Source: Tatumella sp. JGM118 | GTDB lineage: Bacteria; Pseudomonadota; Gammaproteobacteria; Enterobacterales; Enterobacteriaceae | DNA: 64,000 nt | Direction of reading: 5' to 3' | Assembly: GCF_018257515.1 (NCBI RefSeq) | Contig: NZ_JAERJR010000005.1 | Location: forward strand, 62,001-126,000 | In this document: positions 1 to 64,000 of the stretch, in pieces | How positions within the stretch are numbered: position 1 is the stretch's first letter | Layout: the number at the start of each line of letters is the position of its first letter | The notes under the pieces: generated by a model | Databases searched by the model: none | The model's input: the letters and a program-made list of their open reading frames with translations, nothing else | Told to the model about the DNA's origin: nothing | Made by a program: the position numbers and the translations under genes

Positions 1-762
1 GATGGCGGGGATACCGTTTTTGAAGAACAACCGAAAATCGCCTGTCCGCAATGCAATATTCCGGTGATCTATGGCGAGACCCCGAAATCAGCGGCACTGA
101 ACGAAGAAAGTATTGAAAATGTCGCGCAATCTGGCACGGTTGCCCCGGCGAATGCCTCTGCACCACAAACGGATCTGGAACACCCCCTGGTGCCGCCGGT
201 GACAGATCAGCAATATGCGCCCCATGTCATCAGTACTCAGCTCTCCTTCCTGATTAAGAGCGCTCTGAACTCGAATGTCTTCGGGGAACCGGGCTGGCAA
301 GGGACAGGCTGGCGTGCCGGCAGGGACCTGAAACGAAATGATATCGGTGGTAAAACAGGTACCACCAACAATTCGAAAGATGCATGGTTTTCCGGATTCG
401 GCCCGGATATCGCCACTTCGGTCTGGATAGGCTTTGATGATGCCCGCAGAGATTTAGGCCGCAGTACTTATTCCGGAGCCATTAAAGATCAGGCCGCCGG
501 GTATGAAGGCGGTGCTAAAACCGCCCAGCCAGCCTGGGATGACTATATGAAAGTCGCTCTGGAGGGTGTACCACTGCAGCCACTGGTCCCACCGGAAGGC
601 ATTACCACGGTGACTATTGACCGTACCACCGGAAAACTGTCTAAAGGCGGGGCTAATTCGCGTCAGGAATACTTTATTACCGGCACAGAACCGACCGAAT
701 ATTCAGTGCAGGATACCAGCCCTGAAATCATCAATAACGGCCAGAGTCACGACCTGTTCTGA
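1..762 (+). CDS. mrcA: Penicillin-binding protein 1A, C-terminal part (window-truncated)
   Basis: This is the last ~253 codons of a class A penicillin-binding protein, open from base 1; the start lies before the window. PBP1A is a bifunctional inner-membrane enzyme that polymerises glycan strands and cross-links their peptides. Only the end of the transpeptidase domain is seen. The KTG box (352-360, in the context GGKTGTTN) is the conserved third catalytic motif, followed by the WFSGFGPD and WIGFDD segments typical of PBP1A. The Cys pair at the beginning (ACPQCN) lies in the region where PBP1A has its inserted OB-like domain. Divergence-free position next to convergent nudE matches the E. coli mrcA-nudE order. 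The truncation is caused only by the window edge. Confidence 0.95.
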   Translation, partial: DGGDTVFEEQPKIACPQCNIPVIYGETPKSAALNEESIENVAQSGTVAPANASAPQTDLEHPLVPPVTDQQYAPHVISTQLSFLIKSALNSNVFGEPGWQGTGWRAGRDLKRNDIGGKTGTTNNSKDAWFSGFGPDIATSVWIGFDDARRDLGRSTYSGAIKDQAAGYEGGAKTAQPAWDDYMKVALEGVPLQPLVPPEGITTVTIDRTTGKLSKGGANSRQEYFITGTEPTEYSVQDTSPEIINNGQSHDLF

Positions 763-902
763 CATTCCTTACGCAAGATCCCCCGGGACGGGGGATTGGA
801 GGGACCGGGAGCAATAAGACCTTCGGTCCGCGACATTTATGGTCGTTGCCCGGCGCTGTTTATCGCGGCCCGGGCCCTGTTGATTGACCCTGCTCAGGGG
901 AT

Positions 903-928
903 AAAAAAGCCGGCACTGCCGGCTTTTT
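903..928. terminator. Bidirectional intrinsic terminator between mrcA and nudE
   Basis: A perfect GC-rich hairpin (arms GCCGGC/GCCGGC with a short ACT-type loop) is flanked by six A on the left and five T on the right, so it can act on both strands. It sits between the convergent ends of mrcA (762) and nudE (936). Confidence 0.85.
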
Positions 929-935
929 GTTATGA

Positions 936-1499
936 TCAGCCAGGCAGTTTATTGTGCTTTATCAACCATTCCCGTAGCAGGAACAGCGCACTGATATTTC
1001 TGGCCTCACTGAATTGGGGCTTTTCCAGCAAGCCAGTCAGATTATTAAGCGGCCAGCGGTGCACGACCAGGGGTTCAGGTTCATCACCTTCCAGTTTTTC
1101 CGGATAAAGATCCTGCGCAACAATAATATTCATGCGGCTGGAGAAATAAGAAGGAGCCATCGTCAGACTGGCCAGTAATTCGGTATTCCGTGCGCCAAAA
1201 CCGGCTTCTTCTTTCAGTTCACGTTGTGCCGCCTCCGGGGGAGTTTCGCCCGGGTCTATCAGTCCTTTAGGAAACCCCAGTTCATAACTCTCCAGACCGA
1301 CCGCATACTCTTCGATCAGTAGCACCGAATCACCGTCCAGTGCGAGGATCATCACGGCTTCCCTCGATGAAGGTTTCATACGCTCATACGCCCGCCGCTC
1401 TCCGTTACTGAATTCCAGGTCGACCTGCTGGATAGTAAATAGCCGGGAACGGGCAACCTCTTTGATATTCAGAATTTCTGGTTTTTTCAGGGAACCCAT
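936..1499 (-). CDS. nudE: ADP-compounds hydrolase NudE (Nudix)
   Basis: A 187-residue Nudix hydrolase, one residue longer than E. coli NudE. The family cleaves ADP-ribose, diadenosine polyphosphates and NADH, releasing AMP, as a cytoplasmic housecleaning function. The Nudix box is complete around residues 101-123 (GLIDPGETPPEAAQRELKEE then AGF), with the REXXEE metal-binding glutamates. The ATG at 1499 gives an N terminus (MGSLKKPEIL) like that of E. coli NudE. It is transcribed alone, convergent with mrcA and divergent from igaA across a 403-bp gap, as in other enterobacteria. Confidence 0.95.
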   Translation of the reverse strand: MGSLKKPEILNIKEVARSRLFTIQQVDLEFSNGERRAYERMKPSSREAVMILALDGDSVLLIEEYAVGLESYELGFPKGLIDPGETPPEAAQRELKEEAGFGARNTELLASLTMAPSYFSSRMNIIVAQDLYPEKLEGDEPEPLVVHRWPLNNLTGLLEKPQFSEARNISALFLLREWLIKHNKLPG

Positions 1500-1902
1500 C
1501 GATAACCTCGAACAGTACGTTGGAATGAGCAGCGGTAATGAACCTGCAGACTAACTGATCGTATTGAACCACAGCTCACCCTGTAGCTCAAATACCCGGT
1601 TCAGTCCTTCACAGGAGTGGCAGGGTCAGGCATTATCTCCCCCGCTGGCAGATCATATAAGATATGAATATTAAGATTAGACCGATACCCTTATTGTGCG
1701 GCGCGCAGTAGAATAGTGACGAGCGAAATCTGACTTTAATCAATGACTCAGCAGCACTAAGCTGAAGGCGAAAAGGGTCATCATTCGCGGCAGTAGTCGC
1801 GCACACCGGGCCGGTACCCGGTGCAACTGAGAATCATCTTTTATTATCTTTTCCGGAGTAAATAACTTCCGCGGAGTTCTCTGTAGCCAGGCTGAACATT
1901 AC
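1500..1902. other. Intergenic region between nudE and igaA
   Basis: A 403-bp divergent intergenic region with no coding frame I can support. It should hold the promoters of both genes. The only clear structure is a 7-bp-arm inverted repeat CACCGGG...CCCGGTG at about 1804-1823, about 80 bp before igaA, which could be a leader hairpin. I could not assign a specific regulator. Confidence 0.5.
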
Positions 1903-4029
1903 ATGGGTATGATGATTACGATTTTAGCATTAGCAATATTATTAGCTGGTGCTTCAATGATTTATTTCAGAAGGTACCGCTTCTTTCCGGAGAGGCTGAC
2001 TTTATTGATCCCTGCAACCAAACGTCCTCTCTCTTCAGAAGAAAAGCAAGCCGCGGTTGCGTACCTGTCAGCTATATCATCATCACGCCATCCTATTCTT
2101 GCGCTGTTCAATCGCCCCAATGTCAGTAAAGAACCGGTTTTTACGCTACGCAGTCATAAGGTCTACTCCCTCACTTATCCGATAACGCGCTACGGGCTGT
2201 CCACCAGTTCCCCCCAGCAATGGCGATATTATCTCGATACCATTGAGATCCATCTGCCGCCCTTGTGGGAACAATTCATTACGGCAGAAAACACCATTGA
2301 ACTGATCCCCGCCGGGAATATTTTACTGGTCATTGCACTTAACGGGCATCAGCTGGCTGACTATTTTCAGGAGACCTCCGAGAGCCTCCCTCATCTGCCA
2401 CTGAACTCCCCGGCCTCTATCCGTAAAGAGAAAAGCAGTAATATTGAGCTGCTGCAGATACGCAGAGAAACACCGGAAGAACACCAGCTTTCCAGGCCCG
2501 ACGGAACCCCGGAAGCCTTTATTATCTGTCTGGCACTACTGATCCTGTTCCTGAGTCAGCTTGTGCCCCCGGGGCTGCTGTTATGGCTGGTCGTACCGTC
2601 ACTGTTAGTCATCTCCGGATGCCTGTGGAGTATGTTCCGCCCTGCCAGACTCAGTGATTTTAAAGAAATCCACTGTATGCGTGGGTTGCCCAAACGCTGG
2701 GGGCTTTTCGGGGAATCGAATCAGGAACAAAGTAATATTTCGCTGGGCGTTATCGATCTGCACTATCCCGACTACTGGATGCCCTATATTCAGCACGACC
2801 TGGGGAAAGTGACCGAAATCGATATCGATACCGAACGCCGGGTGATCCGTCAGGGCAGATTTCTGTCATTGCACGACGAATGCCGCGAATTTCCGATCCA
2901 ACGCTGGCGTAAAAATGCTGTTCTGGCCGGCGGCGCATTACTGGTATTGCTCATGATGGCGAGCTGGGTCCCGCTGGGGATGCCTTTCAAACTCAGTATG
3001 GCCTGGTTGCAGGGGACTCAGCGAATTGAAGTGACCTCACTGAAGCAGTTGTCTGCCATGAAATTACAGGTGGGAGATTTACTGGATGTCAAAGGCGACG
3101 GAATGTGCTCGGTCCCGGGCAGTTACCAGGGGAACCGTAGTTATGGCTATATGCCCTTTGACTGCTCGGCCATATACTGGAATAACGCCTCCCCTCTTCC
3201 ATTGCCGCAATCTGAGATCATTGATGAAACCATGGCACTGCTGGATACCGTCCAGCGGCAACTGCATCCTGACTCCATCGACGATTTAAAAATTAATCCC
3301 CAGCTGGCATTAGCGATTCAGAAATCGGGGATGATCCTGCTGGATGACTTCGCCGATATTGTACTGAAAACCCATCAGCTCTGTGGTCAGGCGATGGACT
3401 GCGTCCGTCTGAAAAATGCGCTGGTCAATCTGGGCAATGCAAAAGACTGGTCATCCCTGGTAACCCGTGCGAAATCCGGTCAGCTGAATGGGGTCAATGT
3501 CCTGTTGCGTCCGGTCAGTGCCGGCATGCTGGAGAATCTGGTCAACAGCGCTGCGGCAACGTTTTTTACCAGTGAAACACGTAAAGCGATAGAAACCCTG
3601 AACAGCCCGCCGCCGGGGGGCTACCTGTTGATCAGTGACCAGGGCCGGCAACTGGTCAGGCAGCCGCAGCCGGATGTCTCTTTATTTGATCTCAGTGCAC
3701 CCGAACAATGGAATGAGCTACAGCGCATTTCCGCGATGTTACTCCATACCCCTTTTACCGCGTCCGGTATCATTACTGCACTCTCTGTCGATGCTAACGG
3801 CACGACCCATGTCTCGTTACATGAAGAGCCGGGCGGGATCTCTCTCTGGCGTTATCTCGGGACATCGCTCTTCCTGGTAGTATTGGTGCTCTGCCTGCTG
3901 GTGAACGCAGTTCTTGCCTTCCGTGGAATGCGTAAAGACTACCAGCGAAAGATAGCCATTCAGCAGTATTACGATAAATGCTTTAATCCGACCCTGGGCA
4001 GCGGACATGAGCCCCGGTCGCTTTTCTGA
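1903..4029 (+). CDS. igaA: Intracellular growth attenuator IgaA/YrfF, Rcs pathway brake
   Basis: A 708-residue inner-membrane protein of the IgaA/YrfF/UmoB family (711 in E. coli). IgaA represses the Rcs envelope-stress phosphorelay through contact with RcsD and is generally needed for viability when Rcs is intact. Hydrophobic segments are visible at residues ~4-22, a paired segment ~207-245, ~338-360 and ~655-680, leaving two cytoplasmic parts and a large periplasmic loop with Cys residues, as known for the family. The ATG at 1903 has no strong ribosome site (ACATT before it); in-frame ATGs at 1909 and 1912 are alternatives. E. coli has yrfG downstream; here the next gene is hslR. Confidence 0.93.
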   Translation: MGMMITILALAILLAGASMIYFRRYRFFPERLTLLIPATKRPLSSEEKQAAVAYLSAISSSRHPILALFNRPNVSKEPVFTLRSHKVYSLTYPITRYGLSTSSPQQWRYYLDTIEIHLPPLWEQFITAENTIELIPAGNILLVIALNGHQLADYFQETSESLPHLPLNSPASIRKEKSSNIELLQIRRETPEEHQLSRPDGTPEAFIICLALLILFLSQLVPPGLLLWLVVPSLLVISGCLWSMFRPARLSDFKEIHCMRGLPKRWGLFGESNQEQSNISLGVIDLHYPDYWMPYIQHDLGKVTEIDIDTERRVIRQGRFLSLHDECREFPIQRWRKNAVLAGGALLVLLMMASWVPLGMPFKLSMAWLQGTQRIEVTSLKQLSAMKLQVGDLLDVKGDGMCSVPGSYQGNRSYGYMPFDCSAIYWNNASPLPLPQSEIIDETMALLDTVQRQLHPDSIDDLKINPQLALAIQKSGMILLDDFADIVLKTHQLCGQAMDCVRLKNALVNLGNAKDWSSLVTRAKSGQLNGVNVLLRPVSAGMLENLVNSAAATFFTSETRKAIETLNSPPPGGYLLISDQGRQLVRQPQPDVSLFDLSAPEQWNELQRISAMLLHTPFTASGIITALSVDANGTTHVSLHEEPGGISLWRYLGTSLFLVVLVLCLLVNAVLAFRGMRKDYQRKIAIQQYYDKCFNPTLGSGHEPRSLF

Positions 4030-4063
4030 TCCCGGATAGCCGCTTCAGCCATTTCTATGGAGT

Positions 4064-4102
4064 TAACGGTCATCTCCCCCGGGAGCCATAACATGACCGT
4101 TA
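4064..4102. repeat. 10-bp inverted repeat after igaA
   Basis: TAACGGTCAT (4064-4073) is repeated inverted as ATGACCGTTA (4093-4102) around a 19-base spacer that itself contains CTCCCCCGGGAG. There is no T tract, so this is not a textbook intrinsic terminator. It may be a transcript-end hairpin for igaA or an operator. Confidence 0.5.
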
Positions 4103-4219
4103 CTACAGCATTTCCGGGTACTGGCGACGCAATACTTCCGGCCGGAAGTACGTTATAATGATACCTCACTGGTTTGTGCTGCACGGAAGATACTGTCATC
4201 TGTAGCGTCCCCCTTCTGC

Positions 4220-4245
4220 CTTGAATTATCTGTATTCACCCATAT
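4220..4245 (+). promoter_or_regulatory. Sigma-32-type heat-shock promoter upstream of hslR
   Basis: CTTGAA at 4220-4225 is separated by 13 bases from CCCATAT at 4239-4245. This matches the known sigma-32 consensus (CTTGAA, spacer of about 12-15, CCCCATnT) apart from one C of the -10 element. It lies about 90 bp before hslR, whose E. coli counterpart is a heat-shock gene (Hsp15), followed by hslO (Hsp33). Seen: the motif and spacing. Inferred: its use by RpoH. Confidence 0.72.
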
Positions 4246-4333
4246 CTACTCAATTCCGGCACAGGGCGGTCACCCACATTAATGGCACTCTGCCAGGCGC
4301 AGGTCGCCGGTGATTCTGATAACAGGAGCCAGC

Positions 4334-4738
4334 ATGAAACCAAAAATGCCCCCGCAGGAGGTCAGGCTGGATAAATGGCTATGGGCAGCCCGTTTTTATA
4401 AGACCCGGGCCATCGCCAGAGAAATGATTGAAGGCGGAAAAGTCCATTACAACGGACAACGCACTAAACCCGGCAAACATGTCGAGCTCAACGCTGAGCT
4501 GGTGTTACGTCAGGGAAATGACCTGCGTACCGTGGTGATCACCGGCATCGCCGGGCAACGAGGCAGCGCGACGGATGCCAGTCTTCTTTATCGCGAAACG
4601 CCGGAAAGTATCGAAAAACGTGAGGCTCAGGCCGTTGCACGGAAACTCCATGCATTGACGATGCCTCACCCTGACAGACGGCCGGATAAAAAAGAACGCC
4701 GCCATCTGATAAAATTTAAATTAACGGGCGATGAATAA
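4334..4738 (+). CDS. hslR: Ribosome-associated heat shock protein Hsp15 (HslR)
   Basis: A 134-residue S4-domain RNA-binding protein. Hsp15 recognises stalled 50S subunits that still carry peptidyl-tRNA and helps recycle them after heat shock. The S4 motif is near the N terminus ([16 protein letters not shown]) and includes the [10 protein letters not shown] loop; the C terminus is basic with the conserved [13 protein letters not shown] stretch. I chose the ATG at 4334, preceded by AGGAG at 4324-4328, over an in-frame upstream start at 4310, because E. coli HslR begins with the same short MK..P..EVRLDKW N terminus. It is followed 26 bp later by hslO, giving a likely heat-shock operon. Confidence 0.95.
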
Positions 4739-4764
4739 TCTCCCGTCCCCAAAGAGAGACACTT

Positions 4765-5631
4765 ATGCCTGTACACGATCAGCTTCATCGCTTCATTTTT
4801 AACAATGCCGAGGTTCGCGGCGAGCTCGTGAACGTTTCACAGACTCTGCAGGATATCCTGCAGGGTCATGACTACCCGCAGCCGGTGCAGGCGTTACTGG
4901 GCGAGTTGCTGGTCGCGACCAGTCTGATGACCGCGACACTGAAATTTGAAGGCGACATCACTGTTCAGTTGCAGGGAGACGGTCCTCTGTCGATGGCGGT
5001 GGTCAATGGTAACAATCATCAGCAGCTTCGCGGTGTTGCCCGTATGCGTGGTGATATTGCTGACGGCGCAACACTGAAAGAGATGGCCGGGAATGGGTAT
5101 CTGATCATTACCATCACTCCGGCGAAAGGCGAACGTTATCAGGGCGTGGTCGGGCTGGAAGGTGAGACGATTGCTGAGTGCCTGGAAGACTACTTTGCCC
5201 GTTCAGAGCAGTTACCTACCCGGCTTATTATCCGCCAGGACGCCCGGGGGGCCGGCGGTATCCTGCTTCAGGTTCTGCCGTCCCACGGTGCCGGTAACGA
5301 GGAGTTTGAACACCTGGTGACGCTGGCTGAGACCATCAAGGCAGAAGAGCTGACCTCATTATCGGCTACCGACGTGTTATGGCGTCTTTATCACCAGGAA
5401 GAGGTGTCAGTCTTTGACCCGGTTTCGGTTGAATTCAAATGTACCTGTTCACGTGAGCGTTGTGGCGATGTACTGAAAACCGTGGCGGCTAATGAGATCG
5501 ATGAGATCCTTGCCGAAGATGGCAAGATCGATATGCATTGTGACTACTGTGGCACTCATTACATTTATGATGCGGTCGATGTGGAAAACATCCGCACTAA
5601 TGCACTCGCAGGTAACAACTCCGTCCACTGA
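4765..5631 (+). CDS. hslO: Redox-regulated chaperone Hsp33
   Basis: A 288-residue holdase chaperone activated by oxidative unfolding. The zinc-binding redox switch is complete near the C terminus: CTC (residues ~231-233) and CDYC (~264-267), forming the C-X-C and C-X2-C pairs that bind zinc when reduced. The N-terminal domain carries the family sequence [16 protein letters not shown]. Length is close to E. coli (292). The start at 4765 follows AGAGAG at a good distance. It shares the hslR transcript. A strong hairpin follows at 5639-5667. Confidence 0.95.
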
Positions 5632-5638
5632 TCACGAA

Positions 5639-5667
5639 ACGCCGGCCTTATCTGCTGAGGCCGGCGT
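5639..5667 (+). terminator. Strong hairpin after hslO
   Basis: A perfect 10-bp stem ACGCCGGCCT/AGGCCGGCGT closes a 9-base loop, starting 8 bases after the hslO stop codon. No T tract follows, so termination efficiency is uncertain; it may instead protect the 3' end. Confidence 0.5.
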
Positions 5668-5889
5668 CACCGGTATCGCTGCAGGGCTACCTTTTCTGTT
5701 GAAAGAAAGGGTAGTCATTACAGCGAAGTATAACCCGCTTCACACTTTTCCCCGGACCTCCTTCCTGCCTTGATGATCCGCTGTGTACACTGCCCGTAAC
5801 TCTCAGGCTGATATTCTTCCGGAATGATTATCGTTGCCTCTGGCCGCGGCATATCCACTTGCAGACCCAGGTTCGAAAGGAGCAGACAC

Positions 5890-7512
5890 ATGTCTTCCAG
5901 TAATGGGAAGTTGCCCGATCTCTCATCGTTAGGTATTCAGCATACCCCCTGCATTATTTATAACCCGGACTACACAACCCTGTTTAACGAAGAACTCCGC
6001 CCGGAATTACAGGGCTTTGAGCGGGGGATACTGACCAGTAACGGTGCCGTTGCGGTAGATACCGGTATTTTTACCGGCCGCTCTCCGAAAGATAAATACA
6101 TCGTCCGCGATGAGACAACCCGCGACAATCTCTGGTGGAGTGACACTGCACAGGGCAGCAGCGGCAATCAGCCGCTCAGCGTGGACACCTGGCAGGCACT
6201 AAAACGTTGCGTGACCGATCAGCTTTCCGGTAAACGTCTGTTCGTGACAGATGCCTTCTGCGGCGCCAATGCCAACAGCCGCCTCAGTGTACGCTTTGTG
6301 ACAGAAGTGGCATGGCAGGCTCACTTCGTCAAAAATATGTTTATCCAACCGGACGAGGAAGAACTGGCACAGTTTACCCCGGACTTTGTGGTCCTGAATG
6401 CGTCAAAATGTACCAATCCGTACTGGCAGTCTCAGGGGCTGAATTCTGAAAATTTTGTGGCATTTAATCTGACCGAGCGTATTCAGCTTATCGGGGGCAC
6501 CTGGTATGGCGGCGAGATGAAGAAAGGCTTGTTTGCCGTCATGAATTATTTACTGCCTTTGAAGAATATTGCCTCTATGCACTGTTCCGCTAATGTGGGT
6601 AAACAGGGCGATGTGGCCGTATTCTTCGGCCTGTCCGGTACCGGGAAAACCACTCTCTCAACCGATCCGGCCCGACAGTTGATCGGTGATGATGAACACG
6701 GCTGGGATGATGAAGGCGTCTTCAACTTTGAAGGCGGGTGCTATGCAAAAACCATTAATCTTTGTCCGCAGGCCGAGCCGGAAATCTACCAGGCCATCCG
6801 CCGTGATGCTCTGCTGGAGAACGTCGTTGTCCTCGCCGATGGCCGCATTGATTTTGCCGATGCCTCGAAAACTGAAAATACCCGGGTCTCTTATCCTCTC
6901 AGCCATATTGAGAATATCGTGACCCCGCTTTCCAAAGCCGGGCATGCCCGTAAGGTTATTTTTCTCACTGCCGATGCCTTCGGGATTTTACCCCCGGTAT
7001 CACGGCTGACACCGGAGCAAACCCAGTATCATTTTTTGTCCGGCTTCACGGCCAAACTCGCCGGGACAGAACGGGGAATTGTCAGACCGCTCCCCACGTT
7101 CTCGGCCTGCTTCGGGGCGGCCTTTCTTACCCTGCATCCGACCCGTTATGCAGAAGTGCTTCTGAAGCGAATGCAGGCCGCAGGCGCAGAAGCCTATCTG
7201 GTCAATACCGGCTGGAATGGTCAGGGTCAGCGTATATCGCTGAAAAACACGCGGGCGTTGATCAATGCCATTCTTAACGATGAATTACGGCAAGCTCCGA
7301 TGCAGGTATTGCCGGTATTTAACCTGCAGATGCCTCTGAGGCTGAAAAATGTAGAGAGTTCACTACTTGACCCGAGGAATAGCTGGGCATCAGAGAGCGA
7401 ATGGCGAACCCAGGCCGGGATACTGGCACAGAAGTTTATTGATAATTTCGTACAATATACGGATACGGCCACCGGTCAGGCACTGGTACATGCCGGTCCG
7501 GTGCCCGATTAA
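5890..7512 (+). CDS. pckA: Phosphoenolpyruvate carboxykinase (ATP)
   Basis: A 540-residue enzyme, the same length as E. coli PckA. It converts oxaloacetate and ATP to phosphoenolpyruvate, ADP and CO2, the first committed step of gluconeogenesis. The kinase-1a P-loop GLSGTGKTT is at residues ~247-255. The kinase-2 and metal region [10 protein letters not shown] and the substrate segment [15 protein letters not shown] are present. The ATG at 5890 was chosen because AGGAG stands 7-8 bases upstream and the resulting N terminus has the family length; an in-frame start at 5824 would add 22 unconserved residues. It is convergent with envZ, as in E. coli. Confidence 0.97.
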
Positions 7513-7522
7513 TTCACCGTCA

Positions 7523-7547
7523 CAGACAGGGTGACCCACCCTGTCTG
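7523..7547. terminator. Hairpin between convergent pckA and envZ
   Basis: A perfect 10-bp stem CAGACAGGGT/ACCCTGTCTG with a 5-base loop lies between the pckA stop (7512) and the envZ stop (7558). The T tract is weak on both sides (TGTTCC), so this is probably a terminator or 3'-end stabiliser serving both genes. Confidence 0.65.
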
Positions 7548-7557
7548 TTCCGTACAC

Positions 7558-9629
<2,072 letters not shown>

Positions 9630-9957
9630 TTCTTCACTCCCAAAGGCACAATTGCCTGATGCTGTATTGTTAAAAAAGATATATTACAGTGACAGTTTAT
9701 AATGGTTTATATTCTAGCCGAAATTGTTACAAAGCATATTAAACAGCAAGTTAACTCCGTTTTTATCGCCCGATGCCCGTGGAGTCTGTTGAAATTCCTC
9801 AACCTTTTCTTCCGGATTTCTTCACGGACGATAATGGCTGTTTTACGCGCAGTACGGTGAATTTCGGGTTATCCAATCTATAAACCGGACTTTTACACCC
9901 GTATAAGCGACATACACTGACAATGACTGACATTTATTGACTGTTACGGGAAGCGGA
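9630..9957. other. Divergent promoter region of ompR-envZ and greB
   Basis: A 328-bp region with no coding frame. The ompR-proximal half (about 9660-9760) is AT-rich, with TA-rich blocks such as ATATATTA, as expected for the ompB promoter. I see no perfect regulator site that I could name. In E. coli the same divergent arrangement exists and the region binds IHF and CRP; that is background knowledge, not seen here. Confidence 0.55.
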
Positions 9958-10437
9958 ATGAGAACGCCACTGATTACACGCGAAGGCTATAACAAATTAA
10001 AACAGGAACTTGACTACCTTTGGCGCGAGGAACGTCCGGAAGTCACCAAAAAGGTGACCTGGGCTGCCAGCCTGGGTGATCGCAGTGAAAATGCCGATTA
10101 TCAGTATAACAAAAAGCGGCTCAGAGAGATTGACCGCAGAGTCCGGTATCTGAGAAAAAGCCTGGAAGCGTTACGTATTGTCGATTACTCCCCGCAGCAA
10201 CAGGGAAAAGTCTTCTTTGGCGCACAGGTTGAGGTCGAAAATGATCGCGGTGAGATTAAATCTTTTCGCATTGTGGGCTATGACGAGATTTTTGGCCGTA
10301 AAGACTATATTTCGATCGACTCTCCGATGGCCAGAGCCTTGCTTAAAAAAGAGGCCGGCGATGCCGCACAGGTAGAAACACCGGCCGGCATTGCCACCTG
10401 GTATATTAACGAGATCCTGTACCCGGACGCAGATTAG
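9958..10437 (+). CDS. greB: Transcript cleavage factor GreB
   Basis: A 159-residue Gre factor (158 in E. coli). GreB enters the secondary channel of RNA polymerase and stimulates cleavage of backtracked RNA. The N-terminal coiled coil holds the acidic tip (SLGDRSENADYQYNKKRLRE), where the D/E pair positions metal ions, and the C-terminal globular domain ends with IATWYINEILY. The ATG at 9958 after GGGAAGCGGA was chosen because MRTPLITREGYNKLKQEL aligns with the E. coli N terminus; the in-frame GTG-type start at 9937 would add seven residues. Confidence 0.96.
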   Translation: MRTPLITREGYNKLKQELDYLWREERPEVTKKVTWAASLGDRSENADYQYNKKRLREIDRRVRYLRKSLEALRIVDYSPQQQGKVFFGAQVEVENDRGEIKSFRIVGYDEIFGRKDYISIDSPMARALLKKEAGDAAQVETPAGIATWYINEILYPDAD

Positions 10438-10526
10438 GAATATAGCCCAAAGGCAGCGGCGCTACTGGCATTTTAACGGCTCAGTCCGTATAACTGTCCG
10501 CTGGAAACCAACCTCGCAGAAATCTG

Positions 10527-12857
10527 ATGCTAAAGATGAAAAATTCGCTAAGCCAAATTATTGCCGGTGAACTTCAGGTGCGTGCAGAGCAGGTCAATTC
10601 TGCTGTGCATCTGTTGGACGAAGGGAATACCGTGCCATTTATTGCACGCTATCGTAAAGAAGTCACGGGCGGGCTGGATGATACACAGCTACGCCAGTTA
10701 GAATCCAGGCTGAGTTATCTCCGTGAGCTCGAAGATCGCCGCCAGACCATTCTCCGCTCCATTGAGGAACAGGGTAAGCTGACACCGGAGCTTTCCGATG
10801 CGCTGAACACCACCCTGAGTAAGACGGAACTCGAAGATCTCTATCTCCCTTATAAACCGAAGCGCCGCACCCGTGGACAGATAGCCATTGAAGCCGGTCT
10901 GGAACCCCTCGCGACCCTGTTATGGCAGCAGCCGGATCAGGACCCTGAGAGCGCGGCGCAGTCTTATGTTGATGCAGATAAAGGTATCGCGGATACCCGC
11001 GCAGCGCTGGACGGCGCCCGTTATATACTGATGGAAAAGTTTGCGGAAGATGCCGTACTGCTGGCGAAAGTACGTCATTATCTGTCTAAGAATGCTCATC
11101 TGGTGTCAAAAGTTGTGGAAGGCAAGGAAGAAGAAGGCGCGAAATTTCGCGACTACTTTGATCACCACGAACTGTTGTCATCAATCCCTTCTCACCGCGC
11201 GCTGGCTATGTTCCGCGGGCGTAACGAAGGTATCCTGCAGCTTTCTCTGAACCCGGATCCGCAAAGCGATGAACCACCGCGGGAAAGTTATGGCGAGACA
11301 CTGATAGCAGAACATCTGCAGGTCATTTTCAATAATGCGGCAGCGGACCGCTGGAGAAAAGCCGTCATCAGCTGGACATGGCGGATCAAAATCCTGCTGC
11401 ATCTGGAAACCGAACTGATGGGAACACTCAGGGAGCGCGCTGAAGATGAAGCGATCAATGTCTTTGCCCGTAACCTGAATGATCTGCTGATGGCCGCACC
11501 GGCGGGTATGCGCCCGACCATGGGTCTCGATCCCGGCCTGCGTACCGGCGTAAAAGTCGCCGTTGTCGATGCCACCGGTAAACTGGTAGCGACCGATACA
11601 GTCTATCCGCACACCGGTCAGGCGGCCAAAGCCGCAGCCAGTGTGGCCGCGTTATGTACCCGCTATCAGGTTGAACTGGTCGCGATAGGTAATGGTACTG
11701 CCTCCCGCGAGACCGAACGATTCTTCCTCGAACTGCAGAAACAGTATCCGCAGGTTACGGCTCAGAAGGTGATCGTCAGCGAAGCAGGCGCTTCAGTGTA
11801 CTCTGCTTCTGAACTGGCCGCCCTTGAGTTCCCAGATCTGGATGTGTCGCTGCGTGGCGCGGTTTCCATTGCCCGCCGCTTACAGGACCCGTTAGCTGAG
11901 CTGGTGAAGATTGAGCCTAAATCCATCGGGGTCGGGCAGTATCAGCATGATGTCAGTCAGAGTCAGCTGGCGAAAAAACTGGATGCTGTGGTAGAAGACT
12001 GTGTTAACGCCGTCGGTGTTGACCTGAATACGGCATCCGTTCCCCTGCTGACCCGGGTTGCCGGGCTGAGCCGGATGATGGCACAGAATATTGTCGACTG
12101 GCGGGATGAAAATGGTCGTTTCATAAACCGTAAGCAGTTACTGAAAGTCAGCCGTCTGGGGCCAAAAGCCTTTGAGCAGTGTGCCGGATTTTTGCGGATC
12201 AGCCAGGGTGAAAACGCGCTGGATGCCTCCACCGTTCACCCGGAAGCCTATCCGGTGGTTGAGCGCATTTTGCAGGCAACCGCACAGAGCCTGCAGGAAC
12301 TAATGGGTAACAGCCAGGCGGTTCATGCCCTGAAACCTTCAGAGTTTACCGATGAGCGTTTCGGGTTACCGACCGTTAACGATATCCTGAAAGAGCTTGA
12401 AAAACCGGGCCGGGATCCCCGTCCTGAATTCAAAACAGCGACTTTTGCCGAAGGTATCGATACGATGGCAGACTTACTGCCGGGGATGGTACTGGAAGGC
12501 TCGGTCACCAATGTGACTAACTTCGGGGCTTTTGTGGATATCGGCGTTCACCAGGACGGTCTGGTACATATCTCGTCCCTGTCGGATAAATTTGTCGACG
12601 ACCCGCACAAGGTCGTGAAGGCCGGAGATATCGTCAAGGTTAAGGTCATAGATATCGACCTGCAACGTAAGCGTATCGCCCTGACAATGCGTCTGGATGA
12701 GCAAGCAGGCGAAACACGCAGACCGGGAGGCAGTGCCGCACCCGCCGGTCAGCCACGCCCTGCAGCCCGCCAGAATGCCGGTAAAACACGACCTAAAGCC
12801 ACAGGCAACAGCGCAATGGAAGATGCTCTGGCCGCTGCGTTTGGCAAAAAACGCTAA
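10527..12857 (+). CDS. tex: Tex-type transcription accessory protein (YhgF)
   Basis: A 776-residue multidomain nucleic-acid-binding protein (773 in E. coli YhgF). Order: N-terminal Tex helical domain, YqgF/RNase H-like domain starting near [17 protein letters not shown] (residues ~331-347), helix-hairpin-helix region (~500-560), and a C-terminal S1 RNA-binding domain ([20 protein letters not shown], ~655-674). The tail is Gly/Ala/Pro-rich and basic. Tex proteins affect transcription and stress tolerance; the exact role is not settled. ATG 10527 and ATG 10536 are both possible starts with weak ribosome sites. In E. coli, feoABC lies nearby; it is not found here. Confidence 0.95.
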
Positions 12858-12861
12858 TCTG

Positions 12862-12888
12862 AAAAGCTCCCGTCCCGGGAGCTTTTTT
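12862..12888. terminator. Intrinsic terminator after tex
   Basis: AAAAGCTCCCG, a short loop and CGGGAGCTTTTTT form a strong hairpin with six T on the plus strand and four A on the other side. It starts 5 bases after the tex stop and serves tex; it could also act for the convergent gene ending at 12896. Confidence 0.9.
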
Positions 12889-12895
12889 CCGCAAT

Positions 12896-13192
12896 TCAGT
12901 CCGCACTGACTTCCTGCGAAAGAACAACGTCCAGCGAGGCACGGTTATTCAGCGCTGCTGCCAGCTTCTGAAATGCCGGGGCTTTCTCATGTTCATCCAG
13001 GTGCTGACGTGAGCTCCAGCGCTCGAGCATAATAAATTGCTGCGGCTTACTGATATTTTGATGGAGTACATAAGATTCACACCCGGGCTCACCCTGCACT
13101 TCTCTCTCAGCCGTTTTTAAGGCTTCAGCAACCACTTTCTCTTCACCTGGTGTTGCGGTAATTGATGCAATAACTGTTATGACCTGGCTCAT
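12896..13192 (-). CDS. Antibiotic biosynthesis monooxygenase-like (ABM) small protein
   Basis: A 98-residue protein with the compact alpha/beta ABM fold: VITVIASITATPGEEKVVAEAL, here beginning at residue ~4, an interior PGCESYVLHQ strand, and FIMLERWSSRQHLDEHEKAP toward the C terminus. The family includes quinol monooxygenases (YgiN type) and small heme- or substrate-free dimers; the substrate cannot be read from sequence. The ATG at 13192 has AAGG 8 bases upstream; an in-frame upstream start at 13288 adds 32 unlikely residues. It sits where E. coli has feo genes. Confidence 0.85.
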   Translation of the reverse strand: MSQVITVIASITATPGEEKVVAEALKTAEREVQGEPGCESYVLHQNISKPQQFIMLERWSSRQHLDEHEKAPAFQKLAAALNNRASLDVVLSQEVSAD

Positions 13193-13364
13193 ATCTGACC
13201 TTCTGATGGTTAATACGGGATCCCGGCAAACGGCCGGCAGACATTGAATCTGTCTGAAAGTATGCAACTGCAGGCAGGAAAAATACACCCTGAGGCCAGC
13301 CTGTCCGCATCAGAAGATAAATGGTGCAGCACAGACCGCCCGAAGGCAGCCTGTGCAAAACAGA

Positions 13365-13634
13365 TTACTTATAGACTTCTGCCGTGGCACTGATACGGCC
13401 ATGCTCACGTCCGGCAATCACCCTGAAGTAGCGCCCTCCCTTTTCATCAGCCAGTCTGGACAGCTCAGCTTTGGCATCTATCGGAGCAGTGGCTTTTGAG
13501 GTGGTCGTCACCGTGCCTATTTTTTCCAGATGCTGGCGGCTGACTTCCGCTTTCGTAACCTCTTCTGCCGCCAATGCAGAAAAAGACACGGTACCCGCGA
13601 CGAACGCAGTTACTGCAAACTTCAACATATTCAT
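13365..13634 (-). CDS. DUF1471 (YdgH/BhsA/YahO-like) periplasmic protein
   Basis: An 89-residue secreted protein. Residues 1-22 form a Sec signal peptide (KFAVTAFVAGTVSFSALA, cleaved before AEEVTKAE). The mature part has the DUF1471 pattern: KIGTVTTTS strand, a helix DAKAELSRLADEKGG, and a terminal strand pair RISATAEVYK. The KIG...DEKG...ATAEVYK spacing resembles E. coli YahO and BhsA. Members are small envelope proteins linked to stress and biofilm; the function of this one is unknown. GAGG precedes the ATG at 13634. Two further DUF1471 genes lie at 55.1-55.7 kb but are of a different subtype. Confidence 0.85.
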   Translation of the reverse strand: MNMLKFAVTAFVAGTVSFSALAAEEVTKAEVSRQHLEKIGTVTTTSKATAPIDAKAELSRLADEKGGRYFRVIAGREHGRISATAEVYK

Positions 13635-13684
13635 AGGGTAAGCCTCTTATTTTATGATTTTATAAAATGCGTAAAAACAGGCAA

Positions 13685-13712
13685 CCCCTGACACGGGAGA
13701 AAATGTCAGGGG
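13685..13712 (-). terminator. 9-bp-arm hairpin, probable bioH terminator
   Basis: CCCCTGACA (13685-13693) pairs with TGTCAGGGG (13704-13712). On the minus strand it follows the bioH stop by about 85 bases, and a TTTTT run appears about 6 bases after it. It may also sit in the leader of the DUF1471 gene. Confidence 0.55.
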
Positions 13713-13796
13713 CTGTCCGACAACAGAGGTAAGGATGTTGTCCGACCAAAGTATGCGCGAATGTTTAAAAAACAGGCAATGCACAAGGTCAAATTT

Positions 13797-14564
13797 TTAC
13801 AAATCAGATGAAAAATCCAGCACCTGCTGGCAAAAGAGGTCAGGATGAGAAATGAAAGGTGCGTGTCCGGCCTTAGGAATGATCAGTGACTGTCCGTGTC
13901 CGGTATACTGGTCCACCTCAGGCACTATCGCTACCGGCACCAGCGCATCCAGTGCCCCGTAAATGCGCAGCACCGGCACCTTCAGAGCGGACAGATCACC
14001 ACGCAGGTCTGCGGATTGCAGAATAGACAGCCCTCCGTTAAGCACATCGGCTTGCGGTAACGGCTGCGAAAGAATGACGTCTCTGAGTTGCCGGGCATCC
14101 TGTCTGGCTGTACCGGTTCCCAACGTCTGTAGCGCCATAAACCGTTCGACCGTTTTTTCAAAATGCTGACTGAGTTGCTGTCTGAAGCCCTCAAGCACGG
14201 TCGGTTTAATCCCCGGCCACTGCTCCCGTTCACTGAAACAGGGTGAGGAAGCGAGGGTTATCAACCCGCGCACTTTCTGTCGTGCTGTCTGTACCAGCCG
14301 GGTCGCCACCAGGCCACCTAATGACCAGCCAGCAATAATCGCATCTTCGGGTAAATGTGGCAGTAATACCCCGGCCATCTCCTCCAGCGTCATCGCAGAA
14401 TAACCCTGACTGCGACCATAGCCAGGCAGGTCGACGAGATGTAAACGGAAATGGGGCCTTAATCTCTCCGTGATACCAGACCATACTTCGGCATTCAAAC
14501 CCCAGCCGTGCAATAGCACAAGATCCGTTTTTCCTTCTCCGCAACGGTGCCAGTAAAGCGACAT
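13797..14564 (-). CDS. bioH: Pimeloyl-ACP methyl ester carboxylesterase BioH
   Basis: A 255-residue alpha/beta hydrolase (256 in E. coli). BioH removes the methyl group from pimeloyl-ACP methyl ester, ending the BioC/BioH route to the biotin precursor. The nucleophile elbow GWSLGG places Ser at ~81; the acid is in the YGALDALVP segment (~206) and the catalytic His in [10 protein letters not shown] (~234). [12 protein letters not shown] near the N terminus is the oxyanion-hole HGW. It is divergent from gntX with a 34-bp gap, as in E. coli. Confidence 0.96.
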
Positions 14565-14598
14565 GATGAAGTACTCCGGTTAAAAGTGAGAGGTTAAC

Positions 14599-15282
14599 AT
14601 GTTCACATTAAAAGGTAATTGCTGGCTATGCCAGTTGCCCGTGTGCTCGCCGGAACGCGGGATTTGCAGTCCCTGCCAGCGCCGGTTGCCCGCACTCCCG
14701 TCGCTGTGCTACCGCTGCGGTTTGCCTGCAGCACCGGATACGGGCGCCTGTGGTCGCTGTTTACTCAATCCCCCGCCGTGGCACCGGCTGGTCTGTGTCA
14801 GTGATTATCTTCCGCCGCTCAGCCGGTTACTGCATAAGTTTAAATTTTCAGGGTGTACCGCACTGCAGGTGATGTTTGCCAGACTGATTTTGCTAAGCTG
14901 GTTACAGCAGCACAGAAGCTGTGGTCTGAAAAAGCCGGACATTGTGGTGTGCTCGCCGTTGAATAAGCACCGGCGGTGGCAACGGGGATTTAATCAGTCC
15001 GCCTTGCTCGCGCAACCTTTAGCCCATTGGCTATCCTGCGATTATGCACCGGAAGCACTGACCCGTACCCGGAAAACGGCATTACAACACCGGCTAAGTA
15101 TTCAGCAAAGAAAGCGTAATCTGCGCCATGCCTTTGCCACGGAATTCAGCTTTTCCGGACAGCATGTGGCGCTGGTGGATGATGTTGTCACCACCGGTAG
15201 CACGGCAGGTGAAATATCACAATTGCTCACCCGTGCAGGGGCAGCCAGTGTGCAGGTCTGGTGCCTGTGCCGCACCTTGTAG
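14599..15282 (+). CDS. gntX: ComF-family phosphoribosyltransferase-like protein GntX/YhgH
   Basis: A 227-residue ComF/GntX family protein, the same length as E. coli GntX. The N terminus holds Cys pairs of a zinc-ribbon type (CWLCQLPVC, CSPCQRR, CYRCGLP, CGRCL). The C terminus carries the PRPP-binding loop VALVDDVVTTGSTAGEI at residues ~188-204. In E. coli it has been linked to gluconate use and to DNA use as nutrient; the biochemical role is unsettled. It is followed 57 bp later by nfuA on the same strand and probably shares its transcript. Confidence 0.93.
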   Translation: MFTLKGNCWLCQLPVCSPERGICSPCQRRLPALPSLCYRCGLPAAPDTGACGRCLLNPPPWHRLVCVSDYLPPLSRLLHKFKFSGCTALQVMFARLILLSWLQQHRSCGLKKPDIVVCSPLNKHRRWQRGFNQSALLAQPLAHWLSCDYAPEALTRTRKTALQHRLSIQQRKRNLRHAFATEFSFSGQHVALVDDVVTTGSTAGEISQLLTRAGAASVQVWCLCRTL

Positions 15283-15339
15283 AGTCACGGTGATGGGCGT
15301 ATTATTACCCACTGTTTCAGTCAACTATTGAGCCATACT

Positions 15340-15915
15340 ATGATCCGTATTACTGACACTGCCCAGGAGCATTTTTCGAAACTGCTCGCTAAACAGGAAG
15401 AAGGCACCCAGATTCGTGTTTTCGTGATCAATCCGGGGACGCCCAGTGCAGAGTGTGGTGTTTCCTATTGCCCACCCGATGCGGTGGAAAGTACCGATAC
15501 AGAGCTTAACTATGAGCGCCTGACCGCGTATGTCGATGAACTGAGTGCACCTTATCTTGAGGATGCTGAAATCGACTTCGTGACAGATAACCTGGGTTCA
15601 CAGCTCACGCTGAAAGCGCCAAATGCCAAAATGCGTAAAGTCGCAGATGATGCTCCGTTAATTGATCGGGTTGAGTATCTGTTACAGGCACAGATTAACC
15701 CGCAGCTTGCCAGCCACGGCGGTAAAGTCTCTCTGATGGAAATTACCGAAGACGGCTATGCGATTTTGCAGTTCGGTGGCGGATGCAACGGCTGCTCCAT
15801 GGTAGATGTCACCCTGAAAGAAGGGATCGAAAAAGAGATGCTGGCCGCTTTCCCGGAACTGAAAGGGGTGCGTGACCTTACCGAGCACCAGCCAGGCGAA
15901 CACTCTTACTACTGA
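15340..15915 (+). CDS. nfuA: Fe/S biogenesis protein NfuA
   Basis: A 191-residue iron-sulfur carrier, the same length as in E. coli. The N-terminal part is a degenerate A-type domain; the C-terminal Nfu domain has the cluster-binding C-X2-C in [19 protein letters not shown] (Cys ~149 and ~152). It delivers [4Fe-4S] clusters to targets such as aconitase and LipA under oxidative stress or iron limitation. The ATG at 15340 ([12 protein letters not shown]) matches the E. coli start; the in-frame start at 15328 would add MSHT. RyhB, which responds to iron, is also in this window, but no direct link is visible. Confidence 0.96.
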
Positions 15916-15923
15916 TAAGTGTT

Positions 15924-15947
15924 ATCCACCGTTTGGTAACGGTGGAT
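15924..15947. terminator. Hairpin between convergent nfuA and glpR
   Basis: A perfect 10-bp stem ATCCACCGTT/AACGGTGGAT with loop TGGT lies 9 bases after the nfuA stop and 12 before the glpR stop. A short ATTTC follows on the plus strand. Likely terminator for nfuA and possibly both genes. Confidence 0.7.
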
Positions 15948-15958
15948 ATTTCAATCGC

Positions 15959-16717
15959 TCAGCACAGCACCAGCTGCACATCATGCTGCCGGATAACACT
16001 GAGTAGTTCTTCCGGCGGCTTACGGTCCGTGTACAGGCTGTCCAGCATACTGATATTCCCCAGATTCACCATCGCATTCCGGCCAAATTTTGAATGGTCG
16101 GTGACCAGGATGACATTCCGTGAATTTTCAATGATCGCACGCTTCGTCCTGACCTCATGGTAATCGAATTCCAGTAACGTTCCATCCATATCAATACCGC
16201 TGATCCCCAGAATGCCATAGTCCAGCCGAAACTGAGAGATAAAGTCCATCGTTGCTTCACCGATGATCCCGCCATCCCGAGTACGGACATCTCCGCCGGC
16301 CACAATGACTCTGAACTCCGGTTTTGCCATCAGCAACATCGCCACATTCAGGTTATTGGTCACAACCTGCAGATGCTTGTGGTTCAGTAACGCATGAGCC
16401 ACCGCTTCAGGCGTGGTACCGATATCGATAAACAGCGTCGACCCTTCGGGGATCTGCGCGGCAACACTGCGGGCAATACTGGCTTTTTCTTCGGAATACA
16501 TCATCCGGCGATCATGCCATGCCGTATTCTCGGCGCTGGAGGGTAAAGCCGCGCCACCGTGATGTCGCTGGATCTGGTTCTGTTCTGCAAGATCATTCAG
16601 ATCCCGTCGGATTGTCTGCGGGCTGACCGAGAAATGTTCCACCAGCTCTTCAGTGCTGACATATCCCTGTCGTTTGACCAGTTCAATAATGACATCGTGC
16701 CGCTGAGTCTGCTTCAC
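15959..16717 (-). CDS. glpR: Glycerol-3-phosphate regulon repressor GlpR
   Basis: A 252-residue DeoR-family repressor, the same length as E. coli GlpR. The N-terminal helix-turn-helix is at residues ~18-40 (YVSTEELVEHFSVSPQTIRR) and the sugar-phosphate isomerase-like effector domain contains IDIGTTPEAVAHAL and DGGIIGEAT. It represses glp genes; glycerol-3-phosphate relieves this. The GTG at 16717 with AGGAGGG upstream gives VKQTQRHDVI, matching the E. coli N terminus. A longer in-frame reading to 16879 overlaps glpG and is rejected. It is last in glpE-glpG-glpR. Confidence 0.96.
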   Translation of the reverse strand: MKQTQRHDVIIELVKRQGYVSTEELVEHFSVSPQTIRRDLNDLAEQNQIQRHHGGAALPSSAENTAWHDRRMMYSEEKASIARSVAAQIPEGSTLFIDIGTTPEAVAHALLNHKHLQVVTNNLNVAMLLMAKPEFRVIVAGGDVRTRDGGIIGEATMDFISQFRLDYGILGISGIDMDGTLLEFDYHEVRTKRAIIENSRNVILVTDHSKFGRNAMVNLGNISMLDSLYTDRKPPEELLSVIRQHDVQLVLC

Positions 16718-16760
16718 TCTACCCTCCTGTGCAGGATTTCCCTGACCTCTGTCTTCATCA

Positions 16761-17594
16761 TCAACGCTGCTTTCTGGCGGACTGAGTATCGGCAAACGCC
16801 ATCGCCAGCCCCACCAGTAATCCCGTGAAGTGCGCCATATTGGCGATATCCATCCCGAACAGCCCATAATACCCGACAACCAGCCACACTATAGAGAACA
16901 CAATTAATCCGCGTTCCAGATACACTCCGCTCTGCGGGTCTCTTTCGCCCCGTAACCAGCAATATCCCATCAGTGCATAGACCACACCGGAGAGACCGCC
17001 GAACCAGATCCCGCTGAATTTGGCTTGCATCCAGCCACTCAGTAAGGCTGAAATTACGGTGATCACAAACAATTTTCCGCTACCCAGCCGTTTCTCAACC
17101 GCGCCGCCCAGATACCACCACCAGAGCAGGTTAAAGACGATGTGCAGCAAAGAAAAGTGAAGGAATATATGGCTGACCCAGCGCCAGACCTGGAAATATT
17201 GCCCCGACCCGTCAGGCCAGGACAGCCAGCTTAAGACCGTTTCATCACCGACAATCTGCATCAGAACAAACACGACGATGCAGATCATCATCACACTCAT
17301 CGTCAGCGGACCGGCCCGTTCACGGAGGTTGGTCAGAAACTGCCCCCGCGGGTACTCCATACGTAGCCGTGTCGTCCCGCTTTTCCAGCTCGCGGCCTGA
17401 TAGCGGGGATGATTGGGATCGCGCATAAACTGACTGAGTTCACTTTCCGTTAATGTCAGCTGATCTTCATCGTCCAGCCAGAGCTGGTAACTGTTTTGCT
17501 GCTGTTCAATATGCAACCTGACGCCGCGGGTTGCCATATAATCCACAAACGCCTGGGCCATTCGCGGGTTCGTAAACTGCGTAATACATTTCAT
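16761..17594 (-). CDS. glpG: Rhomboid intramembrane protease GlpG
   Basis: A 277-residue rhomboid protease (276 in E. coli). The N-terminal cytoplasmic domain (residues 1-~90) precedes six membrane segments. The catalytic Ser lies in [12 protein letters not shown] (~202) and the catalytic His in [14 protein letters not shown] (~255). It cleaves membrane proteins in the inner membrane; its physiological substrates are few and it is not needed for glycerol use. It is co-transcribed with glpE (22-bp gap) and glpR (43-bp gap). Confidence 0.96.
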
Positions 17595-17616
17595 GACCTA
17601 TCCCCGGTACCGGACA

Positions 17617-17949
17617 TTATCCCTGACTGTTATCGGTGCGGATTTGCGCAGGAAACGCCGTCCGCCAGGCATCAAACCCGCCGTCAACACTATATACCTG
17701 ATCAAACCCCTGATTAATAAGATATTGAGCCGCACCTTTACTGCTGTTGCCGTGATAGCAAAGTACCAATACCGGCTGGTCAAACTCCGCTTCTGTCATA
17801 AAATTGTTGAGAGTTCCGTTGGTCAGATGGAAAGCCTCAGCAACATGTGCCGCTTCAAAACTTTGCGGGTCGCGAATATCAACCAGGATAGCGCCCTGTT
17901 GTAACTTCTCCATTGCCTGCAGAACGTTAATGCACTCGTAGGTTTCCAT
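17617..17949 (-). CDS. glpE: Thiosulfate sulfurtransferase GlpE
   Basis: A 110-residue single-domain rhodanese (108 in E. coli). The active-site loop is [14 protein letters not shown] with Cys at ~65, and [14 protein letters not shown] marks the N-terminal half. It transfers sulfur from thiosulfate to cyanide or thiol acceptors such as thioredoxin in vitro. The ATG at 17949 (METYECINV) follows AGAGAG and matches the E. coli N terminus; the start at 17967 would add six residues. First gene of glpEGR, divergent from glpD. Confidence 0.95.
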
Positions 17950-18055
17950 ATCACTCTCTCTAATCAATCAGCTTACAGCCGCACATTGTAACCTGATCTT
18001 TGTTCTCCCGATAATCCGATAAATCACGTGCTTCAGCTGTATTGTCATCCGGTTT

Positions 18056-18071
18056 TGTTATCTGTATCACG
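18056..18071. promoter_or_regulatory. Possible CRP site in the glpE/glpD intergenic region
   Basis: TGTTA-N6-TCACG differs from the CRP consensus TGTGA-N6-TCACA at two positions. CRP activation of glp genes is known in E. coli. Only the motif supports it here. Confidence 0.4.
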
Positions 18072-18127
18072 CTAAAATGTTTTCATAAGGTTAAATATTG
18101 GCATCAATGTTTGTTTTCGCCTATGAT

Positions 18128-18147
18128 AATGTTCGCAAACGAACATT
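18128..18147. promoter_or_regulatory. GlpR operator upstream of glpD
   Basis: AATGTTCG-CAAA-CGAACATT is a perfect 8+8 bp palindrome matching the E. coli GlpR operator consensus. It ends 32 bp before the glpD start. A second imperfect half-site (AATGTTTG...TTCG) begins near 18105, so tandem operators are likely, as in E. coli glpD. It may also affect divergent glpEGR. Confidence 0.92.
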
Positions 18148-18179
18148 GACTGATTATTCCGAACACCGGAGGAAAGCAC

Positions 18180-19706
18180 GTGGAAACCAAAGATCTGATC
18201 GTCATCGGTGGTGGCATCAATGGTGCCGGAATTGCGGCAGATGCTGCGGGACGTGGCTTATCAGTACTGATACTGGAAGCCCGGGACTTTGCCTGTGCGA
18301 CGTCCTCTGCAAGTTCGAAACTCATTCATGGTGGTTTACGCTATCTGGAACATTATGAATTCCGTCTGGTCAGTGAAGCGCTGGCCGAACGGGAAGTCTT
18401 ACTCAAAATGGCTCCCCACCTCGCCTTTCCTATGCGTTTCCGTCTGCCGCACCGCCCGCACCTTCGCCCGGCGTGGATGATCCGTACGGGATTATTTCTG
18501 TATGATCATCTGGGGAAACGGACCAGTCTGCCGGCCAGTAAAGGGATCACTTTCGGGGCAGACTCAGTACTGAAACCGGAAATTAATCGTGGCTTTGAAT
18601 ACTCAGACTGTTGGGTGGATGATGCCCGTATGGTCGTCGCGAATGCCCAGGCTGTCGTCAGCCACGGGGGAGAAGTCAGAACCCGTACCCGGGTGACCCG
18701 CGCATGGCGTGAAAACGGTTTATGGATCGTCGAAGCCGTGGACAGTGACAGCGGGGAACACTTCCGCTGGCAGGCAAAAGGTCTGGTAAATGCTGCCGGT
18801 CCATGGGTGAAAGAATTCTTCGATAACGGTCTCGCGCTCAAATCGCCTTACGGGATCCGATTAATCAAGGGCAGTCATATCGTGGTCCCCCGTGTCCACC
18901 AGGGGAAAGAAGCCTATATCCTGCAAAATGAGGATCACCGCATCGTGTTCGTGATCCCGTGGATGAATGAGTTTTCGATTATCGGCACGACCGACGTCGA
19001 ATATCATGGCGATCCGAAAGATGTGAAAATTGATGATAACGAAACGGATTACCTGCTTAAGGTCTTCAATGACCATTTCCGCCATAACCTGACGCGCGAG
19101 GATATTGTCTGGACCTATTCCGGTGTCCGGCCGTTATGTGACGATGAGTCAGACTCCCCTCAGGCAATCACCCGCGATTACACGCTGGATGTGCATGATG
19201 AGCATGGCAAGGCACCCTTATTGTCGGTGTTTGGTGGCAAGCTGACAACGTACCGCAAACTGGCTGAGCATGCGATGGAAAAGCTGGCGAAATATTATCC
19301 GAAGGCCGGACCGGCCTGGACCAAAGAAAGTGTGCTGCCCGGCGGGCATTTTTCCGGCAGCCGTGAAGACTTTGCCGCCAGCCTGCGCCGCCGCTATCCG
19401 TTTATCACCGCGAATATGGCTATGCACTATGCCCGGACCTATGGCAGTAATACGGAAAAGGTTCTGGGTGATGCACAACGCCTGGAGGATTTGGGTGAAA
19501 ACTTCGGTCATGAATTTTATGAGGCAGAACTGCGCTATCTTGCCGACCATGAATGGGTTCACGAGGCACAGGATGCGCTCTGGCGCCGGACAAAACAGGG
19601 AATGTGGCTGACAGAGGAACAACAGGCCCGGGTCGCTGAGTGGCTGAAGACCCGGTATAACATCTCTTCTGTACTTCCCGCATCGTTACCGGTGGCCGGG
19701 CTGTAA
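18180..19706 (+). CDS. glpD: Aerobic glycerol-3-phosphate dehydrogenase
   Basis: A 508-residue FAD flavoprotein (501 in E. coli) that oxidises glycerol-3-phosphate to dihydroxyacetone phosphate and passes electrons to quinone at the inner membrane. The N-terminal dinucleotide fold is DLIVIGGGINGAGIAADAAG (residues ~5-24), followed by ATSSASSKLIHGGLRYLE near the FAD. The substrate region contains RLIKGSHIVVP and TYSGVRPLCDD. It starts with GTG at 18180 after GGAGGAAAG. It provides the sink for glycerol-3-phosphate imported by the Ugp system in this window. A perfect GlpR operator precedes it. Confidence 0.97.
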   Translation: METKDLIVIGGGINGAGIAADAAGRGLSVLILEARDFACATSSASSKLIHGGLRYLEHYEFRLVSEALAEREVLLKMAPHLAFPMRFRLPHRPHLRPAWMIRTGLFLYDHLGKRTSLPASKGITFGADSVLKPEINRGFEYSDCWVDDARMVVANAQAVVSHGGEVRTRTRVTRAWRENGLWIVEAVDSDSGEHFRWQAKGLVNAAGPWVKEFFDNGLALKSPYGIRLIKGSHIVVPRVHQGKEAYILQNEDHRIVFVIPWMNEFSIIGTTDVEYHGDPKDVKIDDNETDYLLKVFNDHFRHNLTREDIVWTYSGVRPLCDDESDSPQAITRDYTLDVHDEHGKAPLLSVFGGKLTTYRKLAEHAMEKLAKYYPKAGPAWTKESVLPGGHFSGSREDFAASLRRRYPFITANMAMHYARTYGSNTEKVLGDAQRLEDLGENFGHEFYEAELRYLADHEWVHEAQDALWRRTKQGMWLTEEQQARVAEWLKTRYNISSVLPASLPVAGL

Positions 19707-19722
19707 TCTTCAGACAGAAAAC

Positions 19723-19756
19723 AAAAGAAGGCGGCCTGGTGGTCGCCTTCTTTTTT
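19723..19756. terminator. Bidirectional terminator between glpD and asd
   Basis: AAAAGAAGGCG and CGCCTTCTTTT form an 11-bp stem with a 10-base loop, with T6 on the plus strand and A4 on the other. It separates convergent glpD and asd. In E. coli the glycogen operon lies between these two genes. Confidence 0.9.
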
Positions 19757-19785
19757 CCTGCGCTCTGTCAGAGAGCCACTCTTTC

Positions 19786-20895
19786 TTAGCCTGCTAACTG
19801 ACGCAACATTCTTCTGAGAGGCTCGGCCGCGCCCCAGAGTAACTGGTCACCCACGGTAAAGGCCGACAGATATTCCGGCCCCATATTCAGTTTACGTAAC
19901 CGCCCGACCGGCGTGGTCAGCGTCCCGGTGACCGCTGCCGGTGTCAGTTCACGCATAGACAATTCACGATCATTAGGAACCACCTTCACCCACTCATTAT
20001 GACTGGCCAGCAATGATTCGATCTCCGGCAGAGAAATATCTTTCTTCAGTTTCAGGGTGAATGCCTGGCTATGGCAACGCAGTGCACCGACACGGACACA
20101 AAGCCCGTCAACCGGGATCGTCGCGGATGTCGACAGAATTTTATTAGTCTCTGCCTGCCCCTTCCACTCTTCACGGCTTTGACCGTTGTCCAGTTGTTTA
20201 TCGATCCAGGGGATCAGGCTGCCGGCCAGAGGAACACCGAAGTTATCGCTGGGTAAGGTGCCTGAACGCGTCAGCTCAGTGACTTTACGCTCAATATCCA
20301 GAATGGCGGACGCCGGGTTTTGCAGTTCTTTGGCAACATGGCCATGCAGCATGCCCATCTGAGTGAGCAATTCACGCATATGACGGGCACCGCCGCCGGA
20401 AGCTGCCTGATAAGTCGCCACAGAGGCCCACTCAACCAGATCATGAGCGAACAGCCCGCCCAGTGACATCAGCATCAGACTGACGGTACAGTTCCCGCCG
20501 ACAAAGGTCTTGATACCGTTTTCTAATCCACGCTGGATGACATTCTGGTTCACCGGGTCGAGAATAATGATGGCATCGTCTTCCATACGTAAGGTGGACG
20601 CTGCATCAATCCAGTACCCCTGCCAGCCTGATGCCCGCAGCTTCGGATAGATATCGCTGGTATAATCGCCGCCCTGACAGGTAATAATAATATCCAGCGC
20701 ACGCAGCGCTTCAATATCACTGGCATCCTGAAGTACGCCATTCTGACGACCACCGAAAGCCGGTGCCGGTTGCCCATGCTGAGAGGTAGAAAAGAAGACC
20801 GGATTGATCGCATCAAAATCACGCTCTTCACTCATTCTGGACATCAGTACGGAACCCACCATGCCGCGCCAGCCAATAAAACCTACATTTTTCAT
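19786..20895 (-). CDS. asd: Aspartate-semialdehyde dehydrogenase
   Basis: A 369-residue enzyme (367 in E. coli) reducing aspartyl phosphate to aspartate semialdehyde with NADPH, the branch point to lysine, diaminopimelate, threonine and methionine. NADP-binding [17 protein letters not shown] is at the N terminus; the catalytic Cys is in [17 protein letters not shown] (~136) and the catalytic His in the C-terminal half ([13 protein letters not shown]). It is transcribed alone, convergent with glpD. I saw no riboswitch-sized leader structure that I could identify. Confidence 0.97.
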
Positions 20896-21187
20896 CTTGT
20901 GCCTGCTTATCCTGTATTCTGAGTTCTTTTACGCCGCATTGTCAGGAACCTTGACAACCGATCGTGAGATTATACGATCTGCAGAAATAATATCCGCTCC
21001 GGAACTGATCTCTGATGAAATAAATCTTTTCCATCACCTCAGCCGGCCTGCATGTAATAATCAGATTTACCTATGACCCCCAACTCTACAAAATGCACAC
21101 GCGCTGGCAAGTAAATAAATTCGATACGCCAGGCTTTTTTAATCATTGAACTAATATCAGCGCTGACCAAAGGATAAGACTGCCCTC
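20896..21187. other. Divergent region between asd and yhgN
   Basis: A 292-bp AT-rich region with no coding frame. On the plus strand TTGACA (20951-20956) and TACGAT (20973-20978), 16 bases apart, form a plausible promoter for yhgN, and GATCGT...ACGATC is an inverted repeat inside it. The right part carries a TTTTTT run near 21136. Confidence 0.4.
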
Positions 21188-21787
21188 ATGACAGAGATGA
21201 TTTCCGTTACCGTACTCCTTTTATTGATCATGGATCCGCTGGGTAATTTACCCATTTTCATGTCAGTACTCCGACATCTCGAGCCGCGCCGGCGGCGGGT
21301 CGTGATGATCCGCGAACTGTTAATCGCTTTGGTTATCATGCTGCTGTTTTTATTTACCGGGGAAAAAATTCTGGCCTTCCTGAATCTGCGGACAGAAACC
21401 GTGTCGATTTCCGGGGGGGTTATTTTATTTCTGATCGCGATAAAAATGATTTTCCCCGGACCTGAGCAAAGTGGATCCGGTAACGGATTACCTGCGGGTG
21501 AAGAACCTTTTCTGGTCCCCCTGGCGATCCCTCTGGTCGCCGGCCCCTCATTACTGGCCACCTTGATGCTGATGTCTCATCAATACCCGGGATCTCTGGG
21601 GATGCTGGTCCTGTCTCTGCTGCTTGCCTGGGCGATTACCTCGACCATTTTATTACTTTCGGGGGTGTTCCTGAGGTTGCTGGGCGATAAAGGGGTGAAT
21701 GCGCTGGAACGGCTGATGGGGTTAATCCTGATTATGCTGGCCACACAGATGTTTCTTGATGGTGTGCGGGCCTATCTTAAGCTCTAA
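21188..21787 (+). CDS. yhgN: MarC-family inner membrane protein YhgN
   Basis: A 199-residue integral membrane protein (197 in E. coli) with about six hydrophobic segments (residues ~5-25, 42-62, 70-92, 106-130, 142-162, 172-193). The motif IMDPLGNLPIF near the N terminus and GPSLLATLML are MarC/UPF0056 signatures. The function is unknown; older claims of an antibiotic role for MarC are not supported. The start MTEMISV aligns with the E. coli MNEIISA. It lies between asd and gntU, as in E. coli. Confidence 0.93.
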   Translation: MTEMISVTVLLLLIMDPLGNLPIFMSVLRHLEPRRRRVVMIRELLIALVIMLLFLFTGEKILAFLNLRTETVSISGGVILFLIAIKMIFPGPEQSGSGNGLPAGEEPFLVPLAIPLVAGPSLLATLMLMSHQYPGSLGMLVLSLLLAWAITSTILLLSGVFLRLLGDKGVNALERLMGLILIMLATQMFLDGVRAYLKL

Positions 21788-21839
21788 ACATCGGGCGCAG
21801 CAGTCTGCCCTGCTGCGCCTTCATTCGTCACTCGCCTGA

Positions 21840-23183
21840 TCAGCTTAACAGCGTAAACGCTATCATGCCGATAATTCCCCCGGTGGTGCCCAGGATAGTT
21901 TCCATCAGCGTCCAGGTCTTCAGTGTTTCTGCTTCGGTGGCACCGGTAAAGCGACCGAACAGCCAGAATCCGGCATCATTTACATGACTGCAGATAATGG
22001 ACCCGCCCCCGATACAGATGGACAGCGCAGCCAGTTGTGCGCCGTTGTAATGTAAAGGACCGATCACCGGCATAATCAACCCCACCGCGGTCAGACAGGC
22101 CACCGTTGCCGACCCCTGAATAATCCGCACCGCGCCGGCTAGAATGAAGCAAGCCAGAGCCACCGGCATCCCAGCCCCGGCAATGGCATGACCCAACGCA
22201 GGGCCTACCCCGGAATCCACCAGTACCTGCTTAAAGACCCCTCCGGCACCGATCACCAACAGAATAATTCCCGCCGGTTGCAGCGCTTCACCACAAATCT
22301 GCATCACACGGGAGCTATCCATTCCCTGACGCCGCGCCAGTCCGTAAATAGTGATCAGACACGCCAGTAAAATTGCGATAAAGGGATGGCCAACGAATTC
22401 CAGCACGTGATAAAGACGGGAGTCTGGCTCCACAAAATGGGTTCCGATCGTTTTCAGGCCCACCAGGACCAGCGGGAAGAGGATCAGCGACAGGCTGAAA
22501 CCAAATGACGGCAACGTGTGCTGATCTGCCGGTGCCGGGGCACTCTCTTCCGGCAAGCTAAAATGCACATAACGGGCAATAATGCTGCCAAACAAGGGGC
22601 CTGCAATCAGCATCCCCGGGATCGCCGCACAGAGACCCAGCAGGATCATCCAGCCAAAATCGGCATGCATCTGCGCTGCCAGTAACATCGGGGCTGGCCC
22701 TGGCAGTACAAACGCTGCGGCTGCGGCAACACCTGCAAACAACGGTATCACCAGTCTGACCAGGTTTCCGCCGGTACGCCTGCCCACCGCAAAGGCAATA
22801 CTTATCAGCAGGACGACGGCCACTTCAAAGAACAATGGCAGTGCGCAAATAAACCCGGCAATGCCCATCGCATAGTGTGCACGCTGTTCACCGAAGGTTT
22901 TCAGCATACGCATCGCTATCTGATCGACAGCACCGGTTTCATGCAGTATTTTGCCAAACATGGCCCCCAGCGCCACGACAATAGCCAGAAAGCCTAACGT
23001 GCCGCCCATTCCCTGCTGCATAGTTTCAGTAATTTTTTCCAGCGGCATCCCCGACAGGATCCCGGCGCCGACCGAGACCAGCATCAGGGCAACAAACGCA
23101 TGTAAACGTGCTTTCATCACCAGCAGCAACAACAGAAGAACTGACCCCACCGCCGTAAGAACAAGTGTTGCGGTACTCATCAT
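21840..23183 (-). CDS. gntU: Low-affinity gluconate permease GntU
   Basis: A 447-residue gluconate/H+ symporter of the GntP family (446 in E. coli). It has about 12-14 hydrophobic segments and the conserved GKILHETGAVDQIA, GPAPMLLAAQMHADFGWM and HVNDAGFWLFG blocks. It imports gluconate, which GntK then phosphorylates. The starts at 23183 and 23180 (tandem ATG) both have AAGGA upstream. It lies 9 bp after gntK, so the two form an operon, controlled by the GntR operator upstream of gntK. Confidence 0.96.
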   Translation of the reverse strand: MMSTATLVLTAVGSVLLLLLLVMKARLHAFVALMLVSVGAGILSGMPLEKITETMQQGMGGTLGFLAIVVALGAMFGKILHETGAVDQIAMRMLKTFGEQRAHYAMGIAGFICALPLFFEVAVVLLISIAFAVGRRTGGNLVRLVIPLFAGVAAAAAFVLPGPAPMLLAAQMHADFGWMILLGLCAAIPGMLIAGPLFGSIIARYVHFSLPEESAPAPADQHTLPSFGFSLSLILFPLVLVGLKTIGTHFVEPDSRLYHVLEFVGHPFIAILLACLITIYGLARRQGMDSSRVMQICGEALQPAGIILLVIGAGGVFKQVLVDSGVGPALGHAIAGAGMPVALACFILAGAVRIIQGSATVACLTAVGLIMPVIGPLHYNGAQLAALSICIGGGSIICSHVNDAGFWLFGRFTGATEAETLKTWTLMETILGTTGGIIGMIAFTLLS

Positions 23184-23192
23184 TACCAGTCC

Positions 23193-23723
23193 TTAGTTAA
23201 TGGCGTCTTTAATCGCTCCGACGGTCGCCGAAACCACCTCATCAATGGACTGCCGGATATCCACCGCCACAACATCGGTCTCTTCCGCACCAGGCTCTTC
23301 CAGCGTCGAGAACTGGGTCACCAGCATAGAGGGTTTAAAGAAATGTCCCTTACGGGCTTTGAGGCGGGATTCAATGGTATCGAAGTCCCCTTTCAGGTAA
23401 ATGAATTTCAGATTGCTGTTACCTTTACGAAGGATATCCCGGTAACTTTTTTTCAGGGAGGAGCATACTATTAACGATACAGCCTGAGTCCGTTGCATGG
23501 CAAAAGCTGCATCATTAATGGCCTGCAACCAGGGCTGACGGTCCTTGTCATCTAACGGGTGACCATCAGCCATTTTCAGTATATTGGCACGGGGATGCAG
23601 AAAATCACCATCCAGAAAGGCGGTCTGCAACTCTTGTGCAACCCTGTTGGCAACAACCGATTTCCCGCTACCTGAGACGCCCATCAGAATAAAGACATAA
23701 TGTTTTGAAGAGGGTGTAGACAT
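23193..23723 (-). CDS. gntK: Gluconokinase GntK
   Basis: A 176-residue kinase (175 in E. coli) making 6-phosphogluconate for the Entner-Doudoroff and pentose phosphate pathways. Walker A is GVSGSGKS at residues ~15-22. The LDGDFLHPRANILKMADGHPLDD segment contacts gluconate and is a family signature. It is first in gntKU, and its upstream region contains the GntR operator. Confidence 0.96.
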   Translation of the reverse strand: MSTPSSKHYVFILMGVSGSGKSVVANRVAQELQTAFLDGDFLHPRANILKMADGHPLDDKDRQPWLQAINDAAFAMQRTQAVSLIVCSSLKKSYRDILRKGNSNLKFIYLKGDFDTIESRLKARKGHFFKPSMLVTQFSTLEEPGAEETDVVAVDIRQSIDEVVSATVGAIKDAIN

Positions 23724-23738
23724 TGTTCGCTCCGATTA

Positions 23739-23755
23739 ATGTTACCGATAACAAT
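23739..23755. promoter_or_regulatory. GntR operator before gntKU
   Basis: ATGTTACCGATAACAAT contains the palindrome TGTTA-CCGA-TAACA and matches the known E. coli GntR site ATGTTA-N4-TAACAT at all but the outermost bases. It lies 16-32 bp upstream of the gntK start, where a repressor would block transcription. Confidence 0.88.
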
Positions 23756-23844
23756 TAATCAAAACATTGTCATGAGTCGTTCATTTTCTGGCAACAGATT
23801 AAGTGTTAAAAACATCAAACTGTGAACTGAATCATAAAAACAGG

Positions 23845-24840
23845 TTAAATACTGCGCCCGGTCTCAATCTTAAAGCCAAGATCACGGACAGGCTCAGTGA
23901 TCTCCTCTCCCCTGAGTCGTCGCAATATCATAGCTGAAGCTTCCTCTCCGATTTGCTTACGCGGAGTGACGACGGTGGCCAGTACCGGCGAGACCACGCG
24001 GGTAATGTCATGCCCATGAAAACCAGTGATCGCAATCTGCTCTGGTACATTCAGCCCCAGTCTCTGGCATTCAAACATCGCCCCGACCGCCAGATCATCA
24101 TTGGTACAACACAGGCTATCCATCTGCGGAAATCTCTGCAGCGCTTCTTTCAGTAACATGGCCCCGGTGGTAAACGAAGAAGGTGTTGCGCTCATAACAG
24201 AAAGTGGTTCAAGGCCGGCTTCCTGCATCGCCCGCTGATATCCCTGTTGTTTCTGAAGGGTGCGCTCATCGAGCCTGGCCCCCAGATAAACCGTTGAGCG
24301 GTATCCACGGCGGATGAGCGTCTCTGCCATCTGCCGCGCGGCTTCCGTGTTATCAAAACCCACCGCCATATCCAGACAGGGCGACACAGAGTCCATAATT
24401 TCCACCACCGGAATCCCTGCCGTTTCCAGCATTCGCAAAGTGGCAGGTGTATGGGTTCTTTCTGTCAGGATCACCCCATCGACATTCCAGCCCAGCAGGG
24501 AACGCAGCTGTCGTTCTTCTTTTTCGGCCTGGTAACCAAAATGAGCCACCAGGGTCTGATAACCGGCGGCATCGTTGACGGTTTCTATCCCTTTCAGGAC
24601 ATCCGCAAAAACATGATTGGTCAGTGAGGGAAGTAATACAGCAATCGCTTTGCTGGTCGCATTCGACAGTATCTCCGGGACCCGGTTAGGGATATACCCT
24701 AACTCATCCAGCACAACAGCAATGCGCTGGCCTAATGCTTCAGAGACTTGTTCCGGATTACGTAAAAAGCGGCTGACCGTCATTTTAGTGACGCCCAGTC
24801 TGTCTGCAACATCCTGAAGTACCGGCCTTTTTTTCTTCAT
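23845..24840 (-). CDS. gntR: Gluconate repressor GntR (LacI family)
   Basis: A LacI-family repressor of 331 residues from the ATG at 24840 (the same length as E. coli GntR). The helix-turn-helix is VLQDVADRLGVTKMTVSRFL at the N terminus with the hinge after it, and the ligand domain follows. It represses gntKU and, by family knowledge, Entner-Doudoroff genes; gluconate induces. I prefer MKKKRP because it matches E. coli; an ATG two codons upstream at 24846 is equally well spaced from GAG. Confidence 0.94.
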   Translation of the reverse strand: MKKKRPVLQDVADRLGVTKMTVSRFLRNPEQVSEALGQRIAVVLDELGYIPNRVPEILSNATSKAIAVLLPSLTNHVFADVLKGIETVNDAAGYQTLVAHFGYQAEKEERQLRSLLGWNVDGVILTERTHTPATLRMLETAGIPVVEIMDSVSPCLDMAVGFDNTEAARQMAETLIRRGYRSTVYLGARLDERTLQKQQGYQRAMQEAGLEPLSVMSATPSSFTTGAMLLKEALQRFPQMDSLCCTNDDLAVGAMFECQRLGLNVPEQIAITGFHGHDITRVVSPVLATVVTPRKQIGEEASAMILRRLRGEEITEPVRDLGFKIETGRSI

Positions 24841-24953
24841 GGTCATAGGAACTCATTCCCGTCTGGAGTAGGCTGAGTTTACCATTAAACACCGGTACAA
24901 AAATGCCCCGTAAGCGATCCAGCTCACAGGGCATAACTTTTTATCGGGATTTA

Positions 24954-25649
24954 TCAGACCGGCGGCAAATCGAAGATAAGGACTTCAGTATCCTCTTCCG
25001 CCTGCAGTGTCAGCGCAGACTCTTCTGTCAGCGCAAGTGCGTCACTGGCTTTCAGCGACTGGTCATTGATGGCAAGTTTACCTTTCACCACCTGAACCCA
25101 GTAATTCCGCCCGCTCTCCAGGGAAATATGCTGTGTCTCCCCAGCCGGGACGACCTGGCGGGATAAGGTCATATCCTGCCAGACTTTTAATGAGTCTTCC
25201 CGGCCATCCGGGGTTAATACCCATTGCCGGCCCCGAGGATCGTCAAAACGTTTCTGCTCGTAACGCGGCTCAACACCGGCACGCTGAGGCATAATCCAGA
25301 TCTGATAAAGATGTAACGGCTCCGTCGCGCTCGGATTATATTCCGAATGACGGACCCCCGTACCTGCACTCATGATCTGGAACTCTCCTGCCGGGATCTG
25401 CTCCTTATTGCCCATGCTGTCCTGGTGTTCTACCGTTCCGGAAAGAACATAGGTCAGGATTTCCATATCTTTATGGGGATGTGTCCCGAATCCCTGACCG
25501 GGGGCAATAATGTCTTCATTAATGACCCGTAAGGCCGAAAATCCCATAAAATCAGGGTCATAATAGTTGGCGAAAGAAAAGGTATGCCAGCTCTTCAGCC
25601 AGCCATGGTGTGCGTGACCACGATCTTCTGCTTTACGTAAATAAATCAT
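24954..25649 (-). CDS. yhhW: Pirin-family protein, quercetin dioxygenase-like (YhhW)
   Basis: A 231-residue bicupin, the same length as E. coli YhhW. The metal-binding residues are His in GTHPHKDMEILTY (~57 and ~59) and His/Glu in GVRHSEYNP (~101, ~103). E. coli YhhW has quercetin 2,3-dioxygenase activity; the natural substrate is not established. It is monocistronic with a start (MIYLRKAEDRGHAHHGW) identical in pattern to the E. coli protein. E. coli yhhX is next to it, and it is not found here. Confidence 0.95.
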   Translation of the reverse strand: MIYLRKAEDRGHAHHGWLKSWHTFSFANYYDPDFMGFSALRVINEDIIAPGQGFGTHPHKDMEILTYVLSGTVEHQDSMGNKEQIPAGEFQIMSAGTGVRHSEYNPSATEPLHLYQIWIMPQRAGVEPRYEQKRFDDPRGRQWVLTPDGREDSLKVWQDMTLSRQVVPAGETQHISLESGRNYWVQVVKGKLAINDQSLKASDALALTEESALTLQAEEDTEVLIFDLPPV

Positions 25650-25770
25650 CTCAGACTCCTTAATTTTTTATAGTCTGACGCCGATCACGCAGAAAAAATA
25701 GCTGAAAAAGTTCACGCCTCTGTTCAAAAAAAGTGAATGATATTCCGCGACGGAGGGACGGGATGGCGGT

Positions 25771-25871
25771 AAAAAAAAAGCCAGCCCCGAAGGCTGGCAA
25801 ATTAATACCGGAAGCAATGTGAGCAATGTCGTCTCTCCACCGGAAGTCCGTTAAGGATGACCGGTGAAGAT
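25771..25871 (-). ncRNA. ryhB: Small RNA RyhB
   Basis: On the minus strand the core ACATTGCTCACATTGCT (about 25813-25829) is identical to the seed of E. coli RyhB, followed by TTCCGGTATTA (E. coli TTCCAGTATTA) and a terminator GCCAGCC-loop-GGCTGGC with nine T (25771-25797). RyhB is an Hfq-dependent RNA that represses iron-using protein mRNAs when iron is low. The 5' part forms CACCGG...CCGGTG, as the E. coli 5' stem does in position only. The 5' end near 25871 is estimated from the -10 element at 25878-25883. Position next to yhhW and before yhhA agrees with the E. coli neighbourhood. Confidence 0.92.
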
Positions 25872-25873
25872 GT

Positions 25874-25907
25874 GGTAATAATAATCATTATCATTACTAT
25901 TTGTAAA
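25874..25907 (-). promoter_or_regulatory. ryhB promoter with Fur box
   Basis: On the minus strand TTTACA (25902-25907) and TATTAT (25878-25883) are separated by 18 bases. The 19-bp stretch at 25874-25892 matches the Fur consensus at 17 of 19 positions by my count (GGTAATAAT then AATCATTATC-type right half), overlapping the -10 element. That fits Fur-Fe repression of ryhB. Confidence 0.88.
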
Positions 25908-26072
25908 GCAGGATCTCTGCTTTTTATCTCTATGTCTCATCAGACTATGCTGAAAAACACCGACGGCCTAACGGAATCCGCCGCTCCCACGCACTCCCGC
26001 GCTGCCGGTTCGTTGCCCGATAGCACAAGCAGACCTATACTTTTCCGATGTGCTATCCGAAGGGAGAACATC

Positions 26073-26339
26073 ATGCTCAAACCTCTGCTATTAATCACGA
26101 TCTTCGCTCTGCCGCTGAGTAGTTTCGCTGATATCAGCAGTAACCCGTTAAACCCTACTCAACCCGGGGCCGTATATAATCCGTCACAGAAAAGGATGCA
26201 GGACCAGATGGAAATGCAGCAAAAAACGGAACAGTTGAAACTGCAGAACGAACAGCAGCAACAATCACAAAAAATTCAGCAAACTATCAGCCAGCAGCAG
26301 GCACAGGCGAGACAGCGACTCAGCAGTACCCAACCCTGA
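26073..26339 (+). CDS. yhhA: DUF2756 periplasmic protein YhhA
   Basis: An 88-residue secreted protein. Residues 1-19 are a signal peptide (LKPLLLITIFALPLSSFA). The mature region is a Gln-rich, helical, probably coiled-coil stretch (QKRMQDQMEMQQKTEQLKLQ and following). Signal peptide and Gln-rich helix match E. coli YhhA (146 aa) but the protein is shorter. Function unknown. The ATG at 26073 has AGGGAG at 26060; a longer reading starting near 25857 would cover the ryhB promoter and is rejected. In E. coli ggt precedes yhhA and it is not seen here. Confidence 0.82.
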   Translation: MLKPLLLITIFALPLSSFADISSNPLNPTQPGAVYNPSQKRMQDQMEMQQKTEQLKLQNEQQQQSQKIQQTISQQQAQARQRLSSTQP

Positions 26340-26370
26340 GGTCGCGGAGAGCCGCCCGCCCGCTGGCGTT

Positions 26371-27117
26371 TTATGCGCTGAAACCGGGGCCAATAACATC
26401 AATACAATCGGTACAGATCATATCGACACCCCACCGCAGAAGCTCCCGGGCTCGCTGCGGGTCATTCACCGTGTACACCAGAATACGTAACCCGGCGGCT
26501 TTAATCTGTCGGGTGCGCACTTCATCCAGTAACCGGTGATTGAGGTGGAGGGCGACACAACCCAGCTCATCCGTCTGAGCCTGCCAGTCGTCCTGCCACT
26601 CATCCAGTAACAACCCCCGGGGCAGTTCCGGTACGGCATCCCGGGCAGCCGCCAGGGCCTGAGGTGAAAATGACGACAGTAAGGGAGCGACCTGCCCCTG
26701 CCAGAGTGTTCTGGCTGCCAGAGCAACGTCACGACCGGTCAGCTCGTCCTGCCCGGTGGTGGGTTTTATTTCAATATTAGCCTTCATCCCATACTGCCGG
26801 CAGCGTTCAGCGACCTGTGCCAGCAGCGCCGGGGGTTCATTTCTGAAGCTATCGCTGAACCAGCGCCCCGCATCCAGCGTCGATAATGCTGCCCAGTCCT
26901 GTTGTCCGGCAATCCCCTGACCACTGGTTGTCCGTTCCAGGGTGTCATCGTGCAGCAAAAAGACCTGATGATCTTTTGAGAGTTTTGCATCAAATTCGAT
27001 CATGGTATGCCCGTAACGGTGCCCGACATCGATAGCCGCCAGGGTATTTTCCGGTGCCAGTTTTCCGCCACCGCGATGAGCCACAATGTGCGGGTAAGGC
27101 CAGGGCTGAGTTTTCAT
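26371..27117 (-). CDS. ugpQ: Glycerophosphodiester phosphodiesterase UgpQ
   Basis: A 248-residue cytoplasmic GDPD enzyme (247 in E. coli). It hydrolyses glycerophosphodiesters to glycerol-3-phosphate and an alcohol, acting on substrates brought in by Ugp. [15 protein letters not shown] near the N terminus carries the general acid His and the catalytic Arg-Glu; [16 protein letters not shown] supplies the other metal/acid residues (including His of LLHDD). It overlaps the ugpC stop by 4 bases, so it is the last gene of ugpBAECQ. Confidence 0.96.
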
Positions 27118-28187
27118 TCCAGACGGTGTCCTGTAGTGGTGTCAAAATAGTGCCGGGCGGTCAGCGGAACCTCCAGCCATAGCAATGACCCGGGCTGCGG
27201 ACGTTGCTCATGAGGTAAACGGACCACCAGGCGATGTTCCCCGATTTTACCATGGACTAAGTTATCAGCCCCGAGGATTTCCAGCGTTTCAACCTGCATC
27301 GGCACTCCGCCTTCTTCCCGGGAACGGAGTTTAATATGTTCCGGGCGGACCCCTAAGGTTATCTGCCGGTTGGCCAGACCGGGCTGCTGCTGGCTGAGGG
27401 GAAGATGGCACTGCGGGTCGAGGATAATGTCCCGGCCATCAGCACTGATTTTCCCTGGCAGCAGGTTCATGGCCGGTGAACCGATAAAGGCCGCAACAAA
27501 GGTCGTTGCCGGTTTTTCATAGACTTCGACCGGCGTTCCGACCTGCTCAACAATGCCTTTATTCATCACCATGACACGCTGGGCCAGTGTCATGGCTTCT
27601 ACCTGGTCATGGGTCACATAAAGACTGGTTGTTCTCAGCCGTTGATGGAGTTGCTGCAACTCCAGCCGCATTTGTACCCGTAAGCGGGCATCCAGGTTAG
27701 AAAGAGGTTCATCAAACAGGAACACCGATGGCTCGCGCACAATGGCCCGTCCCATCGCAACCCGCTGACGCTGCCCTCCCGATAATTCACGGGGATGGCG
27801 GGTCAGTAAGGTATCCAGTTCCAGGCTACGGGCTGCCTGCAGAACCTTCTGGCGGATCTGTTCTTTAGCCATCCCCCGGATACGGAGTCCGTACCCCATA
27901 TTCTGCTCAACCGTCATATGCGGGTATAACGCATAATTCTGAAACACCATCGCAATACCGCGATCTTTCGGCTCCAGGGTAGTGACACACTGATTATCAA
28001 TATAAATATCGCCGGAGCTGACCGTTTCGAGGCCAGCCACCATTCTCAGTAAGGTCGACTTCCCGCAGCCGGAAGGGCCGACCATCACCATAAATTCGCC
28101 TTCTTCAATCGTAATATTCAGCGGCTGAATGATCCGGTTTTTGCCATCATACGATTTTGTTACTGCCTGAAAATGTACACTTGCCAT
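27114..28187 (-). CDS. ugpC: sn-Glycerol-3-phosphate ABC transporter ATPase UgpC
   Basis: A 357-residue ABC ATPase of the MalK/CUT1 type (356 in E. coli). Walker [12 protein letters not shown] is at residues ~37-47, the signature [15 protein letters not shown] at ~135-149, Walker B VFLFDEP right after. A C-terminal MalK-type regulatory domain ([12 protein letters not shown]) follows. Two copies power import through UgpA/UgpE. Gap of 3 bases to ugpE and 4-base overlap with ugpQ show tight translational coupling. Confidence 0.97.
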
Positions 28188-28190
28188 AAC

Positions 28191-29036
28191 TTATTTCTCA
28201 CTTTCTACCAGGCCTTTCACAAAGGCACGCTGCATAATAATCACGACGAGCAACGGCGGAATAAGGGTCAGCAGCATCGCTGCCATCACCAGGTTCCACT
28301 GTGTCACGCCATCCCCCAGCGAAATCATTCCGCGTATACCTGCAACAGCGGTGCTCATCCGTGAATCACTGGTAATGAGCAAGGGCCAGAGATACTGGTT
28401 CCAGCCATAGATAAAGGTAATCACGAACAGGGCTGCCAGATTGGTTTTGGATAATGGCAATACAATGTCAAAAAAGAAGCGCATCGGGCTGGCGCCATCA
28501 ATGCGGGCAGCCTCAATCAGCTCATTCGGTAAGGACAGAAAGAACTGCCGGAACAAAAACGTGGCCGTGGCCGATGCCATCATCGGCAATATCAACCCGT
28601 TATAGCTGTTGAGCATATGCAGCTGTGACACCACTTCCACGGTCGGGAAGATGCGTACTTCGACAGGTAACATCAGCGTGATAAAGATCATCCAGAAAAA
28701 GAACTGACGCAGCGGAAAACGAAACCAGACCAGCGCAAACGCAGAGATGATCGAAATGGAAATTTTACCGACCGTGATACCTAACGCCATAATCATACTG
28801 TTGAGTAACATATGGCCAATAGGCGGGCTGCCGGGACTGACGCCCTGCGTCCAGATGGTGTGAATGTTTTGCCAGAGATGGCTGCCGGGCAGCAACGATA
28901 TCGGGGATTGGAAGACCTCATGGTTATCCAGGCTGGCAGCAACCACCGCGATATAAACAGGGAACAGAATGGTCAGAATACCCAGCCATAACATGATGTG
29001 ACTGAAGATATCGAGACCACGACGATTTTCTATCAT
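28191..29036 (-). CDS. ugpE: sn-Glycerol-3-phosphate transport permease UgpE
   Basis: A 281-residue inner-membrane permease, the same length as in E. coli, with six hydrophobic segments. The EAA loop that docks with UgpC is [22 protein letters not shown] at residues ~177-198. It forms the translocation channel with UgpA. Its ATG overlaps the ugpA stop by 4 bases. Confidence 0.96.
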
Positions 29037-29920
29037 TGGTAGCGCACCTTACGTTCGATATACCGGAACTGAACGACCGTCAGCAGAATGACAATCACCA
29101 TTAACACCACCGACTGAGCCGCCGAGGCACTCAGGTCCAGCCCCGTGAAACCTTCACGATAAATTTTATAAATCAGGGTCGTGGTGGACTGCACCGGACC
29201 GCCCTGGGTCGCCGCATCAATCACCGGGAAAGTATCAAAGAAGGCATAGACCAGATTGACGACCAGCAGGAAGAAACTTACCGGGGTGATCAATGGCAAA
29301 GAAAGATTGATAAACCGGCGTACCGGCCCGGCGCCGTCCAGCGCTGCGGCTTCGACTAAAGAACGGGGAATCGCCTGTAATGCTGCGAAGAAAAACAGAA
29401 AGTTATAGCTTAACTGCTGCCAGACTGATGCCAGGACAACCAGAACCATCGCCTGACCACTATTTTGTGCATGATTCCAGTTATAGCCCATCCATTGCAG
29501 TGCATGGCTTAGCACCCCCATGCCGGGGTTAAACAGGAACATCCAGAGTACGGCCGCTATCGCCGGCGAGACGGCATAGGGCAGCAGCAGTAACATCTGA
29601 TAAAACTTCTTCAGGCGCAGAACATGATCCACCAGTGCTGCAAATAGCAGTGAAATGACCAGGCCTATCCCCGTCACCAGACCGCTGAAAATGATCGTCG
29701 TACGGAAGGAGTCCAGGTAATACGGATCCCGGAACAGTTCATAAAAGTTTTCAAGCCCGACAAAGCGGGAAGAAAATCCGAAGGGATCCAGATTTTCAAG
29801 TGAATACCATAGCGCTTCACTGGCCGGCCAGATGAAGAAAATCAGCGTGACCGCCAGCTGTGGCAGCAGCAACAGGTAAGGCAGAACGCGCTGATGAAAT
29901 ACGGGGCGGGAAGATGACAT
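29033..29920 (-). CDS. ugpA: sn-Glycerol-3-phosphate transport permease UgpA
   Basis: A 295-residue inner-membrane permease, the same length as in E. coli, with six hydrophobic segments. The EAA motif is [20 protein letters not shown] at residues ~193-212, followed by LPLITP. It pairs with UgpE. A gap of 90 bases with an imperfect hairpin separates it from ugpB, a common place for the abundant binding protein mRNA to be processed. Confidence 0.96.
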
Positions 29921-30010
29921 AATCGAAGACCTCAGGCGGTAAGACGATAAAAGCTACCCTCCCGGGCCCGCCTGACGGTGAGGCCTGAGAGGGTATCGCT
30001 GATACCGGGG

Positions 30011-31330
30011 TTACTGAACCTGCTGGCGGAAACGTTCCAGCAACAGATTTCCACGTTTAACCGCGTTATCCAGCGCAACTTTCGGGGTTTCTTTGCCCGT
30101 CCAGACGCTTTCCAGCTCTTCATCAATGACCGTACGGATTTGCGGCATATTGCCAAGACGTAAGCCTTTAGTGAAAGGCAGAGGCGGCTTATTCAGCATC
30201 TGTTTCATGGCAATATCTTCGCCCGGATTCTGTTTATAGAATCCCTGCTGGCGGGTCAGGTCATAAGCCGCCTCTGTGGCGGGCAGATAACCGGTTTTCT
30301 GATGCCATTCTGCCGCAATCGCAGGCTCGGCCAGGAACTTCATGAATTCGGCCACGCCCTTATACGTCTGAGCGCTCTGACCGCGCATTACCCACAGGCT
30401 GGCTCCGCCGAGCATGGCATTCTGCGGGGCTTTTTTGTCTGTTGCATCGTAAGGCAGCATGCCGACACCAAAGTTAAATTTGGCGTACTGGCGAATATCG
30501 GCCAGAGAGGCAGACGAAGCGGTCGTCATACCACATTCACCACTATAGAATTTCGCGGTAGATTCATCCTTACGACCGTAATAGGTGAACGTCCCGGCTT
30601 TATTCATCTGTTCCAGCATTTCAATATGACGGATCTGCTCCGGTCCGTTAAACACCAGTTTTGCGTCGGTGCCATCAAAGCCATTATTCTCTGTAGCGAA
30701 AGGCAGACCGTGCCAGGCGCTGAACTCTTCAAGCTGGATCCAGCCCTGCCATCCACTCGCATAGCCACAATTCATTCCGGACTTACGTAATGCCGCTGCA
30801 TCTGTTTCCAGTTCCTGCCAGGTCACCGGCGGCTTTTCAGGATCCAGACCCGCTTTTTTGAAAGCATCTTTGTTGTAATAGAGCACCGGGGTTGAACTGT
30901 TGAACGGTTCCGAGAGGAGTTGCCCGGTTTTCGCATCGGAATAATAGCCGGCAATGGTCGGTACAAACTGCTTTTCGTCAAACGGGATCCCGGCATCTTT
31001 GAACACCTGATAAACCGGTTTAATGGCGTGGGAGGCCATCATGGTTGCGGTGCCGACTTCATACACCTGTAATATGGCCGGCGCATTTCCGCCACGCACG
31101 GCCGCAATGCCTGCCGCCAGACTTTGTTCATAATTCCCTTTATAGACAGGGACAATTTTATAGTCAGGATGTTGCTGGTTAAAACGCTGAGCCAGGGAGT
31201 TGACTTCTGTCCCCAGCCCGCCGTCCATGGAGTGCCAGAAAGGTATTTCAGTGACTGCAAATGCATTACTACTCAGGCCGGAGGCCAGTAACAACCCTGC
31301 TGCATAGTGACGTATTTTTATTGCTGACAT
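30011..31330 (-). CDS. ugpB: sn-Glycerol-3-phosphate binding protein UgpB
   Basis: A 439-residue periplasmic binding protein (438 in E. coli). Residues ~1-26 form a signal peptide ending SNAFA before [13 protein letters not shown]. The binding cleft elements [26 protein letters not shown] and [12 protein letters not shown] are conserved. It captures glycerol-3-phosphate and glycerophosphodiesters for UgpAEC. The ATG at 31330 with AGGAT upstream was preferred over the ATG at 31348, which would lengthen the signal region by six residues. PhoB boxes lie upstream. Confidence 0.95.
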
Positions 31331-31392
31331 AGTTTTATCCTGTGGCATTAACTGTCCGCTAAGAGATTCGCGAGCTAAAATGACACGGGAAA

Positions 31393-31443
31393 ATGACAGA
31401 AAAATTAATTAAAGATGTCAGTTATATGACTAAAGAATGACAG
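31393..31443 (-). promoter_or_regulatory. Phased PhoB boxes upstream of ugpB
   Basis: On the minus strand the heptamers CTGTCAT (31437-31443), TAGTCAT (31426-31432) and CTGACAT (31415-31421) are spaced by exactly 11 bases, and another CTGTCAT sits 22 bases further (31393-31399). The Pho box consensus is CTGTCAT-N4-CTGTCAT. This fits PhoB control of ugp under phosphate limitation, as in E. coli. Confidence 0.88.
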
Positions 31444-31515
31444 GACTCCCGGCAGAACGGGGAATCTGTTAAACATCAGGCACGATCAATTGCGCTGCCC
31501 CGGCTACCAGACAAT

Positions 31516-31542
31516 AAAAAAGGGCGGCCACCAGGCCACCCT
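31516..31542 (-). terminator. Intrinsic terminator after rpoH
   Basis: On the minus strand AGGGTGGCC-TGGT-GGCCGCCCT (nine pairs with one G-T) is followed by six T. It lies 19 bases after the rpoH stop codon and separates rpoH from the ugp promoter. Confidence 0.9.
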
Positions 31543-31560
31543 TCTGTAAAATTATCCGGA

Positions 31561-32418
31561 TCAGGCTTCGATAGCCACCCGCAATTTTTTCATGGCATTC
31601 TTTTCCAGCTGGCGAACACGCTCTGCGGAAACACCATACTGATCGGCCAGTTCCTGCAACGTTGTTTTGCTGTCTTCATCAAGCCAGCGGGCACGGATGA
31701 TATTCTGGCTACGCTCATCCAGACCCTGCATCGCATCGCTCAACTTATCAGCCGCATGGGCTTCCCAGTTATCTTCTTCAATGCCGTCAGCAAAGTCAGA
31801 CGCTTTATCCTGCAGATACAGCATAGGGGCCATCGATTTCCCTTCGCTGCTTTCGTCATCCGGCGTCGGATCAAATGTCATATCCTGGGCAGCCATCCGT
31901 GATTCCATTTCACGGACATCTTTGCTGCTGACGCCCAGTTCACGCGCAACCATTTCGACTTCATCCTGATTAAACCAGCCGAGGCGCTGTTTAGTCTTAC
32001 GCAGGTTAAAGAACAGTTTACGCTGAGCTTTCGTGGTGGCCACTTTCACGATACGCCAGTTGCGCAGCACGTATTCGTGGATTTCTGCTTTGATCCAGTG
32101 GACTGCGAAGGAAACCAGACGTACACCCACTTCCGGATTAAAACGGCGTACCGCTTTCATCAGGCCGATGTTACCTTCCTGAATAAGATCCGCCTGAGGC
32201 AGGCCATAACCTGCATAATTACGAGCAATATGAACCACAAAGCGCAGATGTGACAGGATCAGCTTTTTCGCTGCATCCAGATCGCCCTGGTAATGCAGCC
32301 GTTCAGCCAGCGCTTTTTCCTCGTCGGCTGTCAGCATCGGGCAGCCGTTCGCGGCCCGGATATATGCATCCAGATTACCCAGAGGAGCAATAGCTAAAGC
32401 ATGCATTTCTTTGGTCAT
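31561..32418 (-). CDS. rpoH: RNA polymerase sigma factor RpoH (sigma-32)
   Basis: A 285-residue heat-shock sigma factor (284 in E. coli). Region 2 includes [20 protein letters not shown] and [19 protein letters not shown]; the RpoH box region ([18 protein letters not shown]) unique to this family is at residues ~131-148. Region 4.2 ([18 protein letters not shown]) reads the -35 element. It directs heat-shock promoters such as the one proposed before hslR. In E. coli its mRNA acts as a thermometer; I did not fold it. Confidence 0.97.
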
Positions 32419-32541
32419 TCAAACCCTCTCAGAATTATTGAAAAATATTGCCTGATCCTTACCACAACCGGCGTCTTTATTATGTCAGCCATGTCTAAAG
32501 ATCGAAAGCAATGCGTGCTATTAATCAGTAAGACACTAAAG

Positions 32542-32550
32542 TTATCCACA
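32542..32550. promoter_or_regulatory. DnaA box upstream of rpoH
   Basis: TTATCCACA, a perfect DnaA box, lies about 125 bp upstream of the rpoH start in the 252-bp rpoH/ftsX gap. DnaA boxes in the rpoH promoter region are known in E. coli. Confidence 0.65.
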
Positions 32551-32670
32551 GGTTCATTCTTTAATGTGAATAGTTCTGACGGGACACCGGAGGTACAGCG
32601 GGGAAATTATCCTCTGCTCCCCGACACATGGCAACAGAGGATAAGTATAGCAAAAAAACATTTCTCCGGA

Positions 32671-33699
32671 TTACTGGGGTGTAAAACGGCGTAAATGTTG
32701 TGCCGTCGCAAGCCAGGCGGCAATCCAGCCGACAATGGCCGACACCAGCAGCAGCAGCAGGGCCTCGTCGAATGAAAATCCTTTCAAATCAAAGGACGTA
32801 CTGAAGACACTTGCCACATGAGACACAACCGATTCAAGGCGGAACACCAGGATCTCGGAGAGGATCAGCGAAACAACGGCGCCGGACAAGCCCAGCATGG
32901 CACCGCCATAAACAAAGGGTCGTAAGATAAAACCATCCGTCGCACCGAGAAGTTTCTGTACGTTGATGGTATCTCTGCGGGCAAAGATACTGAGCCTGAC
33001 GCTATTACCGATGACGAGGAACACCGCCACCACCATCAGTAACCCAATCATCAGTGCCACCTGACCGACCAGACCCGTTAAGGCGGATAATCTGGCAAAC
33101 CAGCTATCATCCATACGTACCTGGTCAATACCACTCACTTTCGCCACCCGATCACGCAATGTATTCATGGTGTCTGAATTCTGGAAGTTGAGTTTTGGCG
33201 TAATGATCGCCACCGCCGGCAGGGGGTTCTGCTCCAGCATATCCATTGCGCCGCCGAATCCGGACCAGTTACGGAACTCGTTCAGGGCTTCTTCGCGACT
33301 CAGATAATCAACATGTTCCACACCGTCGGTCTGTTTCAGCTGATTAATCACATTCTGCGCAGCATCATCATCCAGTGTTTTCGACAAATAGACCGTCAGC
33401 TGCGGCGCCGGGTACCATTCGTTAGCCGCCTGGTCGACGTTCTTCCACACGATATAACACACACTCGGCAGCGTCAGTGAGATAGCAATAACCGTGACCG
33501 TCAACAGGGTGGCCAATGGCTGGCGTAACATATCGGACAACATTCCGCGCCAGGCATAGTGCCATTGTTCCTGCCAGCCACCGCGCAGTGCTTTCTCTTT
33601 CGACACCCGTTTAGGTTTTGGCTTCGCCCGGGGCCGGGCGGCCGCGGCCGGTGCTTTTTTAACCCGGCGGTTTACCTGATTACCCTTGCCAAACTTCAT
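32671..33699 (-). CDS. ftsX: Cell division protein FtsX
   Basis: A 342-residue inner-membrane protein (352 in E. coli). The basic N-terminal tail ([20 protein letters not shown]) is followed by membrane segments at ~60-85, ~210-235, ~260-290 and ~310-335, with a periplasmic loop between the first two. FtsEX recruits divisome proteins and activates septal murein hydrolases through EnvC. It overlaps ftsE by 4 bases, as usual in ftsYEX. Confidence 0.96.
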
Positions 33700-34358
33700 G
33701 CCACTCCCCCATGTAATCGTCCCTGACTGAGGGTCATAACACGATAATTCCTACGGGAAATAAGAGACATATCATGAGTTGCCATCAGGACAGTGACACC
33801 GACGCGATTAAATTCTTCAAATAAGCGCAGTATATCTTCCGATAATGCGTGATCGAGGTTACCGGTCGGTTCATCCGCCAGCAATAATGCCGGTTTATTG
33901 ACAACGGCTCTGGCAATACCGACACGTTGTTGTTCACCCCCGGAGAGCTGAATCGGGAAACTCTTCGCTTTATCAAGCAGGCCAACTTTATCCAGAGCCG
34001 CAGAGACCCTGCGGCGAATATCTTCACCGCTGGCACCGGAGATAATTAACGGGATAGCAATGTTGTCATACACGGTTCTGTCCATCAGCAGATGGTGATC
34101 CTGGAAGATCATGCCAATCTGACGGCGCAGAAACGGCACCTCGCTGTTGCGTAAACGCGTTATATTATGTCCGCTAAACCAGATTTGTCCGGCACTGGGG
34201 CGCTCGATCCCGCAGATAAGCTTGAGTAAGGTACTCTTACCTGCCCCGGAATGACCGGTCAGAAACGCCATTTCTCCCTGACGCAGATGAAAATCTACGC
34301 CCTGAAGCGCCTGGCGTCCTCCCAGATATGCTTTACTGACCTCTTCAAAGCGAATCAT
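33696..34358 (-). CDS. ftsE: Cell division ATP-binding protein FtsE
   Basis: A 220-residue ABC ATPase (222 in E. coli). Walker [12 protein letters not shown] at residues ~36-46, signature [16 protein letters not shown] at ~139-154, and Walker [12 protein letters not shown] are intact. It works with FtsX at the septum, coupling ATP hydrolysis to hydrolase activation. Five bases separate it from ftsY. Confidence 0.97.
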
Positions 34359-34363
34359 CCAAA

Positions 34364-36022
34364 TTAGTCCTCTCGGGCAAACAATGCCTCTATAAAATCG
34401 CCGGCCTTAAATGGCCGTAAATCATCGATGCTTTCTCCGACACCGATGAATCGGATAGGAATACCGAACTGGTCTGCCACAGAGAAGATCACCCCCCCTT
34501 TCGCTGTACCGTCCAGCTTAGTCAGTGTAATACCGGTCAGGCCTACCGCTTCATGGAATAACTTAGTCTGGCTGACGGCGTTCTGCCCTGTGCTGGCATC
34601 AATGGTCAGCATCACTTCATGCGGAGCACTGTCATCCAGTTTACTCATCACACGGGTGATCTTTTTCAGCTCTTCCATCAGGTGCGATTTATTCTGTAAC
34701 CGGCCTGCGGTATCCGCAATCAGGACATCAATACCACGGGATTTAGCGGCCTGAATGGCATCAAAAATCACCGAGGCTGAATCCGCACCGGTATGCTGGG
34801 ATACGACCGGAATGTTGTTACGCTGTCCCCATACTTCCAGCTGCTCTACCGCGGCGGCACGGAAAGTATCCCCGGCGGCCAGCATGACCGATTTTCCTTC
34901 CGACTGATACTGACGAGCCAGCTTACCGATAGTGGTAGTTTTACCCACACCATTGACACCGACCATCAGAATAACAAACGGTGTTTTTCCTTCAATATCC
35001 AGCGGTTGCTCGACCTTATCCAGAATAGCAGACATTTCCTGCTTCAGAATGCCATACAGCGCTTCAGCATCGCGCAGCTGTTTACGGCTTGCCTGAGCGG
35101 TGAGGTTACTGATGATTTTACGGGTAGTATCAACGCCAACATCGGCGATAAGTAGTTGTTCTTCAAGCTCTTCGAACAGGTCGTCGTCGATTTTTTTTCC
35201 GCGGAACAACCCGATAAAACCGGTACCGAGGTTCTGTCGTGTTTTGACCAGACTGCGTTTTAAACGGGCAAAGAAACCTTCACGGGCAGGTCGTTCCTGC
35301 TCGGTAATAATGCCTGTTTCTGCAACGGTCTCTTCACTCTCTTCCGGACTAATCTTAGACGATTCCGCCGGGGTTTCCGGCACGTCTTCGATCAGTTCCG
35401 GCTGTTCAACGAGTTGCCCGTCGTTAGTTTCCGTCGCCGGCGGAATGTCAGGGGCGGCTTCCGGGGTCGGCTGTTCGGCTTCCACGCGTTCAATCGCCGG
35501 AGTGGTAATACTCTGAGTGACCGGCGCTACCGACTGCGGTTGTTCAATAATGGTACCCGGTAATTCCGGTTCTACCGGCTCAGACAGTGCCGCTTTATCG
35601 GCGTCAGAGATCAGCGGTTTGCTTTCCGGCACCTCTGCCCTGTCAGGTTCTGCCTCGTGAACGGCCTCAGTCTCGTCAGGCGCTGCGTCATGAACGGCCT
35701 CTGCCCTGTCAGGTTCTGTCTCGTGAACGGCCTTAGTCTCATCAGGCGCTGCGTCATGCACCCGGGGCTCGTCTACCGCCTCAGGCAGGGAAGGCGTTGC
35801 CTCCGCAGGCTCCCCGGCCACAGGTTTCGGTGTGCTCTCATCCTCCCCGGCTGCCTCTTCCTTTGCCGGGAGGTCCGGTACGTGTTCAGGTTCTGCAGGG
35901 ACGCCTGGTTCAGCGGTCACATCCGCTGTTTCTTTTTGTTGTTCTTCAGGCTCTGCATTTTTCTCTTCATCACGACCAAAGCCCAGCCAGGAGAAAAAGC
36001 CCCGTTTTTTTTCTTTTGCCAT
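34364..36022 (-). CDS. ftsY: Signal recognition particle receptor FtsY
   Basis: A 552-residue SRP receptor GTPase, longer than E. coli FtsY (497). The C-terminal NG domain (residues ~250-552) has GVNGVGKTTTIGKLA (G1), DTAGRLQNKSHLMEEL (G3) and TKLDGTAKGG (G4/G5). The N-terminal ~250 residues are the acidic A domain, rich in Glu, Pro and Ala. The extra length is in this domain and includes a tandem repeat (see 35635-35766). FtsY targets SRP-ribosome complexes to SecYEG. It starts with MAKEKKRGFFSWLGFG, a membrane-binding amphipathic motif. It is divergent from rsmD. Confidence 0.96.
   Translation of the reverse strand: MAKEKKRGFFSWLGFGRDEEKNAEPEEQQKETADVTAEPGVPAEPEHVPDLPAKEEAAGEDESTPKPVAGEPAEATPSLPEAVDEPRVHDAAPDETKAVHETEPDRAEAVHDAAPDETEAVHEAEPDRAEVPESKPLISDADKAALSEPVEPELPGTIIEQPQSVAPVTQSITTPAIERVEAEQPTPEAAPDIPPATETNDGQLVEQPELIEDVPETPAESSKISPEESEETVAETGIITEQERPAREGFFARLKRSLVKTRQNLGTGFIGLFRGKKIDDDLFEELEEQLLIADVGVDTTRKIISNLTAQASRKQLRDAEALYGILKQEMSAILDKVEQPLDIEGKTPFVILMVGVNGVGKTTTIGKLARQYQSEGKSVMLAAGDTFRAAAVEQLEVWGQRNNIPVVSQHTGADSASVIFDAIQAAKSRGIDVLIADTAGRLQNKSHLMEELKKITRVMSKLDDSAPHEVMLTIDASTGQNAVSQTKLFHEAVGLTGITLTKLDGTAKGGVIFSVADQFGIPIRFIGVGESIDDLRPFKAGDFIEALFARED
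35635..35766. repeat. Two 66-bp in-frame tandem repeats within ftsY
   Basis: The unit beginning CTGCCCTGTCAGGTTCTG occurs at 35635-35700 and again at 35701-35766, nearly identical. Each encodes 22 residues made of two 11-residue subunits, so four subunits run in order VHDAAPDETKA, VHETEPDRAEA, VHDAAPDETEA, VHEAEPDRAEV. All lie in the acidic A domain, and their length is a multiple of three, so the frame is kept. Confidence 0.92.
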
Positions 36023-36259
36023 TATGCAGCAACACTCCTTTCGGCCCGAACCAGGAAGATGAACCCCTTCCGTACAGAGATATTCGGGACTTCTGTTTAA
36101 TTTATCAAATACCTGCCAGTTTTATGCTGCCGTCAGGTATCGCGAACGCATGGTCTGATAGTCTATCATTTTCCAGGCATTGCATTACAGCACCCTTTTT
36201 TACCGTTTCTTATCACGCCAGTGCCCGCTAAACTAAGCCACAAATTATGAAGAGTTGTG

Positions 36260-36865
36260 ATGAATATGAATAAACATTCCCGGGGGCCGGCAAGTGCCGG
36301 ACAGGTACGCATTATTGGCGGACAATGGCGCGGCAGAAAACTGCCGGTGCCGGTCAGTGCCGGGCTTCGCCCGACGACCGATCGGGTTCGGGAGACACTG
36401 TTTAACTGGCTGGCCCCGGAGATGGCACAGGCACGTTGTCTGGATTGTTTTGCAGGCAGTGGCGCTCTGGGTATTGAAGCCCTTTCCCGTTATGCCGGCC
36501 ACGTCACATTGCTGGAACTGGATCCTGCCGTCGCCCGACAGCTGACCGCCAATCTGCAGACCCTTAAAACGACACAGGGTCATGTGGTTCAGGGCAATAC
36601 ATTACAATGGCTGAACAGCCCCGGAGAACCGTACGATATCGTCTTCGTGGACCCGCCCTTCCGTAAGGGCCTGCTGAGTGACACCCTCACTCTGCTGGAA
36701 AGTAAAGGCTGGCTGTCCGCAGAGGCCATGATTTATATCGAATGCGAGACCGAACATGCGCCCCCTGAGGTGCCTGCCAGCTGGCGACTGTACCGTGAAA
36801 AAGTCGCAGGGCAGGTGGCTTACCGGCTATATCAACGTTGCGTTTCTGACAGGCAAGGAGAATAA
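36260..36865 (+). CDS. rsmD: 16S rRNA m2G966 methyltransferase RsmD
   Basis: A 201-residue SAM-dependent methyltransferase (198 in E. coli) that modifies G966 of 16S rRNA. The SAM motif I is DCFAGSGALGIEAL (residues ~62-75), and the catalytic motif IV is DPPF (~133-136). RIIGGQWRGRKLPV is the family N-terminal signature. The ATG at 36260 with AAGAG upstream was chosen; GTG 36257 and ATG 36266 are close alternatives. It is divergent from ftsY, and the yhhL start is 2 bases after its stop. Confidence 0.95.
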   Translation: MNMNKHSRGPASAGQVRIIGGQWRGRKLPVPVSAGLRPTTDRVRETLFNWLAPEMAQARCLDCFAGSGALGIEALSRYAGHVTLLELDPAVARQLTANLQTLKTTQGHVVQGNTLQWLNSPGEPYDIVFVDPPFRKGLLSDTLTLLESKGWLSAEAMIYIECETEHAPPEVPASWRLYREKVAGQVAYRLYQRCVSDRQGE

Positions 36866-36867
36866 AT

Positions 36868-37137
36868 ATGTGGGTCATTGGCGGACGTATCCTGATGGTT
36901 TTCGTCTGGCTTTTTTTGCTGATGAATATTGTTCATCCCGCACCGAAGCCTCTGAAGTATTTCATTGATGTGGCATTATTTTTTATGGTGGTCATGCATG
37001 GCCTGCAGCTGGTACTGCTGCGTGCCACACAGACCAAAGATGCCCCGGCACTTAGCGGATTTACCCAGCTAAAAATCTTCTTTTTCGGGGTATTCGAACT
37101 GCTTTCCTGGCAGAAGAAAAACTACCCCGGTAAATAA
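36868..37137 (+). CDS. yhhL: DUF1145 membrane protein YhhL
   Basis: An 89-residue protein, the same length as E. coli YhhL, with two hydrophobic segments (residues ~6-25 and ~33-54). The tail FFFGVFELLSWQKKNYP matches the DUF1145 end. Function unknown. AAGGAG at 36855 serves as ribosome site inside the rsmD end, so the two genes are coupled. Confidence 0.9.
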   Translation: MWVIGGRILMVFVWLFLLMNIVHPAPKPLKYFIDVALFFMVVMHGLQLVLLRATQTKDAPALSGFTQLKIFFFGVFELLSWQKKNYPGK

Positions 37138-37160
37138 GTGCATTAAGGATCGGTCGGGGA

Positions 37161-37520
37161 TTAATGCGTCCCCGGCGTGAAGCTGATAAAGCGCGTTCCC
37201 TGCATACGTAAAGCCCCGGTAGTGCCGGGAATGCAGTCATTATATTGCGCTTCGTTCACCGGCACGGTAAAGGTTTCGCCTACCGGCTCGCGACGGAAGG
37301 TGATCTCATAGCGGAGGGTTTCGCCGGCGATCACCTCACGTTGCCGTGAATGCCGGTCCGGAGAAGGATATTCGCGCTTACTGACAATAACCGCCTGCTG
37401 AGTCACGACCGGGGAGGCATCATTTTTAGCGGTTTCATCCCGTTGTCTGAAAAACTGATGCCCGGCCAGCAACGCAATGGCAACAATGACAATCATAAAA
37501 ATCAGCGGCGGTCTGGTCAT
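37161..37520 (-). CDS. yhhM: DUF2500 membrane-anchored protein YhhM
   Basis: A 119-residue protein, the same length as E. coli YhhM. One N-terminal membrane anchor (residues ~5-22, PLIFMIVIVAIALLAG) is followed by a soluble domain with REPVG...FTVPVNEAQY and TRFISF near the end, as in DUF2500. Function unknown. It is convergent with yhhL (23-base gap) and divergent from yhhN. Confidence 0.9.
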   Translation of the reverse strand: MTRPPLIFMIVIVAIALLAGHQFFRQRDETAKNDASPVVTQQAVIVSKREYPSPDRHSRQREVIAGETLRYEITFRREPVGETFTVPVNEAQYNDCIPGTTGALRMQGTRFISFTPGTH

Positions 37521-37686
37521 CCGGTCATCCTTACAAAATCGCTTTCTGAAAAATCCGCATCATTTGCCTGCATTTTTTGCCGATCACAGTAATAATCGTT
37601 GAGCAATGTCAGTGGCGAAACGGAGCCGTAGTCATCACAGTATTCTCCGCTCCCGGCCAGATTTAAAGAGGATTAAGGAAGAAAAT

Positions 37687-38316
37687 ATGCTTTGGTCATT
37701 TTTTGCAGTGCTGTTTTCCGGCTGGCTTTATATTGATGCTTCCTACCGGGGGCCCCGCTGGCAACGCTGGTTGTTCAAACCGGTGACGTTTTTACTGATG
37801 CTGGCCTGGGCCTGGCAGGCACCGACCCGTTCGGTGGTCGATTACTTTATTCCCGCCGGGTTGATCGCGGCGATGGCCGGTAGCCTGCTGTCCATGCTTA
37901 CCCGCCGGCAACTGTTATATGCCTTTGGCGCGATGTTCCTTTCTTCTTTGCTGTATACCCTTAACCTGACCCGCGGGATTTCTTTCGGTGTCTGCTGGCC
38001 GGTACCGCTGACGTTACTGGTCATCGGCCTCGTCGTATTGGGGATTATCTGGAGCCGGCTGGAAGAGTTGCGCTGGCCGGTATGTACAATGCTGACGATG
38101 ACACTGGTGATGTGCTGGGCTGCGTCATTGCAATATTTCAGCCATCAGACCGATGAAACGTTATCTCTGATGGCAGGCGCAGATTTACTGTTACTGGCAC
38201 ATATTTGCGGACTGGTCAGCCTTTTCCGTCGCCGTTTCGCCGGAGACCGCGCCATCTGCGAGGCATTATTTATTATCGGACATTTTATGATAGTCCGCTC
38301 GCTGTGGGTCTTTTAG
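37687..38316 (+). CDS. yhhN: YhhN/TMEM86-family membrane protein
   Basis: A 209-residue integral membrane protein (208 in E. coli) with about seven to eight hydrophobic segments. MLWSFFAVLFSGWLYIDASY matches the E. coli N terminus and FIIGHFMIVRSLWVF its end. The YhhN/TMEM86 family includes animal lysoplasmalogenases; the bacterial role is not established. ATG 37687 follows AAGGAAGAAAAT; a frame open to 37606 would add 27 hydrophilic residues before the first membrane segment. In E. coli zntA follows; here tusA comes next. Confidence 0.93.
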   Translation: MLWSFFAVLFSGWLYIDASYRGPRWQRWLFKPVTFLLMLAWAWQAPTRSVVDYFIPAGLIAAMAGSLLSMLTRRQLLYAFGAMFLSSLLYTLNLTRGISFGVCWPVPLTLLVIGLVVLGIIWSRLEELRWPVCTMLTMTLVMCWAASLQYFSHQTDETLSLMAGADLLLLAHICGLVSLFRRRFAGDRAICEALFIIGHFMIVRSLWVF

Positions 38317-38335
38317 CTTCCGGTCAGCCGGGTGA

Positions 38336-38581
38336 TTAGACGCCCTTGCGGAGCAGATAGCGAAACGGTGACTGCGCGGTATCCTGCGCCAGTAACGTAT
38401 GCTCCATAAAGCGGCAGAACCCCGGGATATCGCGTGTGGTCGCGGGATCATCCGCCACGATGAGCAGGGTTTCACCTTCCTGCATATGACGGATAGTTTT
38501 ACGCACCAGCATCACCGGCTCGGGGCAGCGCAGACCCAGCGTATCCAGGGTATGGTTGGCCTGACTAAAAAGCTCACTCAT
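38336..38581 (-). CDS. tusA: Sulfur carrier protein TusA
   Basis: An 81-residue protein, the same length as E. coli TusA (SirA). The active Cys is in [16 protein letters not shown] (Cys ~19), followed by the CPXP motif. It takes persulfide from IscS and passes it to TusBCD for 2-thiouridine in tRNA wobble bases. It is convergent with yhhN, 20 bases away. Confidence 0.96.
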
Positions 38582-38789
38582 GGGGTTCTCTGATTATTAT
38601 TACGGAGGACTATTCTACCTCCGGTCACAGGGACAGACAATTCCCGACGCCCCTTCCCCTTGCATTACCCGGTTAAGCAGGTAATATGCGCCGCCTTGTG
38701 GCACCGCCACGGTTCCATGAGCGACCGTTCATCGATACACTCATCATTGAATTAATGGGTTCCCTCACCCCCACTTAAAAAGGTCTGAC

Positions 38790-39461
38790 ATGATTGCGTT
38801 TAATTCCCGCCAGCGTCTGCGTGCGCGCATTGTATTATCGGTTTTTCATTTACTCATTATTACTTCCAGTAATTACCTGGTGCAGTTGCCTGTGAATATC
38901 TTCGGGTTTCATACCACCTGGGGAGCGTTCAGTTTTCCGTTTATCTTTCTTGCCACCGATCTGACGGTAAGGATCTTCGGTGCTCCGTTGGCCAGGCGCA
39001 TTATTTTCCTGGCAATGCTGCCCTCACTGCTGATTTCCTACCTGATCTCTTGCCTGTTTTATCAGGGAAGCTGGCAGGGCTGGGATGCGCTGCAACATCT
39101 GAATATCGTCGTTGCCCGCATAGCCCTGGCCAGCTTTATGGCTTATGTCCTGGGTCAGTTGCTGGATATTCATGTGTTCGACCGTCTGCGTCGGCTTTCC
39201 CGCTGGTGGCTGGCCCCGGCGGCTGCGATGTTTTTCGGTAATATCAGCGATACCTTCGCTTTTTTCTCTATCGCCTTTTACCACAGCAGCGATCTGTTTA
39301 TGGCTCAACACTGGGTCGAAATCGCGCTGGCCGACTATAGCTATAAGATACTGATTTGTATGGTATTCTTCCTGCCTGCCTATGGTATCCTATTGAATAC
39401 CCTGCTAAAAAAACTTTCCGGAAATATGCAAGGCAAAACGGCACGATTCAGCCGATGCTGA
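38790..39461 (+). CDS. yhhQ: Queuosine precursor transporter YhhQ
   Basis: A 223-residue membrane protein (221 in E. coli) of the Vut_1/QPTR family with about six hydrophobic segments. The conserved LVQLPVNIFGFHTTWGAFSFPFIF, here at residues ~31-54, and ATDLTVRIFGAPLARRI are almost unchanged from E. coli. YhhQ imports queuosine precursors preQ0 and preQ1. AAAGGT lies upstream of the ATG. The queH gene at 43.2 kb belongs to the same pathway. Confidence 0.94.
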   Translation: MIAFNSRQRLRARIVLSVFHLLIITSSNYLVQLPVNIFGFHTTWGAFSFPFIFLATDLTVRIFGAPLARRIIFLAMLPSLLISYLISCLFYQGSWQGWDALQHLNIVVARIALASFMAYVLGQLLDIHVFDRLRRLSRWWLAPAAAMFFGNISDTFAFFSIAFYHSSDLFMAQHWVEIALADYSYKILICMVFFLPAYGILLNTLLKKLSGNMQGKTARFSRC

Positions 39462-39567
39462 ATGACCCTGGTCATAAGAGCAGCTAAGATTTGGTGACAA
39501 ACAACAGATTGATTTTCTTTTCCGTTTTCGTTGTGATCACTGATGTGGACTATTAAAAGGAATTCAG

Positions 39568-40125
39568 ATGCGTAAATTTATCAGATATCTCAGTGTCGGA
39601 TTGCTGGTCATCGGCCTGGCCGCCTGTGACCAGAAGAAAGACGATACCTCTGACAATCATAGTGCGGCAGCTTCACAGCAGGCAGCACAAACCATTACTC
39701 TGCCAGCAGGCAAACTCAGTTTTACCCTGCCGTCAGGTATGACAGATCAGACAGGTAAGCTGGGTACAACGACCAACAATATGCACGTGTATGCCAACAG
39801 TAATGGCCAGCAGGCGGTTATCGTGATCGTCGGTTCCCAAACCAGTGACGGACTGGACGTACTGACACAGCGCCTGGAAGAGCAGCAACGTAACCGCGAT
39901 CCACAGTTACAGGTGGTGTCTGATAAAGCGATCACTCTGAGCGGTCAGCCGGCACAGCAACTCGATACGGTAATTTCTGCGAAAAATCAGACTAACTGGT
40001 CTACGGTCGTCATGACTAAAGTCGGCGGTCAACTGGTGACTCTGCAGATTTCATTACCGGCCGATAATCAGGCACAGTCGCAGACGACGGCTGAGGATAT
40101 TGTTAAGACCATCACCCTTAACTGA
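39568..40125 (+). CDS. dcrB: Lipoprotein DcrB
   Basis: A 185-residue lipoprotein, the same length as E. coli DcrB. The lipobox VIGLAAC has Cys at ~20; Asp follows at +2, which favours retention in the inner membrane. The mature domain includes KLGTTTNNMHVYAN and RDPQLQVVSDKAI. DcrB is required for phage C1/C6 infection in E. coli and affects lipoprotein acylation. It follows yhhQ, as in E. coli. Confidence 0.94.
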   Translation: MRKFIRYLSVGLLVIGLAACDQKKDDTSDNHSAAASQQAAQTITLPAGKLSFTLPSGMTDQTGKLGTTTNNMHVYANSNGQQAVIVIVGSQTSDGLDVLTQRLEEQQRNRDPQLQVVSDKAITLSGQPAQQLDTVISAKNQTNWSTVVMTKVGGQLVTLQISLPADNQAQSQTTAEDIVKTITLN

Positions 40126-40509
40126 TCCTTCCCCGTGTTTATCACGTTTTCTTATGGCAAAGCGTGATAAACACCCTTAACCCTGTCGGGTTATCGCTAA
40201 ACTCCCCGCCCCACCCCGCCTGCATAAAAAATAAAACCTTATTAATCATAAAATAAAGAAAGTCTTTCGTGCGTCAGGTACCGGAATCCGTCAGACACGC
40301 GCTGCCTGTTTTCTGACCGCCCATGACTTCCGCCATAGATTAAAGTTATACTTATGGCCGCATGACAATAACCGCTCTGCGGTTTTATTGTCCGCCAGGA
40401 TGCGCCGAAATGCTGATTAGCCATTATGCTTACTGCCCCGGTAATATTTACTTACACTCATCGCCGGGCGACCTTCCTGACCGTTTATGAACAAAATACA
40501 GGTATGCAT
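40126..40509. other. Intergenic region between dcrB and proP
   Basis: A 384-bp gap without a supportable gene. It begins with the 12-bp-arm inverted repeat at 40135-40174. The AT-rich stretch around 40225-40260 (AAAAAATAAAACC, ATAAAATAAAG) is a likely proP promoter region. I could not place the CRP or Fis sites known for E. coli proP. Confidence 0.5.
40135..40174. repeat. Perfect 12-bp inverted repeat after dcrB
   Basis: GTGTTTATCACG (40135-40146) pairs with CGTGATAAACAC (40163-40174) around a 16-base loop. It starts 10 bases after the dcrB stop. No T tract follows, so it may be a stabilising 3' hairpin or a protein site rather than an intrinsic terminator. Confidence 0.75.
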
Positions 40510-42015
40510 ATGAAATTACGTAGGAAGCGTATAAAACCCATCGAGATTGATGACGTCACCATTATTGATGACACCCGGCTACGTAAAGCAATTACGGCTG
40601 CATCGCTGGGGAATGCTATGGAGTGGTTCGATTTCGGGGTTTACGGATTCGTCGCCTATGCCTTAGGGAAAGTCTTTTTCCCTTCCGCATCACCCGGCAT
40701 TCAGATGATTGCAGCTCTCGCGACTTTCTCAGTACCGTTCCTTATCCGCCCGTTAGGGGGATTATTTTTCGGTATGCTGGGAGATAAATTTGGCCGGCAA
40801 AAAATTCTGTCGGTCACCATTGTTATCATGTCTGTCAGTACCTTCTGTATCGGTCTGATCCCATCGTATGCCTCGATAGGGATCTGGGCGCCCATCCTGC
40901 TGTTGATAGCAAAAATGGCGCAGGGTTTCTCTGTCGGAGGGGAATATACCGGTGCCTCTATCTTTGTCGCGGAGTACTCTCCGGATCGTAAGCGCGGCTT
41001 TATGGGGAGCTGGCTGGATTTCGGCTCCATCATCGGGTTTATCCTCGGGGCCGGTGTCGTGGTCTTAATTTCTGCCATTCTCGGTGATGAGCGATTCACT
41101 GAATGGGGCTGGCGTTTACCTTTCTTCCTGGCGCTGCCGCTGGGGGTTGTCGGGTTATATCTGCGTCATGCTCTGGAAGAGACACCGGCCTTCCGGCAGC
41201 ATGTGGATAAACTGGAACAGGGAGACCGTGAAGGCCTGCGTGATGGTCCTAAGGTTTCCTTCAAATCTATCGCCACCCGCCACTGGAAAAGTCTGCTGGC
41301 CTGCGTAGGACTGGTCATATCCACAAATGTGACCTATTACATGTTGCTGACCTACATGCCGAGCTACCTGTCGCATAACCTGCACTATTCCGAAGACCAC
41401 GGTGTGCTGATTATTATTGCGATTATGATCGGTATGCTGTTCGTCCAGCCCGTGATGGGCATGCTCAGTGACCGTTTCGGACGCCGTCCGTTCGTGATTA
41501 TTGGCAGTATTGCGCTGTTCTTCTGTGCCATTCCGGCATTTATGCTGATCACCAGTAATGTCCTGGGCCTGATTTTTGCGGGTTTACTGATGCTGGCGGT
41601 GATCCTCAATGCCTTTACCGGGGTCATGGCTTCCACCCTGCCGGCGATGTTTCCGACCCGGATCCGCTACAGCGCTCTGGCAAGCGCCTTTAATATTTCT
41701 ATATTGATTGCCGGTCTGACGCCCACCCTGGCTGCCTGGCTGGTGGAAGCGAGTAATAACCTGATGATGCCGGCTTACTATCTGATGGTCATTGCCGTGA
41801 TCGGATTGTTCACCGGGATCTTTATGAAAGAAACGGCAAACAAACCGCTAAGCGGCGCCACCCCGGCCGCCTCTGACCTGGAAGAGGCGCGGGAAATTCT
41901 TCAGGAGCACCACGACGATATCGAACATAAAATCGAAGATATCGACGAAGAAATCGCGCGTCTGGCAGCCAAACGTAAAAATCTGGTTCAGCAGCACCCG
42001 GATATTAACGAATAA
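40510..42015 (+). CDS. proP: Osmoprotectant/proton symporter ProP
   Basis: A 501-residue MFS transporter (500 in E. coli) that takes up proline and glycine betaine in response to high osmolality. The MFS signature GDKFGRQK is at residues ~95-102, and FSVGGEYTGASIF and YMLLTYMPSYLS are strictly conserved. The C-terminal coiled coil, needed for osmosensing, is clear (ILQEHHDDIEHKIEDIDEEI). The ATG at 40510 (MKLRRKRIKP) fits E. coli; upstream in-frame starts at 40504 and 40426 are less likely. E. coli proP is elsewhere, so this location is a rearrangement. Confidence 0.95.
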   Translation: MKLRRKRIKPIEIDDVTIIDDTRLRKAITAASLGNAMEWFDFGVYGFVAYALGKVFFPSASPGIQMIAALATFSVPFLIRPLGGLFFGMLGDKFGRQKILSVTIVIMSVSTFCIGLIPSYASIGIWAPILLLIAKMAQGFSVGGEYTGASIFVAEYSPDRKRGFMGSWLDFGSIIGFILGAGVVVLISAILGDERFTEWGWRLPFFLALPLGVVGLYLRHALEETPAFRQHVDKLEQGDREGLRDGPKVSFKSIATRHWKSLLACVGLVISTNVTYYMLLTYMPSYLSHNLHYSEDHGVLIIIAIMIGMLFVQPVMGMLSDRFGRRPFVIIGSIALFFCAIPAFMLITSNVLGLIFAGLLMLAVILNAFTGVMASTLPAMFPTRIRYSALASAFNISILIAGLTPTLAAWLVEASNNLMMPAYYLMVIAVIGLFTGIFMKETANKPLSGATPAASDLEEAREILQEHHDDIEHKIEDIDEEIARLAAKRKNLVQQHPDINE

Positions 42016-42023
42016 TGTTTTTT

Positions 42024-42053
42024 CCTCCCCCGGCAGTGTGCCGAGGGAGGTTT
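42024..42053 (+). terminator. Probable terminator after proP
   Basis: CCTCCC-CCGGCAGTGTGCCGA-GGGAGG forms a stem with CGGC/GCCG nested inside, 9 bases after the proP stop, followed by TTTG. The T tract is short. Confidence 0.65.
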
Positions 42054-42139
42054 GCCCGGTAATTGGCACACAGAGCATCGTCCCGCCGTCATAAAAGGAG
42101 TACACTGAATCAACATTTCTAATCAGTGCAGAGTGAAAA

Positions 42140-43123
42140 ATGTCCGACTTTTCTATTGTGCAGCGTCCGAGAAGACTGCGTAAAAACGCCTCCGTCCGTG
42201 AGTTATTCAAAGAAACTTCCCTGAGCCTGAATGATCTGGTCCTGCCTATCTTCGTTGAAGAAGGGCTGGATGACTATCAGGCAATCAACGCCATGCCTGG
42301 TGTGGTACGTATCCCTGAAAAACGACTGGCTTACGAAATTGAACGTATCGCTAACGCGGGTATCCGGTCCGTGATGACTTTCGGGATTTCACACCATCTG
42401 GATGATACCGGGAGCGACAGCTGGGCCGAAAACGGGCTGGTCTCACGGATGTCCCGGATCTGTAAAGAGACGGTGCCGGAAATGATCGTCATGTCAGATA
42501 CCTGTTTCTGTGAGTACACCTCCCATGGTCACTGCGGTGTGATCTGTGACGGAGCAGTACACAATGATCAGACGCTTCACAATCTTGGTAAGCAGGCCGT
42601 GGCCGCTGCCCGTGCCGGGGCTGATTTTATCGCACCCTCCGCGGCAATGGACGGACAGGTGAAAGCGATTCGGCTGGCACTGGATGCGGCCGGATTTACG
42701 GACACCGCGATTATGTCTTATTCGACAAAATTTGCGTCCTCCTTCTATGGTCCGTTCCGTGAAGCCGCCGGTACCGCGCTGAAAGGCGATCGTAAAACCT
42801 ATCAGATGAACCCGATGAACCGTCGCGAAGCTATCCGTGAATCCTTACTGGATGAGGCAGAAGGTGCAGACGCATTGATGGTAAAACCGGCAGGCCCTTA
42901 TCTGGACGTCATCCGGGATATCCGTGAACGCACAGACCTGCCTCTGGCGGCTTATCAGGTCAGTGGTGAATATGCGATGATCAAATTCGCGGCTCAGGCG
43001 GGCGCCATTGATGAACAGAATGTGGTACTGGAGAGTCTGGGTGCCATCAAACGTGCCGGTGCAGATATTATCCTGAGCTATTTTGCGCTGGATTTGGCCG
43101 AGAAAAAAATTCTGACCCGCTAA
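42140..43123 (+). CDS. hemB: Delta-aminolevulinic acid dehydratase (porphobilinogen synthase)
   Basis: A 327-residue enzyme (324 in E. coli) condensing two 5-aminolevulinate molecules to porphobilinogen in heme synthesis. The zinc-binding Cys residues are in [16 protein letters not shown] (residues ~118-133), and the two active-site lysines are in [15 protein letters not shown] (~198) and LMVKPAGPY (~250). It is monocistronic and ends at a strong terminator at 43162-43189. Confidence 0.96.
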
Positions 43124-43161
43124 CGTTACACATCCGGGGAGACTGGCTACGCTTCTCAGGT

Positions 43162-43189
43162 AAAAAGGCGTCCTTTGGACGCCTTTTTT
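43162..43189. terminator. Bidirectional terminator between hemB and queH
   Basis: AAAAAGGCGTCC-TTT-GGACGCCTTTTT is a perfect 12-bp hairpin with T6 on the plus strand and A5 on the other. It ends both convergent genes. Confidence 0.92.
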
Positions 43190-43206
43190 GCAGGGGTAAC
43201 CCGTGA

Positions 43207-43869
43207 TTATTTATTATCTTCGGGTTCGTAATACTGTACACCAATCGTAATACGTTCACGGCCTGTCGCGACCCGATGGCGGTTGGTATCACGTAACGAG
43301 TAGATACAGCCGCAATATTCCTGCTGGTAAAAGCGTTCACGCTTGCTTATCTCGATCATCCGCGCGGAACCGCCGCCTTTACGCCAGTTGAATTCCCAAT
43401 ACATCATTTCAGGATAATTCGCGGCAGCACGAACGCCACAATCATTAATCTGTTTCATGTCTTTCCAGCGGGAAATGCCCAGTGACGAAGTGATCACCGG
43501 AAAGCCATTTTCATGGGCATACAGCGCCGTACGTTCAAAGCGCATATCAAAGCACATAGTGCAACGCTCTCCGCGCTCCGGAGACCATTCCATGCCTTTC
43601 GCCCGCTCAAACCAGTTGTCGCGATCATAGTCAGCATCGATAAAAGGTACGCCGAACTTCTCTGCAAAACGAATATTTTCTTCTTTACGCAGTTCATACT
43701 CTTTCAGCGGATGAATATTCGGATTGTAGAAAAAGATGGTGTACTCAATTCCCGAAGCCAGCATGGCTTCCATCACTTCCCCTGAACATGGCGCACAGCA
43801 GGAGTGCAGTAAAACTTTATTATGACCACCCGGCAGCGGCAGTGGTTTTCTTTCGAAAGCGTCAGACAT
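43207..43869 (-). CDS. queH: Epoxyqueuosine reductase QueH
   Basis: A 220-residue QueH (DUF208) protein. It carries the Cys clusters of the family: [11 protein letters not shown] near residue 22, [10 protein letters not shown] (~103) and [10 protein letters not shown] (~186), which bind a [4Fe-4S] cluster and an extra metal site. QueH reduces epoxyqueuosine to queuosine in tRNA, the last step of the pathway, as a non-homologous alternative to QueG. The ATG at 43869 (MSDAFERK) was chosen over TTG 43893. No E. coli K-12 counterpart is present at this locus. Confidence 0.9.
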
Positions 43870-44102
43870 ACTCAGATTTCCAAAACGTAGCAACAGCGAA
43901 AATGCATCATCCGGGACAGACCCGGATGCAAAGTGTACAGCATATTGTTATCGGATTCTGTTCAATACGCCAGTCCGCTGTATCTGAATCGCCATTTTTA
44001 CACAAATGAATGAAAAAACGGGCCATCATTTCAGGTGACACCGGGGGGGAGACGGAGGTAACAGAATGCCGGACGGTATTTTATCATCGTCCGGCAGAAT
44101 GA

Positions 44103-44660
44103 TCAGCTGACCAGTGCCGCCGGCAACGGGGCCTTTAGCCGGCGGATAGCCTGCAGGAAAGTCTCCAGTTCTTTATTCAGTCGCCCGGTAATCATGTCAG
44201 CTATCCGTGCCTGAGGCCCGTCCTGGATAACCTGACTGTCATCGGCAAAGACGCCCTGCAAGATATCCCGTGCTTTCAATGTACTCAGTACCGGTTTCAG
44301 GGCGTAATCAATCGCCAGCATATGTGCCTGGCTGCCCGCGGTGGCCAGAGGAAGTACCACTTTATTCTCCAGGGCACGTTCCGGTAGCAAATCCAGTACC
44401 GTCTTCAGAACCCCGGAATAAGACGCCTTATACACTGGCGTGGCGATAATAATACCGCTGGCGCTGGCCAGATCTTCTTTGAACAGCGTCATTGCCGGCG
44501 CATCAAACCGGGCCTGAATCAGGTCATCCGGCTCAAAATGCTGAATATTCCACGGGATCACCTCAACCCCGTGCGATTCCAGAATATGCTGGCTGTATGT
44601 CAGTAAAGACGTGGAGCGTGATGGAAACCGGGGACTCCCGGCCAGAGTGATCACCCGCAT
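44103..44660 (-). CDS. ssuE: NADPH-dependent FMN reductase SsuE
   Basis: A 185-residue flavodoxin-like reductase (191 in E. coli). The FMN-phosphate loop is GSPRFPSRSTSLL at the N terminus; TPVYKASYSGVLKTVLDLLP and VLPLATAGSQAHMLA are almost identical to E. coli SsuE. SsuE supplies reduced FMN to the alkanesulfonate monooxygenase SsuD. Here ssuA, ssuD, ssuC and ssuB are not next to it, so its partner must be elsewhere or different. It is a single gene on the minus strand. Confidence 0.9.
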   Translation of the reverse strand: MRVITLAGSPRFPSRSTSLLTYSQHILESHGVEVIPWNIQHFEPDDLIQARFDAPAMTLFKEDLASASGIIIATPVYKASYSGVLKTVLDLLPERALENKVVLPLATAGSQAHMLAIDYALKPVLSTLKARDILQGVFADDSQVIQDGPQARIADMITGRLNKELETFLQAIRRLKAPLPAALVS

Positions 44661-44746
44661 CTTTTTCCCCTTCTCAATGTGCTGTCACCCGCAGGAAAAT
44701 TTAAGCGAATAATGGCAGAGAGAGGCAGACAGGAAAAATAATATAT

Positions 44747-44770
44747 CCGGCAAAGCTATTGCCGGTTTTT
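44747..44770 (+). terminator. Intrinsic terminator on the plus strand with no obvious gene
   Basis: CCGGCAA-AGCTA-TTGCCGG is a 7-bp stem followed by TTTTT. It lies on the plus strand between ssuE (minus, ends of its 5' side at 44660) and pptA (minus). No plus-strand coding frame ends there. It may end a small RNA or read-through transcript. Confidence 0.65.
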
Positions 44771-44818
44771 GCTAACCCCCGGAATACCCGGGGATATCCG
44801 GCGACGGCACGCAGGCTC

Positions 44819-45049
44819 TCAGAGCTGGTAGTCCGGGGCTTTGATCAGTTGTGCCATTTCGGGTGCGATTTGCGTCTCCCAGACCGACGATTTCCATTCT
44901 TCCCGGGGAACATATTTCAGCGCAATACTGACGGCACCGTCGCGGCACTCCAGATACTGCTGCATGAGCTGTGTTATCGCATCGGCGAATTCTTTCGTCT
45001 GCTCCGGCGTCAGTTCACGGGGAAATGATTTAATTTCAATGTGCGGCAT
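44819..45049 (-). CDS. pptA: 4-oxalocrotonate tautomerase-like protein PptA
   Basis: A 76-residue tautomerase-superfamily protein. It starts MPHIEIKSFPRELT, matching E. coli PptA (YdcE, 77 aa) with the N-terminal Pro (after Met removal) that serves as catalytic base, and ends IAPEMAQLIKAPDY. The natural substrate is unknown. It is monocistronic between ssuE and dnaC; in E. coli the gene is elsewhere. Confidence 0.88.
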   Translation of the reverse strand: MPHIEIKSFPRELTPEQTKEFADAITQLMQQYLECRDGAVSIALKYVPREEWKSSVWETQIAPEMAQLIKAPDYQL

Positions 45050-45138
45050 CGGTTATCCCTTCTGTCAGATAAGACCCTGGCGGGCTGTCGTTCAGATAAT
45101 GACACCGGAAATTTTGCGAAGAAAGAAAAATTATCATG

Positions 45139-45156
45139 CCTGCCGCGACGGGCAGG
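45139..45156 (-). terminator. Probable terminator after dnaTC
   Basis: CCTGCC-CGTCGC-GGCAGG on the minus strand, 18 bases after the dnaC stop; a TTTTT run appears about 8 bases after the stem. Moderate support. Confidence 0.55.
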
Positions 45157-45173
45157 CGAAGTCGGGAGAGGTA

Positions 45174-45914
45174 TTAATATTCATCACCGCGAACGCGGTC
45201 ACGGTAGCTGTCCCAGTCAAAACGCACCCACATACTGTTCCCCAGTCGCATCCTGTCCATCACCCTGTCGCCTAATAACGCATTCATCCCTTCATGGTTC
45301 AGATTAGAGAGCATGCCTGTCGGTCGTTTGGAGGACGAGCGGCGGTCAACAATCTGGTTAATAATGACTTTTTCGTAGCGGGATTCGGTCTGCATACCAA
45401 TTTCATCGATCACCAGCAGGTCAACACTGCTCAGGTCATGAATTAAGCGTTCTTCCGTCAGCGTGCTCCCCCCGCTAAATGTCCCTTTCATGTTAGACAT
45501 CAGGTCAGCGACCGTCACGATCAGAACACTCTTACCGCGCAGGATAAGATCATTACCAATAGCCGCCGCCAGATGGTTTTTGCCGGTGCCGGGACGGCCG
45601 GAAAAAACAAAACTGGCAATACTGTGTTCAAATTCCGCGGCATACTGACGCGCCATCGCCAGAGCTTTACGCTGTCCTTCACTTTCCACACGGTAATTAT
45701 CAAAGGAACAGTTCATATGCAATTCACGGATACCGGAACGCCCCATGATACGCTGCATTTTCATCGCCCGGTTTTCGCGAAAGACGGCTTCTGAACGCAG
45801 GCGGCCTTGCTCCTGGTTCCAGGCCAGCAAATCTTCCCCCCGGGTGAACTTAGGTTTTACCCCATCAGGCATTAAACGTTGTAATCGGCTAAAAAGATTT
45901 TCCGGTGTTTTCAT
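45174..45914 (-). CDS. dnaC: Replicative helicase loader DnaC
   Basis: A 246-residue AAA+ protein (245 in E. coli). The Walker A is SGRPGTGKNHLAAAIGNDL (with Asn in place of Thr/Ser, as in E. coli DnaC), and Walker B is LLVIDEIG. The sensor region contains RRSSSKRPTGMLSN. It loads DnaB onto DNA at oriC and during restart. Its ATG overlaps the dnaT stop by one base, giving a dnaTC operon. Confidence 0.96.
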   Translation of the reverse strand: MKTPENLFSRLQRLMPDGVKPKFTRGEDLLAWNQEQGRLRSEAVFRENRAMKMQRIMGRSGIRELHMNCSFDNYRVESEGQRKALAMARQYAAEFEHSIASFVFSGRPGTGKNHLAAAIGNDLILRGKSVLIVTVADLMSNMKGTFSGGSTLTEERLIHDLSSVDLLVIDEIGMQTESRYEKVIINQIVDRRSSSKRPTGMLSNLNHEGMNALLGDRVMDRMRLGNSMWVRFDWDSYRDRVRGDEY

Positions 45915-46459
45915 TATTCACCCCTGAAGCCATTTGGCGTCTGACGATCCGGTTCAGCCACTTCCGTCAAATCACGGCGGGTCTGGCTGAATTTATTCAC
46001 CCGGCCGGTCTGCAGAGATCGCGCCAGCTTCTGCTGCCACTGAATATGATGGAAAACCCGGCCTTCGGCCTGCCAGTAGGCGGTAAAGGCTGCAAGCTCT
46101 TCATCGCTGACTGGCTCACTCAGCGCGATACCCCAGAGCGCCGCCTGGCGCAGAAAATCTGCGTCGGGTTGCCAGCCGTGATACATAGGGAATTTGCCGG
46201 CCGGTGCGCGAAAAACCGGCATAGCCGCCGCAGAAGGCTCAAAAAACTGGTCATCCAGTGCGACATCTGTCGGATGCGTTAAGGCAGCCTCCGCCGCTAA
46301 TAACTCCGCCAGCCGCCCGGCCGTGAGTGCATACATGACCGGGGCATTATTATTGAAAACCGCAAGCGTTCCCCGTTCGGCGCCTTGCAGTGCAGAAAGC
46401 GGATCCTGGCTGAACTCGTTCAACCCAATGATCGTTGAGGATAAAAGTTTAACCGGCAT
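45914..46459 (-). CDS. dnaT: Primosomal protein 1 DnaT
   Basis: A 181-residue protein (179 in E. coli) of the PriA-dependent primosome; it binds PriB and ssDNA and helps recruit DnaB-DnaC in replication restart. It starts MPVKLLSSTIIGLNEFSQDP and contains FPMYHGWQPDADFLRQAALWGI, here at residues ~93-114, in the C-terminal domain, both close to E. coli. First gene of dnaTC, divergent from tag. Confidence 0.93.
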   Translation of the reverse strand: MPVKLLSSTIIGLNEFSQDPLSALQGAERGTLAVFNNNAPVMYALTAGRLAELLAAEAALTHPTDVALDDQFFEPSAAAMPVFRAPAGKFPMYHGWQPDADFLRQAALWGIALSEPVSDEELAAFTAYWQAEGRVFHHIQWQQKLARSLQTGRVNKFSQTRRDLTEVAEPDRQTPNGFRGE

Positions 46460-46640
46460 GATGAAACCTGACTCTGTAGAATTATCCGGCCCCGACCCCC
46501 CCGGGTGCCTCGGGGCGACTATACCTATAGTGTACCAAGTTTGTCGTCATGGATCGCAAAAACATCATGTAATTGTTCTTCTCCCGGTGACTTCTGCCGG
46601 TCAGTATGACATCTCTGTCAGGAAACCCAGGACCCTTGCT

Positions 46641-47243
46641 ATGAAAATTCAACGCTGCCGTTGGGTCACTCACGACCCGTTATATATTGACTACCATGAT
46701 CATGAATGGGGGGTCCCGCAAAAAGATCCTCAGATATTATTTGAAATGCTCTGCCTCGAAGGTCAGCAGGCGGGGCTCTCCTGGATCACCGTACTGAAGA
46801 AACGGCAAGCCTATCGCCAGCTTTTTAGCGGATTTTCGGCACCGGCGATGGCCGCTCTTACTTCGGCCGATATCGATTTGTTACAACAGAATCCTGCGAT
46901 TATTCGACACCGCGGTAAAATAGAGGCTCTGGTCAGTAATGCAAATGCCTTACTGGCAATGGAACAAAAGGGTGAGTGTTTTTCTGATTTTGTCTGGAGC
47001 TTCGTTAACCACCAGCCCATCATTACCCGTTATCTTCGGTATGAGGATGCGCCGACCTTTACCCCTGCATCGGTCAGGCTGGCTAAGGAATTGAAAAAGC
47101 GGGGGTTCAGATTTACAGGGCCGACCATATGCCATGCTTTTATGCAGGCAACAGGGATGGTTATCGATCATCAGACTGACTGCTTCTGCCATCCGGATAA
47201 CCGTGACAAACCGTCGCCGGAGACCGTTTCAGATAACGGATAA
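46641..47243 (+). CDS. tag: 3-methyladenine DNA glycosylase I (Tag)
   Basis: A 200-residue constitutive alkylation-repair glycosylase (187 in E. coli). CRWVTHDPLYIDYHDHEWGVP carries the N-terminal zinc ligands (Cys and His), and the active-site Glu lies in CLEGQQAGLSWITVLKKR. The other zinc ligands are at the C end (DHQTDCFCHP). The tail has about 10 extra residues. ATG 46641 was chosen because upstream in-frame sequence reads into the dnaT/tag intergenic region without homology. Confidence 0.95.
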   Translation: MKIQRCRWVTHDPLYIDYHDHEWGVPQKDPQILFEMLCLEGQQAGLSWITVLKKRQAYRQLFSGFSAPAMAALTSADIDLLQQNPAIIRHRGKIEALVSNANALLAMEQKGECFSDFVWSFVNHQPIITRYLRYEDAPTFTPASVRLAKELKKRGFRFTGPTICHAFMQATGMVIDHQTDCFCHPDNRDKPSPETVSDNG

Positions 47244-47328
47244 GCGACCGGCAGGGTCGAATATATACCGACAGACAGGCATAATCAGCGCCTCATGCCG
47301 GTGAGAGGCAGCGTAAACAGGAGACGTA

Positions 47329-48351
47329 ATGACTAGCAGGCCACCACGCGCCACGATAAGCGATGTTGCCAAAGCCGCAGGAACCGGGAAAACCAGTGTC
47401 TCCCGCTACCTGAATGGTGAACAACAGCTGTTATCCCCGGCCCTTAAGGCCCGGATAGAACAGGCTATTTCCGAACTCAATTACCGGCCAAGTCAGATGG
47501 CACGCAGCCTGAAACGTGGCCGTACACGGTTAATCGGGCTCATCATTGCTGATATTACTAATGCCTACTCCGTGGAGGTCATGTGCGGTATTGAAGCTGC
47601 ATGCCGTGATTACGGATTCACATTGTTAATGTGTAATACCAATAATGAGGTAGCACTGGAACAATACTATATTCAGTTACTGAGCAGTTATCAGGTTGAA
47701 GGACTGATTATTAATGCGGTAGGGATGCGCGAAGAAGAACTTAATCAGTTGCTACAATCCAGGCTACCGATGACATTGATAGACCGTAAAATCGATAACT
47801 TCGAGTGTAATGTCATTGGTCTGAAAAACCATGAGGCTGCACAGCAGCTTACCCGGCATCTGGCCGGTAACGGATTTAAATCATTATTGTTCCTCAGTGA
47901 GCCGATTGCCAGTGTCAACACCCGCCGGGAGAGGCTGGAGGCCTTCCGCCAGACAGTCGCGGAATATCCGGATATTTGCGGCGAAAATGCAGAAATAAGC
48001 CTGAATCAGCCGAAAAAATTAGGTGAATGTCTGCGGGAATTTCTGCGCAGGCACTCACCTGAACACTGCGCCATCATTGCTGCTAACGGGTCAATGACGC
48101 TCGAAGTTGTGAAAGCGTTACGGGCCGAAGGACTGGAGTGTGGTAAAGATATTGGCCTGGCCGGTTTTGATGAGATGAGCTGGTCTGCGCTGGCGGGGCC
48201 CGGTATTACGACGCTGAAACAGCCGACCCACCAGATAGGCTACAGTGCGCTGCAGAGTGTTATCAGTATGATAAAACAGAACGATACCGCCCCTGCCGAC
48301 CAGTTTTTTAGCGGTGAATTAGTGGTACGCGGTTCCAGCCATCCCCTGTGA
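47329..48351 (+). CDS. LacI-family regulator, PtxS/2-ketogluconate type
   Basis: A 340-residue LacI-family repressor. The N-terminal helix-turn-helix is ATISDVAKAAGTGKTSVSRYL (first 7-28) and the hinge YRPSQMARSLKRG follows. The ligand domain contains IGLIIADITNAYSVEVMCGI and GLAGFDEMSWSALAGPGITT. The GTGKTSVSRYLN variant is the one I associate with KdgR/PtxS-type ketogluconate regulators. Its location directly upstream of a kguE-like gene and ghrB supports control of ketogluconate use. The effector and operator are not known. Confidence 0.82.
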   Translation: MTSRPPRATISDVAKAAGTGKTSVSRYLNGEQQLLSPALKARIEQAISELNYRPSQMARSLKRGRTRLIGLIIADITNAYSVEVMCGIEAACRDYGFTLLMCNTNNEVALEQYYIQLLSSYQVEGLIINAVGMREEELNQLLQSRLPMTLIDRKIDNFECNVIGLKNHEAAQQLTRHLAGNGFKSLLFLSEPIASVNTRRERLEAFRQTVAEYPDICGENAEISLNQPKKLGECLREFLRRHSPEHCAIIAANGSMTLEVVKALRAEGLECGKDIGLAGFDEMSWSALAGPGITTLKQPTHQIGYSALQSVISMIKQNDTAPADQFFSGELVVRGSSHPL

Positions 48352-48491
48352 GTCTGCGGCTCTGATGTCCGGTTAATCATTTTTTGTTACGGAGATGAAA
48401 AAATTAGCGCTTTACCGGCCGGTTATGGAACCAGTACCATCCTGATCAGATAAGCGCTGAAACTGCCCGGCACTGATGTCAGGAGGGAGTG

Positions 48492-49241
48492 ATGAGTACC
48501 GAGATTATCGTAGTTACCGGAGCCTATGGCAGGCAACAGGTCGCGGCTGCAGGCGGGCAACAAGCTCTGCTACCGGTGATTGAACAATCCGGTGCCAGCG
48601 GTGTTGAAATCCGCAGGGAGCTGTTTTCAGCCCCGGAGTTGTCACAATTACCTGCATTGTCGGCCGCGATAAAACAACACGGGCTAACGGCTTATTATTC
48701 TGTTCCGGAGCCACTTTTCACGACCGCCGGGACGATTAACCCGAATCTTCCGGTCTTTTTCGCGGAGGCCGGGACCCTGAATGCCCGCCTGCTGAAATTT
48801 TCGGCCGGATATCCGGCTGGCAATCTCCCGGCGGAGCAGCTGGCAGAAAAACTGGCGGCAAGCCCTGTCCCCGTGACGGTCGAAAATGATCAGACTGACG
48901 GTGGAACCCTTGCCGCCATGCGTGAATTCTTTTCCCGTTTCGGCCGGGTTCAGGCCATCGCCGGAATGACCTTTGATACCGGAAACTGGTACTGGACCGG
49001 CGAGTCACCTCACCAGGCCTGCCGGGAACTCTCAGCCTGTGTCAGTTATATTCATCTGAAAGCTGTCCGGAAAGATAAGCACGGTTTCCGCGCTGTCCCC
49101 CCGGACCCGGACGATGAGCACTGGCAAACACTGCTTACCGCTCTCCCGGCGAATGTGCCGCGGGGGATCGAATTCCCGTTAACCGGAGACGACCTGGTGG
49201 CCGTCACCCGGCAGTATGTGAACCTGTTTCGTCATTCCTGA
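48492..49241 (+). CDS. kguE: Sugar phosphate isomerase/epimerase, KguE-like
   Basis: A 249-residue AP-endonuclease-2/xylose-isomerase-like TIM barrel. Conserved acidic and His metal ligands are visible: SGASGVEIRREL (Glu ~36-39), VENDQTDGG (Glu), TFDTGNWYWTG and YIHLKAVRKD (His). KguE in Pseudomonas is encoded with ketogluconate genes and is called an epimerase, but its reaction is unproven. The ATG at 48492 with AGGAGGG five bases upstream was chosen over GTG 48489. It lies between a LacI-type regulator and ghrB. Confidence 0.75.
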   Translation: MSTEIIVVTGAYGRQQVAAAGGQQALLPVIEQSGASGVEIRRELFSAPELSQLPALSAAIKQHGLTAYYSVPEPLFTTAGTINPNLPVFFAEAGTLNARLLKFSAGYPAGNLPAEQLAEKLAASPVPVTVENDQTDGGTLAAMREFFSRFGRVQAIAGMTFDTGNWYWTGESPHQACRELSACVSYIHLKAVRKDKHGFRAVPPDPDDEHWQTLLTALPANVPRGIEFPLTGDDLVAVTRQYVNLFRHS

Positions 49242-49384
49242 CCCTGTTTAAGGTTATCCGTCTGCCTGAACTTCCGTCCCGTCAGACAGGTCGCCTGTCG
49301 TGTTATACCGGCCCTGCATGGCTGTCATGCCGGAACCGGAGTATGCAGTCATACCCTACAACTTCACCATGGAGATAAACCGGA

Positions 49385-50362
49385 ATGAAACCCTCTGTCA
49401 TACTTTATGAATCACTCCCCGCAGACCTGCTCTCCCGCCTGAGCGAACAGTATCAGGTCACTGAAATCAGTGCGCTGAATGCTGAGACGGTGGCTGAACA
49501 TGCCGATGTCTTTCGTCAGGCAGTCGGACTGCTCGGTTCCGGCGGAAAAGTTGATCAAACCCTGCTCGACAGTATGCCCGCCCTGAAAGCCTGCTCTACC
49601 ATTTCAGTCGGTTATGATCTGTTCGATGTTGATGCGTTAAACGCGCGTAATATCGCACTGATGCACACCCCGACGGTGCTGACAGACACAGTAGCGGATA
49701 CGATTATGGCTCTGGTACTGGCCAGCGCGCGCCGTGTGACTGAACTCGACAGTTGGGTGAAAGCCGGCAAATGGACCAAAAATATTGGCCCGGAACAGTT
49801 CAGTATCGATGTACACCATAAAACCCTCGGTATCGTCGGTATGGGCCGTATCGGTAAAGCCGTCGCACAACGTGCCCGTTTCGGTTTTGATATGGAAATA
49901 CTGTATAGCGCCCGTTCGGCGCATAAGGATGCTGAAGAGCGCTTCTCAGCCACCCGCTGCGAACTGGATGAGTTACTGAAAAAGAGTGATTTTGTCTGCA
50001 TTATTCTGCCGCTGACCGATCAGACACGGCATATGATTGGCGCCGGACAACTGGCACTAATGAAATCCAGCGCGATCCTGATTAATGCCGGTCGTGGCCC
50101 GGTGGTGGATGAACAGGCCCTTACACGTGCACTTAAAGAGAAAGCAATTTACGGTGCCGGTCTGGATGTGTTTGAACAGGAACCTGTCCCGGCACAGGCT
50201 GAACTGCTGACCCTGCCAAATGTGGTGACCCTGCCGCATGTGGGCTCCGCCACCCATGAGACACGATATGCCATGAAAAAGGATGGCGTGGAGAATCTGC
50301 TTGCCGCTTTGTCCGGCCAAACCGACAAAAATTGTGTCAATTCCTCCGCCCTCAAAAAGTAA
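49385..50362 (+). CDS. ghrB: 2-keto-D-gluconate / glyoxylate reductase GhrB
   Basis: A 325-residue D-2-hydroxyacid dehydrogenase (324 in E. coli). The NAD(P) fold is [16 protein letters not shown] at residues ~151-166. The catalytic Arg is in [16 protein letters not shown] region and [14 protein letters not shown], Glu in the [10 protein letters not shown] block, His in [12 protein letters not shown]. It reduces 2-ketogluconate, glyoxylate and hydroxypyruvate. In Pseudomonas clusters the equivalent is kguD. Clear match to E. coli GhrB from end to end. Confidence 0.92.
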
Positions 50363-50399
50363 GAGACGGCGCAGGAGAGATTAAAACACATTACCATTG

Positions 50400-50418
50400 C
50401 GCCCGCTGATAGCGGGCG
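50400..50418 (+). terminator. Possible terminator after ghrB
   Basis: CGCCCGCT-GAT-AGCGGGCG forms an 8-bp stem with a 3-base loop 38 bases after the ghrB stop; it is followed by TTATGG rather than a T tract, so termination is uncertain. Confidence 0.45.
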
Positions 50419-50458
50419 TTATGGTGGAGATACCTTCGGCTAACTTTATATTTCAGCG

Positions 50459-51703
50459 ATGAATTTTTCTCAGTTCGGTCACAAATTTACCCGTCAGAAT
50501 GGTATTACCCGTTTAATGGAAGATATGGGGACAGGCTTACGCACTCCCGGTACAGTCATGCTGGGGGGCGGGAATCCTGCCAAAATTCCGGAAATGGAAG
50601 GTTATATTGAAACGTTGCTGGCCGATATGCAGCAGAGCGGTCAGTTAACAGAAGCCCTATGTAACTACGATGGCCCGCGGGGTAAGAGCGTATTACTGGA
50701 AAGCCTTGCCGCAGAACTGAAAGAACACCACGGCTGGGATATCACCGCAAAAAATATCGCCCTGACAAATGGCAGTCAGAGCGCTTTTTTCTACCTGTTT
50801 AATCTGTTTGCCGGTACACGAGAGGACGGTCAGAAACGTAAGGTTCTCTTTCCTCTGACACCGGAATATCTGGGATATGCGGATGCCGGTCTCGAAGAAG
50901 ATCTGTTTGTTTCCGCCAGACCAACGCTGACCCTGCTGCCTGAAGGACAGTTCAAATATCATATTGATATGGATAATCTGACTGTCGGGGATGATATTGG
51001 CCTGATTTGTGTTTCCCGGCCCACCAACCCGACCGGTAATGTGATTACCGACGCAGAGTTAGCCAGTCTCGATACGCTGGCCAGGCAGCACGATATTCCG
51101 CTACTGATCGATAACGCCTACGGTTTACCTTTCCCCGGGATCATCTTCACCGAAGCCAGTGCCCTGTGGAATCCGAATATTATTCTGTGCATGAGTCTGT
51201 CCAAGCTCGGTCTGCCCGGTGCACGCTGCGGTATTATTATTGCCGGCGAAGACACCATTAACGCGCTGGGAAATATGAACGGGATTATCAGTCTGGCCCC
51301 CGGCAGTATCGGCCCGGCGATCGCCAACGAAATGCTCTGTCGTAAGGATCTTCTGCGCCTGTCTGCAGAGGTGATCCGGCCTTATTATCGTCAGAAGGTG
51401 ACAGAAACCATTGCGATTATTCGCCGCTATCTTCCGGAAGAGCGCTGTCTGATCCATAAGCCGGAAGGGGCTATTTTCCTCTGGTTATGGTTCCGTGATC
51501 TGCCGGTGACGACAGAGGAACTTTACCACCGTCTGAAAGCGCGTGGTGTATTGATGGTCCCCGGACATTTCTTCTTCCCGGGACTTCAGGAAGAGTGGCC
51601 TCATGGGCATCAGTGCATGCGGATGAACTATGTTCCTGAGAATAAAGAAATCGAACGTGCAATGATTATTCTGGCCGATGAACTGGAACAGATCTGTCGT
51701 TGA
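50459..51703 (+). CDS. avtA: Valine-pyruvate aminotransferase AvtA
   Basis: A 414-residue PLP enzyme (417 in E. coli), also called transaminase C, which makes alanine and 2-ketoisovalerate from pyruvate and valine. The PLP-Lys is in LCMSLSKLGLPGARCG (Lys ~246), and the PLP-contact residues in SRPTNPTGNVITD and IDNAYGLPFPG. The ATG at 50459 has no clear Shine-Dalgarno, and GGAG lies about 34 bases upstream. eamA follows after 35 bases on the same strand. Confidence 0.95.
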   Translation: MNFSQFGHKFTRQNGITRLMEDMGTGLRTPGTVMLGGGNPAKIPEMEGYIETLLADMQQSGQLTEALCNYDGPRGKSVLLESLAAELKEHHGWDITAKNIALTNGSQSAFFYLFNLFAGTREDGQKRKVLFPLTPEYLGYADAGLEEDLFVSARPTLTLLPEGQFKYHIDMDNLTVGDDIGLICVSRPTNPTGNVITDAELASLDTLARQHDIPLLIDNAYGLPFPGIIFTEASALWNPNIILCMSLSKLGLPGARCGIIIAGEDTINALGNMNGIISLAPGSIGPAIANEMLCRKDLLRLSAEVIRPYYRQKVTETIAIIRRYLPEERCLIHKPEGAIFLWLWFRDLPVTTEELYHRLKARGVLMVPGHFFFPGLQEEWPHGHQCMRMNYVPENKEIERAMIILADELEQICR

Positions 51704-51738
51704 TTCTTATCGATTAACTGACTATGTAAGAGTCAACT

Positions 51739-52641
51739 ATGCGCCTTAAAGACCTGCTTCTGGCTTTGTGTGTTGTGATTATCTGGGGTATTAATTTCGT
51801 TGTTATCAAAGTGGGCCTTGAAGGTATCCCCCCCTTTTTACTGGCAGCACTGCGCTTCCTGCTGGTCGCTTTTCCCGCGTGTCTGTTTATCAGGCGGCCT
51901 GCGGTCCCTTTTAAATGGCTGCTGGTGTATGGCCTGACCATCAGTTTCGGTCAATTTGCTTTTCTGTTTCTGGCCATCAAACTGGGGATGCCTGCCGGGC
52001 TGGCCTCACTGATACTGCAGGCACAGGTATTCTTTACCTTACTGTTCGGTGCCTTTTTCCTGCGGGAGAAACTGCACTGGTATAATTTTGCCGGGTTACT
52101 GGTAGCTATTATCGGGATGGTCTTCCTGGCAGAACAGAGTCTGACGCCAGGCGTCAGCGATGCGATGTCACTGACCAGCCTGTTGCTAACGCTGGCTGCC
52201 GCGCTCTGTTGGGGGCTCGGTAACATCAGCAGTAAAATAATCATGCGTGACCATCCGGTACCGGCAATGTCGCTGGTCGTCTGGAGTGCATTTATTCCTG
52301 TCGTGCCATTTATACTGTGCAGCCTCGTATTTGAGGGTGCCGGGAACGTGCTATACAGCCTGACGCATTTTTCCGTCACCGGCATATTCTCCGTCATTTA
52401 CCTGTCGCTGCTCTCGACAATTGTCGGCTATGGGCTTTGGGGGGCTTTACTGGGGCGTTATGAAACATCGCGGGTAGCACCGATGGCGTTACTGGTACCG
52501 GTGGCCGGGATCCTTAGTGCCTCATTTTTCCTGCATGAAACCATCAGTCCCTGCCAGATGCTCGGGATTATGGTGATCATCGCAGGCTTACTGATCACCA
52601 CCTTTGCGGGCAGATTAAAAAAGCTTCGTCCCCGTCACTGA
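51739..52641 (+). CDS. eamA: EamA-type amino acid metabolite exporter
   Basis: A 300-residue DMT-superfamily permease (299 in E. coli EamA) with ten hydrophobic segments in two EamA repeats. The motif VVIIWGINFVVIKVGL at the N terminus and GYGLWGALLGRYETSRVAP in the second half match E. coli EamA, which exports O-acetylserine and cysteine. Its gene follows avtA by 35 bases, so the two may be co-transcribed. Confidence 0.9.
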   Translation: MRLKDLLLALCVVIIWGINFVVIKVGLEGIPPFLLAALRFLLVAFPACLFIRRPAVPFKWLLVYGLTISFGQFAFLFLAIKLGMPAGLASLILQAQVFFTLLFGAFFLREKLHWYNFAGLLVAIIGMVFLAEQSLTPGVSDAMSLTSLLLTLAAALCWGLGNISSKIIMRDHPVPAMSLVVWSAFIPVVPFILCSLVFEGAGNVLYSLTHFSVTGIFSVIYLSLLSTIVGYGLWGALLGRYETSRVAPMALLVPVAGILSASFFLHETISPCQMLGIMVIIAGLLITTFAGRLKKLRPRH

Positions 52642-53358
52642 CCGGAGCTCCGCCGGTAAAAATGCCGTGAACCCGCGGCATTGTTTACTTATCTGCCGGA
52701 CCGGCCATCCTGCGGAACAAGTAATCTCAATACGCCACCGCCTGGCGTTTTTCCCGGGATACCCCATGCAGGGTAATACCGGGTAAGCCTTTCGCCAGCC
52801 AGACCGCCCGCGCCGCAGGAAAATATTTACGCTGAAACGGGGACTCCGGCGTCCGCGCTTTATTACTCCGGCAGTGTCTTTTCCCCTGCTCAGTAAAACG
52901 AACATCACAGCTACTCGTGAGCGATGATGGGTCAGCCGGGGGCTACGATTGTAATATGTCACAGACGCCTATTCCCCGTGTATTCTTCCGTCAGCAGGCT
53001 GAAGCAAATACCGGCAGATTAACGTAAAAACCCGTCTCATCCGTAACGATATATCGATTACCATCAAATACTCCACATAAAAAACCAGAAAATAACCATT
53101 ACTGAGACTAACCATCTTTCGACACCAGTCATAAAAGCCAGTAGCCTCTGGCCGCACTTCCCGGTTATGCTAAAACAGGAACGGCTAAATGTGTTTTTTT
53201 CAAGCAGAAAATAGATTTTTTGCGCGAATTCAGACGAATTGACATACACTCAGAATGAGGGATTATCATATGACTGTAGTAACAGACTGTCATATTTCCG
53301 GTTGCCAATCGCTGACGACCTGAAAAAAGATAAAACAGAGGGTAAGGAAGGAACGATA
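52642..53358. other. 717-bp region without a supportable gene
   Basis: Between eamA and yidQ there is no full-length gene I can recognise. Just after eamA, AATGCCG (52661-52667) and CGGCATT (52676-52682) form a hairpin, probably its terminator. On the minus strand, 52730-52936 is an open frame of ~69 codons without a start codon (see findings). The right half (about 53000-53250) is AT-rich, and TTGACA at 53239-53244 is a possible -35 for yidQ. Confidence 0.55.
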
Positions 53359-53718
53359 ATGATGAAAATGAAAAACAGGATCCCGACTGCCGGCGTTATT
53401 GTCTGGTGTGCTTTTTCTTCCACAGGATGTTCCAGTGTTATGTCTCATACCGGTCCGGAACAGGGCTATTATCCGGGAACCCGAGCCAATACTGAGATCC
53501 TGAGCGACAGCCATACCCGCTGGCCGGTGAAGACCATGGCGGCTCTGGATTATCCTTTTTCGGCCGTCATGGATACACTGCTGCTTCCCTGGGATTATTA
53601 TCGCCATGATCATGGTGACGGGCTTTCATTACGTGCCAGAGTCGAACAGAGTGACAGTCTGGCAAAAACAACTACCCCGCAAACGGCGGCTCTGGTAACA
53701 ACTCCCCCGTCACAATAA
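53359..53718 (+). CDS. yidQ: YidQ-like lipoprotein (DUF1375/YceK family)
   Basis: A 119-residue lipoprotein. Start MMKMKN is followed by a hydrophobic segment and the lipobox FSSTGC with Cys at ~24; SSVMSHTGPEQGYYPGTRAN and DYPFSAVMDTLLLPWD match E. coli YidQ and the DUF1375 family. It is probably anchored in the envelope; function unknown. The ATG at 53359 with AAGGAAGGAA upstream is the best start; a frame open to 53239 gives 40 hydrophilic residues before the signal. It is convergent with yidR, which overlaps its 3' end by 47 bp. Confidence 0.85.
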   Translation: MMKMKNRIPTAGVIVWCAFSSTGCSSVMSHTGPEQGYYPGTRANTEILSDSHTRWPVKTMAALDYPFSAVMDTLLLPWDYYRHDHGDGLSLRARVEQSDSLAKTTTPQTAALVTTPPSQ

Positions 53719-54952
53719 ATAATTGCCGCCAGCCATCAATGATGCGTGAAAAGGCGATACTCAGGCCATCAGGTGACCAGACGACAGCCTCTCCGTCAGG
53801 AGAACGTGCGCTACGGGCTGTCACCCGACGGCAATGACCGGTCAGTACCTCACAGGTCATGACACTATTGTCACTAATAAACGCCAGGTAATCGCCGGAC
53901 GGATGCCAGTTAACCACCGACGTTATGCTGTGCTTAAGCGACGTGATCTGTACCGGCTCCCCCCCCTGGGGTGAAAGCGTCCATAACTGAATGATCCCTT
54001 CCTCATCTGCCATCAGAAAACTGATCCTGCTGCCATCCGGCGAGGTACGTAACCAGTGGCGCGGTTGCAGAGCAACACCGCGGGAAAACGTCAGTCTGCG
54101 CTGGACAATGCCTGCCGGCGGTGAGGGCATCCGGTCATGGGTTCCCTGTAGCGGATAAGCACCGGGTAATGCGTAGTCTGCGGCGGCTTCCGGCAAATCC
54201 GCGATGAAGATTTCCGGAATCTTTTTACCGTCCGCCGCCAGGGTATCGCCAATAAATACCAGCGCCCGCCGCTGCCACTCACCATTTTTTTTACGGTAAC
54301 CCCGGTGACCCACCCAGCCTTCCTCATAGGCACGGCTGATTTCGTCACTGCCGGGCACAGGTGCGGGCGTGGTGGTACTGATAAGAACACAGAAATGGCT
54401 GCCATTATATTCCCGCGGATGCCGCTGCGGAACACTCACAGAGCGGAGAGGAACTGCCACGCCGACATTTCGTAAATCTTCCGCCAGGGAACGTTCATGC
54501 ATCACATGGTCGTTATAGGTGAAGCTCAGGTAATCCCCATCCGCATCATACATATGGACATGACTACCGCCACGTAATGCCCCCGGAGTAAAGGGCGGGG
54601 TAATATCGCAGGCATCCAGGGTGACCGCCAGGCCTTGCTGAATAATCACGCCCCGCCGGTGATGGAGGTCATAATGCCACGCCTCATCGGGATTTTCCGG
54701 GCCGTGGATGCAGACATAGCGTTCCGGGTACTGAGGGCTGCAGGTGATCACCCCCACACAGGCCCCTGCTGTCGCACGGTAAATAATTTCCGTGACACCC
54801 GAGTGAACATTCACCCGCTCAACCGTCTGGCTGGTAAAGCTGGCTTCCGGGGGACGCAAATCAAAGACCAGCCACTGGCTGTCAGGCGTCCAGACCTGAT
54901 CATTCGTTAACTGATGATGACGGTTGTCGAAGGTAAGTTGTTTTTCCTGCAT
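53672..54952 (-). CDS. yidR: DUF3748 protein YidR
   Basis: A 426-residue protein (415 in E. coli) with TolB/WD40-like beta-propeller repeats. Blocks such as WTPDSQWLVFDLRP, RTSPDGSRISFLMAD, WHPSGDYLAFISDN and WSPDGLSIAFSR mark the propeller blades. The conserved REYNGSHFCVLIS and HGPENPDEAWHYDLHHRRG are close to E. coli YidR. No enzymatic activity is established. It ends inside the 3' end of convergent yidQ. Confidence 0.92.
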   Translation of the reverse strand: MQEKQLTFDNRHHQLTNDQVWTPDSQWLVFDLRPPEASFTSQTVERVNVHSGVTEIIYRATAGACVGVITCSPQYPERYVCIHGPENPDEAWHYDLHHRRGVIIQQGLAVTLDACDITPPFTPGALRGGSHVHMYDADGDYLSFTYNDHVMHERSLAEDLRNVGVAVPLRSVSVPQRHPREYNGSHFCVLISTTTPAPVPGSDEISRAYEEGWVGHRGYRKKNGEWQRRALVFIGDTLAADGKKIPEIFIADLPEAAADYALPGAYPLQGTHDRMPSPPAGIVQRRLTFSRGVALQPRHWLRTSPDGSRISFLMADEEGIIQLWTLSPQGGEPVQITSLKHSITSVVNWHPSGDYLAFISDNSVMTCEVLTGHCRRVTARSARSPDGEAVVWSPDGLSIAFSRIIDGWRQLFIVTGELLPEPPFAG

Positions 54953-55100
54953 TCACCCGGGTCCACGGTATTCAGTAAGTGGAGGGAATATGCAATATTC
55001 TGTGCCCCTTCACCAGCCATAAACCCGTTTTCTGACGGCAGAAAGCGGAAAAACTGCCAAAGGCAGTTTTCCGACGATTGCATGAACTGTGCGACGGTGC

Positions 55101-55316
55101 TTATTTATCTAATTCCGCTGTCATATAAACGCCGTTATGAGTTCTGGCACTGGTGATGGTGTAAGAGGACGCGCCTGCTGCTTTTGCCTGAGCTGCAATA
55201 TGAGACTGTGCGCTATCCAGGGTGCTGCCGGTGGCGGAGATCATCTCAGCTGATGCACCGAAAGAGAGTGCAGAAAAAACAGCGGCGGTGGCTAAAGTAG
55301 TTAATAGTTTCATCAT
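55101..55316 (-). CDS. DUF1471 protein, copy 1 of a tandem pair
   Basis: A 71-residue secreted protein with a signal peptide (residues ~1-23, ending FGASA) and mature sequence starting EMISATGSTLD, then QIAAQAKAAGASSYTITSA, here with His for Gln. This is a compact DUF1471 domain. The start is placed at ATG 55316 (AAGGA upstream); the longer frame begins with TTG. The mature part is almost identical to the neighbouring gene at 55441-55656, while the signal peptides differ. Function unknown; the family is linked to envelope stress and biofilm. Confidence 0.85.
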   Translation of the reverse strand: MMKLLTTLATAAVFSALSFGASAEMISATGSTLDSAQSHIAAQAKAAGASSYTITSARTHNGVYMTAELDK

Positions 55317-55440
55317 CAAATTCCTTCTCTGGTTATCTGTTGTTCGTGCTCACCGGACCTGAGGATTATCCTGCAGGTTCAACAGGCACCTGGCACCGGT
55401 GGTACTGGCTCTGTTTTAGAACTGAGCCGTTCCCGGGGCA

Positions 55441-55656
55441 TTATTTGTTGTTAATTTCTGCTGTCATATAGACACCATTGTGTGTACGGGCACTGGTAAT
55501 GGTGTAAGACGATGCGCCGGCAGCTTTCGCCTGAGCTGCAATCTGAGACTGTGCACTATCAAGGGTGCTGCCAGTGGCAGAAATCATTTCGGCTGAAGCC
55601 CCAAAAGATAAGGCAGATAAAGCAGCGACGGTCAGTAAGGCAGATAGCGTTTTCAT
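55441..55656 (-). CDS. DUF1471 protein, copy 2 of a tandem pair
   Basis: A 71-residue protein with a signal peptide (residues ~1-22, ending FGASA) and the same mature core EMISATGSTLD...SYTITSARTHNGVYMTAE as the gene at 55101-55316. GGAG lies 6 bases before the ATG. The two genes are on the same strand, 124 bp apart, with an imperfect hairpin between them. They seem to be a recent duplication. Function unknown. Confidence 0.87.
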   Translation of the reverse strand: MKTLSALLTVAALSALSFGASAEMISATGSTLDSAQSQIAAQAKAAGASSYTITSARTHNGVYMTAEINNK

Positions 55657-55702
55657 TGTTAACTCCTGAATAGTTAAAAGCTGATATGTAATGCGTTGAT
55701 GT

Positions 55703-55724
55703 AATAATACCTATAGTTATTATT
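55703..55724. promoter_or_regulatory. AT-rich palindrome upstream of the DUF1471 pair
   Basis: AATAATA and TATTATT, separated by CCTATAGT, form a palindrome 47 bp upstream of the 55656 start. On the minus strand TATTAT can serve as a -10 element, so the palindrome may be a promoter-overlapping operator. The regulator is unknown. Confidence 0.45.
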
Positions 55725-55912
55725 AGCTGGTTAACAGAAAATGCGATCCTGATCACGCAAAACCCCTTTATGTCGCGATTTTATTTTAACTAATTGCAAC
55801 GTATTAATTACATTAGGATTCCTGAAGGACACAGTGACGGAAAAAAACGACCTGTCCGATAAGTACCGGACAACAGCAGGGACAGAAGGGGAAAGCGGAA
55901 GGCCGCTGGCAG

Positions 55913-55936
55913 AAAAAAGGCACCCCGTGAGGTGCC
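55913..55936 (-). terminator. Intrinsic terminator after yidA
   Basis: On the minus strand GGCACC-TCACGG-GGTGCC is followed by six T, 17 bases after the yidA stop. Strong candidate. Confidence 0.9.
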
Positions 55937-55952
55937 TGTCAGATCTCAGGAT

Positions 55953-56768
55953 TTATTCAGAAAGGGCCCATTTTTCAATGGCGAGGGCAACACCGTCTTC
56001 AGCATTAGACAGTGTCTGGTAACGGGCATGTTTTTTGACGATATCAATCGCATTCCCCATGGCGACTCCGCTACCGGCGTAAGTCACCATCGCCAGATCA
56101 TTTTCATGATCACCAATAGCCATCACTTCATCCGCTGAAATACCGAGTAACTCTGCCAGCTTACGAACACCCTCCCCCTTATTGACCTGTTTGTTGAGAA
56201 TTTCGAGGTAGAACGGCGAGCTCTTCAGGATGGTATAGTTTTCCACGATCTCTGCCGGTAACCGGGTAATCGCTTCATCGAGGATCTCCGGTTCATCGAC
56301 CATCATCAGTTTCGGAAAACGTAATTCAGGCTCCATCTCTTCCACGGCACGGTAACGTAACGGTATTCCCGTCAGAGAAACCTCATGTACCGTATATTTG
56401 CTGATATCTTTGTCGGGAGTATAAAGATGTGTTTTATCCAGCGCCTGGAAGTGAACTCCCAGCTCCCCCGCGAGCTGTGCAAACCGCAGATAATCATCAT
56501 GTCCCAGGGTCACTTCGGCAACACAGCTGCCATCTTCGGCACGCTGAACCAATGCCCCGTTATAACTGATACAAAACTGTCCGGGCTTATCCAGGCCCAG
56601 CTCTGCAACATACTGCTGCATGCCAATATAAGGCCTGCCCGATGCCAGTACGACAGTGATCCCCCGCTCCTGTGCCTTGTGGATCGCCGATTTTACGGCG
56701 GGACTAATCTGATGCTCCGGCGTCAGCAGAGTCCCATCCATATCAATTGCTATCAGTCTGATTGCCAT
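55953..56768 (-). CDS. yidA: Sugar-phosphate phosphatase YidA (HAD superfamily)
   Basis: A 271-residue HAD phosphatase (270 in E. coli). Motif I DMDGTLL is at residues ~8-14, motif II in LASGRPY, and motif IV is AIGDHENDLAM (~219-229). It is a Cof-type phosphatase of sugar phosphates, including erythrose-4-phosphate and alpha-glucose-1-phosphate in vitro. The ATG at 56768 (MAIRLIAIDMDG) matches the E. coli start; an in-frame start at 56861 would add 31 residues. E. coli has yidB between it and gyrB, but here there is a 542-bp gap. Confidence 0.95.
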   Translation of the reverse strand: MAIRLIAIDMDGTLLTPEHQISPAVKSAIHKAQERGITVVLASGRPYIGMQQYVAELGLDKPGQFCISYNGALVQRAEDGSCVAEVTLGHDDYLRFAQLAGELGVHFQALDKTHLYTPDKDISKYTVHEVSLTGIPLRYRAVEEMEPELRFPKLMMVDEPEILDEAITRLPAEIVENYTILKSSPFYLEILNKQVNKGEGVRKLAELLGISADEVMAIGDHENDLAMVTYAGSGVAMGNAIDIVKKHARYQTLSNAEDGVALAIEKWALSE

Positions 56769-57310
56769 AATGTCCCCGGAAATAATAAAGAGTCCCCCGA
56801 TGCTACTCTTTTTCACCGAATACTGACTACTGTTTCTATGCTCACGACCAATCCGTATCACAGAGTTAGCATGAAGGTACGGCAGTGACAGTATGTTGCG
56901 GTTTCCTCACTGTCACCGTCAGCTGCCTTAAGGCAGCGCGATCCTCGCATTGTCCGTGCCTGCGGACGTACCAGTACCTCTCTTTTCTGTTACCCGCGGC
57001 TGTCTGCTCTCCTTAAGCGCCAGCAGCTTGTCGCCGCCCTTTGCAGAATGCCGTCTCAGCCTGAGCCCCCCGGCACCACGCTCTGCGAAGCAAAACCGTA
57101 TGACCGCCAGAAGTCTGCACTCACCCCGGGGAAGCGCCTGCGGCAACATCCGTTCTCTGTGGCACTCTGTTTCGGGCTGGCATGAATTTCTGCCGTTACC
57201 GCCGGTGGCGGTTCCCGGAGAAAACAATAAGGCCGTCCGCCCCTCACTGACAGCAGGCAAAAAAAAACCTCTCTGTGACCAGAGAGGTTTATTATTTCAG
57301 CGGCGAACGA
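56769..57310. other. 542-bp region between yidA and gyrB without a recognised gene
   Basis: A GC-rich stretch. Near yidA, GTGACAGT (56885-56892) and ACTGTCAC (56909-56916) form an 8-bp hairpin, and GCTGCCTTAAGGCAGC (56922-56937) is a perfect 16-bp palindrome. The right end is the gyrB terminator at 57259-57290. Open frames in the middle (for example minus 56928-57260) are biased in composition and match nothing I recognise. E. coli yidB, expected here, is not visible. Confidence 0.55.
57259..57290 (-). terminator. Intrinsic terminator after gyrB
   Basis: On the minus strand AAACCTCTCT-GGTCAC-AGAGAGGTTT is followed by further T (nine in all). It lies about 20 bases after the gyrB stop and closes the dnaA-dnaN-recF-gyrB operon. 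Confidence 0.93.
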
Positions 57311-60822
<3,512 letters not shown>

Positions 60823-60909
60823 ACATCAGTCCGGGGGCGAGAAAAACGCATTACATAAAAGCCGATCCCCTGCAGAAGTCCTGCAGGGAATGGGGAGCCG
60901 GGTAGAGGA

Positions 60910-62010
60910 CTATAAGCGCATCGGCATCACGACATACGCAGCATGCGGACTGGCGACGTCTTCAATCTGCACGCTTGAAACAGAGTCTGTCAGCAGTAAG
61001 CGGACATTCTCACATTTAAGGGCATTCAGCACATCCAGTACATAACTGACGTTAAACCCAATCTCGAGATCACTGCCCTGATAGTTCACGTCCAGGATCT
61101 CTTCAGCTTCTTCCTGCTCCGGGTTATTCGCGGTAATACGCAACTGATTCTCGGTAATGAAAAGACGCACTCCCCGGAACTTTTCATTGGAAAGGATCGC
61201 CGCACGCGCAAAGGCCTGCCGTAAGAGATCACAACCGGCTTCCAGCGTCTTATCCGGATTTTTAGGCAGAACCCGGCGATAGTCAGGAAAACGTCCGTCC
61301 ACCAGTTTGGAGGTAAAGATAAAATCCCCCACATGCGCACGAATATTACTGCTGCCGATCTGCACCTGCAGAGGCGTATCTCCGCCATCCAGTAGCCGGA
61401 CCAGTTCAACCACACCTTTACGCGGAACAATGACTGAATGGTCAGGTAACGACTGGCCAACCGGCATCGAACATACCGCCAGGCGGTGTCCGTCGGTGGA
61501 GACAGTCCGCAGCTCTTCCCCTTCGGTTTCAAACAGCATTCCGTTCAGGTAGTAGCGAACATCCTGATGGGCCATGGAAAACTGCGTGGCCTCAATCAGG
61601 CGTTTCAGCGTTGCCTGAGGCAGTGTGAATTCGACCTCACTCTGCCAGTCATCGAGATTCGGAAAATCACTGGCCGGCAGCGTGGATAACGAGAAACGAC
61701 TGCGTCCTGAACGTACCAGAATCCGGTCACCTTCCAGGATGACGTGGATCTCAGCGCCTTCCGGTAATCCCCGGCAGATATCCAGGAATTTACGCGCAGG
61801 CACGGTCGTCGCCCCTGATTCATGGGGCTGACTGAGCGATACCCGGGCAACCATCTCCATTTCGAGATCCGTTCCGGTCAGCGATAATGCACCCTCGCTC
61901 ACCTGCAGTAACAGGTTGCCGAGGATTGGAAGTGTCGGACGTCCCCCCAGGGGGCCGCTCACTTGCTGTAAGGGTTTGAGCAATTGCTCTCTTTCAACAA
62001 TAAATTTCAT
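60910..62010 (-). CDS. dnaN: DNA polymerase III sliding clamp (beta)
   Basis: A 366-residue beta clamp, the same length as in E. coli. MKFIVEREQLLKPLQQVSGPLGGRPTLPIL and the C-terminal YVVMPMRL are nearly identical, and three clamp domains can be followed. It tethers polymerase III and other partners via the hydrophobic cleft. Four bases separate it from dnaA. Confidence 0.98.
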   Translation of the reverse strand: MKFIVEREQLLKPLQQVSGPLGGRPTLPILGNLLLQVSEGALSLTGTDLEMEMVARVSLSQPHESGATTVPARKFLDICRGLPEGAEIHVILEGDRILVRSGRSRFSLSTLPASDFPNLDDWQSEVEFTLPQATLKRLIEATQFSMAHQDVRYYLNGMLFETEGEELRTVSTDGHRLAVCSMPVGQSLPDHSVIVPRKGVVELVRLLDGGDTPLQVQIGSSNIRAHVGDFIFTSKLVDGRFPDYRRVLPKNPDKTLEAGCDLLRQAFARAAILSNEKFRGVRLFITENQLRITANNPEQEEAEEILDVNYQGSDLEIGFNVSYVLDVLNALKCENVRLLLTDSVSSVQIEDVASPHAAYVVMPMRL

Positions 62011-62014
62011 AGCG

Positions 62015-63430
62015 TCAGGAAGATAATGTTCTGATTAAATTGGAGAAATCTTCTTTGATATCGTGACTTTCTTCACGTAACTGCTCTATTTTCCGGCAGG
62101 CGTGGAGTACGGTGGTATGGTCCCGCCCGCCAAAAGCATCACCGATTTCCGGCAGACTATGGTTCGTCAGTTCTTTCGCCATCGCCATTGCCATCTGACG
62201 CGGTCTGGCCACCGAGCGCGAGCGGCGTTTCGATAATAAGTCCGCCACTTTAATTTTATAGTATTCTGCGACGGTTTTCTGAATATTATCGATAGTGACC
62301 AGCTTTTCCTGCAACGCCAGCAGATCACGCAGTGCTTCACGAACAAAGTCGATGGTGATCGCCCTGCCGGTAAAGTTCGCATTCGCGATGACACGGTTCA
62401 GTGCCCCTTCCAGCTCACGGACATTGGAGCGCAGGCGTTTGGCAATAAAAAACGCGACTTCGCCGGGCAGACGGATTTTATTTTCGTCAGCTTTTTTCAT
62501 AAGAATGGCGACGCGAGTCTCAAGCTCGGGCGGTTCGATAGCCACCGTCAGGCCCCAGCCAAAACGCGACTTCAGGCGATCTTCGACCCCATTGATCTCT
62601 TTCGGATACCGATCGGAGGTCAGGATAATTTGCTGGTTACCTTCCAGCAACGCGTTGAAGGTATGAAAAAACTCTTCCTGCGAACGCTCTTTATTCGCAA
62701 AAAACTGAATATCATCGATAAGCAGCGCATCCACCGACCGGTAATAGCGCTTAAATTCTTCAATGGCATTGTTCTGCAATGCCTTTACCATATCCTGCAC
62801 AAAGCGTTCCGAGTGCATATAGACAATTTTTGCATTCGGTTTTCTGGCGATAATACCGTTACCGACAGCATGTAACAGGTGGGTTTTCCCCAGGCCCGTA
62901 CCACCATACAGAAATAACGGATTATAGGCGCCGCCCGGGTTCTCAGCGACCTGCCGCGCGGCCGCGCGGGCCAGCTGGTTTGACTTACCTTCGACAAAGT
63001 TATCAAAGTTATGCCGGCTATTCACATTTGAGCGATAAGCCACTTCCACAGGGGCAGGAACGTTATCCCAGCTGGGGCGACCATCATGACTCGGTGCTGA
63101 AGGCTGACGTACCGGAGGGATCGGCTGCGAAATATTCTGAACGGCAACCGTACTCGCAGCAGGCACCGCCGGTGCTGCCGCTGCAGGCCGTGCACCCACT
63201 TCAAAACGTAATACCGGAATATCCGATCCACAAAACTCATTCAGCAGGCCATTAATACTATTAATGTATTTATCCCGCACCCAGTCGAGTACAAAGCGGT
63301 TTGGTGCGTACAGAGCCAGAGTGTTGTCGTTCAATTCAGCCTGTAAAGGACGGATCCACATACTGAATTCAGTGGCAGGTAATTCATCCTGCAAACGGGT
63401 AAGGCACTGTTGCCAAAGCGTTAGTGACAC
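62015..63430 (-). CDS. dnaA: Chromosomal replication initiator DnaA
   Basis: A 471-residue AAA+ initiator (467 in E. coli). Domain I starts [17 protein letters not shown]; domain II is an Ala/Pro-rich linker (~90-135). Walker [14 protein letters not shown] and Walker [12 protein letters not shown] lie in domain III, and the domain IV signature [18 protein letters not shown] binds DnaA boxes. The GTG at 63430 with GGAG upstream was chosen, as E. coli dnaA also starts with GTG; a longer frame to 63463 adds [11 protein letters not shown]. First gene of dnaA-dnaN-recF-gyrB. Confidence 0.97.
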
Positions 63431-63637
63431 GGCGGACTCCACTGGTACAAAAAAGTAAGACAAGAAATGGTGCTAATCTTTTGAAAAAACTGGTTATTGA
63501 TGCAGACGGAGAAATCGCCTGCTGCAACGATCTGCAATTCATCCCCGCGGTGCGTCCGGAAGGATCGCCAGCGGAACGACGGATCATAACGCAAAGCGGG
63601 CAAGAGATCTTCCTTTTCTACACCGATTTCTCCCATT

Positions 63638-63646
63638 TTATCCACA
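63638..63646. promoter_or_regulatory. DnaA box in the dnaA promoter region
   Basis: TTATCCACA is a perfect DnaA box, about 208 bp upstream of the dnaA start. Autoregulation through a DnaA box between the two dnaA promoters is known in E. coli. Confidence 0.85.
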
Positions 63647-63782
63647 GGATTTCAGAATGACACCGGGCAAGTCACGCTCCGGGATAAAAGAAAAAACCGG
63701 CCGGATTGCAGATTTTTCCACCTTACCGGCCGGAGGACGGTCATTTTATGGCAACAGATCGACCGATGATCCTGAACGATCC

Positions 63783-63810
63783 TTGCTCTTTATAAGGAAG
63801 CCCGTATAAT
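63783..63810 (+). promoter_or_regulatory. Sigma-70 promoter, probably for rpmH
   Basis: TTGCTC (63783-63788) and TATAAT (63805-63810) are separated by 16 bases. The direction is away from dnaA, where rpmH is expected by enterobacterial synteny. Confidence 0.7.
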
Positions 63811-64000
63811 TCTCACCCTGTTTGCATCCCGAAGTAGCGCCTGGCGTCACCGAAAGAATTGCAGACAGACTTTTATCGGGGCATAAAGGTGTCATTATTA
63901 GCGGAAGTAAATTGACTCAGGACTGTACAGTTATTACAATCCCGCCTCTTTAAATAAAATACACTGAGGCGTCGGTCGGTTTACTGACTCTGCTACGCGT

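Follow-up and report, generated by a model that had tools for sequence, protein, structure and literature searches.

The window, a stretch of 64,000 nucleotides of Tatumella DNA, almost certainly carries the ryhB gene of a Tatumella species, an ortholog of Escherichia coli ryhB. As predicted from sequence, this RyhB is intact and ordinary. The sequence, the model match, the promoter and Fur-box layout, a predicted hairpin, the terminator, conservation and predicted pairing were all shown by the analysis. A RyhB with a Fur-type promoter site is supported by the Rfam match together with the neighbourhood, the geometry of promoter and Fur box and the conservation in relatives.

The ryhB gene, its promoter and its Fur box

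The Rfam covariance model of RyhB (RF00057) matched the minus strand over the full model length at 25838-25773, with 63.0 bits against a cut-off of 55 and an E-value of 2.2e-9. A sequence-only reading of this DNA had named RyhB and proposed an Rfam search as a check, and that search upheld the call. The same reading had described a preserved E. coli core and a nine-T terminator. Both are present: the core is identical at 21 of 21 nucleotides, and the run of T follows the terminator stem (Table 1). The predicted RNA of 101 nt has a fold z of -4.11 against 200 dinucleotide shuffles.

Table 1. Features of the ryhB locus (positions in the window)
Feature	Position	Strand	Basis
Predicted RyhB transcript	25771..25871	-	Inferred start about 7 nt downstream of the -10 element; ends with the T run; RF00057 match; fold z -4.11
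Target-pairing core, conserved; all 21 nt as in E. coli	25810..25830	-	Sequence comparison
Intrinsic terminator: 8-pair stem 25780-25798, nine T 25771-25779	25771..25798	-	Sequence and terminator stem
5' hairpin with retained pairing and a sequence that has diverged from E. coli	25834..25870	-	Fold tests and relatives
Sigma-70-like promoter, TTTACA - 18 nt - TATTAT	25878..25907	-	10/12 consensus positions
Candidate Fur box, GGTAATAATAATCATTATC	25874..25892	+	17/19; covers the -10 element and some of the spacer
yhhW homologue (pirin-like), conserved downstream neighbour of ryhB	24954..25649	-	Neighbourhood and relatives; no NCBIfam model matched

The candidate Fur box was scored against the 19-bp Fur consensus, GATAATGATAATCATTATC, and the earlier count of 17 matching positions was confirmed. 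At up to three mismatches, 0.01 sites on average are expected by chance (100 dinucleotide shuffles of the window). The same threshold gave 11 rows across the 3.68-Mb genome and one row in the backwards control, and the window box is one of two places genome-wide with two mismatches. The other is a Fur-like site at G000:C11:318004-318022 (L127). The promoter match is weak when taken alone, because 1.1 promoter-like sites were expected in the 700 bases scanned and three were returned.

Gene neighbourhood

The gene downstream of ryhB is presumably yhhW, a name given by position. Its protein shares 97% identity with its counterpart from Tatumella ptyseos ATCC 33301, the top match among the best 80 of 581, and the next two, at 81 and 79%, are also from Tatumella. 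The 97% match indicates that the genome belongs to a close Tatumella relative of T. ptyseos. The gene order is gluconate transporter, gluconokinase, gntR, yhhW, ryhB, a DUF2756-like frame (37.5 bits, under the model cut-off of 136) and a glycerophosphodiester phosphodiesterase gene. The E. coli locus reads gntR, yhhW, yhhX, ryhB, yhhY. Downstream of ryhB lies yhhW in both, and neither yhhX nor yhhY was found in the Tatumella yhhW-ryhB stretch or its flanks.

One other RNA family was matched in the window. AsdA, the antisense RNA of dnaA, was found at 62828-62908 on the plus strand (63.5 bits, cut-off 52). The match lies antisense within the dnaA coding sequence (62015-63463, minus strand), so it may reflect conservation of dnaA rather than an RNA gene.

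Conservation among relatives and copy number

Relatives linked to yhhW were taken from the best 80 of 581 yhhW loci. The RyhB core was found in 74 of these 80 loci, exactly in 71 and with one mismatch in three; it was not seen within the flanking DNA examined in the remaining six. Among these best 80, an upstream Fur match of at least 15/19 accompanies the core in 73 of the 74 core-bearing loci. The best upstream matches range from 14 to 18 of 19 positions, against 9 to 13 after one shuffle of each upstream region.

At the level of the family, 74 of 119 sampled genomes have an Rfam RyhB match with an E-value of at most 0.01, in 73 of them over the cut-off. Of the 74 RyhB-bearing genomes, 51 have at least two matches, counting some that fall short of the cut-off. 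The 20 RyhB-negative genomes that were listed measure 0.4 to 2.4 Mb and, by these sizes, are mostly reduced; 25 further negatives stand outside that list.

Within Tatumella, all six genomes carry a yhhW-linked RyhB whose core is exact; one of these copies scores 48.6 bits, under the Rfam cut-off. Five of the six also contain a second copy, without an adjoining yhhW. In the genome studied here the second copy lies on the minus strand at G000:C11:201543-201606 (L001), and it has a long 5' hairpin. Its neighbours are an ElaB-like frame, below the cut-off of that model, and a frame that is presumably GppA-like. Chance was taken to explain three weak Rfam RyhB matches elsewhere in the genome (15-19 bits), and likewise a match of 30.7 bits, without the core, in another Tatumella (L095).

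The second copy raises the question of whether the window RyhB is a remnant whose function was lost once the other took over. The second copy scores slightly higher, at 66.1 bits, and has its own Fur-like box (16/19, three mismatches), which starts 39 nt upstream of the model match. However, the window copy looks intact in core, promoter, Fur box, hairpin and terminator, its Fur box has fewer mismatches (two against three), and the yhhW-linked copy is retained in 6/6 Tatumella genomes, against 5/6 for the other. Loss of function in the window copy is thus very improbable.

The 5' segment

The sequence-only reading had observed that the 5' segment differs from E. coli while the core seed is the same, and had suggested that target choice outside the core may differ. 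Both observations were borne out. The suggestion was not: for the five Tatumella regions tested, the 5' segment paired equally well or better with 18 to 29 of the 43 background regions, and in relatives this segment is a hairpin. On these two grounds altered target choice was rejected. Among the best 80 of 581 loci, all 74 relatives with the core have a segment from Fur box to core that folds better than its shuffled versions do on average. With 100 mononucleotide shuffles per segment, the z-score is below -1 in 69 of the 74; that of E. coli is -1.5 and that of the window -4.5. As read here from sequence comparison, the 5' segment follows the ordinary pattern, in which the sequence varies and the hairpin stays, with no sign of new targets. 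In the part of a review consulted on Yersinia RyhB, 5' variation is said to possibly permit differences in activity or stability (PMC4211561). The stretch from Fur box to core is about twice the usual length in two Pectobacterium loci (86 nt each in L063 and L078) and in one of Samsonia (108 nt in L072).

A further reading of the RNA is that it is bifunctional and doubles as the message for the short peptide RyhP, a role put forward for E. coli O157:H7. In E. coli, according to the excerpt consulted, RyhP is the nonapeptide MAHIASSIT (PMC5331693). A frame that starts with ATT and begins M-A-H-I-A-S is present in Tatumella RyhB, but it has no stop in the 30 codons read, where a frame of nine codons with a stop was looked for. 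Among the best 80 of 581 loci, a stop after 8 or 9 residues occurs in 44 of 74 relatives and is missing in 30. RyhP was rejected for Tatumella on account of the frame without a stop, and a peptide-coding role is very unlikely.

Proposed mechanism and target pairing

Expression, Fur binding, Hfq dependence and repression are all expected here by analogy with the RyhB family. With ample iron, Fur carrying iron would occupy the box over the -10 element and block ryhB transcription. When iron is short, the RNA of about 100 nt would be made, and together with Hfq its conserved core would pair at the start regions of mRNAs that encode iron-using proteins. The likeliest targets here would be sdhC and erpA, whose expression would be lowered. 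For the related Pantoea ananatis, the excerpt consulted reports RyhB and RyhB2 among the intergenic Hfq-dependent small RNAs; in the same excerpt, as a counter-point to this account, ryhB2 was higher, not lower, in an hfq mutant by qRT-PCR (PMC6749038).

Pairing was calculated as a simple duplex of the core with start regions. The background consisted of 43 start regions, hand-picked from the 62 frames of the window with nfuA and short or doubtful frames excluded. The first start codon of each frame was used, so some true starts will have been missed. The test is crude, because it ignores mRNA structure and Hfq and because known E. coli targets are equalled or bettered by background regions: with the E. 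coli core, 2 of the 43 paired at least as well as erpA, 6 at least as well as sodB and 8 at least as well as sdhC, and 17 of 200 shuffled cores paired with E. coli sdhC as well as the real core did.

Among the five Tatumella genes tested, sdhC and erpA paired best. The duplex with sdhC (-29.7 kcal/mol) was better than those of all 43 background regions, and that with erpA (-25.0 kcal/mol) was better than all but one. In the six Tatumella genomes, where sdhC presumably starts with GTG or TTG, 0, 1, 8, 17, 25 and 28 of 500 shuffled cores matched the real core at sdhC; at erpA, 2 to 11 of 200 did so. An iscA/sufA-type gene was equalled or bettered by four of the 43 background regions. Tatumella sodA, which is not a proposed target, was equalled or bettered by only 8.

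The gene nfuA had been pointed out as an iron-linked gene in the same window. It is indeed there, at 15340-15915 and about 10 kb from ryhB, but it shows no sign of a special link: 21 of the 43 background regions did at least as well as its start region in pairing to the core, and nfuA was rejected as a RyhB target on this rank. It looks like a chance neighbour of ryhB. In E. coli, according to the excerpt consulted, the nfuA promoter is repressed by holo-IscR (PMC5040110).

RyhB and the apparent absence of sodB

In E. coli, sodB is a RyhB target according to the excerpt consulted (PMC4114697), and its apparent absence here counts against the account given above. A literature search on RyhB in organisms lacking sodB added nothing of use to that paper. 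The gene was not found in any of the six Tatumella genomes, in each of which an E. coli SodB query gave one match of 47-48% identity. The sole Fe/Mn superoxide dismutase detected by PF00081 in this genome is of the Mn type (sodA, L136; NF008177, 430 bits, cut-off 363). Across the 119 family genomes, a SodB match of at least 74% identity occurs in 38, all among the 74 that bear RyhB; one of these matches has stops inside and comes from a genome that is 49% complete. In the other 36 RyhB-bearing genomes, the same query gave no match resembling E. coli SodB.

The chances are about even that Tatumella has a RyhB system without sodB, in which two copies sharing one core are retained to hold down sdhCDAB and Fe-S genes. 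If so, retention of RyhB would be independent of sodB, and this may extend to about half of the RyhB-bearing genomes of the family. The apparent absence of sodB makes this a natural setting in which to ask what targets maintain selection on RyhB.

Comparison with known systems

No mention of RyhB in Tatumella was found in the open-access literature searched, and the present gene adds RyhB to this genus. The RyhB of E. coli K-12 (NC_000913.3, 3580922-3581016) has the same 21-nt core, the same type of terminator with nine T, and yhhW on the same side. In contrast, the 5' hairpin of the Tatumella RNA has another sequence, CCGG stands for CCAG at the end of the core, and yhhX and yhhY do not adjoin the gene. 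The yhhW-linked RyhB of T. ptyseos ATCC 33301 (L006) is near-identical in promoter, Fur box, hairpin stem and terminator, and differs by three substitutions within the 42-nt 5' segment.

Sibling RyhBs are described in the part of the review consulted for Salmonella (RfrA and RfrB) and Yersinia (RyhB1 and RyhB2), which, like Tatumella, have two distant copies, one of them in the E. coli context (PMC4211561). Pantoea ananatis, as far as the excerpt goes, also has two distant copies, RyhB and RyhB2 (PMC6749038). The likeness to the Tatumella pair extends to the core, which is nearly identical in Yersinia RyhB1 and RyhB2 according to the same part of the review (PMC4211561).
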